Below, one piece after another: positions 1 through 43,698 of a stretch of 43,698 bases of DNA. The position numbers and the translations under genes are program-made. The notes below the pieces were generated by a model. That model did not search any database and had not been told where the DNA came from. It was given only the letters and a program-made list of their open reading frames with translations. Within the stretch, counting starts at the first letter, position 1. Each line of letters begins with the position of its first letter. The DNA is from Brasilonema sp. CT11 (GTDB lineage: Bacteria; Cyanobacteriota; Cyanobacteriia; Cyanobacteriales; Nostocaceae). The stretch covers positions 68,474-112,171 of the forward strand of contig NZ_JABXYX010000012.1 in the NCBI RefSeq assembly GCF_017982655.1, given 5' to 3'.

Positions 1-69
1 CATTGTCCCAAAGAGGCAAAGGGTGTGGTACGGAGGATGGACATTACCTAGGGGAGAATAAATCGTGCG

Positions 70-753
70 ATGAGTCAGCCAAAAGAGGCACCAAATGCAT
101 CCTTGGGTGCAGCCACTCAAACCATAGAAGAACTCGTGCATAAAGTGATTCCCGCCAGCATCACAACAAGCTTCCAGGGAGCGAGTGAGGTATTTCAATC
201 TTCACTGCCGAGTTTGGGATTGTTGCTAGCCGTCGCTATTTTGGTGATTTATCTGATTCTCGGTATCCTCTACGAAGATTTTATACATCCTTTAACAATT
301 CTTTCTGGTTTGCCTTCCGCTGGATTTGGTGCGTTGTTAACGTTATTAATTTTTCATGTGGAATTGAATGTTTATTCATTCATCGGCATCATCCTCTTGG
401 TAGGTATCGTTAAGAAAAACGGGATTATGATGGTGGACTTCGCCATAGAAGCGCAGCGAAACGAAGGGAAAAGTCCGTTTGATGCCATTTATGAAGCTTG
501 CCTGATTCGGTTCCGTCCGATCATGATGACGACAATGGCAGCTTTAATGGGAACATTACCAATCGCCCTAGGTTATGGTGCCGGTTCTGAATCTCGGCGT
601 CCTCTGGGAATTGCCGTTGTTGGTGGATTGGTGTTTTCTCAGATATTAACGCTGTATTTGACACCAGTGTTTTTTACATATATGGAAGCTTGGCGGAAAA
701 AACTCACACAGGTTAAGTTTCGTCGAGTTTCTTCGTTGACAGGAGTTAGGTAA
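70..753 (+). pseudogene. C-terminal fragment of an RND efflux pump
   Basis: The open frame encodes only the last quarter of an AcrB/MdtB-type RND (HAE1) permease, including the final transmembrane bundle with the [10 protein letters not shown] segment and the conserved RRPLGIA stretch. It aligns at a glance almost residue for residue with positions about 800-1030 of the intact RND protein at 1505-4618, but several differences (for example FHVELN for FDVELN) show it is an older paralogue, not a fresh duplication. A stop lies in frame at 49-51 and the sequence before residue 10 no longer looks like RND, so the porter domains and the proton-relay aspartates are absent. Tandem RND permeases are common (MdtB-MdtC style), and this is probably the remnant of such a partner. 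It cannot transport on its own. Confidence 0.8.
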
Positions 754-860
754 GAATGAAAACATTATTTTGAAGCAGATGCGATGAGTTTCACATATAA
801 CCTGAGTCCTTGATTGCTCAGACTAAAATTTAGATGCTAGCGTTTGTTGGAGTCATTCAT

Positions 861-1088
861 ATGTCCCTCCAAGAACTGAAAAAGCAAGCCCGTCAATTAT
901 CTGTAAGCGATCGCCTTGAACTTGTTCATGCGATTATCGAATCTTTACAGGATGTTCCCAATCAACAATCAGAACGCTCAGACATTATCAAACAAATGAA
1001 AGGCTTGTTGAAAACTGACGAACCCGCACCAACCGATGAGCAGGTAGCAGCAATGCTTGAAGAACGTCGGATGGAGAAGTATTATTAG
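861..1088 (+). CDS. VapB-like antitoxin
   Basis: A 75-residue protein beginning MSLQELKKQARQLSVSDRL and continuing with a helix ending ESLQD. This amphipathic pattern is typical of the addiction-module antitoxins paired with PIN toxins in cyanobacteria. I chose ATG 861 over an in-frame ATG at 834 because the family begins at the SLQELK segment. The acidic, flexible C-terminus (EEQVAAMLEERRMEKYY-like) would be the toxin-binding part. Immediately downstream lies a broken PIN toxin, so this antitoxin appears orphaned. Family assignment is by pattern only. Confidence 0.6.
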   Translation: MSLQELKKQARQLSVSDRLELVHAIIESLQDVPNQQSERSDIIKQMKGLLKTDEPAPTDEQVAAMLEERRMEKYY

Positions 1089-1297
1089 TTAAAGTTCTCA
1101 TTGATACCAATATTGTTTTAGATTACTTGCTAGAGCGAGAGCCATTTCTGCAACATTTAACGAACCGCCAAGACGCCAAGGACGCCAAGAAAATCAAAAA
1201 GAAGATAGGTAATCTTGCACCACCGAAGGAAGTAAATCAACTTGAGACACTTGAACTAAAAGAACTTCAGCAGTTTCATCAGACAATTCAGATGTAG
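1088..1297 (+). pseudogene. Truncated PIN-domain (VapC-like) toxin
   Basis: Directly after the antitoxin the frame reads VKVLIDTNIVLDYLLEREPF, the classic N-terminus of a PIN ribonuclease, with the first catalytic Asp in LIDTN. The expected initiation codon is GTT here, not GTG or ATG. After about 24 residues the frame runs into a dispersed repeat (TNRQDAKDAKK...) and stops at 1295-1297. The remaining acidic residues and the rest of the PIN fold are missing, so the toxin is dead. The overlap with the antitoxin stop codon is what an intact vapBC pair would show. Confidence 0.7.
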
Positions 1298-1403
1298 AGA
1301 TGACTTTGACAGCAATTAAATACAGCCTTCCTGAATAGGATGTAAACACCTTCTTCCTCTTCTCTTTCTTTTCTTGGCGTCCTTGGCGTCTTTGCGGTTC
1401 GTT
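1159..1403. mobile_element. 245-bp MITE-like element with 35-bp terminal inverted repeats
   Basis: The sequence at 1159-1193 (core CCAAGACGCCAAGGACGCC) returns as its reverse complement at 1369-1403, with a single mismatch in 35 bases. The 175 bases between carry no plausible gene. The left arm sits inside the PIN toxin frame, so insertion or rearrangement by this element explains its truncation. Related CCTTGGCGTC units recur near 28320. I see no clear target-site duplication, so it may be a dispersed repeat pair and not a transposed unit. Confidence 0.6.
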
Positions 1404-1504
1404 TTTCTATTTTTTCACGACCTATCTAGAATGGCTGTAACTTTACATTTGGCGATCGCATCCACGCCAAACTTTAAAATAAAAAATCTGGAACAACACA
1501 ACTC

Positions 1505-4500
1505 ATGAACCTTTCAGAACTCTTTATCCGCCGTCCTGTCATGACAACCCTAGTCATGATAGGTATCGTCATCTTCGGTCTCATGAGTTATGCACTGTTA
1601 CCAATTAGCGCCTTACCTCATGTAGAATATCCCTTCATTTCCGTCTCTGCCAGTTTGCCGGGTGCGACGCCTGAAACAATGGCATCTTCTGTTGCTTCAC
1701 CTTTAGAAAGACAATTTTCCAGCATAGCCGGACTCAATTCTTTCAACTCCACCAGTTCAACGGGTAGTACCAGCATCTCCCTGCAATTCGACTTCAACCG
1801 CAGCGTGAATGATGTTGCCAAAGATGTCCAGGCAGCAATTTCAGCAGCCGCAGGACAATTGCCACCAGGTATGCCCAAACCACCTACCTACCGTAAGGTC
1901 AACCCGTCGGTTGCACCGATTCTCTACCTGTACATGTATTCTGAAACGCTCCCTATCGCTACAGTGGACGAATACGCAGAGATTACGGTTGGTCAGCCAA
2001 TCTCTATGATTGATGGCGTTGCCCAAGTACAAGTATACGGTCAGCAGCAATATGCTGTTCGCGTCCAAGTTGATCCACAAAAATTGACAACGCGGGGAAT
2101 CGGGCTAAATCAGATCAAGACTGCGATCGCACAGTCAAATGTAAACTTGCCAACTGGCAGTGTTTCTGACCGTAACAAAACTTACACAATCCAAGCAAAC
2201 GGTCAACTCACGAATGCTGCTGCTTATCGTTCGCTGATCATTAGCTACAAAAATGGCGCACCTGTGAGACTCCAAGATGTGGGGCAGGTGATTGACAGCG
2301 TGCAAAATGATAAAGTCTTGAATCTCTACAACGGCATTCATTCGGTTGTTCTGGCTGTGCAGCCTCAACCAGATGCCAACACGGTGGAAATTGTCGATAC
2401 CATCAAGCAACTTCTACCCACTCTGCGCGAACAAGTTCCCAAATCACTTGAGATGGGCATCATGTACGATCGCTCTGAATCGATCCGCGCTTCCGTTGAT
2501 GATGTGAAATTCACGTTATTTCTATCAGTTTGTTTGGTTGTCGTAGTCATCTTCCTATTTTTACGTGAACTCTCTGCCACACTCATTCCCAGTCTGGCAC
2601 TCCCTGTGGCACTTATCGGCACATTTGCCGTAATGTATCTGTCGGGCTATTCTCTGGACAACATCTCACTGATGGCGTTAACGCTCTCAGTCGGCTTTGT
2701 TGTTGATGATGCGGTCGTTGTACTGGAAAATATCGTTCGTCACCGCGAAATGGGTGAAGGTCCAATGGAAGCGGCGTTCAATGGCTCGCGAGAAATCAGC
2801 TTCACAATTGTGTCGATGACGTTATCTCTGGTGGCAGTGTTCATCCCCCTGATATTTATGGGTGGATTAATTGGTCGCTTGTTTCATGAATTTGCTGTCA
2901 CAATTGCGGTTGCCATTTTGGTGTCGGGATTCGTTTCCCTCAGCCTCACGCCAATGCTGTGCAGTCGATTCATCCGTCCACCAAATCATCAGCATCAAAG
3001 CCGTCTGTATCGTGCTTCGGAGCGTGTCTTTGATTTACTGTTGCGGGGGTATGAGTGGAGTCTCAAGCCATTTTTTAGATACCGCCTGACAACACTCATC
3101 GGTTCAGTGATTCTCTTAGCGTTGACAGTCTACTTATTTGTCCTTGTTCCCAAAGGATTCATTCCCACAGAGGATACTGGACAAATTATGGGAAACACGC
3201 GAGCAGCACAAGATATATCCTTTGATGCTATGCAGCGTCACCAGCAGAAGGTCGTTGACATCATTCGTCGAGACCCCAATGTTCAAGCTGTTGACTCTAT
3301 TGTAGGTGCGAGTGGGCCCAATGCTGCTGTCAACTCCGGTCGAATTACGATTCTGTTGAAGCCGCGTTCCCAACGCCGTCTCAATTCCGATCAAATCATT
3401 CAAGAAATGCGCCCTAAGTTGACGCGCATACCAGGCATTCAAGTATTCTTACGCTCTCCACCTGCTATCCCTATTGGTGGTCAACAGACCAATTCATCAT
3501 ATCAGTTTTCGTTGCAAAGCCTTGATCTGCAACAACTTCGTCAATACGTTCCTATACTGAAAGATAAAATTAAAGCGCTACCAGGATTCCGCGATGTTGA
3601 CAGCGACTTAGAACTGAGTACCCCGCAGTTACAAGTCGAGATTGACCACAAAAAAGCAGCAACGCTTGGTATTACCGCAGAACAAGTCGAACAAACACTC
3701 GGCGCTGCTTATGGTTCTAGCCAAATTTCAAAAATTTATACCCCAGACGATCAGTTTTACGTAATTCTAGAATTAGAGCCGCAGTATCAGCACGATCCCA
3801 ACGCTCTATCGCTACTCTACGTCCAATCGAGCAACGGACAACTGGTTCCTTTAACGGCGATCGCCCGTATCACCCAAGGAGTTAGTCCTCTCACCGTCAA
3901 ACACGTTGGTCAACTTCCTTCTGCCACTATTTCTTTCGACGTAGCATCAGGAATGTCTCTGAGTCAAGCGACAGATACGATCAAGCAACTCGCTAGTGAG
4001 ATTCTGCCTGAAAGCATCACTACCAACTTTCAAGGTTCTGCACAAGTCTTTCAACAGTCTTTCAATGATTTAGGCTGGCTGTTGCTTGTGTCGATTGTGG
4101 TGATTTATCTGATTCTGGGTATCCTCTATGAGGATTTCATTCACCCCATAACCATTCTTTCTGGTTTGCCTTCGGCTGGCTGTGGTGCTTTGTTAACACT
4201 GTTGATTTTCGATGTCGAGTTAAATCTCTACTCTTTTATCGGAATCATTTTGCTAGTAGGTATCGTTAAGAAAAACGGCATTATGTTGGTAGACTTCGCG
4301 ATTGAAGCGCAGCGACGAGAAGGGAAAAATTCCTTTGATGCCATCTACGAAGCCTGCTTGGTTCGCTTCCGTCCAATTATGATGACAACAATGGCAGCTT
4401 TGATGGGGACAATACCAATTGCGTTGGGGACAGGTTCCGGTTCTGAAGCGCGTCGTCCTTTGGGGATTGCAATTGTCGGCGGATTAGTGTTCTCTCAGAT

Positions 4501-4618
4501 TTTGACGCTTTACCTGACTCCTGTGTTTTACACTTACATGGAAGAATGGCGGAAAAAGCTTGGTCAACCCAAGTTTCCGAGAATTTTTTCTCGCAAGAAA
4601 GTTAAGCACTCAGGCTGA
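1505..4618 (+). CDS. RND efflux permease (HAE1/AcrB-MdtB type)
   Basis: A full-length 1037-residue inner-membrane permease of the resistance-nodulation-division family, which exports drugs, detergents or metabolites using the proton gradient together with a membrane-fusion protein and an outer-membrane channel. It starts MNLSELFIRRPVMTTLV, the usual first transmembrane helix, and has two large periplasmic loops and twelve predicted membrane segments. The proton-relay pair is Asp401-Asp402 in GFVVDDAVVVLENI, and the essential Lys in TM10 is Lys923 (VKKNGIM). No fusion protein or TolC gene follows. They may lie upstream of the window, before the truncated RND fragment at 70-753. Substrate cannot be inferred. 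The C-terminal KKLGQPKF-RKK tail is cytoplasmic. Confidence 0.95.
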   Translation: MNLSELFIRRPVMTTLVMIGIVIFGLMSYALLPISALPHVEYPFISVSASLPGATPETMASSVASPLERQFSSIAGLNSFNSTSSTGSTSISLQFDFNRSVNDVAKDVQAAISAAAGQLPPGMPKPPTYRKVNPSVAPILYLYMYSETLPIATVDEYAEITVGQPISMIDGVAQVQVYGQQQYAVRVQVDPQKLTTRGIGLNQIKTAIAQSNVNLPTGSVSDRNKTYTIQANGQLTNAAAYRSLIISYKNGAPVRLQDVGQVIDSVQNDKVLNLYNGIHSVVLAVQPQPDANTVEIVDTIKQLLPTLREQVPKSLEMGIMYDRSESIRASVDDVKFTLFLSVCLVVVVIFLFLRELSATLIPSLALPVALIGTFAVMYLSGYSLDNISLMALTLSVGFVVDDAVVVLENIVRHREMGEGPMEAAFNGSREISFTIVSMTLSLVAVFIPLIFMGGLIGRLFHEFAVTIAVAILVSGFVSLSLTPMLCSRFIRPPNHQHQSRLYRASERVFDLLLRGYEWSLKPFFRYRLTTLIGSVILLALTVYLFVLVPKGFIPTEDTGQIMGNTRAAQDISFDAMQRHQQKVVDIIRRDPNVQAVDSIVGASGPNAAVNSGRITILLKPRSQRRLNSDQIIQEMRPKLTRIPGIQVFLRSPPAIPIGGQQTNSSYQFSLQSLDLQQLRQYVPILKDKIKALPGFRDVDSDLELSTPQLQVEIDHKKAATLGITAEQVEQTLGAAYGSSQISKIYTPDDQFYVILELEPQYQHDPNALSLLYVQSSNGQLVPLTAIARITQGVSPLTVKHVGQLPSATISFDVASGMSLSQATDTIKQLASEILPESITTNFQGSAQVFQQSFNDLGWLLLVSIVVIYLILGILYEDFIHPITILSGLPSAGCGALLTLLIFDVELNLYSFIGIILLVGIVKKNGIMLVDFAIEAQRREGKNSFDAIYEACLVRFRPIMMTTMAALMGTIPIALGTGSGSEARRPLGIAIVGGLVFSQILTLYLTPVFYTYMEEWRKKLGQPKFPRIFSRKKVKHSG

Positions 4619-4629
4619 TTTCTCAAACC

Positions 4630-4945
4630 TAGTACCGTAAGGCGGAAGTCAAAAGTCAAAAGCACGCCCTTGAGCCATAGCGTTGCGGTCAAAAGGAGCC
4701 GCTTTCGCCTGGGCGGGTTTCCCGACAGCCAGGTGACTGGTGGAGCGTGCAGCGATCTGCGGAGGTCATACCCGATAGCCCTTCGGGGAGAACCTATGCC
4801 CTGCGGGCACGCTGCGCTAACGGTTCCGCTTCGCGCTCCGCCAGAGCCGGCACGAGGGAGACCCTCTCGCAGCGCTGGACTCACCGTAAGGGGTGGCGTT
4901 AGCCATAGGGTTGCCCTATTTACGCGCCCGAGGTACTAGTACGAT
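4630..4945. repeat. GC-rich mosaic of dispersed cyanobacterial repeats
   Basis: The 435-bp gap between the RND gene and the MarC gene is largely filled by GC-rich sequence unlike its AT-richer surroundings. It contains short hairpin modules such as CCCTTCGGGG and TGCCCTGCGGGCA. The same modules, in other orders, occur at 19785-19925, 20025-20110, 28330-28390 and 43385-43540. Open frames across it lack any protein character. I read it as a nest of small palindromic repeats. Confidence 0.75.
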
Positions 4946-5053
4946 TATGGGAATATGAAAAGAAAAAGACTTATCCAAAACGCATCTGCTACGCAGCCAC
5001 AGTTGCTTTTGATATTGTGATTGGATAGTGTTAAATGTAGATCTTTTATAGAT

Positions 5054-5698
5054 ATGTGGCAAAATCTCATTTCCTACACTGTTGGAACATTGGCTGCACT
5101 GTTTCCAATCGCTAATCCAGTAGGTGCAGTGGCAATCTTTTACAGTCTAACGGCTGCGGATACTCGAAATTACCGTCTTCGACAAGCGCAAAAGACTGCA
5201 TTGAATGTCATTTTGGTATTGGCTACTTTTTTACTTGCAGGTAAGCTAATCCTCAATTTCTTTGGCATTTCACTGGGTGTTTTAAGGATTGCAGGCGGTT
5301 TAATTGTTGGTCATACTGCTTGGGAAATGGTAACTGCGCGTCAGCGACTAACAAGCCAAGAACATAAAGAGGCAATAGATAAAGAAGATGTATCTTTTAC
5401 ACCAATGGCTGTGCCGATGGTTAGTGGTCCGGGAGCGATTGGAGTTGTGATTGGATTTTCAACTAAAGCTAGTCAATGGGTTGATTATTTGGGTTGTTTA
5501 ATTGGAATAGCTTTACTGGGAATCTTACTTTACCTATGTCTTGCTTTAGGAGAACCATTAATTGAGAAATTAGGGTCAACTGGCATGGGAGCATTAAATC
5601 GGATACTGGGGTTTTTAATTTTGGCGATCGCAGTTCAATTAATTGTTGAAGGTACAGTGGATATATTTAAAGCTAATGTACTAAATCTACTGCGGTAA
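5054..5698 (+). CDS. MarC family integral membrane protein
   Basis: A protein of about 214 residues with six hydrophobic segments, of the MarC (UPF0056/NAAT-related) family. Family signatures visible are FPIANPVGAVAIF near the N-terminus, the central PMAVPMVSGPGAIGVVI, and GALNRILGFLILAIAVQL in the last helices, which are the inverted membrane repeats. The start is taken at ATG 5054 (MWQNLISYTV), not the upstream TTG at 5021, because the extra residues are not family-like. Despite the name, MarC is not part of multiple-antibiotic resistance. Amino-acid export is suspected for some relatives. It stands alone between a repeat mosaic and the methyltransferase. Confidence 0.9.
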   Translation: MWQNLISYTVGTLAALFPIANPVGAVAIFYSLTAADTRNYRLRQAQKTALNVILVLATFLLAGKLILNFFGISLGVLRIAGGLIVGHTAWEMVTARQRLTSQEHKEAIDKEDVSFTPMAVPMVSGPGAIGVVIGFSTKASQWVDYLGCLIGIALLGILLYLCLALGEPLIEKLGSTGMGALNRILGFLILAIAVQLIVEGTVDIFKANVLNLLR

Positions 5699-5836
5699 GT
5701 TATTTCAAGACACCAAATTCTAAAACAGACTTTTCACGGAAAGTTCTCAAACCACAAAACTAGCATTACAGTGGAGACGAAAACTTGAACAAAAACATCA
5801 TAGAGTGAAAAAGAAAGTTGAAGAAAAAGATTATCC

Positions 5837-6673
5837 ATGAAGGATCAGCAGATTAATTTACCATATATTGATCAGCTTTTGACATTGCTCGACAATGGTT
5901 ATCCTGAGATTGATCTAGCGTTTGGGCGTCATGTACATTGGGGCTATTGGTTCAACCCAGAACAAGCATTGAATACACCAGAAGATTTTAGCAAGGCAGC
6001 CGAACAGCTGACTCGCGAAGTTTATTCTGCTGCAAATGTTAAGAATGGTCAAGATGTTTTGGATGTTGGTTGTGGTATTGGTGGCACAATCGCTAGCTTG
6101 AATGAACAGTTTTCGCAAATGAATCTGGTTGGGTTGAATATTGATGGACGGCAATTGGAGCAGGCACGAAAAAAAGTAGTAGCACGGGATGGCAATACAC
6201 TTCGGTTTGAAGAAGGTAATGCTTGTATGTTACCGTTTCCCGATCAATCGTTCGATGTGGTGTTAGCAGTTGAATGCATTTTTCACTTTCCGGATCGTCG
6301 GCAGTTCTTTCAGGAAGCCTTTCGTGTGCTTAAGCCAAATGGGTGTCTTGCGTTGTCGGATTTTATTCCTATAGATTGGTTTCTACCATTAGTATGGTAT
6401 GCTAAGCCACCTGAAGGCTTTTACGGCTACTTCGACATAGGATACACTACTAAATCCTACTGTAAACTCGCTGCCGAGACAGGTTTCGATCAACTGCTCG
6501 AACGGAATATTACGGTCAATACCTTACCAACTTATAAATTTCTTCAGAGTATGAAGCAATATCTTAAGTTAGACGTAGATCTTTTTTCGGCGTTATCGCA
6601 AACTTTAATCCTTGAATGGGTTAGTCGATTGGAATTGATACGTTATATGATCTTCTCATTTAGAAAACAGTAA
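5837..6673 (+). CDS. Class I SAM-dependent methyltransferase (UbiE-like)
   Basis: A 278-residue Rossmann-fold methyltransferase. Motif I is VLDVGCGIGGT (about residue 75), followed by an acidic residue closing strand 2 (NIDGRQLEQA), motif II around FDVVLAVECIFHF, and FRVLKPNGCLALSDF. The C-terminal part (GYTTKSYCKLAAETGF) is typical of the UbiE/sterol/tocopherol-type methyltransferases that act on small lipophilic or polyketide acceptors. The N-terminal segment HVHWGYWFNPEQ matches natural-product methyltransferases that recognise amphiphilic substrates. No biosynthetic partner gene lies next to it, so the acceptor is unknown. The downstream gene is a broken toxin-like gene, giving no operon clue. 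Confidence 0.85.
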   Translation: MKDQQINLPYIDQLLTLLDNGYPEIDLAFGRHVHWGYWFNPEQALNTPEDFSKAAEQLTREVYSAANVKNGQDVLDVGCGIGGTIASLNEQFSQMNLVGLNIDGRQLEQARKKVVARDGNTLRFEEGNACMLPFPDQSFDVVLAVECIFHFPDRRQFFQEAFRVLKPNGCLALSDFIPIDWFLPLVWYAKPPEGFYGYFDIGYTTKSYCKLAAETGFDQLLERNITVNTLPTYKFLQSMKQYLKLDVDLFSALSQTLILEWVSRLELIRYMIFSFRKQ

Positions 6674-6674
6674 T

Positions 6675-7050
6675 CTTGCCATTTATATATCTATATCTAC
6701 TAAAGAATTTGAAGAAAACCCATATGCAGAGCCGTCTAAACCCGCTGAAATAGCAACAGTGCCACAGTGGCTAGTGGTAGCAAACAATCGACGGGTTAAT
6801 CGAGACTGGGAATTATTACTGTCGCGTGCGCCGGAAAATACTAGTCGCTGCTATGAGGATTTATTTACCGCCCCTATGACGCCCGAAACCTGGGCGCGTT
6901 TTTCCGTTGAAAGGCAAACGCTATAAGGGTGCATGGGAATATGAAATCACCAAGGGAGATAGCGTATTTTATGTCCCTGACGCTCAACAGCAGAAAGTAG
7001 TTGTTTACTATGCTGGAGAGCATCCTAAAAATGCTCCCCTACCTGAATAG
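6675..7050 (+). pseudogene. Frameshifted small toxin-like gene (possibly RelE/ParE-like)
   Basis: Two frames together spell one short protein. The first reads KEFEENPYAEPSKP through VANNRRVNRDWELLL and CYEDLF to a stop near 6923. The second resumes inside the first as FPLKGKRYKGAWEYEI, GDSVFYVPD and VVVYYAGEHP, ending at TAG 7048-7050. A single-base change around 6880-6890 would rejoin them. No start codon exists in the first frame, so the gene is broken twice. The compact basic architecture with a terminal beta hairpin resembles RelE/ParE-fold toxins, but I cannot name the family with certainty. Confidence 0.5.
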
Positions 7051-7123
7051 CGATATCGCTCTTTTTTCATCTAGAAATATAGTGCACAACGTCAAAAACC
7101 AATACTGGTTATAACTTAGACGC

Positions 7124-7438
7124 TTACGCTACCATCTGATTGACCATCATCGCTAATGCTACCAAACCCAAAATAGCCATGACTCCCGCAGGCATAAACT
7201 TGCGTGTTTTCACTAGTCTAATTCCAAAAGTTATGACTAAAACAGCGGTGATCACAGCTGCTAACGTCAAACCCCAAGTTTGTCCTTGGAACTGGACAAA
7301 AGCAGCAATAATCAGTAGTAAGCCACTGATCCCACCACTGATAAGAGAAACTTTGCTATTCGCTTTACGGTAGCCGATGATGCCACCAACCAAAGCCACA
7401 ACGCCGTAGGCAAGAGCTGTAACAATACCTAAAGTCAT
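7124..7438 (-). CDS. TMEM14 family small membrane protein
   Basis: A protein of about 104 residues with four glycine-rich hydrophobic helices: LGIVTALAYGVVALVGGIIGY, a VSLISGGISGLLLIIAA segment, LTLAAVITAVLVITFGIRL and MAILGLVALAMMVNQ. The GGIIGYRKANSKVSLISGG pattern is the signature of the TMEM14 (UPF0136) family, which includes plant FAX fatty-acid exporters. ATG 7438 is preferred to the TTG at 7474 because the family starts at MTLGIVTALAYG. Its role in cyanobacteria is unclear; lipid transport is a family-level suggestion. It is transcribed opposite to the neighbouring methyltransferase and DUF815 genes. Confidence 0.85.
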   Translation of the reverse strand: MTLGIVTALAYGVVALVGGIIGYRKANSKVSLISGGISGLLLIIAAFVQFQGQTWGLTLAAVITAVLVITFGIRLVKTRKFMPAGVMAILGLVALAMMVNQMVA

Positions 7439-7526
7439 TATTAAAAACCTATGTAGATTTTGATTTTGCTGCAACCATCAGCAGACAATTTACCATAGCT
7501 ATTAAGCTATATCACTCTTTTGATAA

Positions 7527-8864
7527 ATGGATAATCAAGCGAACACAAAAGTTCAATTCCTCCAGCGCGAAGCTGCATCCCTCTTACTCTACCAATCCGT
7601 CCTTCAAACCGAAGTGGGGAGGGTATATCTTGACCTATTGCAAGCAATACGCTACACTGATGCCGATGGACAAGGTTGTCTCCAAGCATACGGCAATTAC
7701 TTCAGGTGCTTGGCTGCTAAACATCAAAACTGGGAGGAATATCTCATTACTCAAATTCTCAGAGCAGATAATCCTTTTACTCAACTTGCTCAACAACAAG
7801 AATTTGAAAATCTCCCTCCAGCTTTAGTCGCAGCAGCTGAGCATGATTTACGAGTCTTGCAAAGTCTTGATGAGTGTAGCAGCGCTATTTTGAGTCAGTG
7901 GGTGCAAGAAGTAGCTCATTTAAGCGTTTCACCAGTCGTATGGTATGTAGAGCAAAATCGAGTCGCAAGAGTTCACGAATTTCCACTTATAGAGAAGTTA
8001 CAACAGCTGGAAAATTGGGCTGATGCCGTGAAAGAATTGGCAGCGTATTATCGCCAGTTTGGTACAGGTTTATTTGCAGAGTATAAAGCTGCGCGTTGGC
8101 AAGGTGGGGAGTTTATTCCAATACGCTATTGCGATCCCATTGAGTTAAATCAACTTGTGGGTTACGAGTCGCAAAAAGAAGCATTGTTGAAAAACACAGA
8201 GTTTTTATTATCTGGACAGGTGGCGCTGCACGTCTTGCTTTACGGTAGTCGCGGTTCGGGAAAATCTTCTTTGGTGAAAGCTTTACTGAATGAGTATGGC
8301 AATTCTAACTTACGCTTACTCGAAGTAGCCAAGTCTGACTTGAAAGACTTACCAAAAATTGTGGAACAGTTACGAAGCGTCCCACAGAAATTTATCATCT
8401 TTGTTGATGATCTGTCTTTTGAAGAAGACGATGATGCTTTCAAAGCACTCAAAGTGGTTTTGGAAGGCAATTTAACCGCACGACCTCAAAACATTGTAGT
8501 CTATGCAACATCTAACCGTCGCCACTTAATTCGAGAATTTTTTGCTGATAGACCATCTCCCAGAGACAACGACGAAGTTCATGCATGGGATACCATGCAA
8601 GAGAAGCTATCTTTTAGCGATCGCTTTGGTTTAACCTTGACTTTTGAAGGCGCTGATCAGAAAACTTACTTACAAATTATCCGGCATCTTGCGGCACAAG
8701 CTGGAATTGATATGAGTCAGGAAGATTTGGAATATCAAGCTTTACAATGGGCCACTCGCCATAATGGTCGTTCTGGAAGAACAGCAAGACAATTTGTTGA
8801 TTTCTTAAAAGCAGATTTGACTGTGTCTAGTTCAACCCATCATGCAGCAAACACAGAATCATAA
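7527..8864 (+). CDS. DUF815 family AAA+ ATPase
   Basis: A 445-residue protein of the DUF815 family. An alpha-helical N-terminal region (about residues 1-195) precedes an AAA+ core. Walker A is GSRGSGKSS at 240-248, Walker B is IFVDDLSFE near 291-299, and sensor I is VVYATSNRRHL. The C-terminal lid contains RSGRTARQFVDF. The loop HAWDTMQEKLSFSDRFG is a strong DUF815 marker. Biochemical function of the family is unknown. It precedes a TerB-C/BrxD/helicase set on the same strand by about 125 bases and could be an extra motor for that module, though DUF815 genes also occur alone. Confidence 0.9.
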   Translation: MDNQANTKVQFLQREAASLLLYQSVLQTEVGRVYLDLLQAIRYTDADGQGCLQAYGNYFRCLAAKHQNWEEYLITQILRADNPFTQLAQQQEFENLPPALVAAAEHDLRVLQSLDECSSAILSQWVQEVAHLSVSPVVWYVEQNRVARVHEFPLIEKLQQLENWADAVKELAAYYRQFGTGLFAEYKAARWQGGEFIPIRYCDPIELNQLVGYESQKEALLKNTEFLLSGQVALHVLLYGSRGSGKSSLVKALLNEYGNSNLRLLEVAKSDLKDLPKIVEQLRSVPQKFIIFVDDLSFEEDDDAFKALKVVLEGNLTARPQNIVVYATSNRRHLIREFFADRPSPRDNDEVHAWDTMQEKLSFSDRFGLTLTFEGADQKTYLQIIRHLAAQAGIDMSQEDLEYQALQWATRHNGRSGRTARQFVDFLKADLTVSSSTHHAANTES

Positions 8865-8990
8865 AATAAAGAAATTTCGTTTTTAATTTTTCCGTTTTCT
8901 CGACTCTAATGTTAAAAATAATAACACCTATAGCTTGAAAGGCGACAATGTGAGACTCCTTAACAGAAAAATATTTAGAATGATTTGGCT

Positions 8991-10295
8991 ATGTTAAAAA
9001 CAAGCAATATGCAATCAGCGATCGTGAGCAATCGACTTATTATAGGTATAGTTGCCTTTGGCGTGAGTTTTGGTCTTAGTCTCGTCCTTAGCTGGGATTT
9101 TAATCAAGCCTTTCTCACAGGTCTAGTGACTGTACCTGCTACGTATCTATCAGCCTTATTTGTAGACAAGCGCAAAAGAAATCATGAAATGATAATTTTA
9201 GATTCTCTACAGAGGCGAATTAGAGATCTTGAAGGACTAAAATCTCGCATTGTCACAGAAGTTAACCAACTTGAAGCGCATAACGCTTTACTGCATGCAG
9301 AGTCAAGCAATTTACAAAATCAAGTTATAGAACGACGTAACCAGAGAGATACTCTTAATAGAGATATAGGCGTTTATATAATAGAAAAAAAACAGTTACA
9401 AGCAAAAATAAACTATTTACAAAATGAACTTCGCTCAATTGAGGAATCAAAAGTAGAACTTAACAATACCTTTTCGACACTAACCGCTGAAAAACGGCGT
9501 TTAGAATTAAACTCTAATATTTCACGTTCTGAAATTATTCAACTACAAGCTCAAATAAGCGAACTTCAGCAGCAAAAGCAAGAATCAGAAAACAGCTTAA
9601 TTCTGCTGAATCGGCTTAAGCCTCAACTAGAAGAAAAATTATACGAGTTGCGAGTCCAAATACAAGAGGTTGAAATCCAAGAAAACCAGCAAAAGCAACT
9701 CATGTTAGAGAGAAAAACTGAGAAAGAACATATAGAAGTAAGCCTGAATGCTTTGCAAACCGAATTAACAGAACAACAAACTCAACTACAACACTTACTC
9801 GGGCAAGTTTCATTGTTGCAGGAAGAACGTGACCAATTGCAAAGCCAAGTTTGGGAACTTCTCCACCAAATGGAAACCCTGACAACTCAAGAAAAATTTA
9901 ATGAAAACGAACAGGAAGAGGACGAAGATTTATTTCCTTTTTCTGAATTACTAGAATCCTTAGATCCAAGAAAGACTACCACTGTATCAGAAAATTTTCC
10001 CGAAGAATGGAGGAAATTTAGCGAGCAGCTACAGGGTTATGAAATTTGGGTATTAAAAGCTATGCTAGAGCAAGACAAGCCTTATCCTGTCATTAAAAAG
10101 ATAGCTGAAGAAAATATTACAATGCCAAATCTACTAATTGATTCAATAAATGAACTTGCTAATGATACTATTGGTGAATTGATAATAGATTCGAGTTCTG
10201 AAATGCCAGAAATTTATGAGGAATATAAAACAAACGTCAAAAACATACTTGCGATGTATGAATATAAAATGACTGAAGAAACCTCACTCAACTAA
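8991..10295 (+). CDS. Membrane-anchored coiled-coil protein with TerB-C-like C-terminus
   Basis: About 434 residues. Near the N-terminus are two membrane helices (LIIGIVAFGVSFGLSLVLSW and FLTGLVTVPATYLSALFV). They are followed by about 240 residues of heptad-rich coiled coil (many LQ, EL and EKR repeats) and a globular C-terminal domain from about residue 345. That domain (LKAMLEQDKPY, ITMPNLLIDSINELANDTIGEL, then an acidic EMPEIYEEY) matches the TerB-C pattern found in tellurite-resistance and stress proteins linked with DNA-processing ATPases. Start taken at ATG 8991; a TTG at 8985 and ATG 9009 are alternatives. It stands directly upstream of the BrxD-type ATPase and helicase, and I infer it tethers or scaffolds them at the membrane. 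Confidence 0.75.
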   Translation: MLKTSNMQSAIVSNRLIIGIVAFGVSFGLSLVLSWDFNQAFLTGLVTVPATYLSALFVDKRKRNHEMIILDSLQRRIRDLEGLKSRIVTEVNQLEAHNALLHAESSNLQNQVIERRNQRDTLNRDIGVYIIEKKQLQAKINYLQNELRSIEESKVELNNTFSTLTAEKRRLELNSNISRSEIIQLQAQISELQQQKQESENSLILLNRLKPQLEEKLYELRVQIQEVEIQENQQKQLMLERKTEKEHIEVSLNALQTELTEQQTQLQHLLGQVSLLQEERDQLQSQVWELLHQMETLTTQEKFNENEQEEDEDLFPFSELLESLDPRKTTTVSENFPEEWRKFSEQLQGYEIWVLKAMLEQDKPYPVIKKIAEENITMPNLLIDSINELANDTIGELIIDSSSEMPEIYEEYKTNVKNILAMYEYKMTEETSLN

Positions 10296-10440
10296 AATTT
10301 AGTACAATCTTCTTCCATATTTCAGCTATAAATACTTTCACCTAGGTTACATATTTGGTAAATTGCAACAGAGGAGACGCCCACTCAATGCTTTTCCACC
10401 TGCTTCCTAGGAACAAGAAAAGTGAGGTGCATTAATTTAC

Positions 10441-11766
10441 ATGACAAAGCTCAAAATCTCAAAAAAAGTATCCACTGCGTTGATAAATTCTCTAGGTGCG
10501 GGAGTCGTACCTAGAGTCGGATTAGAACACATCGCAGTAGGGCGGGAACAAGAATTTAAAACTTTATCGCAAAATCTTGATGACATAGCAGAAGGGGTAG
10601 CAGCATTTCGCTTCGTCATTGGTAACTACGGTTCCGGCAAAAGCTTCATGCTACAATTGCTTCGCAACCGTGCTATGGAGCAAGGTTTTGTCGTAGCTGA
10701 TGCTGACTTATGCTGGGAACGCCGACTAGCAGGAAGCAACAACGAAGGGTTGGCAACGTATCGAGAATTAATGAGCCACCTTGCTACAAAAACTCGTCCG
10801 GATGGTAATGCGTTGGTTTCCATTTTAGAAGGATGGATTAACAAAATCCAACAAGAAGTTGCCAAAGAAACTGAGATGCGTCCCAATGACGAAGGTTTTG
10901 ATGATCGAGTTGAAGCAAAAATCAGGGAAGTCGTTCAATATATAGAAGACTTAGTTCACGGATTTGATTTTGGTAGTGTTATTGTTGCTTACTGGCGCGG
11001 CTATCGCTTGGATGATGATGATTTGAAAAATGCAGCACTGCGATGGTTGCGGGGAGAATTTTCCACCAAAACTGAAGCAAAAGCCGCCTTGGGAGTACGT
11101 GTTATTATTGACGATGAAAGTTGGTATGATTACATCAAGCTTATAGCTAAATTTGTTGCGGAGATTGGCTATAAAGGTCTTTTAATTCTGCTGGATGAAG
11201 CTGCACTTTTATACCAGATATCTCCAACAGTGACACGGGAAAAAAACTATAACAGATTGCTGGGGATGTTTAATGATATTATGCAGTGTAAAGCAGAACA
11301 TCTTGGCATTTTTATTGGCGGTACGACAAGATTTTTAGAAGACCCAAATCGAGGTCTTTTTGCAGATGCTGCTTGGCGAAGACGGACAAAAGAAAGCCGT
11401 TTTGTCACTCAAGCTGGTGTCCAAGAATATATGGGACCAGTCATGCGGCTAAACCCACTTACGCAAGAAGAAATCCTGACGCTTCTGCAAAGATTAACAG
11501 AAATCCATGCCGTTAATTTTGGTTATGAGAAGAATTTAAAAAGTAGTGATTTGAAAGATTTTGTACAAGAAATTGTTAACCGTTTGGGTGCAGAAGCTTT
11601 GCTGACACCAGGGGAAATTGTACGGGATTTCCTGAGTGTATTGAATCTTCTTTATCAAAATTCAAATCTTTCTTTTGCTCAACTCATTCATGGTGCTAAC
11701 TTTAAACCGACTGTTAAGGGTAAAGATGCAGATTTGGATGATAATGCAGCAGAATTTAGTTTGTAA
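10441..11766 (+). CDS. brxD: BrxD-type ATP-binding protein (DUF2791)
   Basis: A 441-residue P-loop ATPase of the DUF2791/BrxD family known from BREX phage-defence loci. Walker A is GNYGSGKSF at 61-69, Walker B is GLLILLDEAALL near residue 250, sensor-like GIFIGGTTRFLED follows, and the C-terminus carries the family hallmark LLTPGEIVRDFLSVLN. The N-terminal AVGREQEF is the usual entry into the AAA+ core. It is followed after 180 bases by an Lhr-like helicase, the same brxD-brxHI pairing seen in BREX types 2 and 6. No pglX, pglZ, brxC or brxB is in the window, so it belongs either to a solitary module or to a remnant. The symbol reflects the family, not proven BREX function. Confidence 0.85.
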   Translation: MTKLKISKKVSTALINSLGAGVVPRVGLEHIAVGREQEFKTLSQNLDDIAEGVAAFRFVIGNYGSGKSFMLQLLRNRAMEQGFVVADADLCWERRLAGSNNEGLATYRELMSHLATKTRPDGNALVSILEGWINKIQQEVAKETEMRPNDEGFDDRVEAKIREVVQYIEDLVHGFDFGSVIVAYWRGYRLDDDDLKNAALRWLRGEFSTKTEAKAALGVRVIIDDESWYDYIKLIAKFVAEIGYKGLLILLDEAALLYQISPTVTREKNYNRLLGMFNDIMQCKAEHLGIFIGGTTRFLEDPNRGLFADAAWRRRTKESRFVTQAGVQEYMGPVMRLNPLTQEEILTLLQRLTEIHAVNFGYEKNLKSSDLKDFVQEIVNRLGAEALLTPGEIVRDFLSVLNLLYQNSNLSFAQLIHGANFKPTVKGKDADLDDNAAEFSL

Positions 11767-11775
11767 AAGTATAGC

Positions 11776-11812
11776 AGGGAACAGGGAACGCTTAACAGGG
11801 AACAGGGTTGAA
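11776..11812. repeat. Short tandem repeat, AACAGGGAA type
   Basis: The sequence between the BrxD and helicase genes contains iterated CAGGGAACGCTTAACAGG units. The same composite unit recurs at about 26689-26720, between the GrpE-like and ParA-fusion genes, so it is a dispersed element and not a local regulatory site. Confidence 0.7.
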
Positions 11813-11946
11813 AGTCTCGTGGTGTCCATATTTTCTCATTAGTTCATGTCCTGATCTACCGGGCAACTGCTATAACTGCAAAACATAAAAGATAACGTAG
11901 AGTTACAGGATGCGTTATAGCAATCCTGTTAAGGTGTAAGTACAAG

Positions 11947-14217
11947 ATGAGCGATGCTATATTTCCCAGACTCGCCCCTTTTATCCAAGAATATATTTAC
12001 AATCATAACTGGACTGAATTAAGACCAGTTCAAATCGAAGCTTGTAAAGTCATCTTTAACACTGATGCTCATTTGCTCGTTGCTGCTGGTACTGCTTCGG
12101 GGAAAACAGAAGCAGCATTTTTACCAGTTTTGACTTTATTACATGAAAACCCTTCTGCTACAATTGGCGCACTCTACATTGGTCCTATTAAGGCTTTAAT
12201 TAATGATCAATTTGAACGTTTAAATGATTTGTTGAAAGAGGCGGATATCCCCGTTTGGTATTGGCACGGTGATGTTAGCCAAAGTCACAAAACTAAGCTT
12301 CTTAAGAATCCTAAGGGTATTCTGCAAATTACACCAGAATCTTTAGAAAGTTTATTGATTAACAAACATCACGAGTTAGCGCGTTTGTTTGGTGATTTGC
12401 GGTTTGTGATCATTGATGAAATTCATGCATTTATGGGTTCAGAACGCGGTTGTCAAATTCTTTGTCAATTAGCACGGTTGGCAAGATTGACGCAAAGAGA
12501 ACCCCGAAGAATTGGTTTGTCGGCGACTTTGGGTGATTACTCGATGGCTGAAGAGTGGTTACGTTCTGGGACTGATAAGTTGGTGGTTACTCCGAAGATT
12601 GAGGGAGGAAAACGTCAAATTCGACTTGCGGTGGAGCATTTTTATAGTTTGGAAACGAACCGCAGAGGCGCAGAGAAGAACCAGCGCGTTGCGGGGGTTC
12701 CCCCCGTTGTAGCGACTGGCGTCGCAGAGAGAGAAAAAAGAGAGAGAGAAGAACATATCAGTGGATATGATAGGTATATTTTTAATTTGAGTAAGTCTCG
12801 GAAGTGTCTGATTTTTGCTAATAACAAATCTCAAACGGAATCTGTGATTTCATCTTTGCGTCAAATTGCTGCTGAAGATGGGTATCCAGATATTTATCAT
12901 GTGCATCATGGCAGTATTTCTGCTAGTTTGCGTCAAGCGGCTGAAGCTGCTATGCGTGAACCAAATCAACCAGCGGTGACTGCTGCGACGTTGACTTTAG
13001 AGTTGGGTATTGATATTGGTTATTTGGAGCGAGTTATTCAGTTGGAATCGCCTCTTTCTGTTGCTAGTTTTTTACAGCGGTTGGGACGTACTGGAAGAAG
13101 AGGTGAAGCTGCTGATATGCGGTTTGTTTGTGCTGAGGAGAAAGTACATTCAGAAGCATCGTTACCGGAACAAGTTCCTTGGCAACTCTTGCAATGTATT
13201 GCAATTATTCAACTTTATTTAGAGGAACGGTGGATTGAACCAATTAAACCTTTGAGATATCCTTTGAGTTTGTTATACCATCAGACAATGAGTATTTTAG
13301 TAGCAATGGGAGAAGTTTCTCCTGCTGCTCTTGCTAAAGAGGTTTTAAGTCTACCAAGTTTTGCTGCTATTTCTCAGGAAGATTTTAAGTTATTATTGCG
13401 CTATCTCATTGATATTGATCATCTTCACTTAACTGAGCAACGTAAACTCATCGTAGGTTTGGCAGGAGAAAAGGTGGTAGGGAAATTTCAGTTTTATGCT
13501 GTCTTTCCTGATAACCAGGAATATGTTGTTAAGCAAGGAACAACAGAAATTGGTAGTATCACAACGCCGTCTCCTGTTGGACATCTATTTGCTTTGGCAG
13601 GGAAAACTTGGGAAGTTGTAGATGTTGATTTTAAAAGAAAGATTATTTTAGTTAAACAGGCAGATGGTAAAGCTAGTATTTTTTGGCGGGGCGGTAGTGG
13701 TACAATTCATACAAGAATTTTGCAACGGATGCGACAGGTGTTGTTTGAGGATATCGAGTACAGCTACTTACAAAACAACGCTTTGAAGCGTTTGCAGTCA
13801 GTTCGTGAATTAGCAAGAGATGCTGGACTAGATAAACGCAATATTTTACAATTAGAAAAGGGAAAGTGCTGCATTTTTCCTTGGATGGGTACTGTCGCTT
13901 ACCGTACTTTGGAAAGATTGCTGAACTGTTTTTGCCGTGAATCGTTGGAAATTAGCAGTATAAGTGGTGAAAATCCTTATTTCTTAACACTTAAATTAGC
14001 TCATAAAAAAATCGAATCTCTTTATTCTGAAATTGTTTCCTTATGTGAGCAAAGAATAAATAATCAGGATTTAGTGAGTGAAATGGATGCTCCAAAAATT
14101 CAGAAGTATGATGAATTTATTCCTTACCCACTTTTACGAAAAGCGTTTGCCAGCAATCATTTAGATATGTTGGAACTGAGACAGCAGGTTGCTCTTTGGC
14201 AAAGTTATAATTATTAA
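11947..14217 (+). CDS. Lhr-like superfamily 2 DEAD/DEAH helicase (BrxHI-like)
   Basis: A 756-residue SF2 helicase. Visible motifs are the Q-like LRPVQIEA, motif I AAGTASGKTEA (residues 46-56), II IIDEIHAF, III GLSATLGD, and VI LQRLGRTGRRGEAA, followed by a long C-terminal region resembling Lhr-type helicases. It acts as an ATP-dependent DNA or RNA translocase. It follows the BrxD-type ATPase, with which such helicases are commonly paired. About 33 codons (12657-12755, residues about 237-270, TNRRGAEKNQRVAG to EKRERE) derive from dispersed cyanobacterial repeat DNA inserted in frame between RecA domains 1 and 2. The rest of the reading frame is intact, so the protein is probably still made. 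Confidence 0.88.
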   Translation: MSDAIFPRLAPFIQEYIYNHNWTELRPVQIEACKVIFNTDAHLLVAAGTASGKTEAAFLPVLTLLHENPSATIGALYIGPIKALINDQFERLNDLLKEADIPVWYWHGDVSQSHKTKLLKNPKGILQITPESLESLLINKHHELARLFGDLRFVIIDEIHAFMGSERGCQILCQLARLARLTQREPRRIGLSATLGDYSMAEEWLRSGTDKLVVTPKIEGGKRQIRLAVEHFYSLETNRRGAEKNQRVAGVPPVVATGVAEREKREREEHISGYDRYIFNLSKSRKCLIFANNKSQTESVISSLRQIAAEDGYPDIYHVHHGSISASLRQAAEAAMREPNQPAVTAATLTLELGIDIGYLERVIQLESPLSVASFLQRLGRTGRRGEAADMRFVCAEEKVHSEASLPEQVPWQLLQCIAIIQLYLEERWIEPIKPLRYPLSLLYHQTMSILVAMGEVSPAALAKEVLSLPSFAAISQEDFKLLLRYLIDIDHLHLTEQRKLIVGLAGEKVVGKFQFYAVFPDNQEYVVKQGTTEIGSITTPSPVGHLFALAGKTWEVVDVDFKRKIILVKQADGKASIFWRGGSGTIHTRILQRMRQVLFEDIEYSYLQNNALKRLQSVRELARDAGLDKRNILQLEKGKCCIFPWMGTVAYRTLERLLNCFCRESLEISSISGENPYFLTLKLAHKKIESLYSEIVSLCEQRINNQDLVSEMDAPKIQKYDEFIPYPLLRKAFASNHLDMLELRQQVALWQSYNY
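12657..12755 (+). repeat. Dispersed repeat inserted in frame in the helicase gene
   Basis: The stretch beginning GAACCGCAGAGGCGCAGAG and containing the palindrome CGGGGGTTCCCCCCG is typical intergenic repeat DNA of Nostoc-type genomes, here inside a coding frame. Its length (about 99 bases) is a multiple of three and it has no stop in the coding frame. It adds a charged, Arg/Glu-rich linker between the two helicase lobes. Similar GTTCCCC and GGCGTCGC modules appear in the mosaics at 4630-4945 and 19785-19925. Confidence 0.75.
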
Positions 14218-14514
14218 TATCTGTAATTAAAGTTTATTTGCTTATTCCGGCTAAATTTCAATTAAATTTAACTTGAGAATGAAAATATGACGAGTCAATG
14301 CCTTGACAAGCTACAGTCAAAAGCAATACAAATGTAAATAATACACTTCATTTAGGTATTGCCTTTGTTGCCTGTCATTGAGTGAAAAATTCATTTTGGA
14401 TTGATGCTGTTTCCCAAGCAGTCCAAATTGGTATGAGTTCGCACTCCGCTTCCAGTGCGAGCAAGATTTGTGTTGATTTACGACCTCAAAGACATCTCAA
14501 TAAAGGATTTTTTC
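14218..14514. other. Intergenic region upstream of the acetyltransferase
   Basis: About 300 AT-rich bases. I see no convincing gene, tRNA or strong hairpin. A ribosome-binding site AAAGGA at 14502-14507 serves the acetyltransferase start at 14515. Confidence 0.5.
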
Positions 14515-15072
14515 ATGGAATTCAAACCACTTTTTACAGGAAAGTTGGTTCGTTTAGTTGCACCTAAACCAGAAGATAGCGAATATTTTGCAAAATGGTC
14601 TGAAAATGATGAGTATCTGCGGGTTGCAGATAATGATCCAGCACAACCTATAACTCCTGAAGGCTGGACACAGTTTGAAGCAAGTGTTCTCAACTCACCA
14701 AATAGCTTCCACTTCCGTTTACGAACCTTGGCTGATGATACTTTAATTGGAAGTGTTGGTTTGTTTCAAATCCAATGGATGCATCAGGTTGGATCGTTAG
14801 GTATTGCTATCGGCGATCCCGCATATTGGGGTAGAGGCTATGGTACAGATGCTTTGCAACTCATTCTTGGATATGCTTTTCGAGAGTTAAATCTTTACCG
14901 AGTAAGCTCGTCTACCATCGCCTACAACATCCGTTCAATTAAGGTACACGAGAAAGTCGGGTTTCGTCAGGAAGGAATTCAACGCAGTTTTATCCAGCGT
15001 GAAGGACAGCGTTTTGACCTGATTCAATATGGCATTTTGCGCCCAGAGTGGGAAGCACGACAAACACAATAA
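14515..15072 (+). CDS. GNAT family N-acetyltransferase (RimJ/RimL-like)
   Basis: A 185-residue acetyl-CoA-dependent acyltransferase. The N-terminal LVRLVAPKPEDSEYFAKWSEND, central IGSVGLFQIQW and the acetyl-CoA loop IGDPAYWGRGYGTDAL (motif A, R/Q-x-x-G-x-G/A form) are characteristic of the RimJ/RimL-type GNAT group, ending with HEKVGFRQEGIQRSFIQREG. ATG 14515 is supported by an AAAGGA ribosome-binding site 7 bases upstream; the longer in-frame start at 14455 has none. The substrate could be a ribosomal-protein N-terminus, an amino acid or a small amine and cannot be told from sequence. It is monocistronic, closed by a strong hairpin at 15098-15127. Confidence 0.88.
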   Translation: MEFKPLFTGKLVRLVAPKPEDSEYFAKWSENDEYLRVADNDPAQPITPEGWTQFEASVLNSPNSFHFRLRTLADDTLIGSVGLFQIQWMHQVGSLGIAIGDPAYWGRGYGTDALQLILGYAFRELNLYRVSSSTIAYNIRSIKVHEKVGFRQEGIQRSFIQREGQRFDLIQYGILRPEWEARQTQ

Positions 15073-15097
15073 CTGTGAAGAGTTCCGCCTAACCATA

Positions 15098-15127
15098 GAA
15101 ACCCGGTTTTTCAAAAAACCGGGTTTC
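15098..15127 (+). terminator. Hairpin after the acetyltransferase gene
   Basis: GAAACCCGGTTTTT at 15098-15111 pairs perfectly with its complement at 15114-15127 across a two-base centre. It lies 26 bases after the stop codon. The weak T-tract suggests a dispersed palindrome that may also terminate transcription. Confidence 0.65.
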
Positions 15128-15249
15128 TGATTTCTTAATCAGTAAGAATCGAAGCTTGCAAACCTCTGATTTTTAATCATGGGGTAATGTCTTCTATCTA
15201 CCTGGACAAAATTGCCTAATATTTATAGCAAATGAAGGGCTGATTCGAT

Positions 15250-15309
15250 AAATTATTTAATAGTGATAGGAGTCACTAAATTTTTGTAGTCAATATCACT
15301 TTTGTTACA
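15250..15309 (+). repeat. 60-bp direct repeat, copy 1 (left of cpc3)
   Basis: This copy starts AAATTATTTAATAGTGATAG and ends CACTTTTGTTACA. It matches copy 2 at 20115-20174 at 57 of 60 positions, in the same orientation, 4865 bases away. The pair encloses the whole phycocyanin operon. Weaker similarity continues about 15 bases past the end. Confidence 0.85.
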
Positions 15310-15512
15310 TGTGATTACTCATTGTAATTAGAGCTACAAAATTTTAGTAAATATAATCACTATTTTCTTAGTTATCAATGACTGTTTATTGTGAAAAATA
15401 TCAGACAGACACCTGGAATATACAATCAAAAAATAGATATAGCTAAAGCTTAATCAGTACTCTTATAAAATTTTTTTCTTGACAAAGTAACCTTTAGGCA
15501 AGGGTTACAGAC

Positions 15513-15552
15513 TTTTGATTGAAAAATAAAACTAGTTATTTTTCAATCAAAA
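15513..15552. promoter_or_regulatory. Perfect 17-bp inverted repeat upstream of cpcB3
   Basis: TTTTGATTGAAAAATAA at 15513-15529 is exactly complementary to 15536-15552, separated by AACTAG. It lies about 400 bases before the cpcB3 ATG and just after a TTGACA hexamer. It could be an operator for a dimeric regulator of the sulfur-starvation response, or an RNA hairpin in the leader. No long T-tract follows, which argues against a simple terminator. Confidence 0.6.
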
Positions 15553-15953
15553 TCTTGAATTAGACTGGAATTACCAGACTGCATAGTTGATGATATGTCT
15601 TCCAACAAATCACGCAATCTTTTTTAATAAAAAGGCTCATGGTAATTATTGTATAAAAGAAATTACGAGGCAACAGGCAAAATAAAGTAGTGAAACTTCT
15701 GTTTGATTGAGTTTCATTACCTTATAGCAATTGTTAATCTTTCTCATATCCTGAATGACAATTAGTCTTTTGGAAAAGGGGATTACCGCTATAAGAAAGC
15801 GAAGGCTTGGGAATTTTCTTACCTTGGCTTTAAGTTTTTCCTGTGCGATTATCCGTCTTTTGTTTTGAAGAAGTGCAAAGCTTTATCTTTCACTTCCTGT
15901 TTTAAAATCACATCATTCATTCTCAACTCATCAAAATTTAGGAGATTTCAACT

Positions 15954-16475
15954 ATGGTGCAGGATGCTTTTTCTAAAGTTGTTGCCCAGGCTGACTCACG
16001 AGGAGAATACCTCAACGACTCTCAATTGGATGCTCTACTGGGTTTAGTTAGAGACGGTAACAAGCGCGTTGATGTCATCAACCGCATTACTAGCAATGCC
16101 TCTACCATTGTTGCCAATGCAGTTCGACAGTTGTTCGCTGAACAACCTCAGCTGATTGCGCCTGGTGGAAATGCTTACACAAGCCGTCGTGCTGCTGCTT
16201 GTATACGGGATTTGGAAATCATCCTACGCTATGTGACTTATGCGATTTTTGCAGGAGATGCCAGTGTGTTGGATGATCGTGCACTCAATGGTTTGCGGGA
16301 AACTTATCTGGCACTAGGCACCCCTGGGGCTTCTGTTGCTGTTGGCATTCAGAAGCTGAAGGATGCCTCGATCGCTATTGCCAATGATCCCAACGGTATT
16401 ACCCGTGGTGATTGCAGTGCGCTGATTGCGGAAGTTGCAACCTATTTTGATCGGGCGGCGGCGGCTGTTGCCTAA
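15954..16475 (+). CDS. cpcB3: Sulfur-sparing phycocyanin beta subunit
   Basis: A 173-residue phycobiliprotein beta chain that carries bilins in phycobilisome rods. Chromophore cysteines Cys83 (AACIRD) and Cys154 (GDCSAL) and the methylatable Asn73 are kept. Every other sulfur residue is gone. The cysteine that ordinary CpcB carries in DDRCLNGL is Ala110, and the usual Met residues in RRMAAC, RDMEII and QKMKD are Ala, Leu and Leu. The only Met is the initiator. This is the hallmark of the cpc3 operon expressed under sulfur limitation in Calothrix PCC 7601. It heads a B-A-H-I-D operon with an AGGAGA ribosome-binding site at 15940. A phycoerythrocyanin beta chain was considered, but the partner alpha chain is CpcA-type. 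Confidence 0.93.
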
Positions 16476-16533
16476 GTCATCACAACTACATCAAATCAAT
16501 CCTTTATAGAACAAACTTGGAGATATTAAGTCA

Positions 16534-17025
16534 ATGAGTAAGACGCCTTTAACGGAAGCGATTGTTTCTGCTGATTCCCAAGGTCGCTATTTGGGTAGCA
16601 CTGAAATCCAGGTTGCATTCGGTCGCTACCGCCAGGCAGCTGTCAGCTTAGAAGCGGCAAAGACGTTATCTAAAAAAGCGTCAAGTCTGGCTGAAGCCGC
16701 TGCCAACGCTGTGTATCAGAAGTATCCTTATACCACCCAGTTGGATGGACCTAACTACGCTTCTAGTTCTACTGGCAAGGCAAAATGTGTGCGCGATGTA
16801 GGCTACTACCTACGGATTATTACTTATGCCTTAGTTGTAGGTGGAACAGGTCCAATCGACGATTATTTGATTGCCGGCTTAGCTGAAATCAACCGCACCT
16901 TTGAGTTATCTCCAAGCTGGTACATCGAAGCCCTCAAACACATTAAGGCGAATCATGGTTTATCAGGTGACCCCGCTGTTGAAGCGAACTCCTACATTGA
17001 TTATGTGATCAATTCTTTGACCTAG
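16534..17025 (+). CDS. cpcA3: Sulfur-sparing phycocyanin alpha subunit
   Basis: A 163-residue alpha chain forming the (alpha-beta) monomer with CpcB3. It holds a single cysteine, Cys85 in KAKCVRD, which binds the phycocyanobilin, and no methionine except the first. Where standard CpcA reads LRMITYCLVAGGTGPMDD this one reads [18 protein letters not shown], replacing Met, Cys and Met with Ile, Ala and Ile. Length and the ending ([17 protein letters not shown]) are standard CpcA, arguing against PecA. It lies 58 bases after cpcB3 with ribosome-binding site GGAGATA, and is followed by a terminator-like structure that separates it from the linker genes. Confidence 0.93.
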
Positions 17026-17167
17026 CGGAAGTCTTTCAGTTTTGTGTGATGCAGCAAGAAAATAATTTGGGAATTGTGCATCTAAACTAATGTGATTACG
17101 AAATTATTTTCACCAAACTTCGTTACATAGTTCCACAAAACTGAACCTAAAGTTTGCAAATGCGTCG

Positions 17168-17298
17168 AGCCTTTGTGTAGTCAGCCTGAAAGGCTTCAAA
17201 CACTGGCATGATTATCTGTTCTCTCAATTCAAACTGACTGAGATACTTATGCTGTTGGAGTTTTCTAGCTTTTCAATGACTACGCAAAGGCTTTTTTT
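17168..17298 (+). terminator. Attenuator-like terminator between cpcA3 and the linker genes
   Basis: AGCCTTTGTGTAGTC at 17168-17182 is complementary, with one G-U pair, to GACTACGCAAAGGCT at 17278-17292, which runs into a seven-T tract (17292-17298). A smaller hairpin AGCCTGAAAGGCT sits just inside at 17183-17195. The 330-base gap has no gene. Partial termination here would give more phycocyanin subunits than linkers, as in other cpc operons. Confidence 0.65.
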
Positions 17299-17355
17299 AA
17301 AATGTCTTTTTAACCAAATTCGCAATTGTGTAATCGAGATTTAAGAGGTGGAATT

Positions 17356-18171
17356 ATGGCAGCGTTGGGAGAAGCAAGCCGATTAGGGATTCGTCCATTT
17401 GCAGATGCTGAAAAGGTTGAACTGCGCCCTGTAAGAACAGAAACTGATGTCCAGGCGGTTATTTGGGCGACCTATAGACAAGTTTTGGGCAATGAACATC
17501 TGATGCAAAGTGAGCGTCTTTTGAGTGCAGAATCACTGTTGCGTCAGGGACAAATTACACTACGGGATTTTGTGCGTGCGATCGCCCAATCAGAACTGTA
17601 TCGACAAAAGTTCTTCTATTCCAACTCTCAAGTTCGCTTAATTGAATTGAATTATAAGCATCTTTTGGGTCGTGCTCCTTACGACGAGTCAGAAATTGCC
17701 TACCACGTCGATCTCTACAATTCTCAAGGTTACGAAGCTGATATTAATTCTTACATTGATTCTGTCGAGTATCAACAAAGCTTTGGGGATTCCATTGTCC
17801 CTTACTATCGAGGCTTCCAAACTGTCGTAGGACAAAAAACAGTCGGGTTTCCGCATTTTTTCCAGTTGTATCGAGGCTATGCGAATAGCGATCGCGCTCA
17901 AAGCAAGCCCAAAGGACAATTAACTTGGAATTTAGCAAAAAACCTGGTATCCCCCATCTACCCTGCTTCTGCTGGCACCTTAACTGGCACTTCAACAGGT
18001 CGTCGTGGTGGTAACACTTATCGAATTCGCCTCACGCAGGCGGCTTCTCCTAACTCTACAGTTATCCGCCAGAGTATTAGTGAAGTGGTTGTCCCTTTTG
18101 AACAGTTGTCGGATCGATTGCAACAACTCAATCGCCAGGGACGCAAGATTATTAGCATCACTCTTTCATAA
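17356..18171 (+). CDS. cpcH3: Phycocyanin-associated rod linker, sulfur-sparing
   Basis: A 271-residue rod linker that joins phycocyanin hexamers. The N-terminal Pfam linker domain (about residues 20-165) shows [45 protein letters not shown] and [10 protein letters not shown] CpcD-like C-terminal domain (about 218-271) shows TYRIRLTQ and [21 protein letters not shown]. It contains no cysteine and only one methionine besides the first (in HLMQSE), a position usually Met in this family. ATG 17356 has ribosome-binding site GAGG at 17345-17348 and matches the family start; the frame extends to 17326 without merit. It follows the attenuator after cpcA3. Confidence 0.92.
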
Positions 18172-18173
18172 GA

Positions 18174-18212
18174 AGAACGCAGAACGCAGAACGCAGAACA
18201 CAGAATGCAGGA
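18174..18212. repeat. GCAGAAC short tandem repeat
   Basis: Iterated heptamers of the form CGCAGAACGCAGAACG lie just after the cpcH3 stop codon. They belong to the short tandemly repeated repetitive sequences common in filamentous cyanobacteria. A looser TTCTGAGTTCT repeat follows at about 18345-18375. Both fall in the 242-base gap before cpcI3. Confidence 0.75.
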
Positions 18213-18413
18213 AAAAAGATACCAGGCGTCAGGTAGGAGAAAGATTGTTGTTCATTAACTCTTCTTAAACCTGAAACCTGCAACCTAAAACTTAAAAAAG
18301 TTGTACAGAAGTTATACCGATATAAACCTACGTGTTTCTATTCATTCTGAGTTCTGACAACTAAGTTCTGAGTTCTTTATTCAATAAAAGTTTTTAATCA
18401 AGGAGACTTTTAG

Positions 18414-19280
18414 ATGGCTATTACAACAGCCGCCTCTCGACTCGGAACCTCTGCTTTTAGTAATGCTGCCCCCATCGAATTATGGTCTAATGCCAGCCAG
18501 ACAGATATTTCTGCTGTGATCGCGGCTGTTTATCGTCAAGTCTTAGGCAATGATTATTTATTAAAATCTGAACGCCTGACTGGCGCAGAATCTCTGCTGT
18601 TGAATCGCTCGATCAGCGTGCAAGAATTTGTCCGTCAGGTGGCAAAATCCCAACTGTATAAAGCTAAGTTTTTCTCCAGTAGCTTCCACAGCCGTTTCAC
18701 TGAGTTGAACTACAAACATTTTTTGGGTCGTGCCCCTTATGATGAATCTGAGATAGCCTATCACCTGGATTTGTACCAAACCAAAGGATACGACGCTGAC
18801 ATTGATTCCTATATTGACTCAAGCGAGTACCAAGCTAACTTTGGGGAAAATATAGTACCCTACTATCGGGGATTTAAGACTCAACCGGGACAGAAAACCG
18901 TGGGCTTTACCCGGATTTTTCAGCTGTATCGTGGGTATGCGACGAGCGATCGCTCCCAAATTCCAGGGAATTCCCCTCGTCTAGCTAGTGAACTGGCGAA
19001 AAATAGTGCATCAACCGTAGTTGCTCCTACCCCTAGCAATAATGGCTTTGCCTATCGTCCTCCTCTAAGAGGGGAAACTCCCAGCAGCACATTTGGAGGC
19101 TCACAAGCATTTGGCACAGGACGACTCTATCGAGTTGAAGTGGCAAATATTTCTAAACCAGGATATCCCAAGGTTCGCCGCGTCAACCAAGCAGTCGTTA
19201 TCCCCTACGAACAGCTATCAGATTACTTTCAAAGGGTTCAACGCCAAAATGGCAAGATTGCCAGTATTACGCCTCTTTAA
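18414..19280 (+). CDS. cpcI3: Second phycocyanin rod linker, sulfur-sparing
   Basis: A 288-residue paralogue of CpcH3 with the same architecture. The linker domain holds [45 protein letters not shown] and [10 protein letters not shown] variable Ser/Pro-rich hinge (about 195-235) precedes a CpcD-like end ([27 protein letters not shown]). It has no cysteine and no methionine except the initiator; at the position where CpcH3 keeps Met this one has Leu. AAGGAGA at 18400-18406 is an excellent ribosome-binding site. Two linkers of different sequence suggest rods of at least three phycocyanin hexamers built entirely from low-sulfur parts. Confidence 0.92.
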
Positions 19281-19354
19281 TTCAGACTTTATAAAATTTG
19301 TCAATCCCCCGATAAGGGGGAATTTAAATTTCCTTTAATTTCTGGGATAATATA

Positions 19355-19603
19355 ATGGTTTATCAAATTGTTAGCGGCAGAAGCAACAACTCCATTACAG
19401 CGAATCGGAGTTTCCGGTTTGAAGTGATAGGTCTCCATCAAAATGAGGTTACAGATAATAACAATTATGCCATTCGCTCCAGTGCCAGTGTGTTTATTAC
19501 GGTACCGTTTAGCCGATTAAATCAAGAACTCCAGCGGATTAATCGACTCGGTGCCAAAATCGTTAATATAGAACCGTTGACACCTGAAACTGATGAAGCT
19601 TAG
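19355..19603 (+). CDS. cpcD3: Small rod-capping linker, sulfur-sparing
   Basis: An 82-residue CpcD-domain protein that caps the core-distal end of phycobilisome rods. Family features are the FRFEVIGLHQNEVTDNNNY segment, SVFITVPFSRLNQELQRI and the end GAKIVNIEPL. Methionine occurs only at position 1 and cysteine not at all; in ordinary CpcD the SRMNEE segment has a Met, replaced here by Leu. It is the last gene of the operon. Its ribosome-binding site (GGGATAAT) is weak, so translation may be modest, fitting a cap needed once per rod. Confidence 0.92.
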   Translation: MVYQIVSGRSNNSITANRSFRFEVIGLHQNEVTDNNNYAIRSSASVFITVPFSRLNQELQRINRLGAKIVNIEPLTPETDEA

Positions 19604-20169
19604 GACAAATTCTCATTTTATTTGCAGATAAAATTAAAAATTAAAGGTGATTACATTGCTTGGGAATTGATCGACGACACAGTAGCTTTCGATAACGATG
19701 ACACGAAAGATAAGTTCTACCAATTCTCCATGATAGCTTGCGTGGCGTAGCCATAGATGCACTTTATATTCATGAAACAAACCGCCTTAGCACAGCGTGT
19801 CCGCAGGACATAGACGAGCCAGCGCCGGGGTGAGGCAGCGCTGCGGGAGGGTTTCCCTCCGCAGGCGACTGCCGAAAGGATCTCCCGACTTGAGGCGACT
19901 GGCGTCGCCAAGCACGCCAAGAGTGAAAGAGTAAGTATTAAGTGCAAGTTTACAGAGAATTGGTATCTACATATAGGAATTCGGTTTGATTTGGTGAGAC
20001 CAGTGCTGAGAGATCATCCGAGTGCTACGCACCGATTGACGGCACGACGACGATCGGCGAGCCAGCGACAGGCGCCTTCGCGCTTCGTCGGCAGATCATT
20101 CTGCTGACGGCAGAAAATTATTTAATAGTGATAGAAGGAACTAAATTTTTGTAGTCAATATCACTTTTG
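19604..20169. other. Intergenic repeats and a truncated reading-frame remnant
   Basis: Between cpcD3 and the TIR gene, about 19636-19750 reads as a protein-like fragment (KIKGDYIAWELIDD, then FDNDDTKDKFYQF) ending in repeat DNA (ACVA, stop); I do not recognise it. From 19785 to 20110 follow GC-rich mosaic repeats (for example GGCGACTGCCGAAAGG), and at about 19965-19990 an ATATAGGAATTCGGTTTGA element that recurs near 26645. Copy 2 of the 60-bp direct repeat closes the region. Confidence 0.6.
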
Positions 20170-20174
20170 TTACA
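20115..20174 (+). repeat. 60-bp direct repeat, copy 2 (right of cpc3)
   Basis: Partner of 15250-15309, with 57 of 60 identical bases, differing only in a central GAGTC/AAGGA block. Its last bases overlap the stop and final codon of the minus-strand TIR gene, so this copy may be partly coding-derived. Both copies point the same way and flank the whole phycocyanin operon. Confidence 0.85.
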
Positions 20175-22266
20175 CTTGATTAATCTTGGATGCTGCTTGT
20201 TTGATTTTACTACAGATGTCCACCCAAGCTCCATCTTGCTCTGCTTCACTCAACCTACTTAGAGGATTCTTGGGATCGTGCGCTGCTTGATACTTTTCAA
20301 TTGCTGTTTCTTTGTAATTGCTAAAACGCAACGGTATCCAAATAATCGTAAGTCCTTTGGCTTGAGCTGTATTTAGTAGTGGAGGTAACTCATCATCAGC
20401 AATGAAATCTGATGCTAAAAAGTCAGGACTAACCATCAACACAGCTACTTTTGCTGCTGCGATCGCTTCTTCGATTTCTTGTCGCCACTCAGCACCGGCT
20501 TGGATCTTGGTATCATCCCACACCGCGAGTTTTTGATTGCGAATCATGGGTTTTAGGTGTTTCTGGAGTATGGTAAGCGATTGTTGGTCTTCATGACTAT
20601 AGCTTATGAAGACTTGATTTCTGATTATGGGTTCTGGCATAAATGATTGCTGAGATTCATTTCTCTTCTGTTCTAATTCCCGTTGCAACTGTGCTCCCAA
20701 GCTTTGCTGCATAATATCATCAATCAACTTTCGGACATCTACCATTTCATAGCTTTCTGGGCACTCAATCTCGTATTTCTTATCCTCCAAGCGCTTACGT
20801 AACCTGTTCAAAGGGTAGGAATAAGGCATCTGACTTCCTTGACAGCTTGGGCAATTGCAAGGAACAAGGGTTTGATACTGCAAACGCTCGAAAGACTGAT
20901 GAATTTTTTCGAGTTCGTGGGTGACAACTGCTAGCAGTTCTTTCTTGCGGTTTCCGGCGACACGAATTTTAATTTCCTTTTGATTGTAGTTTTCAATAAC
21001 TTCGGCACGGGTTTGGTCTTTATTGAGAACAACGCCGTTTTTCCAGACGAGTTTTTGTTCATCAATCCAAGGGTATGTCTCAACGATGAAGCGGGTGAGG
21101 ATACCTTTGGGCATGAATTCGTATTTGTAGCGCAAAATCAGGTTGTTGGTTTCGTCGTCCCAAGTGTAGTCGGGTTTGTCAACCGAAAGCAGGTGAGGTG
21201 CAATATAGGTGTCAGGATCAGTGTCAGGAAGATTAGGAATTTTGTAGCAGAGTTTGAACCGCATCATCAAATGAAGCAGTTCATCTCGCATATCGGCATA
21301 TTGAACTCCATTCCAGATATTGACAAGATCATCCTGGGTAAAGCGCCCCTGATTTTGCCTAACGGTATCATTGTCCAACACTTTGTAGACAGCAGTAGTA
21401 CCCCATTCCGGTTTGAGAATGACATAGTGTTTGAGTGTAGAATCGTCTTGGAAGTGAAGGCAAACGCCGAGGTCATGCAGATAGCGGCTAAGCCGCAACA
21501 TATCTTCACGGTCAGTTAGTTTATTCTCTCGGCAAAGGGTGCGGTATTCTTCAAGGCTGATGTAGTTGCGGGAATTGTTTTCTAAGGCGAAACGGACTCT
21601 TACCCAGAGTTTTGGCAAAGGTGTGCCGACGTGGGGAAGCCTGCTGATGTAATTCTCAATCGCGTTTTTAATTTCTGATAAACCGCGATTGCTGTTTAAG
21701 TTGGTTGCTAGAATTTCTTTTAAGTTGGTAAATTCTCCCCGCAACTCGCGTTCATTGACTTCGCACTTTCGGTCTTGTTTTTCATTTTTGATAATCAAAA
21801 CTGGGCTATTATCGCTTAAGAGTTCAACAACCTTGAGCCACCAATAAAAATCTGTGTTTTCCTTACGAGTATCGGCAACTAATGCATAGAGAGAACGCTT
21901 TGTCAGGAAAAATTGGTGAGTTTGATGATAGATTTCCTGTCCGCCAAAGTCCCAAATGTTGACGCGAAAGGGTTGTCCATTGGGCTGTGTGAAGTTCCAC
22001 TGGATGACGTCAATGCCTTGAGTGGATTTCTCATCTGATTCGAGTTCGTAAGTTTCGTCTGCTATTTTCTTGGCTAAGGAAGTTTTCCCCGCCCCCCCTT
22101 CGCCAACAATCAAGAATTTCGCTTCATAAAAGGGTTCGGTTTCATTTGGATCTTGCACCCGGAAATAGAAATCGAGAATTTCATTCACATCGCCCGGATT
22201 TTCCTCCAATTCCTTTGGTCCCAAAATTTCAGGTGGAATCGGGACTGGATTTCTACGAAGATCCAA
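20170..22266 (-). CDS. Roc-COR GTPase with C-terminal TIR domain (Roco protein, 3' part)
   Basis: A 698-residue Ras-of-complex protein numbered from TTG 22266. The Roc GTPase has P-loop GEGGAGKTSLAKK (55-67), switch IWDFGGQEIYH and IKNEKQD in place of NKxD. The COR domain follows (LGVCLHFQDD, LKPEWGTTAVYKVLDN, PNLPDTDP). The C-terminal TIR domain (about 548-690) begins VFISYSHEDQ, with SPDFLASDFIADDELPPLL holding the glutamate expected of NAD-cleaving TIRs. The reading frame continues upstream without a stop through LRRs to 22560, where TAA and TGA separate it from the LRR gene. No ATG, GTG or TTG occurs between 22560 and 22266, so TTG 22266 is only the first possible start. Likely one LRR-Roc-COR-TIR gene broken by nonsense codons. 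Such proteins are NLR-like sensors. Confidence 0.85.
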   Translation of the reverse strand: MDLRRNPVPIPPEILGPKELEENPGDVNEILDFYFRVQDPNETEPFYEAKFLIVGEGGAGKTSLAKKIADETYELESDEKSTQGIDVIQWNFTQPNGQPFRVNIWDFGGQEIYHQTHQFFLTKRSLYALVADTRKENTDFYWWLKVVELLSDNSPVLIIKNEKQDRKCEVNERELRGEFTNLKEILATNLNSNRGLSEIKNAIENYISRLPHVGTPLPKLWVRVRFALENNSRNYISLEEYRTLCRENKLTDREDMLRLSRYLHDLGVCLHFQDDSTLKHYVILKPEWGTTAVYKVLDNDTVRQNQGRFTQDDLVNIWNGVQYADMRDELLHLMMRFKLCYKIPNLPDTDPDTYIAPHLLSVDKPDYTWDDETNNLILRYKYEFMPKGILTRFIVETYPWIDEQKLVWKNGVVLNKDQTRAEVIENYNQKEIKIRVAGNRKKELLAVVTHELEKIHQSFERLQYQTLVPCNCPSCQGSQMPYSYPLNRLRKRLEDKKYEIECPESYEMVDVRKLIDDIMQQSLGAQLQRELEQKRNESQQSFMPEPIIRNQVFISYSHEDQQSLTILQKHLKPMIRNQKLAVWDDTKIQAGAEWRQEIEEAIAAAKVAVLMVSPDFLASDFIADDELPPLLNTAQAKGLTIIWIPLRFSNYKETAIEKYQAAHDPKNPLSRLSEAEQDGAWVDICSKIKQAASKINQV

Positions 22267-22560
22267 TTTTTCAAGTTTTGTCAGTTGCCTGATTTGTGCA
22301 GGTAATGCGCTCAGTTGATTGAAGCACAGATCGAGCGTTTGCAGGTTGGTTAGTTGGACAATTTCCGGTGACAGTGCACTCAGTTGATTGTCGCTCAGGT
22401 CGAGCGATTGTAGGTTGGTGAGTTGGACAATTTCCGGTGGCAGTGCGCTCAGTTGATTGCTGCCGAGGTTGAGCGTTTGCAGGTTGGTGAGTTGGGCAAT
22501 TTCCGGTGGCAGTGCACTCAGTTGATTGTAGCCGAGGTCTAGCGGCTGCAGGTTGGAGAG
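22267..22560 (-). pseudogene. LRR-coding stretch joined in frame to Roc-COR-TIR, no start codon
   Basis: Reads LSNLQPLDLGYNQLSALPPE, then four further 23-residue leucine-rich units, leading directly into LRRNPVPIPPEILG of the Roc protein. It is in the same frame as both neighbours, separated from the 5' part by TGA-TAA at 22566-22561. Confidence 0.8.
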
Positions 22561-23000
22561 TTATCAAATTAGCTGGGGAGGTGCGTTCATATGGTTACCG
22601 TGGCGGTGGAACGCTAGCTGGTTGGAGAGTGTTCTAAATGCCGGTGGCAGTGCGCTCAGTTGATTGTCCCAGAGGTCGAGCGTTTGCAGGTTGGTGAGTT
22701 TTCCAATTTCCGGTGGCAGTGCGCTCAGTGGATTGTCAGCGAGGTAGAGCGATTGCAGGTTGGTGAGTTGGCCAATTTCCGGTGGCAGTGCGCTGAGTTG
22801 ATTGTCGCTCAGGTCGAGCGTTTGCAGGTTGGTGAGTTGTCCAATTTCCGGTGGCAGTGCACTCAGTTGATTCCAGGTGAGGTGGAGCGATTGCAGGTTG
22901 GTGAGTTGTCCAATTTCCGGTGGCAGTGCGCTGAGTTGATTGTCCCAGAGGTCGAGCGTTTGCAGGTTGGTGAGTTGTCCAATTTCCGGTGGCAAACTAC
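22280..23000 (-). repeat. 69-bp tandem repeats encoding LRRs
   Basis: Near-identical 69-base units (core AATTTCCGGTGGCAGTGC on the plus strand) recur about ten times. Such identity lets units be gained or lost by recombination, changing the sensor surface. The degenerate unit with the stops interrupts the array at about 22560-22630. Confidence 0.85.
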
Positions 23001-23265
23001 TTAAGCGATTATCAACAACCTGAAGTTCTTCAAGATGATGAAGCTGTCCAATTTCTGCAGGAAAATCACTCAGGTTATTCCCGATAGTATCAACAATATA
23101 GCCCTCGTCATCATACTCATATTTGCCGAGAATCAGTTTTTTGAGTTGAGTCAACTTGCCAATCTCAGGCGGTAAAACTGTCAACTTATTGCCGGAGAGG
23201 TCGAGTTCTGTCACCCCCTCACTCGCAGCCTTCTCAATTACCTGCAGCAATTCTTCCTGAGTCAT
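22564..23265 (-). CDS. Leucine-rich-repeat N-terminal part of the Roco gene
   Basis: About 233 residues from ATG 23265 (MTQEELLQVIEKAASEGVTELDLSGN), a start used by many cyanobacterial LRR-Roco proteins. It holds roughly eight LRRs of the bacterial 23-residue type with consensus LTNLQTLDLWDNQLSALPPEIGQ, the DNA units being almost identical 69-mers. The last unit is degenerate (FHRHGNHMNAPP) and ends at TGA 22566-22564, immediately followed by TAA, after which LRR coding resumes in the same frame. It could be expressed as a free LRR protein, but by architecture it is the sensor half of the downstream Roc-COR-TIR protein. Confidence 0.85.
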   Translation of the reverse strand: MTQEELLQVIEKAASEGVTELDLSGNKLTVLPPEIGKLTQLKKLILGKYEYDDEGYIVDTIGNNLSDFPAEIGQLHHLEELQVVDNRLSSLPPEIGQLTNLQTLDLWDNQLSALPPEIGQLTNLQSLHLTWNQLSALPPEIGQLTNLQTLDLSDNQLSALPPEIGQLTNLQSLYLADNPLSALPPEIGKLTNLQTLDLWDNQLSALPPAFRTLSNQLAFHRHGNHMNAPPQLI

Positions 23266-23337
23266 CAACAATCTACTGAGCTATTATTCAATATGTTTAA
23301 GGTAGCCCAAATTCTGAGATACACCTAAATAAAAATC

Positions 23338-23375
23338 AAGCCCGCGTTAGCGAAGCGCATAGGCGGGTTTTGTTT
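23338..23375. terminator. Hairpin between Hsp70-like and LRR genes
   Basis: CCCGC at about 23341 pairs with GCGGG at about 23364, with an inner GCG/CGC helix. T-rich tracts lie on both sides, so it could terminate either strand. It lies in the 166-base gap and may uncouple the Roco gene from the Hsp70-like gene, though the GTTAGCGAAGCGC module is also a dispersed repeat. Confidence 0.5.
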
Positions 23376-23431
23376 GTTTAGCCCCAGACTTCCAGTGTGA
23401 GGACGTATATTTGCAAAACTGATGTACTCCC

Positions 23432-25414
23432 TTAAGCAATCAACAACCTAGCCTTATCCGCTTGCTCCTGCACACTTTCCTTCAGCCACTCACTAATAGA
23501 TTTACCCAATTTGACACCTATTGTTGGATCTTGAATTAAAGTCTGTTGAATTTTTTGCTGCAATTCTGGTTTCTTCTGAAACGCGAGTTCGTCAATTTTT
23601 TGATCAGGCACCAATTTGCGTATCCAACCAGGTATATCTGTTTCCTTAACTAAGGACTCACCTATAAAGTAAGCTATTATTCCAACAATCGGTGCAATGA
23701 TTCCAGTAAAAAGTAGAATATGGAATAATCCTGCTAGGACAACGCCTACGATTAAAGCAACAAGGTGCCCAACAAATATAGAAAGCCCGGTTAAATCATC
23801 CAAAGATATAGATGTGGGAACTTTGTCTGTGTGATCCCCCAAGTCAATTGTTTTGCTGCTAAATGTTTCCAGTGGTAAATTATATTTTCTACAGATTGAA
23901 TCTGTTTTTTCCCTCACCTCGTTTTGAACTTTTGACAACCACTCAACTAAACAGTTCGTCACTTTATTATTGGCATCACTTCCTGTTAGCCAAGCTTTGG
24001 CTTTCTGCTCTATTTCCGATTCAAGAGATGAGAGCGTTATGATATTTCTGTTCCGCCAAGATTGCACGCTTGGTTTTATCACGTCGTCTACCAAACCATT
24101 TGCCAGTTCTTCGGCTAATTTTTCCAAGAAGACGGGTATATAATTTCCTACAATACCTGTCAGTTCTCGGTCAAGAAATTGATTAATTTCTTCCAGAAAT
24201 CCCGCTGTGCGAATGTAAACACGTCCCCAACGTGCCAGTCCTCTGGCAATACTAAGTTCAGGTTCTCCATCTCGCTTGCAAGGCAAATCCGGAAAGACTT
24301 CTTGGCATATTTCCAGAACAAACGACATCTTGGAAGCACTACCTGTGAGGAGGATGGCACTTGGTTGAATGCCTATGTGTGGCAACTTTTCTTTGACTAC
24401 CTGCAACTGGTCACGGAAAGCATCACGCCAACTTTTGTTGTCAAGTTCTGGTAGAGGTTGACTGAGAATTGTGTTGATTATTTTGCCATTGACAAGAGGC
24501 AAAAACTTAAATTTTCTTTGAATATCTTCAATACCTACATTAACAATACTTTCTTCGTAAGAATCTTGATAATTAAAATATTCTTCTTTTGCTTTACGGC
24601 ATCGAAGTTCACACCGATTTTTGTATATTGGGTTTTGCTCAAAAATTTTTTCAAGCTGTGATATTTCTTCTAGTTGCAAAATTTCTTCATCTTTAAGAAT
24701 TTCTCCAAGTCGTAAAATTTCTTCGCGTCCCTCCCTATATTGTGTTTGACATTCCAGGGTTTTCTTAAGAATTTCTTTTTCAATTAAGGATGCACCCAAG
24801 TCGTGTCCAAAATCAATCGGAGTGTCAGACATACCCTTGACAAGGGTGTAATCTGTGGTGGAAGAACCAATGTCGATGACCAACACCGACTTTTGTAATT
24901 CTTCTATGGTGAATATGCCACTTTCTTTGGCGTGCATCAAAGCAGCGCGTGACTCTTTGACTACGGTTGCATTTGGCAAGCAATCTTTAGAGAGGAGTTG
25001 TTTGTAAGTCTCAATTTCTTCTTGCCACCATCCTGATGGACAACCGATGAAAAAGTAGTTGTTGTCTCCAGACTGACTTTGTTGGGTATCAATCAAATGC
25101 TGATAGATAGCATTCACAAATTCTTTAATGTTTTTTTGATATGCGGTTTCATTAAAACGCCTAGATTTAAAGGCGATTTCAAAGATTGTGGCATCGGGCA
25201 TTTGACATGCCATTTCACCAATGATTATTCCTTTTTTAGGATGATGGGCAATGGCAGTGATTTGGCTTTTCCTATTATTAATGAGTAAACTTTGAGGAGT
25301 CGTTTCTGCATTATCTGCTCGTACCCAGCTAAGAGCCGTTTCTCCATGCCCTAAATCAAATCCAATGATTTTGATATTATGATAATCGCGCATGAGTAAT
25401 TCTGTTTGCTCCAT
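23432..25414 (-). CDS. Membrane-anchored Hsp70-like (actin-fold) ATPase
   Basis: A 660-residue protein with a DnaK-like nucleotide-binding domain. Phosphate-1 is IIGFDLGHGETALSW (16-30), the connector region holds KESRAALMHA, phosphate-2 is VLVIDIGSSTTDYTLV (177-192), and the adenosine motif is ILLTGSASKMSFV (about 355). Instead of the usual substrate-binding beta sandwich it has an alpha-helical region and two hydrophobic helices (about 555-600, ALIVGVVLAGLFHILLF and IIAPIVGIIAYFIG), so it is likely a membrane-tethered divergent Hsp70. A charged insertion (about 225-260) is rich in Glu. It sits 74 bases downstream of a GrpE-like gene, suggesting co-transcription and a dedicated nucleotide-exchange partner. 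It is not DnaK itself; function unknown. Confidence 0.8.
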   Translation of the reverse strand: MEQTELLMRDYHNIKIIGFDLGHGETALSWVRADNAETTPQSLLINNRKSQITAIAHHPKKGIIIGEMACQMPDATIFEIAFKSRRFNETAYQKNIKEFVNAIYQHLIDTQQSQSGDNNYFFIGCPSGWWQEEIETYKQLLSKDCLPNATVVKESRAALMHAKESGIFTIEELQKSVLVIDIGSSTTDYTLVKGMSDTPIDFGHDLGASLIEKEILKKTLECQTQYREGREEILRLGEILKDEEILQLEEISQLEKIFEQNPIYKNRCELRCRKAKEEYFNYQDSYEESIVNVGIEDIQRKFKFLPLVNGKIINTILSQPLPELDNKSWRDAFRDQLQVVKEKLPHIGIQPSAILLTGSASKMSFVLEICQEVFPDLPCKRDGEPELSIARGLARWGRVYIRTAGFLEEINQFLDRELTGIVGNYIPVFLEKLAEELANGLVDDVIKPSVQSWRNRNIITLSSLESEIEQKAKAWLTGSDANNKVTNCLVEWLSKVQNEVREKTDSICRKYNLPLETFSSKTIDLGDHTDKVPTSISLDDLTGLSIFVGHLVALIVGVVLAGLFHILLFTGIIAPIVGIIAYFIGESLVKETDIPGWIRKLVPDQKIDELAFQKKPELQQKIQQTLIQDPTIGVKLGKSISEWLKESVQEQADKARLLIA

Positions 25415-25432
25415 ACAATTAATACTATTGAT

Positions 25433-25457
25433 TCGTTCTCACGCAGAGCATGGGAAC
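25433..25457. repeat. Dispersed GTTCTC...GGAAC palindrome
   Basis: The sequence CGTTCTCACGCAGAGCATGG followed by GAACG forms an imperfect hairpin. It is a variant of the common GTTCCCACGCTCTGCGTGGGAAC element of cyanobacterial genomes. It lies in the short gap between the GrpE-like and Hsp70-like genes. Confidence 0.6.
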
Positions 25458-25488
25458 GAGAGTAAAATGATGAATATTGCCCACCTTA

Positions 25489-26535
25489 CTATACTGGTGA
25501 TGCAGGCTCAATGACGCTACCTGGTAAGAGTACTTGGTTATCTTTAACCAAGGCTTGTTTCAAGGTGATGTAATCTGTAATTTGTGGATCGAGACTTGGC
25601 TCAAAGTAAAACATTGACCAAGCTTCCATTCCCGAGTCCTCTTCCTCTATTGGTTGATAAACTCGTGTCTCAATTCCGTAGCGTCTCAAAATCGTCGCAG
25701 CTTGTTCAATGCGCCTACGCACCGCAGTTGGCAGTTGAGTTTGTTCATCGAGTCCGTCTGCCATCAGGTCTTGTAGGTACTCTAACAAGTCTAGATGATT
25801 TTCCAGACCGGGTTTAAATGATTTCTCTTCGCTTCCCCCGTACGCAGCAACAGTTAGATCAATTGATTGAAAAGCTTGATAGAGATGGTCAAGTAATTTA
25901 TTAATATCTATTTTTACAATACTTGTTTTCAACGTGTTTTTAGGTGGTTCTGGCAGCGAGACAACACCTGTGTTTTCAGACGACTGGGTTTGCTGAACTA
26001 TTTTTCCAATCACTCCTCCGGTAATTGCTCCTATTAACCCCCATATATAACCCCCTGCCAAGGTTCCCGTTATACCGCCAGCAAGTAAGCTACTCATAAC
26101 CTCGCGGTTTTGTTGTACTTGTTGTGATAATCCCTGCTTGTAATAGTCAAGCGATGTCAATGATTTCAGATTTTTTTCTATCTGAATCATTGTGTTAAAT
26201 GGCGCTAAAGTGTTAGAGGTTAACTCAGTCAAGCCTAGCTGGTTTTCGGATTGTGAGTTAGCACTACTGTGAGATTTTTCCGAAGTGTTTAGGATTGAAT
26301 CTTGCAGTTTTACTAATATCAAAATGCTCGTGTATTGATTAAGCGCCTTTAACATGACTGTAGCAAGGCGTGCCTGTGGTGGGGTTAATCCTCTAATGTA
26401 ATCACCACTCAAGTCTGCAAGCTTGTTAATCTCGTCTTGAACTATCTTGACGACTTGCTCAGGTGTTTCTGTTCGTTCTAATTGAGACTTTAGCTTTTCT
26501 TGTATTTCTTTGTAATAAGATATAAGTGTTTTCAT
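25489..26535 (-). CDS. Glycine-zipper membrane protein with GrpE-like C-terminus
   Basis: A 348-residue protein I cannot name. Residues 1-80 form helices (EIQEKLKSQLER, VVKIVQDEINKL), and 148-180 form a glycine-zipper hairpin (AGGITGTLAGGYIWGLIGAI then TGGVIGKIV) likely to sit in or on a membrane. The C-terminal third has a long helix region (LDHLYQAFQSIDLTVAA) and a small beta domain: YGIETRVYQPIEEED, FYFEPSLD, VKDNQVLLPGSVIEPAS. The spacing of that end recalls the GrpE beta domain, which opens the Hsp70 nucleotide cleft. The gene directly downstream encodes an Hsp70-like ATPase, which supports a nucleotide-exchange role. The GrpE relationship is inferred from pattern and context. Confidence 0.6.
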   Translation of the reverse strand: MKTLISYYKEIQEKLKSQLERTETPEQVVKIVQDEINKLADLSGDYIRGLTPPQARLATVMLKALNQYTSILILVKLQDSILNTSEKSHSSANSQSENQLGLTELTSNTLAPFNTMIQIEKNLKSLTSLDYYKQGLSQQVQQNREVMSSLLAGGITGTLAGGYIWGLIGAITGGVIGKIVQQTQSSENTGVVSLPEPPKNTLKTSIVKIDINKLLDHLYQAFQSIDLTVAAYGGSEEKSFKPGLENHLDLLEYLQDLMADGLDEQTQLPTAVRRRIEQAATILRRYGIETRVYQPIEEEDSGMEAWSMFYFEPSLDPQITDYITLKQALVKDNQVLLPGSVIEPASPV

Positions 26536-27077
26536 AATAAAAATAAATTTTAAGGCATTCTATTTCTATACTATCGTTGCGATGTGACAGGGTGATATTT
26601 ATGTTTGTTGGGTTTGCACAACCCTTATAGTAGTATTTTCAGTATATAGGAATCCGGTTTGACTTCTGAACTAACTCGTTAGGGCGCTTAACAGGGAACG
26701 CTTAACAGGGAACAGGGAAGAAACAATAAAGGTGTACGGAGTTTTTTTCAAAAATCAAATAGGAGTCCTATATATAGAATTTGTTAAATAAAATACTTTA
26801 ATATTGAACCCTTGGTAGCTAATACCTTTCCCTCTCCTTTATAAGCAGAGGGATGCCCGATAGGGCAGGGTGAGGTTTCCAGGGAGTTTTGGGAGTTAGA
26901 TGACTTCTATGGTAGCTAAAACCTTTCCCTCTCCTTTATAAGCAGAGGGATGCCCGACAGGGCAGGGTGAGGTTTCCACGGAGTTTTGGTTAGTTCAATG
27001 ACTTCTATGTACACCTTAGTCTTGCGACGAGGAAAGCCTAAGCCCACCTTTCGCAGGGTAGAGTTCTTCAAATCTAC
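26536..27077. other. 540-bp intergenic repeat cluster
   Basis: No gene. It contains an ATATAGGAATCCGGTTTGA element at about 26645-26665, CAGGGAACGCTTAACAGG tandem units at 26685-26720 and a direct tandem duplication at 26814-27008. The region separates the ParA-fusion gene from the GrpE-like and Hsp70-like pair, so these are probably transcribed independently. Confidence 0.7.
26814..27008. repeat. Tandem duplication of a 97/98-bp double-hairpin unit
   Basis: Unit 1 (26814-26910) and unit 2 (26911-27008) both begin GGTAGCTAA and end GACTTCTAT, differing at a few bases. Each contains two hairpins: CCCTCT...AGAGGG and TGCCC-GATA/GACA-GGGCA. The T/C change in the second loop preserves pairing. 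Confidence 0.85.
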
Positions 27078-28220
27078 TTACTCACCTCGTAGAATTCCAA
27101 CACCCGCTTTTGTCTCTATATAATCTGCCAAGCTGATAAAGTCATCACGTGGATAGCACCTTCCTCCAATCAAGTCAAATGCCAATTTGCTAGATGGATT
27201 TTCTGGATTTTCTAGAATATGTATTCCCCAGTAATAAAGTTGTTCACTGGCTCGAATACAAACTTCTTCTGGATCTATACAATGAAACTTATCATCTCTT
27301 GTGAGAATATCTTTATATGTATCTAAATAAACTTTTCTGAGAAGACTTAATTTTTGATATCCAGGATTTTTGAAATTATTAACTAAGACAAATAAGTGAG
27401 CTTTTTTGTTGATGTGACGTATTTCTGTTACAGTATCTCGAATCACTTGACCATGCTTATTTAAGCCGAGTGGATTTAAGGTGGTTGGTATGATGCAATA
27501 GTGCAATTTTTCGAGTAAGTTTGTGGGGTTCCGCTCAAGTGCAGGAGAGCAATCGCAAATAACTATTCTACAATCACGGGCGGAATCTTCATGCCAATCC
27601 CTGCCATCAAATACTTCTATCGTCGTACCCCTACCTCTAGCATTAGGAACAAAAACCCCATCTCCTACTAGCTTTTGCAAATTTTGTTCTGGATCTAAAT
27701 CTACAAGCGCCACATTGAATCCTTGTAGTGCAAATGCTCCTGCTAAATGCGCTGCTATAGTTGTTTTTCCAACCCCCCCTTTACAAGTAAAAATGCCAAA
27801 ATAAATCTTTTCTGAGGTTGTGGAATCGTCATAAATTCTATCTTCGTATTCAGCACCATCAATGCCAACCAGCTTCTTTTCCTGAGCAATTCCACAGCGG
27901 ATTTTAGCATCTTTCCCCCAGGATCTGATTAAAGCCAGTGCTGGTCCGCTGAAACCTCTTGTTGTTATGAATAAGCCAAAATTAAACTTATCGCCTTCAT
28001 CAGAATCTAAAAAATTCGCAAATTTTAAAAGCTGTGGTGCGGCTACATTATTTCTCAGCCACTTGATGCAAACAGCACCTACTAAGTTTCCTTTTCTGAC
28101 AACAAAATCATAACCAGATTGGTTTGATTTAGCACCTATCACGGTCCAACCCGCCCTATGGAGAAGTGTCGCTACGTGCTGTTCAAAGTGGCTATAGTTC
28201 TTTATGTAAGCAGGCTCCAT
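27078..28220 (-). CDS. Nuclease-fold/ParA-type ATPase fusion protein
   Basis: A 380-residue two-domain protein. The N-terminal about 115 residues (HFEQHVATLLHRAGWTV, SGYDFVVRKG, GAVCIKW, FGLFITTRGFSGPAL) follow the Mrr-type restriction-endonuclease fold, with Asp38 and Lys53 at the expected catalytic positions. The usual Gln/Glu two residues before the Lys is Cys51, so cleavage activity is doubtful. The C-terminal domain is a ParA/MinD ATPase: FTCKGGVGKTT (deviant Walker A, 147-154), VALVDLDPEQNL, and VICDCSPALERNP as the switch region. No parB follows. It may position on DNA or the membrane and sense or guide the neighbouring chaperone-like proteins; this role is speculation. Confidence 0.8.
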   Translation of the reverse strand: MEPAYIKNYSHFEQHVATLLHRAGWTVIGAKSNQSGYDFVVRKGNLVGAVCIKWLRNNVAAPQLLKFANFLDSDEGDKFNFGLFITTRGFSGPALALIRSWGKDAKIRCGIAQEKKLVGIDGAEYEDRIYDDSTTSEKIYFGIFTCKGGVGKTTIAAHLAGAFALQGFNVALVDLDPEQNLQKLVGDGVFVPNARGRGTTIEVFDGRDWHEDSARDCRIVICDCSPALERNPTNLLEKLHYCIIPTTLNPLGLNKHGQVIRDTVTEIRHINKKAHLFVLVNNFKNPGYQKLSLLRKVYLDTYKDILTRDDKFHCIDPEEVCIRASEQLYYWGIHILENPENPSSKLAFDLIGGRCYPRDDFISLADYIETKAGVGILRGE

Positions 28221-28568
28221 AGATTCGATTTCTGGATACTATAAGCTGATAGTAGCTGAAATAACTTTGTTAATAATAGGATTTACGCAAGAACTATTTC
28301 AAAGTGTTATTTATTGGTGTCCTTGGCGTCCTACCCTGCACCGAAGCCCTGCGGGGATGACCGATGCCCTGCGGGCATGCAGCGTTTAGGCGGTTTGTTT
28401 TTCCATAATTTGGCGTAACTTTTGACTCACTTTGTTGTGAAGACGAAATCTAGTTTAACATCCACAAGAACTTTGATAAATTTTTCAAAAAGTTGTTCCA
28501 AACTCTATACTCGCTTGGCAATGATTTGTTAAGCTGTAAGCGCTGGTAAGCGGAGCCATGTCAGCGCA
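28221..28568. other. Intergenic region with dispersed repeat
   Basis: Divergent spacer between the ParA fusion and the phosphoesterase. The stretch 28311-28400 carries GTCCTTGGCGTCC and CCCTGCGGGCATGCAGCG modules ending in GGCGGTTTGTTTTTCC. It resembles one arm of the element at 1159-1403 with a GC-rich mosaic inserted. I see no gene. Confidence 0.65.
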
Positions 28569-29399
28569 ATGCACTGGTTGTTATCTGGACCTCTAAGCGT
28601 CGAGAAGTTAACGGTTAATATTGCAGGGTTGCCAGCATCGTTACAAGGTACGAAGCTGGTTCATATGTCAGACCTGCATTATGACGGGAAACGGCTATCG
28701 GAAAAAATGTTGGAACAAGCGATCGCTGTTAGCAACGAAGCTGAACCCGATTTAGTTGTTTTAACAGGTGATTATGTAACTGACGACCCGTCACCAATTC
28801 ACAGGTTAGTGCTACGACTCAAACATCTGCAAAGTAGCGCTGGGGTGTATGCCGTACTTGGTAACCATGATATATATTACACTCGTTCTAAAGCAGAAGT
28901 AACAGCGGCATTTGAAAGTATAGATATTAAAGTTCTTTGGAATGAAATTGCATATCCTTTAGGCAAAGAACTACCTGTGGTTGGGTTAGCTGATTATTGG
29001 TCACGAGAATTTAAGCCTGAACTTGTGATGAATCAGCTAGACAGTACTAAACCTTGCATTGTACTATCCCACAATCCAGATAGTGCTGAAAAATTACAAA
29101 AATGGCGAGTGGATTTGCAGCTGTCTGGTCATACCCACGGCAGTCAAATTGTAATTCCAGGACTTGGTCCTGCTGTGATTTACTATAAGCCATTTGTTCG
29201 CAAACTTCCCAGAAAACTACGGCGAGCGGTGCCATTTTTGCGAGGAGATTGTTCCACAGTGATGAAACACTGGGAATGGGCGCAGGGTTTTCACAAAGTC
29301 GGAACAAATCAACTTTACGTTAATCGTGGGTTAGGCACTTATCCACCAGGACGTTTGTTTTGCCCACCAGAAGTGACTGTGATAACTTTAATGAACTGA
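28569..29399 (+). CDS. Calcineurin-like metallophosphoesterase (YkuE-like)
   Basis: A 276-residue phosphoesterase with a complete metal-binding set: MSDLHYDG (D, H), VLTGDYVTDD (D), LGNHDIYY (N, H), VLSHNPDSAEK (H) and LSGHTHGSQIVIPG (H, H). It belongs to the membrane-associated group that includes YkuE and LpxG-like hydrolases acting on phospholipids or phosphodiesters, but lacks the N-terminal transmembrane helix some relatives have. The C-terminus LYVNRGLGTYPPGRLFCPPEV is family-typical. It is the only plus-strand gene inside the 20-33 kb cluster and is closed by a hairpin at 29409-29455. Substrate unknown. Confidence 0.9.
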   Translation: MHWLLSGPLSVEKLTVNIAGLPASLQGTKLVHMSDLHYDGKRLSEKMLEQAIAVSNEAEPDLVVLTGDYVTDDPSPIHRLVLRLKHLQSSAGVYAVLGNHDIYYTRSKAEVTAAFESIDIKVLWNEIAYPLGKELPVVGLADYWSREFKPELVMNQLDSTKPCIVLSHNPDSAEKLQKWRVDLQLSGHTHGSQIVIPGLGPAVIYYKPFVRKLPRKLRRAVPFLRGDCSTVMKHWEWAQGFHKVGTNQLYVNRGLGTYPPGRLFCPPEVTVITLMN

Positions 29400-29408
29400 T
29401 AACGGATT

Positions 29409-29455
29409 AACCGCCGAAAGCTACGATGGATGCGTATCAGCAGCTTGCGGCGGTT
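29409..29455 (+). terminator. Hairpin after the phosphoesterase gene
   Basis: AACCGCCGAAAGCT (29409-29422) pairs with AGCTTGCGGCGGTT (29442-29455) except for one A/G mismatch. It starts 10 bases after the stop codon. The T-tract is short (TTTGTTA). Confidence 0.6.
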
Positions 29456-29930
29456 TGTTAGGTGTAAATGATTGAGAAGAGTAAAAAATTAGAAGAAAGT
29501 CACTAAACTAAGGTGGACAAGGTTCACAACCAATATCTTTGCAATTGTGTGTTGTCGATCCAGATAAGCAGGCATTTTTGCGCTCCAGTTAAAAAACCTC
29601 CAAAACGACTTTACTAAACCTTAGGCGAAAACACATCACAACAGAACACAACAACTGAGAAATGGTCGTGAATATATTAGAGCAGGAGGCACAGGCTCTA
29701 ACAAGTGAAGATTTGGATAAATTTCTAACTTCCATGCGCCTACTCTTAAGTTAGCATCCCCATGCTGAGAAAGGTTTATATATTTACCAAATTTTATAAC
29801 GATTCATCCGTCTTAACATTTTATAAAATTTGTTATAAACATAGTCTTTTTTTACTGTCTTAGCGGAGAAGTTGATTAGCATTTCTTGAGATACTGATTT
29901 CATTTGCAGTCTGGAAGTGCTTTGCGACGC
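29456..29930. other. Intergenic region, possible 30-codon remnant
   Basis: Mostly AT-rich. A short frame at 29662-29754 (MVVNILEQEAQALTSEDLDKFL...) has protein-like composition but no recognisable family and may be a remnant. CAAATTTTATAA at 29788-29799 is repeated inverted at 29821-29832, a candidate terminator for the minus-strand WD40 gene. Confidence 0.45.
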
Positions 29931-32258
29931 TTAATCACAAGGCAATAGCATGACAGTGTTATCACGATAGCCACCCGCTGCCAAAGTTTTACCATCTGGA
30001 CTAAAGACAACACAATAAATTGGATCTTCACCAAGAGTGAAAGCACGCAGTTCCTTCCCTGTCTCCACTTGCCAAAGCCTTACCGTCTTGTCTTTACTAC
30101 TGCTTGCGATCTGCTTACCATCTGGACTGAATGTTACAGAACAAATATCATCAGAATGTCCTCCAAAAGTGCGGAGTTCTAGACCATTTGAGAGTTGCCA
30201 AATTTTAATTGTCTTGTCTGTACCGCCACTTGCAAGAGTATTTCCATCTGGACTAAAAGCAACAGAATAAATTCCTCCCAATTCTTCAGAGTGACCTTTA
30301 AGAGTCAAAAATTTATTTTCAGCCAAATACCACACTTTGATAGTTTTATCCTTTTTACCACCACCACTAGCTAAAATATTTCCATCTGGGCTGAAAGCAA
30401 CGCAGAAAATCTCGTCACAATGCCCGTGGAGTGTAGATGTTTCTTTATTTATATCTATAGACCAAAGCTTGATACTCTTATCTTTACTACCAGTAGCTAA
30501 AGTTTTTCCATCTGGGCTAAATGCTACAGTATAAACCTTATCTTTATGCCCTTTGAAGGTGGAGATTTCCTTTCCAGTGGAAATCTCCCACAACTGAATT
30601 GTTTTGTCATCATTTCCACTTGCCAAAAGTTTTCCATCAGGACTCAATGCTACAGAATTCACTGCGCCAGAACAGGAAAATCCTCCGGTTTCCCTAAGCA
30701 TGCGAGGTTCCTTATCAGGAAAATGCCAAAATTTTATAGTTTTGTCATCACAACCACTAACTAATGTTTGTCCATTCGGACTAAATGCGACGGACGTCAC
30801 TTTATATGAAACAGGACTTTCTGTTGTCAAACCTTCTGGTGTTGTGGGTGATGTTGTTGTGCTGACAACAGGTGTAGAAACTTCCGGTGTTGGAGGTGAT
30901 GTTGGTGCGCTGACAACAGGTGTAGAAACTTCCGGTGTTGGAGGTGATGTTGTTGTGCTGACAACAGGTGTAGAAACTTCCGGTGTTGGAGGTGATGTTG
31001 TTGTGCTGACAACAGGTGTAGAAACTTCCGGTTTTGGGGGTGATGTTGTTATGCTGACAACAGGTGTAGAAACTTCCGGTTTTGGGGGTGATGTTGTTAT
31101 GGTGACAACAGGTGTAGAAACTTCCGGTGTTTTATGATTGACCTGAGAACTCGGGCTTTGTGTCACCGTCACTGGAGATAGATTTGGAGAAAAATTTGTT
31201 GTCTGTTGCTTCTTTACCTGGAGGGGTGGTGGTGGTGCAGGTGATTCAGTCGTTACTTGAGGAGGCTTGAAACCTTCTGGTTTTTGTTTTTTTTCGACCA
31301 GGTTTTGATATTGCTGCTTTCCCAAAGACAATTCCTGTAGTTCAGTCTGTATTATGGCGATCGCATACTGAATTTCTTGAAACTGTTTTTGAGTATTTGC
31401 ACTGAAATGTTGTGTCAGGGTATCAAGTTCAATCAGGTGTTGTCTAAGATCATTCACATTTTGTTCCTTCTGGGTTTGCTGTAATGCTTGTATCTGGTGC
31501 TGAGTGTATCGGTTTAATTGCTGTGCAAAAGAGTCCAGTTGAGAAAGGCGCGCAGAAAGCGGATTAATTTGCTGTTGTGTCGTTGTACTCAACTGTTGTA
31601 CAAGGGTGTCGAGTTGAGTGAGTCGTTGACTCACAACATCAATATTTTGTTCCTGCTGGGTTTGCTGTAATGTCTGTATCTGCTGTTGTGTCGTTGTACT
31701 TAACTGTTGTGTCAATGCATCAAGTTGAGCAAGGCGCTGATAAATAGGATCTATCTGTAATGAAGTGTTTGTATTTAACTCTTGCGTTAAGGTGTCGAGT
31801 TGAGTTAAGCGCTGTCTGAGATCATCGGTATTTTGTTGTTGGTTATTTTGCAGTAATGTCTGTATCTGTTGTTGAATGTTTGTACTGAGTTGCTGGAAAG
31901 AGGCATCAAATTCTTCAAGACGTTGGGTGAAAACATTGACCTCTTGCTGCTGGTTCTTTCGTAACTCCTCAAGCTGCTGTTCAGTTGTTGCGCTGAGTTT
32001 TTGAGTGAAAGTATCAAAATTTGTCAGTCGTTGTCGCAGTGGATCTATGAGTAGATCCTGTTTGGCAATTGTTGCTTGTTGATGCTGCTCGATCAAATAC
32101 TTTAACCTTTCTCGATTAGCAAGGTTCAAGCAAGCTGTTACAGTCAAAGGAGCAGCTACATAAATCATCTGTTGCGTGAGTGCGGCTGTGACTAATCCCA
32201 GTGCAGAAAAAGAGACGGAGGCGTATTCGCTAACTTCTAACCAGTGGAGTTTGGTCAT
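29931..32258 (-). CDS. Membrane-anchored coiled-coil WD40 repeat protein
   Basis: A 775-residue multi-domain scaffold. Two N-terminal hydrophobic helices (about 12-28 and 31-47) precede a Gln-rich coiled coil (about 50-310) built from repeats of LTQLDTLTQQLSTTTQQQ. Next comes a Pro/Thr-rich region with six 16-residue repeats (PEVSTPVVSTTTSPPT). The C-terminus is a seven-bladed WD40 propeller with units such as VAFSPDGKTLATGSKDKSIK and TIKLW/TIQLW. The propeller is a protein-interaction surface displayed on a long stalk from the membrane. Upstream on the same strand (169 bases) is a J-domain/TPR protein, and both are candidates for one complex. It lacks kinase, caspase or NTPase domains, unlike many cyanobacterial WD40 proteins. 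Confidence 0.85.
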   Translation of the reverse strand: MTKLHWLEVSEYASVSFSALGLVTAALTQQMIYVAAPLTVTACLNLANRERLKYLIEQHQQATIAKQDLLIDPLRQRLTNFDTFTQKLSATTEQQLEELRKNQQQEVNVFTQRLEEFDASFQQLSTNIQQQIQTLLQNNQQQNTDDLRQRLTQLDTLTQELNTNTSLQIDPIYQRLAQLDALTQQLSTTTQQQIQTLQQTQQEQNIDVVSQRLTQLDTLVQQLSTTTQQQINPLSARLSQLDSFAQQLNRYTQHQIQALQQTQKEQNVNDLRQHLIELDTLTQHFSANTQKQFQEIQYAIAIIQTELQELSLGKQQYQNLVEKKQKPEGFKPPQVTTESPAPPPPLQVKKQQTTNFSPNLSPVTVTQSPSSQVNHKTPEVSTPVVTITTSPPKPEVSTPVVSITTSPPKPEVSTPVVSTTTSPPTPEVSTPVVSTTTSPPTPEVSTPVVSAPTSPPTPEVSTPVVSTTTSPTTPEGLTTESPVSYKVTSVAFSPNGQTLVSGCDDKTIKFWHFPDKEPRMLRETGGFSCSGAVNSVALSPDGKLLASGNDDKTIQLWEISTGKEISTFKGHKDKVYTVAFSPDGKTLATGSKDKSIKLWSIDINKETSTLHGHCDEIFCVAFSPDGNILASGGGKKDKTIKVWYLAENKFLTLKGHSEELGGIYSVAFSPDGNTLASGGTDKTIKIWQLSNGLELRTFGGHSDDICSVTFSPDGKQIASSSKDKTVRLWQVETGKELRAFTLGEDPIYCVVFSPDGKTLAAGGYRDNTVMLLPCD
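30837..31126 (-). repeat. Six 48-bp tandem repeats in the WD40 gene
   Basis: Units of 48 bases with core GACAACAGGTGTAGAAACTTCC (split here: GACAACAGGTGTAG, AAACTTCC) repeat six times with few changes. They encode the Pro/Thr stalk PEVSTPVV-S-TTSPPT. Multiples of three allow length change without frameshift. Confidence 0.9.
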
Positions 32259-32426
32259 AATTCAGGTGAGTGCTGTGGTTGGTGCCTAAATCAGAAAATA
32301 ACTTGAGCGCGTAACGCGGTTTCACTACCCTATCCTCATCTTCTTCTAATAAATTTCAAAGAATCGATGCCCAGAAGTACTCATGTCAACAAGACATGAC
32401 AAACACAAGTGCATCCAGGTGACCTC

Positions 32427-34170
<1,744 letters not shown>

Positions 34171-34200
34171 AAATGATATCATGTTGAATGATGTCTGTTA

Positions 34201-34541
34201 GGGGCTGTAGCTCAGCAGGATAGAGCGAGCGCCTCCTGAACTATCGGGCACTATAGAGGAAACTCTATGAGTGAATGTAGTTAAATTCGGTGAACCCTAA
34301 AAAGAAAGGAAAAAGTAAAATTGGTTGTCTTTCGACCACAATGCTGACACTTCATGGGAATACCGAGCCAAGCCTGAGCTAAAACTTGTTATTCATGATA
34401 CAGTTCTGCTCAGGAAGGTGTAGAGACTAGAAAGCTACCACCTAAGGGCTTAAAGCCTACGGTGAAGGTATAGTCCAGAGAGTGGGGAAACTCACACAAA
34501 TCTGAAGCGCTAGGTCGCCGGTTCGAATCTGGCCAGTCCCG
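34201..34541 (+). tRNA. trnR-CCU: tRNA-Arg(CCU) interrupted by an intron
   Basis: Exons 34201-34237 and 34505-34541 join to a 74-base tRNA. The acceptor GGGGCTG pairs with CAGTCCC, D-stem GCTC/GAGC, anticodon stem AGCGC/GCGCT, loop CU-CCU-AA, T-arm GCCGG-TTCGAAT-CTGGC, discriminator G. All stems pair, with G-U allowed. Anticodon CCU reads AGG (arginine). CCA is not encoded. The intron follows the third anticodon base. Confidence 0.95.
34238..34504 (+). ncRNA. Group I intron in tRNA-Arg(CCU)
   Basis: A 267-base self-splicing intron after the anticodon. The 5' exon ends in U and the intron ends in G, as required. Near the 5' end GGG at 34246-34248 can pair with the exon CCU (P1). CACTATAGAG-GAAA-CTCTATGAGTG forms P2 with one bulged G. 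Conserved core pieces are AATTCGGTGAACCCTA, ATACCGAGCCAAGCC, AAAGCTACC and GGTATAGTCCAGAGAG, closely following the cyanobacterial tRNA-Leu intron (subgroup IC3). No homing endonuclease is encoded. Confidence 0.93.
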
Positions 34542-34888
34542 TCCTCTAATACATTTGATAAACTACTTGGGAAATCTTTGGATTTGCTTAGATGGAGGTT
34601 ATAATCATCCATTTAATCTAGAGATGTCTCTTCTTTTTAGGCACAGATAACACCATATCTGTGTCTATAACTTCAATGAAAGACTGATAATTGCGAGTCG
34701 TGGTTTGTCAAAAAATATCCTGATATGGACTATACAAAAGGAAGATATTTACACTACATTTGGCGTACAAAACTTGTGGAACCGAAATATGATTAAAACA
34801 CAAATTTGAGTTGATTTTTTGGCGCTTTGATAATCTACGTTATGATTCTTGCAATAAATTCTGTTTCAGCAACCGAGGTGCTAAGTCC
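34542..34888. other. Intergenic region after tRNA-Arg
   Basis: About 350 AT-rich bases with no recognisable gene or strong repeat. The end carries GAGGTG at 34875-34880, a ribosome-binding site for the TTG start at 34889. Confidence 0.5.
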
Positions 34889-35482
34889 TTGAAAAAGCAA
34901 CAATCTAAAGGTATTTCTTCTCGGTTTATGCTCCTAGCATTACCACTGATGATGTTGTGGGGTTACAAGGAAGTTCAAAGCCAATTTATGCAGCCTCAAG
35001 CAATTTTAGTCTTAGGTGGTTCGACATCTAAATTAGAGAGAGAAAAGTTTACAGCAAATTTTGCACAAAAACACCCCACTTTAAGTATTTGGATTTCTGG
35101 GGGTAGTCCTCCAAAGGTAACTAAACAAGTGTTTGCTAAAGCTGGAGTTGATACAAGGCGGCTGCGTCTAGACTACAGAGCAAACAACACTGTAGAAAAC
35201 TTTACAACATTGGTGGATGATTTGAAAAATACAGGCATAAAAAGTGTTTATTTAGTTACTTCTGACTACCATATGCGCCGTGCTAAAATCGTTGGTGAAA
35301 TTGTTTTGGGTAGTCGAGGAATTGATTTAAAACCTGTCACAGTCCCTTCAGAGACTTCTCCCGAACCAATTGGAAAATCTATCCGTGATGGAATCCGAGC
35401 TATAGTTTGGGTAACAACTGGTTACACAGCTACTGATGAAATTCAAAATAAGCAGTCATCAAATCAGTTATTAAAACAATAG
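34889..35482 (+). CDS. YdcF/DUF218 family protein
   Basis: A 197-residue protein of the YdcF-like (DUF218/SanA) family. Typical segments are AILVLGGSTSKLEREKF, IWISGGSPP, the central NTVENFTTLVDDLKNTGIKSVYLVTSDYHMRRA and RDGIRAIVW at the end. An N-terminal hydrophobic helix (RFMLLALPLMMLWGY) anchors it in the membrane with the domain outside. TTG 34889 is the best start because GAGGTG lies 8 bases upstream; ATG 34928 would begin inside the hydrophobic helix. The family is implicated in cell-envelope processes, with no defined reaction here. Confidence 0.85.
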   Translation: MKKQQSKGISSRFMLLALPLMMLWGYKEVQSQFMQPQAILVLGGSTSKLEREKFTANFAQKHPTLSIWISGGSPPKVTKQVFAKAGVDTRRLRLDYRANNTVENFTTLVDDLKNTGIKSVYLVTSDYHMRRAKIVGEIVLGSRGIDLKPVTVPSETSPEPIGKSIRDGIRAIVWVTTGYTATDEIQNKQSSNQLLKQ

Positions 35483-35560
35483 TCAAAAAAAATTATTATA
35501 AGTTAAAAAAATATTTCAAATTTACGAAATTTAACAACTTTAGCGATCGCTTTATCTTTT

Positions 35561-35863
35561 TTAGGCAACAGTTTTTTCTTGTATAATCACGTAAGGTTGG
35601 ACAATCAAAGTCTTAAACTGCTTTGCACCCTGAGTGTTCCATTCTCCTATTTGTGTAACCGAGGGTTTGGTAATTAATGCCTCATCTATCCAAGTTTCGA
35701 CTTGCGAGACGTTATCGCCAGCGATCGCCACTCCCACATCTAGTATATCTAGCCCTACCGCCACGAGAATTAGAGCATCCCGTTGCGCATGGGGAATCAG
35801 CCATTCCCACTCTGCCTCATCTAAATTTTCTGTTAATTCTGCTCTTAAATCTGTATCACTCAT
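35561..35863 (-). CDS. DUF2288 family protein
   Basis: A 100-residue acidic protein of the DUF2288 family found in cyanobacteria and some proteobacteria. Characteristic segments are LRAELTENLDEAEWEWLIPHAQRDALILV and VGVAIAGDNVSQVETWI (seen here in parts of a single domain), followed by LITKPSVTQIGEW. No function is known. It is flanked by a convergent YdcF gene and an AT-rich spacer with repeats. Confidence 0.85.
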   Translation of the reverse strand: MSDTDLRAELTENLDEAEWEWLIPHAQRDALILVAVGLDILDVGVAIAGDNVSQVETWIDEALITKPSVTQIGEWNTQGAKQFKTLIVQPYVIIQEKTVA

Positions 35864-36235
35864 TAGTCATGATTTATTAGCTATCAGTTACTATTTATAT
35901 CATAAATAAATCCAACACTAATAACATATTTTTTTGCCATCTTTAAATCATGTATCAAAACACTATACTTTGTGATTAAGTATATTTTTTATTAATTTTT
36001 TAGAAGTAGTTCAACATCATTAAATGTCAAATATCATTATGATTAGAACTAAATTAAACGTAAGCGCATAGCGCTCGTCCAAAGTGGGTAAGCGCTATGC
36101 GCACGCCCTTTGGGCTAAAGCAAAGCGTCTGGTGGAGGAGATACAAAGCTGCCTGCCTATTTCAGACTGGAGCGAGGGCAGAATTTATTTTGTAATCTTT
36201 TTATATTGACTTACTTAATGACTAATAGCTAATGA
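35864..36235. other. Intergenic region with GC-rich inverted repeat
   Basis: AT-rich spacer with one GC-rich island. GCGCATAGCGCT at 36064-36075 is exactly complementary to AGCGCTATGCGC at 36091-36102, each arm itself nearly palindromic, followed by CGCCCTTTGGGCT. This is the same class of dispersed hairpin repeats as at 4630-4945. No gene seen. Confidence 0.7.
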
Positions 36236-37273
36236 CTAAACTTCAGCTTTCATTTCATCAATTTCAAATAAAGCAACTAAAATTCCAGCAATCGGAATAG
36301 AAATAAAAATTCCTAATAAATCTGCAACCTTAGCCCCAACTAGTAAAGCAAAGAAGACAACGACAGGATTAAGATTAAGAGCACCTCGCATAATTCGAGG
36401 CGCAATTAAGTTATCTTGGATTTGCTGTAGCACAATACAAGCTACCAAAACTTTGAGTGCCAACCAGACATTTTGCGATAAAACTATGAGAGTTACTATA
36501 CAAACTCCTAATGTGGCCCCTATACCAGGAATTATGATAAGTAGTCCAGCAATCAATGACAAAACTAGTGGAAAAGGCACATTTAAGACCAAGAAAATAA
36601 TGAAAGTTGAAGCTGTATGAAACAAGGTTAATATTAATTGACCTCGAAAAAATCCTAAAAAACTACGTTTGATAATCTCCGTAAATTTAGAACGTCGTTT
36701 CTGTGGAACTACTTTGATGACAAAATGCCAAAGCTTTTCACCATCCAATAGCATGAATAAAGTCACAACTGCGATCCATATAAATGTTACAAAGTTAGCA
36801 AGAAAGCTTTGGAAAATAAGGAAACTCGAACCAACTAGAGATATAGCTTGAGTTCGCAGTTGATCTTCTAATACACTTAAATTTATTCTCAGATTCCGGT
36901 TAAGAAGATATTCTTCAAGTCGCTGAACTAAAGGTGGTAAAGAGTTTAAAAATTCAATGACACTGTTACTTAATTGTTGCGCTTGAGATAAAACTGTTAA
37001 GCCTACAGTAACTGTTAAACCGCCAATAATCACAAGCGTAAGCAAGAAAACAATAACCACAGCTACACCGTGAGGCAAAAAACGCCGTAACCATTGTACG
37101 GGATAGCTTAGTAAAAAAGCCAAAATTGCAGCTACTGTAAAAATAACAATGACTGATTGAAAATAATCTAGAAGTAGTGTTATTGCCCATCCAGAAGCAA
37201 CTAAAAGCAAAAAACGGACTAACGCCAGATTATTCAGGCGATACCAAAAATTGTTGGCATCAGAACTGCTCAT
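36236..37273 (-). CDS. AI-2E family transporter (PerM-like)
   Basis: A 345-residue polytopic membrane protein of the AI-2E exporter/PerM superfamily. Pairs of N-terminal helices (ALVRFLLLVASGWAITLLL, VIVIFTVAAILAFLLSYPVQ) precede an amphipathic soluble region (residues about 100-150) and a C-terminal bundle with the family signature PFPLVLSLIAGLLIIIPGIG and PRIMRGALNLNPVVVFFALL. Members export small molecules or sodium in exchange for protons; substrate in cyanobacteria is not established. It is monocistronic. Confidence 0.9.
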   Translation of the reverse strand: MSSSDANNFWYRLNNLALVRFLLLVASGWAITLLLDYFQSVIVIFTVAAILAFLLSYPVQWLRRFLPHGVAVVIVFLLTLVIIGGLTVTVGLTVLSQAQQLSNSVIEFLNSLPPLVQRLEEYLLNRNLRINLSVLEDQLRTQAISLVGSSFLIFQSFLANFVTFIWIAVVTLFMLLDGEKLWHFVIKVVPQKRRSKFTEIIKRSFLGFFRGQLILTLFHTASTFIIFLVLNVPFPLVLSLIAGLLIIIPGIGATLGVCIVTLIVLSQNVWLALKVLVACIVLQQIQDNLIAPRIMRGALNLNPVVVFFALLVGAKVADLLGIFISIPIAGILVALFEIDEMKAEV

Positions 37274-37543
37274 ATATTATTTCGGAAGAGCTTGATGAGG
37301 GTGTAATGAACTCTAGCAGCGTGGAACTAATATCAAGTCGAACTTAAGATTTTAGATTAAAGTTTTTTAGTCTCTTTCCCTAAAGATAGATGCAAAAAAT
37401 CCATTAATTTTCAGATAATTATTGATAATTTTTTACGTCAATTACCGATCCAAAATCTCAAATGAAAATTGTATGGTTTTAAATTGACATAAATTCAGTG
37501 GCTTTTGCCACCTCCTTTAAGCATATTTTCAGACTCTTCCAAA

Positions 37544-38182
37544 TTATCGTCCCAACTCGTGGAGCGTGTTAATTGCTGCTGCACACTTTTGCGTTAACGT
37601 CTCCAATTCCTCTTTATCATTAGAACTGGGAGCATTTATCAGTTCGCCAATTCGCACTGTAACTGGAACTGAAACAGGAGTTTTTGAACCTTTTTGCTCA
37701 ATTGCCTGAGTTCCCCATAAAGATACGGGCAAAAGTGGGACTTTGGCTTTAGCAGCAATCAGGGCTGCACCTCTTTTGGGATCTGTAATGCGTCCGTCTG
37801 GAGTACGTGTTCCTTGTAGAAAAAGACCTACAGCCCACCCGTCATCAAGATACTTCATAGCTGCACGGATAGCAGTGCGATCGGCACTACCTCGACTGAC
37901 GGGATAAGCACCGTACAACTGAATTGCTTTAGCAAGAATTGGGATTTTAAAGAGTTCTTCCTTTGCCATAAACGCCACTGGACGGCCTACGCAATTAGAA
38001 ACAATGGGTGGATCGTAGTTACTGGCATGATTGCTAACTACTAGTAGTGGTCCTGTTTTAGGGACATTTTCAGCACCATAGATTCGTCCCTTGAAATAAA
38101 CCTGAAGCATGGGACTGACCACTGACCACTTAAATGCGTGGTAAAGTAACAAACTTACATATGGTTCACGGCTTCGAGACAT
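37544..38182 (-). CDS. plsC: 1-acyl-sn-glycerol-3-phosphate acyltransferase
   Basis: A 212-residue acyltransferase that converts lysophosphatidate to phosphatidate. The catalytic HX4D motif is in VVSNHASNYDPP, the phosphate-binding motif in FLQGTRTPDGR (EGTR in most relatives, here QGTR), and a further block is VPLLPVSLWGT. ATG 38182 (MSRSREPYVSLL) is chosen; the frame extends to 38296 only through a low-complexity Pro/Ser/Leu stretch coded by a CT-rich microsatellite. It is the last gene of a plsX-fabH-fabD-plsC lipid set, 185 bases after fabD. Confidence 0.9.
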   Translation of the reverse strand: MSRSREPYVSLLLYHAFKWSVVSPMLQVYFKGRIYGAENVPKTGPLLVVSNHASNYDPPIVSNCVGRPVAFMAKEELFKIPILAKAIQLYGAYPVSRGSADRTAIRAAMKYLDDGWAVGLFLQGTRTPDGRITDPKRGAALIAAKAKVPLLPVSLWGTQAIEQKGSKTPVSVPVTVRIGELINAPSSNDKEELETLTQKCAAAINTLHELGR

Positions 38183-38189
38183 AGTCGAA

Positions 38190-38235
38190 AAGGAGAGAGG
38201 GGGAGAGAGAAAGAGAGAGAGAGGGAGAGAGGGAG
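38190..38235. repeat. GA-rich microsatellite upstream of plsC
   Basis: An almost pure purine tract (GGAGAGAGGGGGAGAGAGAA and similar) on the plus strand. It lies just 5' of the plsC start, so the plsC leader mRNA is CU-rich. Length variation here could affect expression. Confidence 0.8.
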
Positions 38236-38367
38236 TATTTTTGCTCCCTGCTGCCCTAACTTTCATTAGACAAGATTGCAAAAGTAACTTTTGCACTTCT
38301 TGGGGAAAGGGGAAAGGTTTTTTTATATTTTTTACCCCTTACTTTACTTCTCAAACAAGTCTATTGT

Positions 38368-39246
38368 TTACGCTGCTAAATCAGCTAGGCTACTGACATT
38401 TTGTAAGATTAAGTCAGAGCAAGTGCGTTTAATTAAACCAGTTAGCACATTACCAGGACCAATTTCTACCACTCGCTCAATGCCATTTTCTGGTAGTGCT
38501 AATGAAATTTCTCGCCATCGCACTCCTCCAGTCATTTGTTGTATTAAACGTTTTTTCAAAACACTTGCATCAACAGTGGGAACTGGTTCTACGTTTGATA
38601 ATACTGGTACAAAAGCTTGATAAAATTCGACTGATTCTAAAATATTTTGAAATTCAGCGGCTGCTGGTGCCATTAAAGGCGAATGAAATGCCCCAGAAAC
38701 ATTCAAAGGCTTAGCACGCTTTGCCTTAACTTGAGACATTACGGCTTCTACTCCTGCGGGTGTGCCTGATATAACAACTTGACCAGGACTATTATCGTTT
38801 GCTATCACTACCTCAGGAGTTTCAGCAATGACTTTTTCCAACTGTTCACGATCAAAGTTCATTAAAGCTGCCATCATCCCACCTGCAGTGGTCTCCATAA
38901 GTTCGGCACGACGCTTTACTAAGCGCAACCCATCAGACCACTCGAATACTCCAGCCATGTAAAGGGCGACGTATTCTCCTAAACTGTGACCTGCAACTAA
39001 ATTCGGTTTTTCTTTCTGACGTATAACATCAGCGAGAATGCTTTCTACAACGTATAAACAAGGCTGTGTGTAGAGAGTGTACGCCAACTTATCGGGATTG
39101 TTCTGACAGATTTCGATGACAGACCAGCCCAGTATGTTCTCAGCTTGAGCAAATTTTTCTTGTGCGGATGGCACATCTAATAAGTCTATTCCCATTCCCT
39201 GGGACTGCGAACCTTGTCCAGGAAATACCCATGCAGTTTTAGTCAT
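38368..39246 (-). CDS. fabD: Malonyl-CoA:ACP transacylase
   Basis: A 292-residue enzyme that loads malonyl groups onto acyl carrier protein for fatty-acid synthesis. It begins with the family signature WVFPGQGSQSQGMG. The nucleophile is the Ser in VAGHSLGEYVAL, the carboxylate-binding Arg is in LVKRRAELM, and the catalytic His is in SGAFHSPLM. The end (VEIGPGNVLTGLIKR) is standard. It is co-oriented with fabH 80 bases upstream; the gap holds tandem TTGGTCA/TTGGTTA heptamers. Confidence 0.96.
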   Translation of the reverse strand: MTKTAWVFPGQGSQSQGMGIDLLDVPSAQEKFAQAENILGWSVIEICQNNPDKLAYTLYTQPCLYVVESILADVIRQKEKPNLVAGHSLGEYVALYMAGVFEWSDGLRLVKRRAELMETTAGGMMAALMNFDREQLEKVIAETPEVVIANDNSPGQVVISGTPAGVEAVMSQVKAKRAKPLNVSGAFHSPLMAPAAAEFQNILESVEFYQAFVPVLSNVEPVPTVDASVLKKRLIQQMTGGVRWREISLALPENGIERVVEIGPGNVLTGLIKRTCSDLILQNVSSLADLAA

Positions 39247-39320
39247 TAGTTATTAGTAATTGGTCATTGGTCATTGGTTATTGGTTATTAACAAATAACA
39301 AATAACCAATGACAAAGGAT
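39247..39320. repeat. TTGGTCAT/TTGGTTAT heptad repeats between fabH and fabD
   Basis: Iterated TTGGTCATTGGTCATTGG units followed by their approximate inverse AATAACCAATGAC. They can fold as a hairpin in the fabH-fabD intercistronic RNA. This is a short tandem repeat class common in filamentous cyanobacteria. Confidence 0.75.
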
Positions 39321-39326
39321 AAAAAA

Positions 39327-40367
39327 CTATCTTCCCCATTGGAAGATGGCTGCACCCCAGGTGAGTCCAGCACCAAAGCCAGAAGTGACAATAGTATCAC
39401 CCGTCTTGATTTTGCCTTGCCGCACTGCTTCATCTAGGGCAAGCGGGATGGAGGCGGCAGAAGTGTTGCCGTAATTGGCGAGATTACTAATAACTTTGTG
39501 TTCTGGAATATTCAGGCGTTGAGCAACAGCGTCGAGAATGCGCTGATTTGCCTGGTGCAATAATAGCCAATCTATTTGGTCAACACTAAGGTTGGCGCGA
39601 AACAAAGCTTTGTCAATAACTTCTGGCACTTTTTGTACGGCAAAGCGATATACTTCTTTACCATTCATGGTGATGGGTTGGAAGTTGCCTTTTCCAACAT
39701 TGACTTCTTGAGTCAGTTGTGTGGGTTGTGTTGCATAGGCAAGGTTAAGGCAGTTATTTTGAGTTCCGTCGCTTCTGAGTTCAAATCCCAGCAAATAATC
39801 CTTCTGGTTTGCCTGTATAACTACAGCCCCAGCACCATCACCGAACAATACACAAGTACCTCGATCTTGCCAATCTACCCAACGAGAGAGAAAATCCGCT
39901 CCAACAAGCAGTACGTTTTGATAAACCCCAGTCCTGATGTATTGAGCAGCAGTCACTAGCCCAAACACAAAGCCAGAGCAAGCTGCGGTTATATCAAAGG
40001 CTACCGCTTTAGTAGCTCCCAATTGGGCTTGAATGTGACAAGCACTGCCAAACAAGTCATCAGGACTAGAGGTTGCTAGCACAATTAAATCTAAGTCTTG
40101 TGGCGAAATTCCAGCCATCGCGATCGCCTGCTCACTAGCAGCAGTTGCAAGTTCAGTTATCGTTTCACTTGCTTTTGCCAATCGCCGTTGACGGATTCCT
40201 GTTCTTGTGGTGATCCATTCGTCTGATGTTTCAACCACTTCTGTTAGTGCTTGGTTATCCAGCAAAGTTGCTGGTACTGCTGATCCACTTCCCGTGATTG
40301 CTATTCCTAAGTTTTGCACTCTGGCATCTCCAAAGCTATCAGCTTTTAGTGATTTGTGATTAGTCAT
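39327..40367 (-). CDS. fabH: 3-oxoacyl-ACP synthase III (KAS III)
   Basis: A 346-residue condensing enzyme that starts fatty-acid synthesis by joining acetyl-CoA with malonyl-ACP. The catalytic triad is visible: Cys in FDITAACSGFVFGL, His in WLLLHQANQRI, and Asn in LANYGNTSAASIP. The N-terminal TSDEWITTRTGIRQRR and terminal GFGAGLTWGAAIFQWGR are classic FabH. About 15 N-terminal residues precede the usual core (IAITGSGSAVP), so a slightly later start is possible. It lies 75 bases after plsX. Confidence 0.96.
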   Translation of the reverse strand: MTNHKSLKADSFGDARVQNLGIAITGSGSAVPATLLDNQALTEVVETSDEWITTRTGIRQRRLAKASETITELATAASEQAIAMAGISPQDLDLIVLATSSPDDLFGSACHIQAQLGATKAVAFDITAACSGFVFGLVTAAQYIRTGVYQNVLLVGADFLSRWVDWQDRGTCVLFGDGAGAVVIQANQKDYLLGFELRSDGTQNNCLNLAYATQPTQLTQEVNVGKGNFQPITMNGKEVYRFAVQKVPEVIDKALFRANLSVDQIDWLLLHQANQRILDAVAQRLNIPEHKVISNLANYGNTSAASIPLALDEAVRQGKIKTGDTIVTSGFGAGLTWGAAIFQWGR

Positions 40368-40442
40368 TTGTCTTTAGTCAACAGTCTTTAGTCGTTAGTA
40401 AAAAACTTTTGAGTTTGACTTTGACTGAAAACAAGCGAAGTG

Positions 40443-41468
40443 TTAACCACTTTCTTGCTGAATGCTTTGATATTGAGACTGAATTCTGTGCAATACTCGG
40501 TTATCTACAGCTTCTTTTGCCATGCGAATTGCATTAAAAATCGAAGGTGCTTGGGAGCTACCGTGACTGATAATGCAAATTCCATCAACGCCTAAAAGCA
40601 AAGCACCTCCATGTTCTGCATGGTCCATCCGCTGCTTTATTCGCTTGAGGTTAGGTTTTAAAATTGCTGTCCCAATTTGACCGTGCAATCCTTGGGGTAA
40701 TTCTTCTCGGATAATCTGGAGCATGACTTCCCCAACAGCTTCGGCAAATTTTAACAACACATTGCCCACAAATCCATCACACACAATAACATCAAAGTGA
40801 CCGGAAAGAACATCACGTCCTTCCGCATTGCCAATAAATGAGATTTGGGGATTTTCACGCAGCAGTTGGTTAGCACGAACAGCGGCGTCATTGCCTTTGG
40901 TGTCTTCTTCGCCGATATTCAACAAACCGACTTTGGGTTCTCGAATACCTAAGACATACTGACTATAAATCGACCCCATAACAGCAAACTGCTCTAAAAA
41001 CTTGGGACGGCAGTCTACATTTGCGCCGACATCAAGTATGAGCACTGGTTTTCCTGCTACCATAGTTGGAAACATTGCACCAATTGCTGGACGGTCAATT
41101 CCTCGCAGTCGTCCCAAGCGGAGCAAAGCTGCTGCCATTGCTGCCCCAGAGTGACCGGCAGAAACTACAGCATCAGCCTGCTGATTTTTTACCAAATCCA
41201 TAGCTACGTTGATTGAAGCCTTCGGTTTGCGTCTGATACCGCTTAAAGGCTCCTCATCCATTGTGATCATTTCCTCAGCAGGAACGATCTCTACCTGCCG
41301 CAGATGAGTTTTTGGCGGCAGTTTGCTTTCTATTTCTTGGGGATCGCCTACTAATAAGACTTCTACGCCCAATTCTTCTCGTGCTCGCAGTGCGCCAGCA
41401 ACGATTTCATCGGGTGCGTAATCCCCTCCCATTGCGTCAATTGCGATCCGTGCGCCAGTCGATCCCAT
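40443..41468 (-). CDS. plsX: Phosphate acyltransferase
   Basis: A 341-residue enzyme that makes acyl-phosphate from acyl-ACP, feeding phosphatidate synthesis. Family features are RIAIDAMGGDYAPDEIVAGA at the N-terminus (given to 20 residues), the central DAVVSAGHSGAAMAAAL, ILDVGANVDCRPKFLEQFA, and NIGEEDTKGN. It is the first gene of the plsX-fabH-fabD-plsC set on the minus strand. Its promoter must lie in the 570-base divergent spacer shared with the carboxypeptidase gene. Confidence 0.96.
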   Translation of the reverse strand: MGSTGARIAIDAMGGDYAPDEIVAGALRAREELGVEVLLVGDPQEIESKLPPKTHLRQVEIVPAEEMITMDEEPLSGIRRKPKASINVAMDLVKNQQADAVVSAGHSGAAMAAALLRLGRLRGIDRPAIGAMFPTMVAGKPVLILDVGANVDCRPKFLEQFAVMGSIYSQYVLGIREPKVGLLNIGEEDTKGNDAAVRANQLLRENPQISFIGNAEGRDVLSGHFDVIVCDGFVGNVLLKFAEAVGEVMLQIIREELPQGLHGQIGTAILKPNLKRIKQRMDHAEHGGALLLGVDGICIISHGSSQAPSIFNAIRMAKEAVDNRVLHRIQSQYQSIQQESG

Positions 41469-42039
41469 TGCTCAGAGCTTCTAGAAACCTTACAAATTTT
41501 ACCAGATGCCAAAGAGTGAAAGTAGTAGATGTTCTGATCAAGGCAAAAGTGATGAAGTATGAATTATAAAACTTTCAAGCTTCATGCTTGAGCCTTGATC
41601 CTTTCTCAAGAGGTGCTAACAAGCTCAACATAACATGAATTACCTCTGTAACTGAGAAGCAAAACCACAGTATTAAGGATAAAGTTTAATCTATTAGTTA
41701 ACCCTTTTCACAAAAGCAGGCTTTTTGGCAACACAAAAAGCACCAAAGCTACCTAAAATCAGAAAATGAGCCTGATTTGGGCGTAAACCTCAGAAATATG
41801 TGGGATAGATAAAAAAGAGTACCCTGCATGAACAACTAGATTCACCAAAAGTGCAAATGAAAACTTTCTATTTTCAAATGTTTTGGACGAATGGTTATAC
41901 TTTCTACCAAAGCTTCTTTGCATGCCCTACTTCCGCATGGCAAAAACTGCGGTTATCATGACTCAATGCCGGGTCTATAGGGAACACTTACGTAATCATA
42001 CACTAAACAAAATAGCATATTCTACAGAGGCAATGAAGC
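41469..42039. other. Divergent spacer between plsX and the carboxypeptidase gene
   Basis: No convincing gene. TCAAGC at 41575-41580 pairs with GCTTGA at 41586-41591, and CTTGA at 41594-41598 with TCAAG at 41606-41610, so alternative hairpins are possible. An open frame at 41883-42143 overlaps the carboxypeptidase start and lacks family character. AGAGG at 42026-42030 is the carboxypeptidase ribosome-binding site. Promoters for both genes are expected here. Confidence 0.5.
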
Positions 42040-43362
42040 ATGCTGGAATTGTTCGGTTCAGGTTTAATTTCTATTTGGCTGGAAATGGCTGGAGTCAATG
42101 TCAAGCCCATAAATGCTTTGGATATCTTAGCTTGGCAAGGTAGCCCCGGCTTAGTTGTTGCCGCCGATCCAAGTCCAGTTGGGGCTACTACGGTGCTGGA
42201 ATATCTCAAAGGACTACAAACATCGAAATTAGTAGCAGCAAATCAAATCGAGAGTCAGGGAATTTGGATACAGTCGGGACCCATGCTTATGGCTAATCAC
42301 CAAGGCACGACTCCTCTTCCAGCTGCTTCCTTAACCAAAGTTGCTACCTCACTCGTTGCTTTCAAAAATTTTGGTCCAGATCACCAATTTCAAACTTTGG
42401 TCAGTACTACAGGACCTTTGCAGAATGGTGTATTACAGGGCAACTTGGTGATTACAGGTAGTGGCGATCCGATGTTTGTTTGGGAGGAAGCCATTGCGCT
42501 TGGTAATAGTCTTAACCAGATGGGCATTAAACGTGTTACAGGAAATTTGGTGATTACCGGGAATTTTGCGATGAATTTCCAGCGTAATCCAGTGCTAGCA
42601 GGTCAGATGCTTAAGCAAGCCTTGAATTATGCTACTTGGTCCCGTGCAGCTAGTTTTCAACACTTGCTGATGCCAAAAGGAACTCCCAAGCCTCAAGTTG
42701 TAATTGCAGGGGGAGTGAAAGTAGAACCCATAGCAAATCCTCAACCGACTTTGCTATTGCGTCACCACTCACTACCTTTAAAGCAAATCATCAGAGAGAT
42801 GAACGTTTTCAGTAACAATGACATAGCTCAAATGCTGGCAGATGCTGTGGGGGGAGCAGAAGTTGTGCAATCAACAGCCGCTACTCTGGCAAGGGTACCG
42901 CAGTCAGAAATTCAGTTAATTAACGGTTCAGGGTTAGGACCTGAAAATCGCATTTCTCCCAGAGCAGTTTGTGCTATGTTTATGGCAATTCAACAGCAAG
43001 CATTGGCTTATCAGTTGACTTTGGCTGACTTATTTCCAGTCTCCGGGTTTGACCATCGGGGAACGATGCACTCTAGACATTTACCTGCTGCGACGCTCAT
43101 GAAAACTGGCACTCTGCGGGATGTTAGTGCTTTAGCTGGGGTGGTGCCTACGCGCGATCGCGGTTTGGTATGGTTTGCCATTCTTAACCGTGGTACGAAT
43201 GTCTCAGGTTTCCGCACTGGACAAGACCAATTGTTGCAACGTTTGGTGCAGCAATTACAAGTTGCTCCAGGTGTTCCTGCTACTGTCACTCCTCACATAG
43301 CTATCAATACAATACCTCAATTAGGTGCAGCTAGTCGTAATGAAATGTTATACGGAGGCTAG
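42040..43362 (+). CDS. dacB: D-alanyl-D-alanine carboxypeptidase (PBP4, peptidase S13)
   Basis: A 440-residue penicillin-binding protein 4 type enzyme that trims or cleaves peptidoglycan peptides. The three active-site motifs are present: SxxK in PAASLTKVATSLVA, SxN in NVFSNNDIAQML, and KTG in ATLMKTGTLRDVS. The domain between SxxK and SxN (GNLVITGSGDP, GNLVITGNF) is the S13-type insertion. A stop codon lies six bases before ATG 42040, fixing the start region. The N-terminus (LFGSGLISIWLEMAGV) is only moderately hydrophobic, so export would rely on an atypical signal or the start could be slightly misjudged. Confidence 0.92.
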   Translation: MLELFGSGLISIWLEMAGVNVKPINALDILAWQGSPGLVVAADPSPVGATTVLEYLKGLQTSKLVAANQIESQGIWIQSGPMLMANHQGTTPLPAASLTKVATSLVAFKNFGPDHQFQTLVSTTGPLQNGVLQGNLVITGSGDPMFVWEEAIALGNSLNQMGIKRVTGNLVITGNFAMNFQRNPVLAGQMLKQALNYATWSRAASFQHLLMPKGTPKPQVVIAGGVKVEPIANPQPTLLLRHHSLPLKQIIREMNVFSNNDIAQMLADAVGGAEVVQSTAATLARVPQSEIQLINGSGLGPENRISPRAVCAMFMAIQQQALAYQLTLADLFPVSGFDHRGTMHSRHLPAATLMKTGTLRDVSALAGVVPTRDRGLVWFAILNRGTNVSGFRTGQDQLLQRLVQQLQVAPGVPATVTPHIAINTIPQLGAASRNEMLYGG

Positions 43363-43384
43363 TACCCCTGCCTTGGAATTCAAA

Positions 43385-43538
43385 ATTCGCTGTCTACGGC
43401 ACGCTACTAACACATTCAAAATTCAAAATGCTTATGATGTTAGCTTTTAGTTGATTTGGAATCGTAGCTTTATTTTGGCCGTCGTGTACTAGTAAGAAAT
43501 TCGCTGCCTGCGGCACGCTGCTAACACATTCAAAATTC
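43385..43538 (+). repeat. Direct pair of a 40-bp repeat
   Basis: Copies at 43385-43424 and 43499-43538 share ATTCGCTG, CGGCACGCT and CTAACACATTCAAAATTC with three differences. They lie between dacB and the transposase start. A GTACTAGTA motif lies between them and a CTAGTACC at the dacB stop, suggesting stacked small elements. Confidence 0.75.
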
Positions 43539-43637
43539 CAAAACAAGAAATGAGCGTGCGGTATCCTGCTTATACCAATCCGCGTTCTGAAGCGTAAAAA
43601 TAGTAAAATGGATATAAGTTAAAAGAATTACAAGGTT

Positions 43638-43698
43638 ATGGCAAGGGTAAGCAGGGTTCAACCGCATCTAAGGTTAGAACAAATCAAACAAAAAATAG
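43638..43698 (+). CDS. IS630-type transposase, 5' end (cut by window)
   Basis: The last 61 bases encode MARVSRVQPHLRLEQIKQKI, the conserved start of a family of cyanobacterial helix-turn-helix IS630-like transposases, with AAGG 4-6 bases upstream. The frame is open to the window edge. Whether the gene is intact cannot be seen. The inverted repeat of the element should lie near 43560-43600. Confidence 0.6.
   Translation, partial: MARVSRVQPHLRLEQIKQKI

Follow-up and report, generated by a model that had tools for sequence, protein, structure and literature searches.

The closest described system is cpc3 (cpcB3A3H3I3D3) from Calothrix/Tolypothrix PCC 7601, also called Fremyella diplosiphon, reportedly described by Mazel and Marliere (1989) and Gutu et al. 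(2011); both are cited in PMC4424289, and the first also in PMC12269360. According to PMC4424289, PCC 7601 acclimates to low sulfate by producing antenna proteins that are poor in sulfur amino acids. Among titles and abstract openings, with few subscription journals covered, we found no paper on cpc3 outside PCC 7601, no account of its sulfur islands, and no mention of the palindrome described below. Here, we report an operon from Brasilonema sp. CT11, located in a window of 43,698 nucleotides (the whole stretch of DNA that was analysed), a complete and intact second phycocyanin rod operon (cpcB3A3H3I3D3) that belongs to the cpc3 type and probably serves for rod building in sulfate shortage.

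The operon (cpcB-A-H-I-D, positions 15954-19603) lies on one strand, has intact frames, and encodes 977 residues in total, as follows.

15954..16475, + strand: cpcB3, phycocyanin beta subunit (173 aa; PF00502, 182 bits)
16534..17025, + strand: cpcA3, phycocyanin alpha subunit (163 aa; PF00502, 163.5 bits)
17356..18171, + strand: cpcH3, rod linker (271 aa; PF00427, 174 bits, and PF01383, 51 bits)
18414..19280, + strand: cpcI3, rod linker (288 aa; PF00427, 167 bits, and PF01383, 62 bits)
19355..19603, + strand: cpcD3, small rod linker (82 aa; PF01383, 76.5 bits)

The length of cpcH3 was taken from the ATG at 17356 (the open reading frame list opens at a TTG 30 nt upstream). All five proteins matched, in order, the Pfam families expected of a phycocyanin rod operon. 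Besides the initiators, they contain a single methionine, at position 50 of CpcH3, and three cysteines, all at bilin sites (CpcB3, 83 and 154; CpcA3, 85 only) and all aligned with cysteines of the ordinary copy; CpcB3, CpcA3, CpcI3, and CpcD3 have no methionine other than the initiator, and the three linkers CpcH3, CpcI3, and CpcD3 have no cysteine. The coordinates, gene order, 977 residues, three cysteines, and one extra methionine given in the first-pass annotation were all reproduced.

Compared with PCC 7601 cpc3 as reported, the operon has the same order (cpcBAHID), methionine almost only at initiators, cysteine only at bilin sites, and a place in the genome additional to ordinary cpc operons. 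It differs in that CpcH3 retains Met50, the one exception to the cpc3-type pattern of initiator methionines and bilin cysteines only. No sequence in the collections could be recognised as cpc3 of PCC 7601, and assignment to the cpc3 type is by composition, order, and extra copy; in these terms, the window's operon is a further member of the known cpc3-type operons, additional to an ordinary operon.

That ordinary operon, on contig C115 of the same genome, has normal sulfur content (CpcB, 6 Met and 3 Cys; CpcA, 2 Met and 2 Cys; CpcH, 5 Met and 2 Cys; CpcI, 3 Met and 0 Cys); its CpcD was not found, as the contig stops there. The two operons share the same proteins and Pfam families (78% identity for CpcB and 78% for CpcA), whereas non-initiator Met and Cys in the four proteins number 23 on C115 and 4 in the cpc3 set. 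From C115 to cpc3, 19 aligned Met/Cys sites were replaced, 4 were kept (the three bilin cysteines and one methionine), and none was gained (two-sided sign test on 19/19 losses, about 4e-6; an initiator methionine aligned to Val2 was left out of the count). By calculation from these sequences, the sulfur content of one (alpha-beta)6 disc is 30 atoms in the cpc3 form and 90 in the ordinary form, initiator methionines included. The first-pass annotation had staked its reading on this not being the sole cpc operon of the genome and on ordinary Met and Cys counts in another, and C115 bears it out on both points; the purge that it had claimed is one-directional in the four comparable proteins. The same genome also carries a gene pair resembling phycoerythrin (by eye) on C195 and three linkers on C102.

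In a family sample of CpcB (130 entries from 116 genomes), non-initiator methionines followed a two-peaked distribution (0 in 31 entries, 1 in 2, 2 in 3, and at least 3 in 94); the entries include one G075 gene two times and lack the second ordinary-type copies of about 20 genomes, so the sulfur-free share is inflated, which does not explain the gap between the peaks. A tree built without Met/Cys columns placed the window's operon in one clade of 24 rows (clade I), spanning as far as Leptolyngbyaceae, Chroococcidiopsidaceae, and Microcystis. All 17 genomes with a clade-I operon had a further CpcB match (best, 75 to 81% identity to the query), and the ordinary CpcB copies compared for methionine, which came from 9 of these 17 genomes, had at least 5 each.

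Sulfur-free phycocyanin was also present on other tree branches than the window's clade, in a Nostoc clade (L083-L086, L095, L115, L120, L124, L125, L151, and L157), in Anabaena-type rows (L132, L146, and L155), and in Dendronalium (L121). These sets resemble the window's in having no non-initiator methionine in CpcB (one in L085) or CpcA, with 2 to 3 cysteines in CpcB and 1 in CpcA. Grouping of all sulfur-free rows as a single clade was rejected, indicating repeated change. Among the 16 family genomes with such sets outside clade I, 8 had no other CpcB-like match above 54% identity, 5 had one match at 62 to 65%, 1 had a partial match at 70%, and 2 had an ordinary CpcB at 77%. Since some sulfur-free phycocyanins have no ordinary partner, low sulfur alone is not proof of a starvation operon. 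The cpc3 reading of the first-pass annotation is partly upheld, by the extra operon, the one-way loss, and the cpcBAHID order, while the composition on which it had leaned is not diagnostic by itself (8 of 16 genomes).

A sulfur gene lay within about 7 kb at 11 of 14 named clade-I loci compared with 1 of 66 other cpc loci, with a query set picked from the cpc3 neighbourhoods of G003, G095, G009, G115, and G022, so that the choice of families was not independent of the hypothesis, and with loci from other genomes than these (three being Microcystis) and flanks of unequal length. The query labels SfnB-like (no Pfam match), CysK, MetX, SsuC, and LLM were assigned by eye; dropping the SfnB-like, LLM, flavoprotein, and SsuC queries left the counts at 11/14 and 1/66. 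Some neighbouring products themselves have no non-initiator methionine and no cysteine (an OprB porin of 610 aa, a TauD-like protein of 287 aa, and SsuE of 187 aa). Sulfur neighbours were absent at L088 and L089, which belong to the window's genus group, and at L093, and the window's whole 112-kb contig gave no match to the query set. Orthologous operons elsewhere stand among sulfur-assimilation genes, in agreement with the link to the cpc3 type first drawn from the window.

Four features were located around the operon.

15250..15320, + strand: left copy of a 71-nt direct repeat that flanks the operon
15624..15657, + strand: upstream element TTAATAAA ... TATAAA, about 300 nt 5' of cpcB3
15940..15944, + strand: AGGAG, where ribosomes are likely to bind for cpcB3
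20115..20185, + strand: right copy of the 71-nt direct repeat (92% identity with the left copy)

The right repeat copy overlaps the 3' end of an open reading frame on the minus strand (20170-22266). AGGAG was present in 10 of 11 aligned sequences, the exception being L072 (AGGAA), and RNAalifold found no conserved pair in the leader of about 330 nt (11 sequences from 11 clade-I loci). The TTAATAAA...TATAAA element was rejected as a cpc3-specific signal, as the same or close variants precede ordinary-type cpcB genes (L102, L113, L166, and the ordinary copy in L093) and clade-II cpcB genes (L083, L095, L124, and L125). Its occurrence before some ordinary cpcB genes suggests that it is probably a general cpc promoter region.

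A 26-bp palindrome (TACGGTA-N12-TACCGTA) that also accompanies sulfate-binding-protein genes was found in the 600 bp 5' of cpcB (at most 2 mismatches) in 7 of the 24 operons of clade I, none of them in the window's half of the clade. At this threshold there was no site before the window's cpcB3 or anywhere on the 112-kb contig; at 3 mismatches the window held 2, against a chance mean of 0.7. The number of sites per genome was rejected as evidence, since at 2 mismatches the reversed control was equal or commoner in all ten genomes (own genome, 21 sites versus 29); at 1 mismatch, six genomes had 25 sites versus 14 for the control. Position and clustering alone were used. In G003, whose operon is sister to the window's, 17 of 34 operator-like sites on the main contig fell inside one 293-kb stretch with the cpc operon close to an edge (20,000 random draws gave at most 9; interval picked after the list of sites was seen). 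Five sites occurred in the window's own genome at 1 mismatch, three of them beside sulfur-type genes or genes for regulators (LysR followed by Rrf2, on C158; a TauD-like gene facing a flavoprotein-ferredoxin pair; and an SsuE-like gene; TauD and SsuE labelled by eye); genes beside the other two, on C131 and C248, have no evident sulfur link.

It is unlikely that the removal of Met and Cys was a protection from oxidation in high light or on drying and not a saving of sulfur. The window's cyanobacterial group is often aerial, its non-bilin cysteines were lost as well, and the same loss in the 8 of 16 outside-clade genomes lacking another CpcB-like match above 54% needs a permanent pressure there; against this reading stand the siting of clade-I operons among sulfate/sulfonate assimilation genes, the neighbouring products that are themselves free of non-initiator Met and Cys, and the palindrome of sulfate-binding genes at 7 of 24 clade-I operons. 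A light-colour-regulated set, such as cpc2 of PCC 7601, that is sulfur-poor by accident has very little probability: the phycoerythrin-like pair and C102 linkers mean that the genome may acclimate to colour, and the upstream region is cpc-like, but the loss of 19 of 23 sites with no gain is not expected from light regulation, and the sister operons stand among sulfur genes. Mutational or compositional drift in the absence of selection, for which no supporting observation emerged, is scarcely credible, given 19 losses, no gain, and three retained bilin cysteines, the two-peaked CpcB distribution, and the repeated change implied by rejection of a single sulfur-free clade.

In the sulfate-shortage reading that we prefer, rod synthesis would switch to the cpc3 set when sulfate is short, and light harvesting would go on with cpc3 rods while sulfur amino acids are spared, as suggested by the likeness to PCC 7601 cpc3 and the sulfur-gene neighbourhoods of the sister operons. 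From kinship with those operons, we infer that the window's operon is under sulfur control. In some sister lineages the switch might act through the palindromic operator, which is also found at genes for sulfate/sulfonate uptake, and the candidate sensor is an Rrf2 (CymR-like) protein. Lacking that operator and retaining an upstream region of the cpc type, the window's sub-clade would need a different mode of control.

We lean, by a small degree, towards a joint reading in which sulfur-free phycocyanin would be an old, widely spread module of a sulfur-starvation regulon, sitting in sulfur islands of many cyanobacteria, with one copy carried by a plasmid. One sub-clade would often carry the 26-bp palindrome, plausibly read by an Rrf2/CymR-like repressor; other lineages would have independently purged the only phycocyanin that they have; and the window's sub-clade would have retained a promoter of the cpc type that lacks the operator, with the Brasilonema operon no longer in the island. 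The islands contain sulfonate and sulfate uptake genes, SsuD/SsuE, TauD-like, CysK, and rhodanese genes, and porins without Met or Cys are encoded nearby.

The 1989 cpc3 case, described in one strain, is a well-known example of selection acting on which elements proteins are made of. The sulfur-free state is now found in a clade crossing several cyanobacterial families, with a linkage to sulfur assimilation that is independent of amino-acid composition. It also occurs in several further lineages, and in some of their genomes no second phycocyanin was found. It can now be tested why two sets and a switch are maintained in some lineages and a single set is purged in others, and the operator and candidate regulators are on offer for the study of sulfur control in cyanobacteria.

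The phycocyanin operon lies on contig C93 (112 kb) of an 8.79-Mb genome in 411 contigs and belongs to the already known cpc3 kind, the sulfur-depleted extra operon known from strain PCC 7601. It and its flanking repeat are located as follows.

15954-19603, plus strand: cpcB3, cpcA3, cpcH3, cpcI3 and cpcD3 (five Pfam family matches, far over cut-offs)
15250-15320 and 20115-20185: 71-nt direct repeat flanking the operon (copies 92% identical)

The first-pass annotation had called this operon purged of Met and Cys, and rightly: its five proteins comprise 977 residues with 3 Cys and 1 Met besides the five initiators. The cysteines (beta 83 and 154; alpha 85) each align opposite a Cys of the ordinary copy. 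That this might be the genome's sole cpc operon, which the annotation had named as fatal to its reading, does not apply, as a second phycocyanin operon is present on contig C115. The comparison that it had called for found C115 to be richer; across the four comparable proteins (C115 ends before an ordinary CpcD), 19 Met/Cys were lost in the window operon, 4 were kept, and none were gained. This loss is not chance. Counting initiators, the sulfur content of an (alpha-beta)6 disc is 30 atoms in the window version versus 90 in the ordinary one.

A short tandem repeat (AGAACGC type; 18176-18207) lies between cpcH3 and cpcI3, and the cpcA3-cpcH3 spacing is also long (about 330 nt). Minus-strand open reading frames downstream (20170-23271) resemble, by eye, a Roc-type GTPase and a leucine-rich-repeat protein. 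Only these two copies of the 71-nt repeat were found in the whole genome; pairs also flank cpc3 at two other loci (L070 and L088), with single copies seen at L089 and L042. The 3' end of the following open reading frame extends into the right copy, which suggests the trace of an old insertion or segment duplication.

A tree was built by a quick method from CpcB and CpcA (106 distinct pairs) after removal of 27 columns with Met/Cys in at least two rows. The window operon sits in a 24-row clade (clade I; SH-aLRT, 95), all rows of which have no non-initiator Met in either protein. This clade splits into sub-clade A (11 rows; SH-aLRT, 96), which holds the window operon, and sub-clade B (13 rows; SH-aLRT, 89), comprising Calothrix, Fischerella, Pantanalinema, Chroococcidiopsidaceae, Leptolyngbyaceae, Microcystis, and others. 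Of 13 listed sub-clade A loci (10 genomes, three represented twice), 12 encode linkers H and I containing at most 1 Met; L070 had no CpcD match, L072 had no H linker beside cpc3, and L093, outside that list, had cpcBA only. Sub-clade B operons showed cpcBA alone in the fetched flanks. Elsewhere in the tree, the sulfur-free rows (purged of non-initiator Met) were 11 in a Nostoc clade, one of which has 1 Met, plus three operons of the Anabaena type and that of Dendronalium. A single clade for all 38 sulfur-free rows, a group itself defined by the trait, was rejected (p-AU, 5.9e-84), and the tree needs a minimum of 6 state changes, direction left unspecified.

The named loci were drawn with a sulfur-free query from a list limited to 80 and are thus a biased set. 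In an evenly drawn family sample, CpcB with 0 or 1 non-initiator Met occurred in 33 of 116 genomes, 17 of them with clade I operons. CpcB3 was used as a query again in 25 genomes. A further CpcB match was present in all 17 clade I genomes (best per genome, 75 to 81% identity), and the ordinary copies read in 9 of these had at least 5 Met each. Among the 16 family genomes with such a CpcB outside clade I, 8 (G006, G007, G033, G038, G056, G059, G090, and G110) had no other match above 54% identity, and 5 (G028, G029, G074, G100, and G116) had one at 62 to 65%, in the range of the deepest tree branch, which looks like phycoerythrocyanin. G037 had a partial match (70%), and G036 and G078 had an ordinary CpcB (77%) with 4 and 5 Met, respectively. 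The main cpc cluster of Nostoc sp. T09 (L087/L132; genome G056) is itself purged, further linkers included (0 or 1 Met), and every other CpcB-like match there is at most 46%.

Near clade I operons of other genomes, SsuD (641 bits; cut-off, 510), SsuE, SsuA, a sulfate-binding protein, and O-acetylhomoserine sulfhydrylase each scored above NCBIfam cut-offs. TauD-like, arylsulfatase-like, and rhodanese-like neighbors scored below the cut-offs of the named models; a second TauD-like neighbor exceeded its Pfam cut-off. An OprB porin (610 aa), a TauD-like protein (287 aa), and SsuE (187 aa) lack both non-initiator Met and Cys. With 14 sulfur-gene queries, at least one match fell within ~7 kb in 11 of 14 named clade I loci versus 1 of 66 other cpc loci (Fisher p, 4e-10; loci not independent). 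The three clade I loci without a match in that flank include L088 and L089, both of the window's genus group, and the queries had zero matches across all 112 kb of C93. That genus group includes Brasilonema angustatum HA4187-MV1 as well as Scytonema tolypothrichoides VB-61278, so the host is probably a Brasilonema-like member of the Scytonemataceae. On Kovacikia minuta plasmid pA (1.2 Mb), a cpcBA pair without non-initiator Met adjoins a CysK relative (L342; NZ_CP083583.1, 95702-120202). In three Microcystis records (L135, L139, and L141), sulfur-free cpcBA has a cysteine synthase relative on one side and a rhodanese-like gene on the other. A 607-aa protein (L216:15986-17806) contains a single Cys, lacks non-initiator Met, and matched no Pfam family; a Cys-free relative lies near cpc3 of Fischerella (L097:481-2313).

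An TTAATAAA...TATAAA element is kept upstream of the window operon and also precedes some ordinary cpcB genes; the leader showed no conserved fold. On the sulfur-depleted antennae that PCC 7601 makes under low sulfate, PMC4424289 refers to Mazel and Marliere (1989) and to Gutu et al. (2011), the latter with transcriptional and post-transcriptional regulation in its title. In Synechocystis, by contrast, early sulfur deprivation lowers the cpcA transcript and raises nblA2 (PMC2491639).

A 26-bp palindrome, TACGGTA-N12-TACCGTA (up to 2 mismatches), precedes 13 of 27 sulfate-binding-protein genes in ten cpc3 genomes (searched over the 500 bases ahead of the matched part, with a 28th match excluded as fragmentary). 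Among clade I cpcB genes, 7 of 24 have it within 600 bp, every one in sub-clade B, versus 0 of 69 ordinary genes, 0 of 13 other sulfur-free genes, and 9 of 2,120 shuffles (Fisher p, 1.4e-5); the palindrome is absent before all sub-clade A cpcB genes, the window's included. Genome-wide counts showed no excess over a reversed control pattern. In G003, which has a sister of the window operon, 17 of 34 main-contig sites fall within 293 kb (C1:730799-1023409) with cpc3 near one edge (maximum, 9 in 20,000 random draws; interval picked post hoc from the site list). This stretch is possibly a large sulfur island. The parts read of the ~300 kb (L216, L217, L385, and L386) hold sulfonate-type genes and some Met/Cys-free porins and enzymes. 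The window's own genome carries a perfect palindrome copy ahead of the following genes.

C158:85489-87259 (L387), same strand: LysR gene, then an Rrf2 relative

In G115, an Rrf2 gene lies ~330 nt downstream of a palindrome site, directly before a sulfate-binding gene. The Rrf2 family includes CymR, a sensor of cysteine availability (PMC5015018), and our guess is that the Rrf2 protein is a candidate regulator acting at the palindrome.

The repeated purges include genomes where no other phycocyanin was found. The broader, sequence-based pattern of sulfur islands, a shared palindrome in part of the clade, and repeated purges goes beyond the published accounts found in our literature search.
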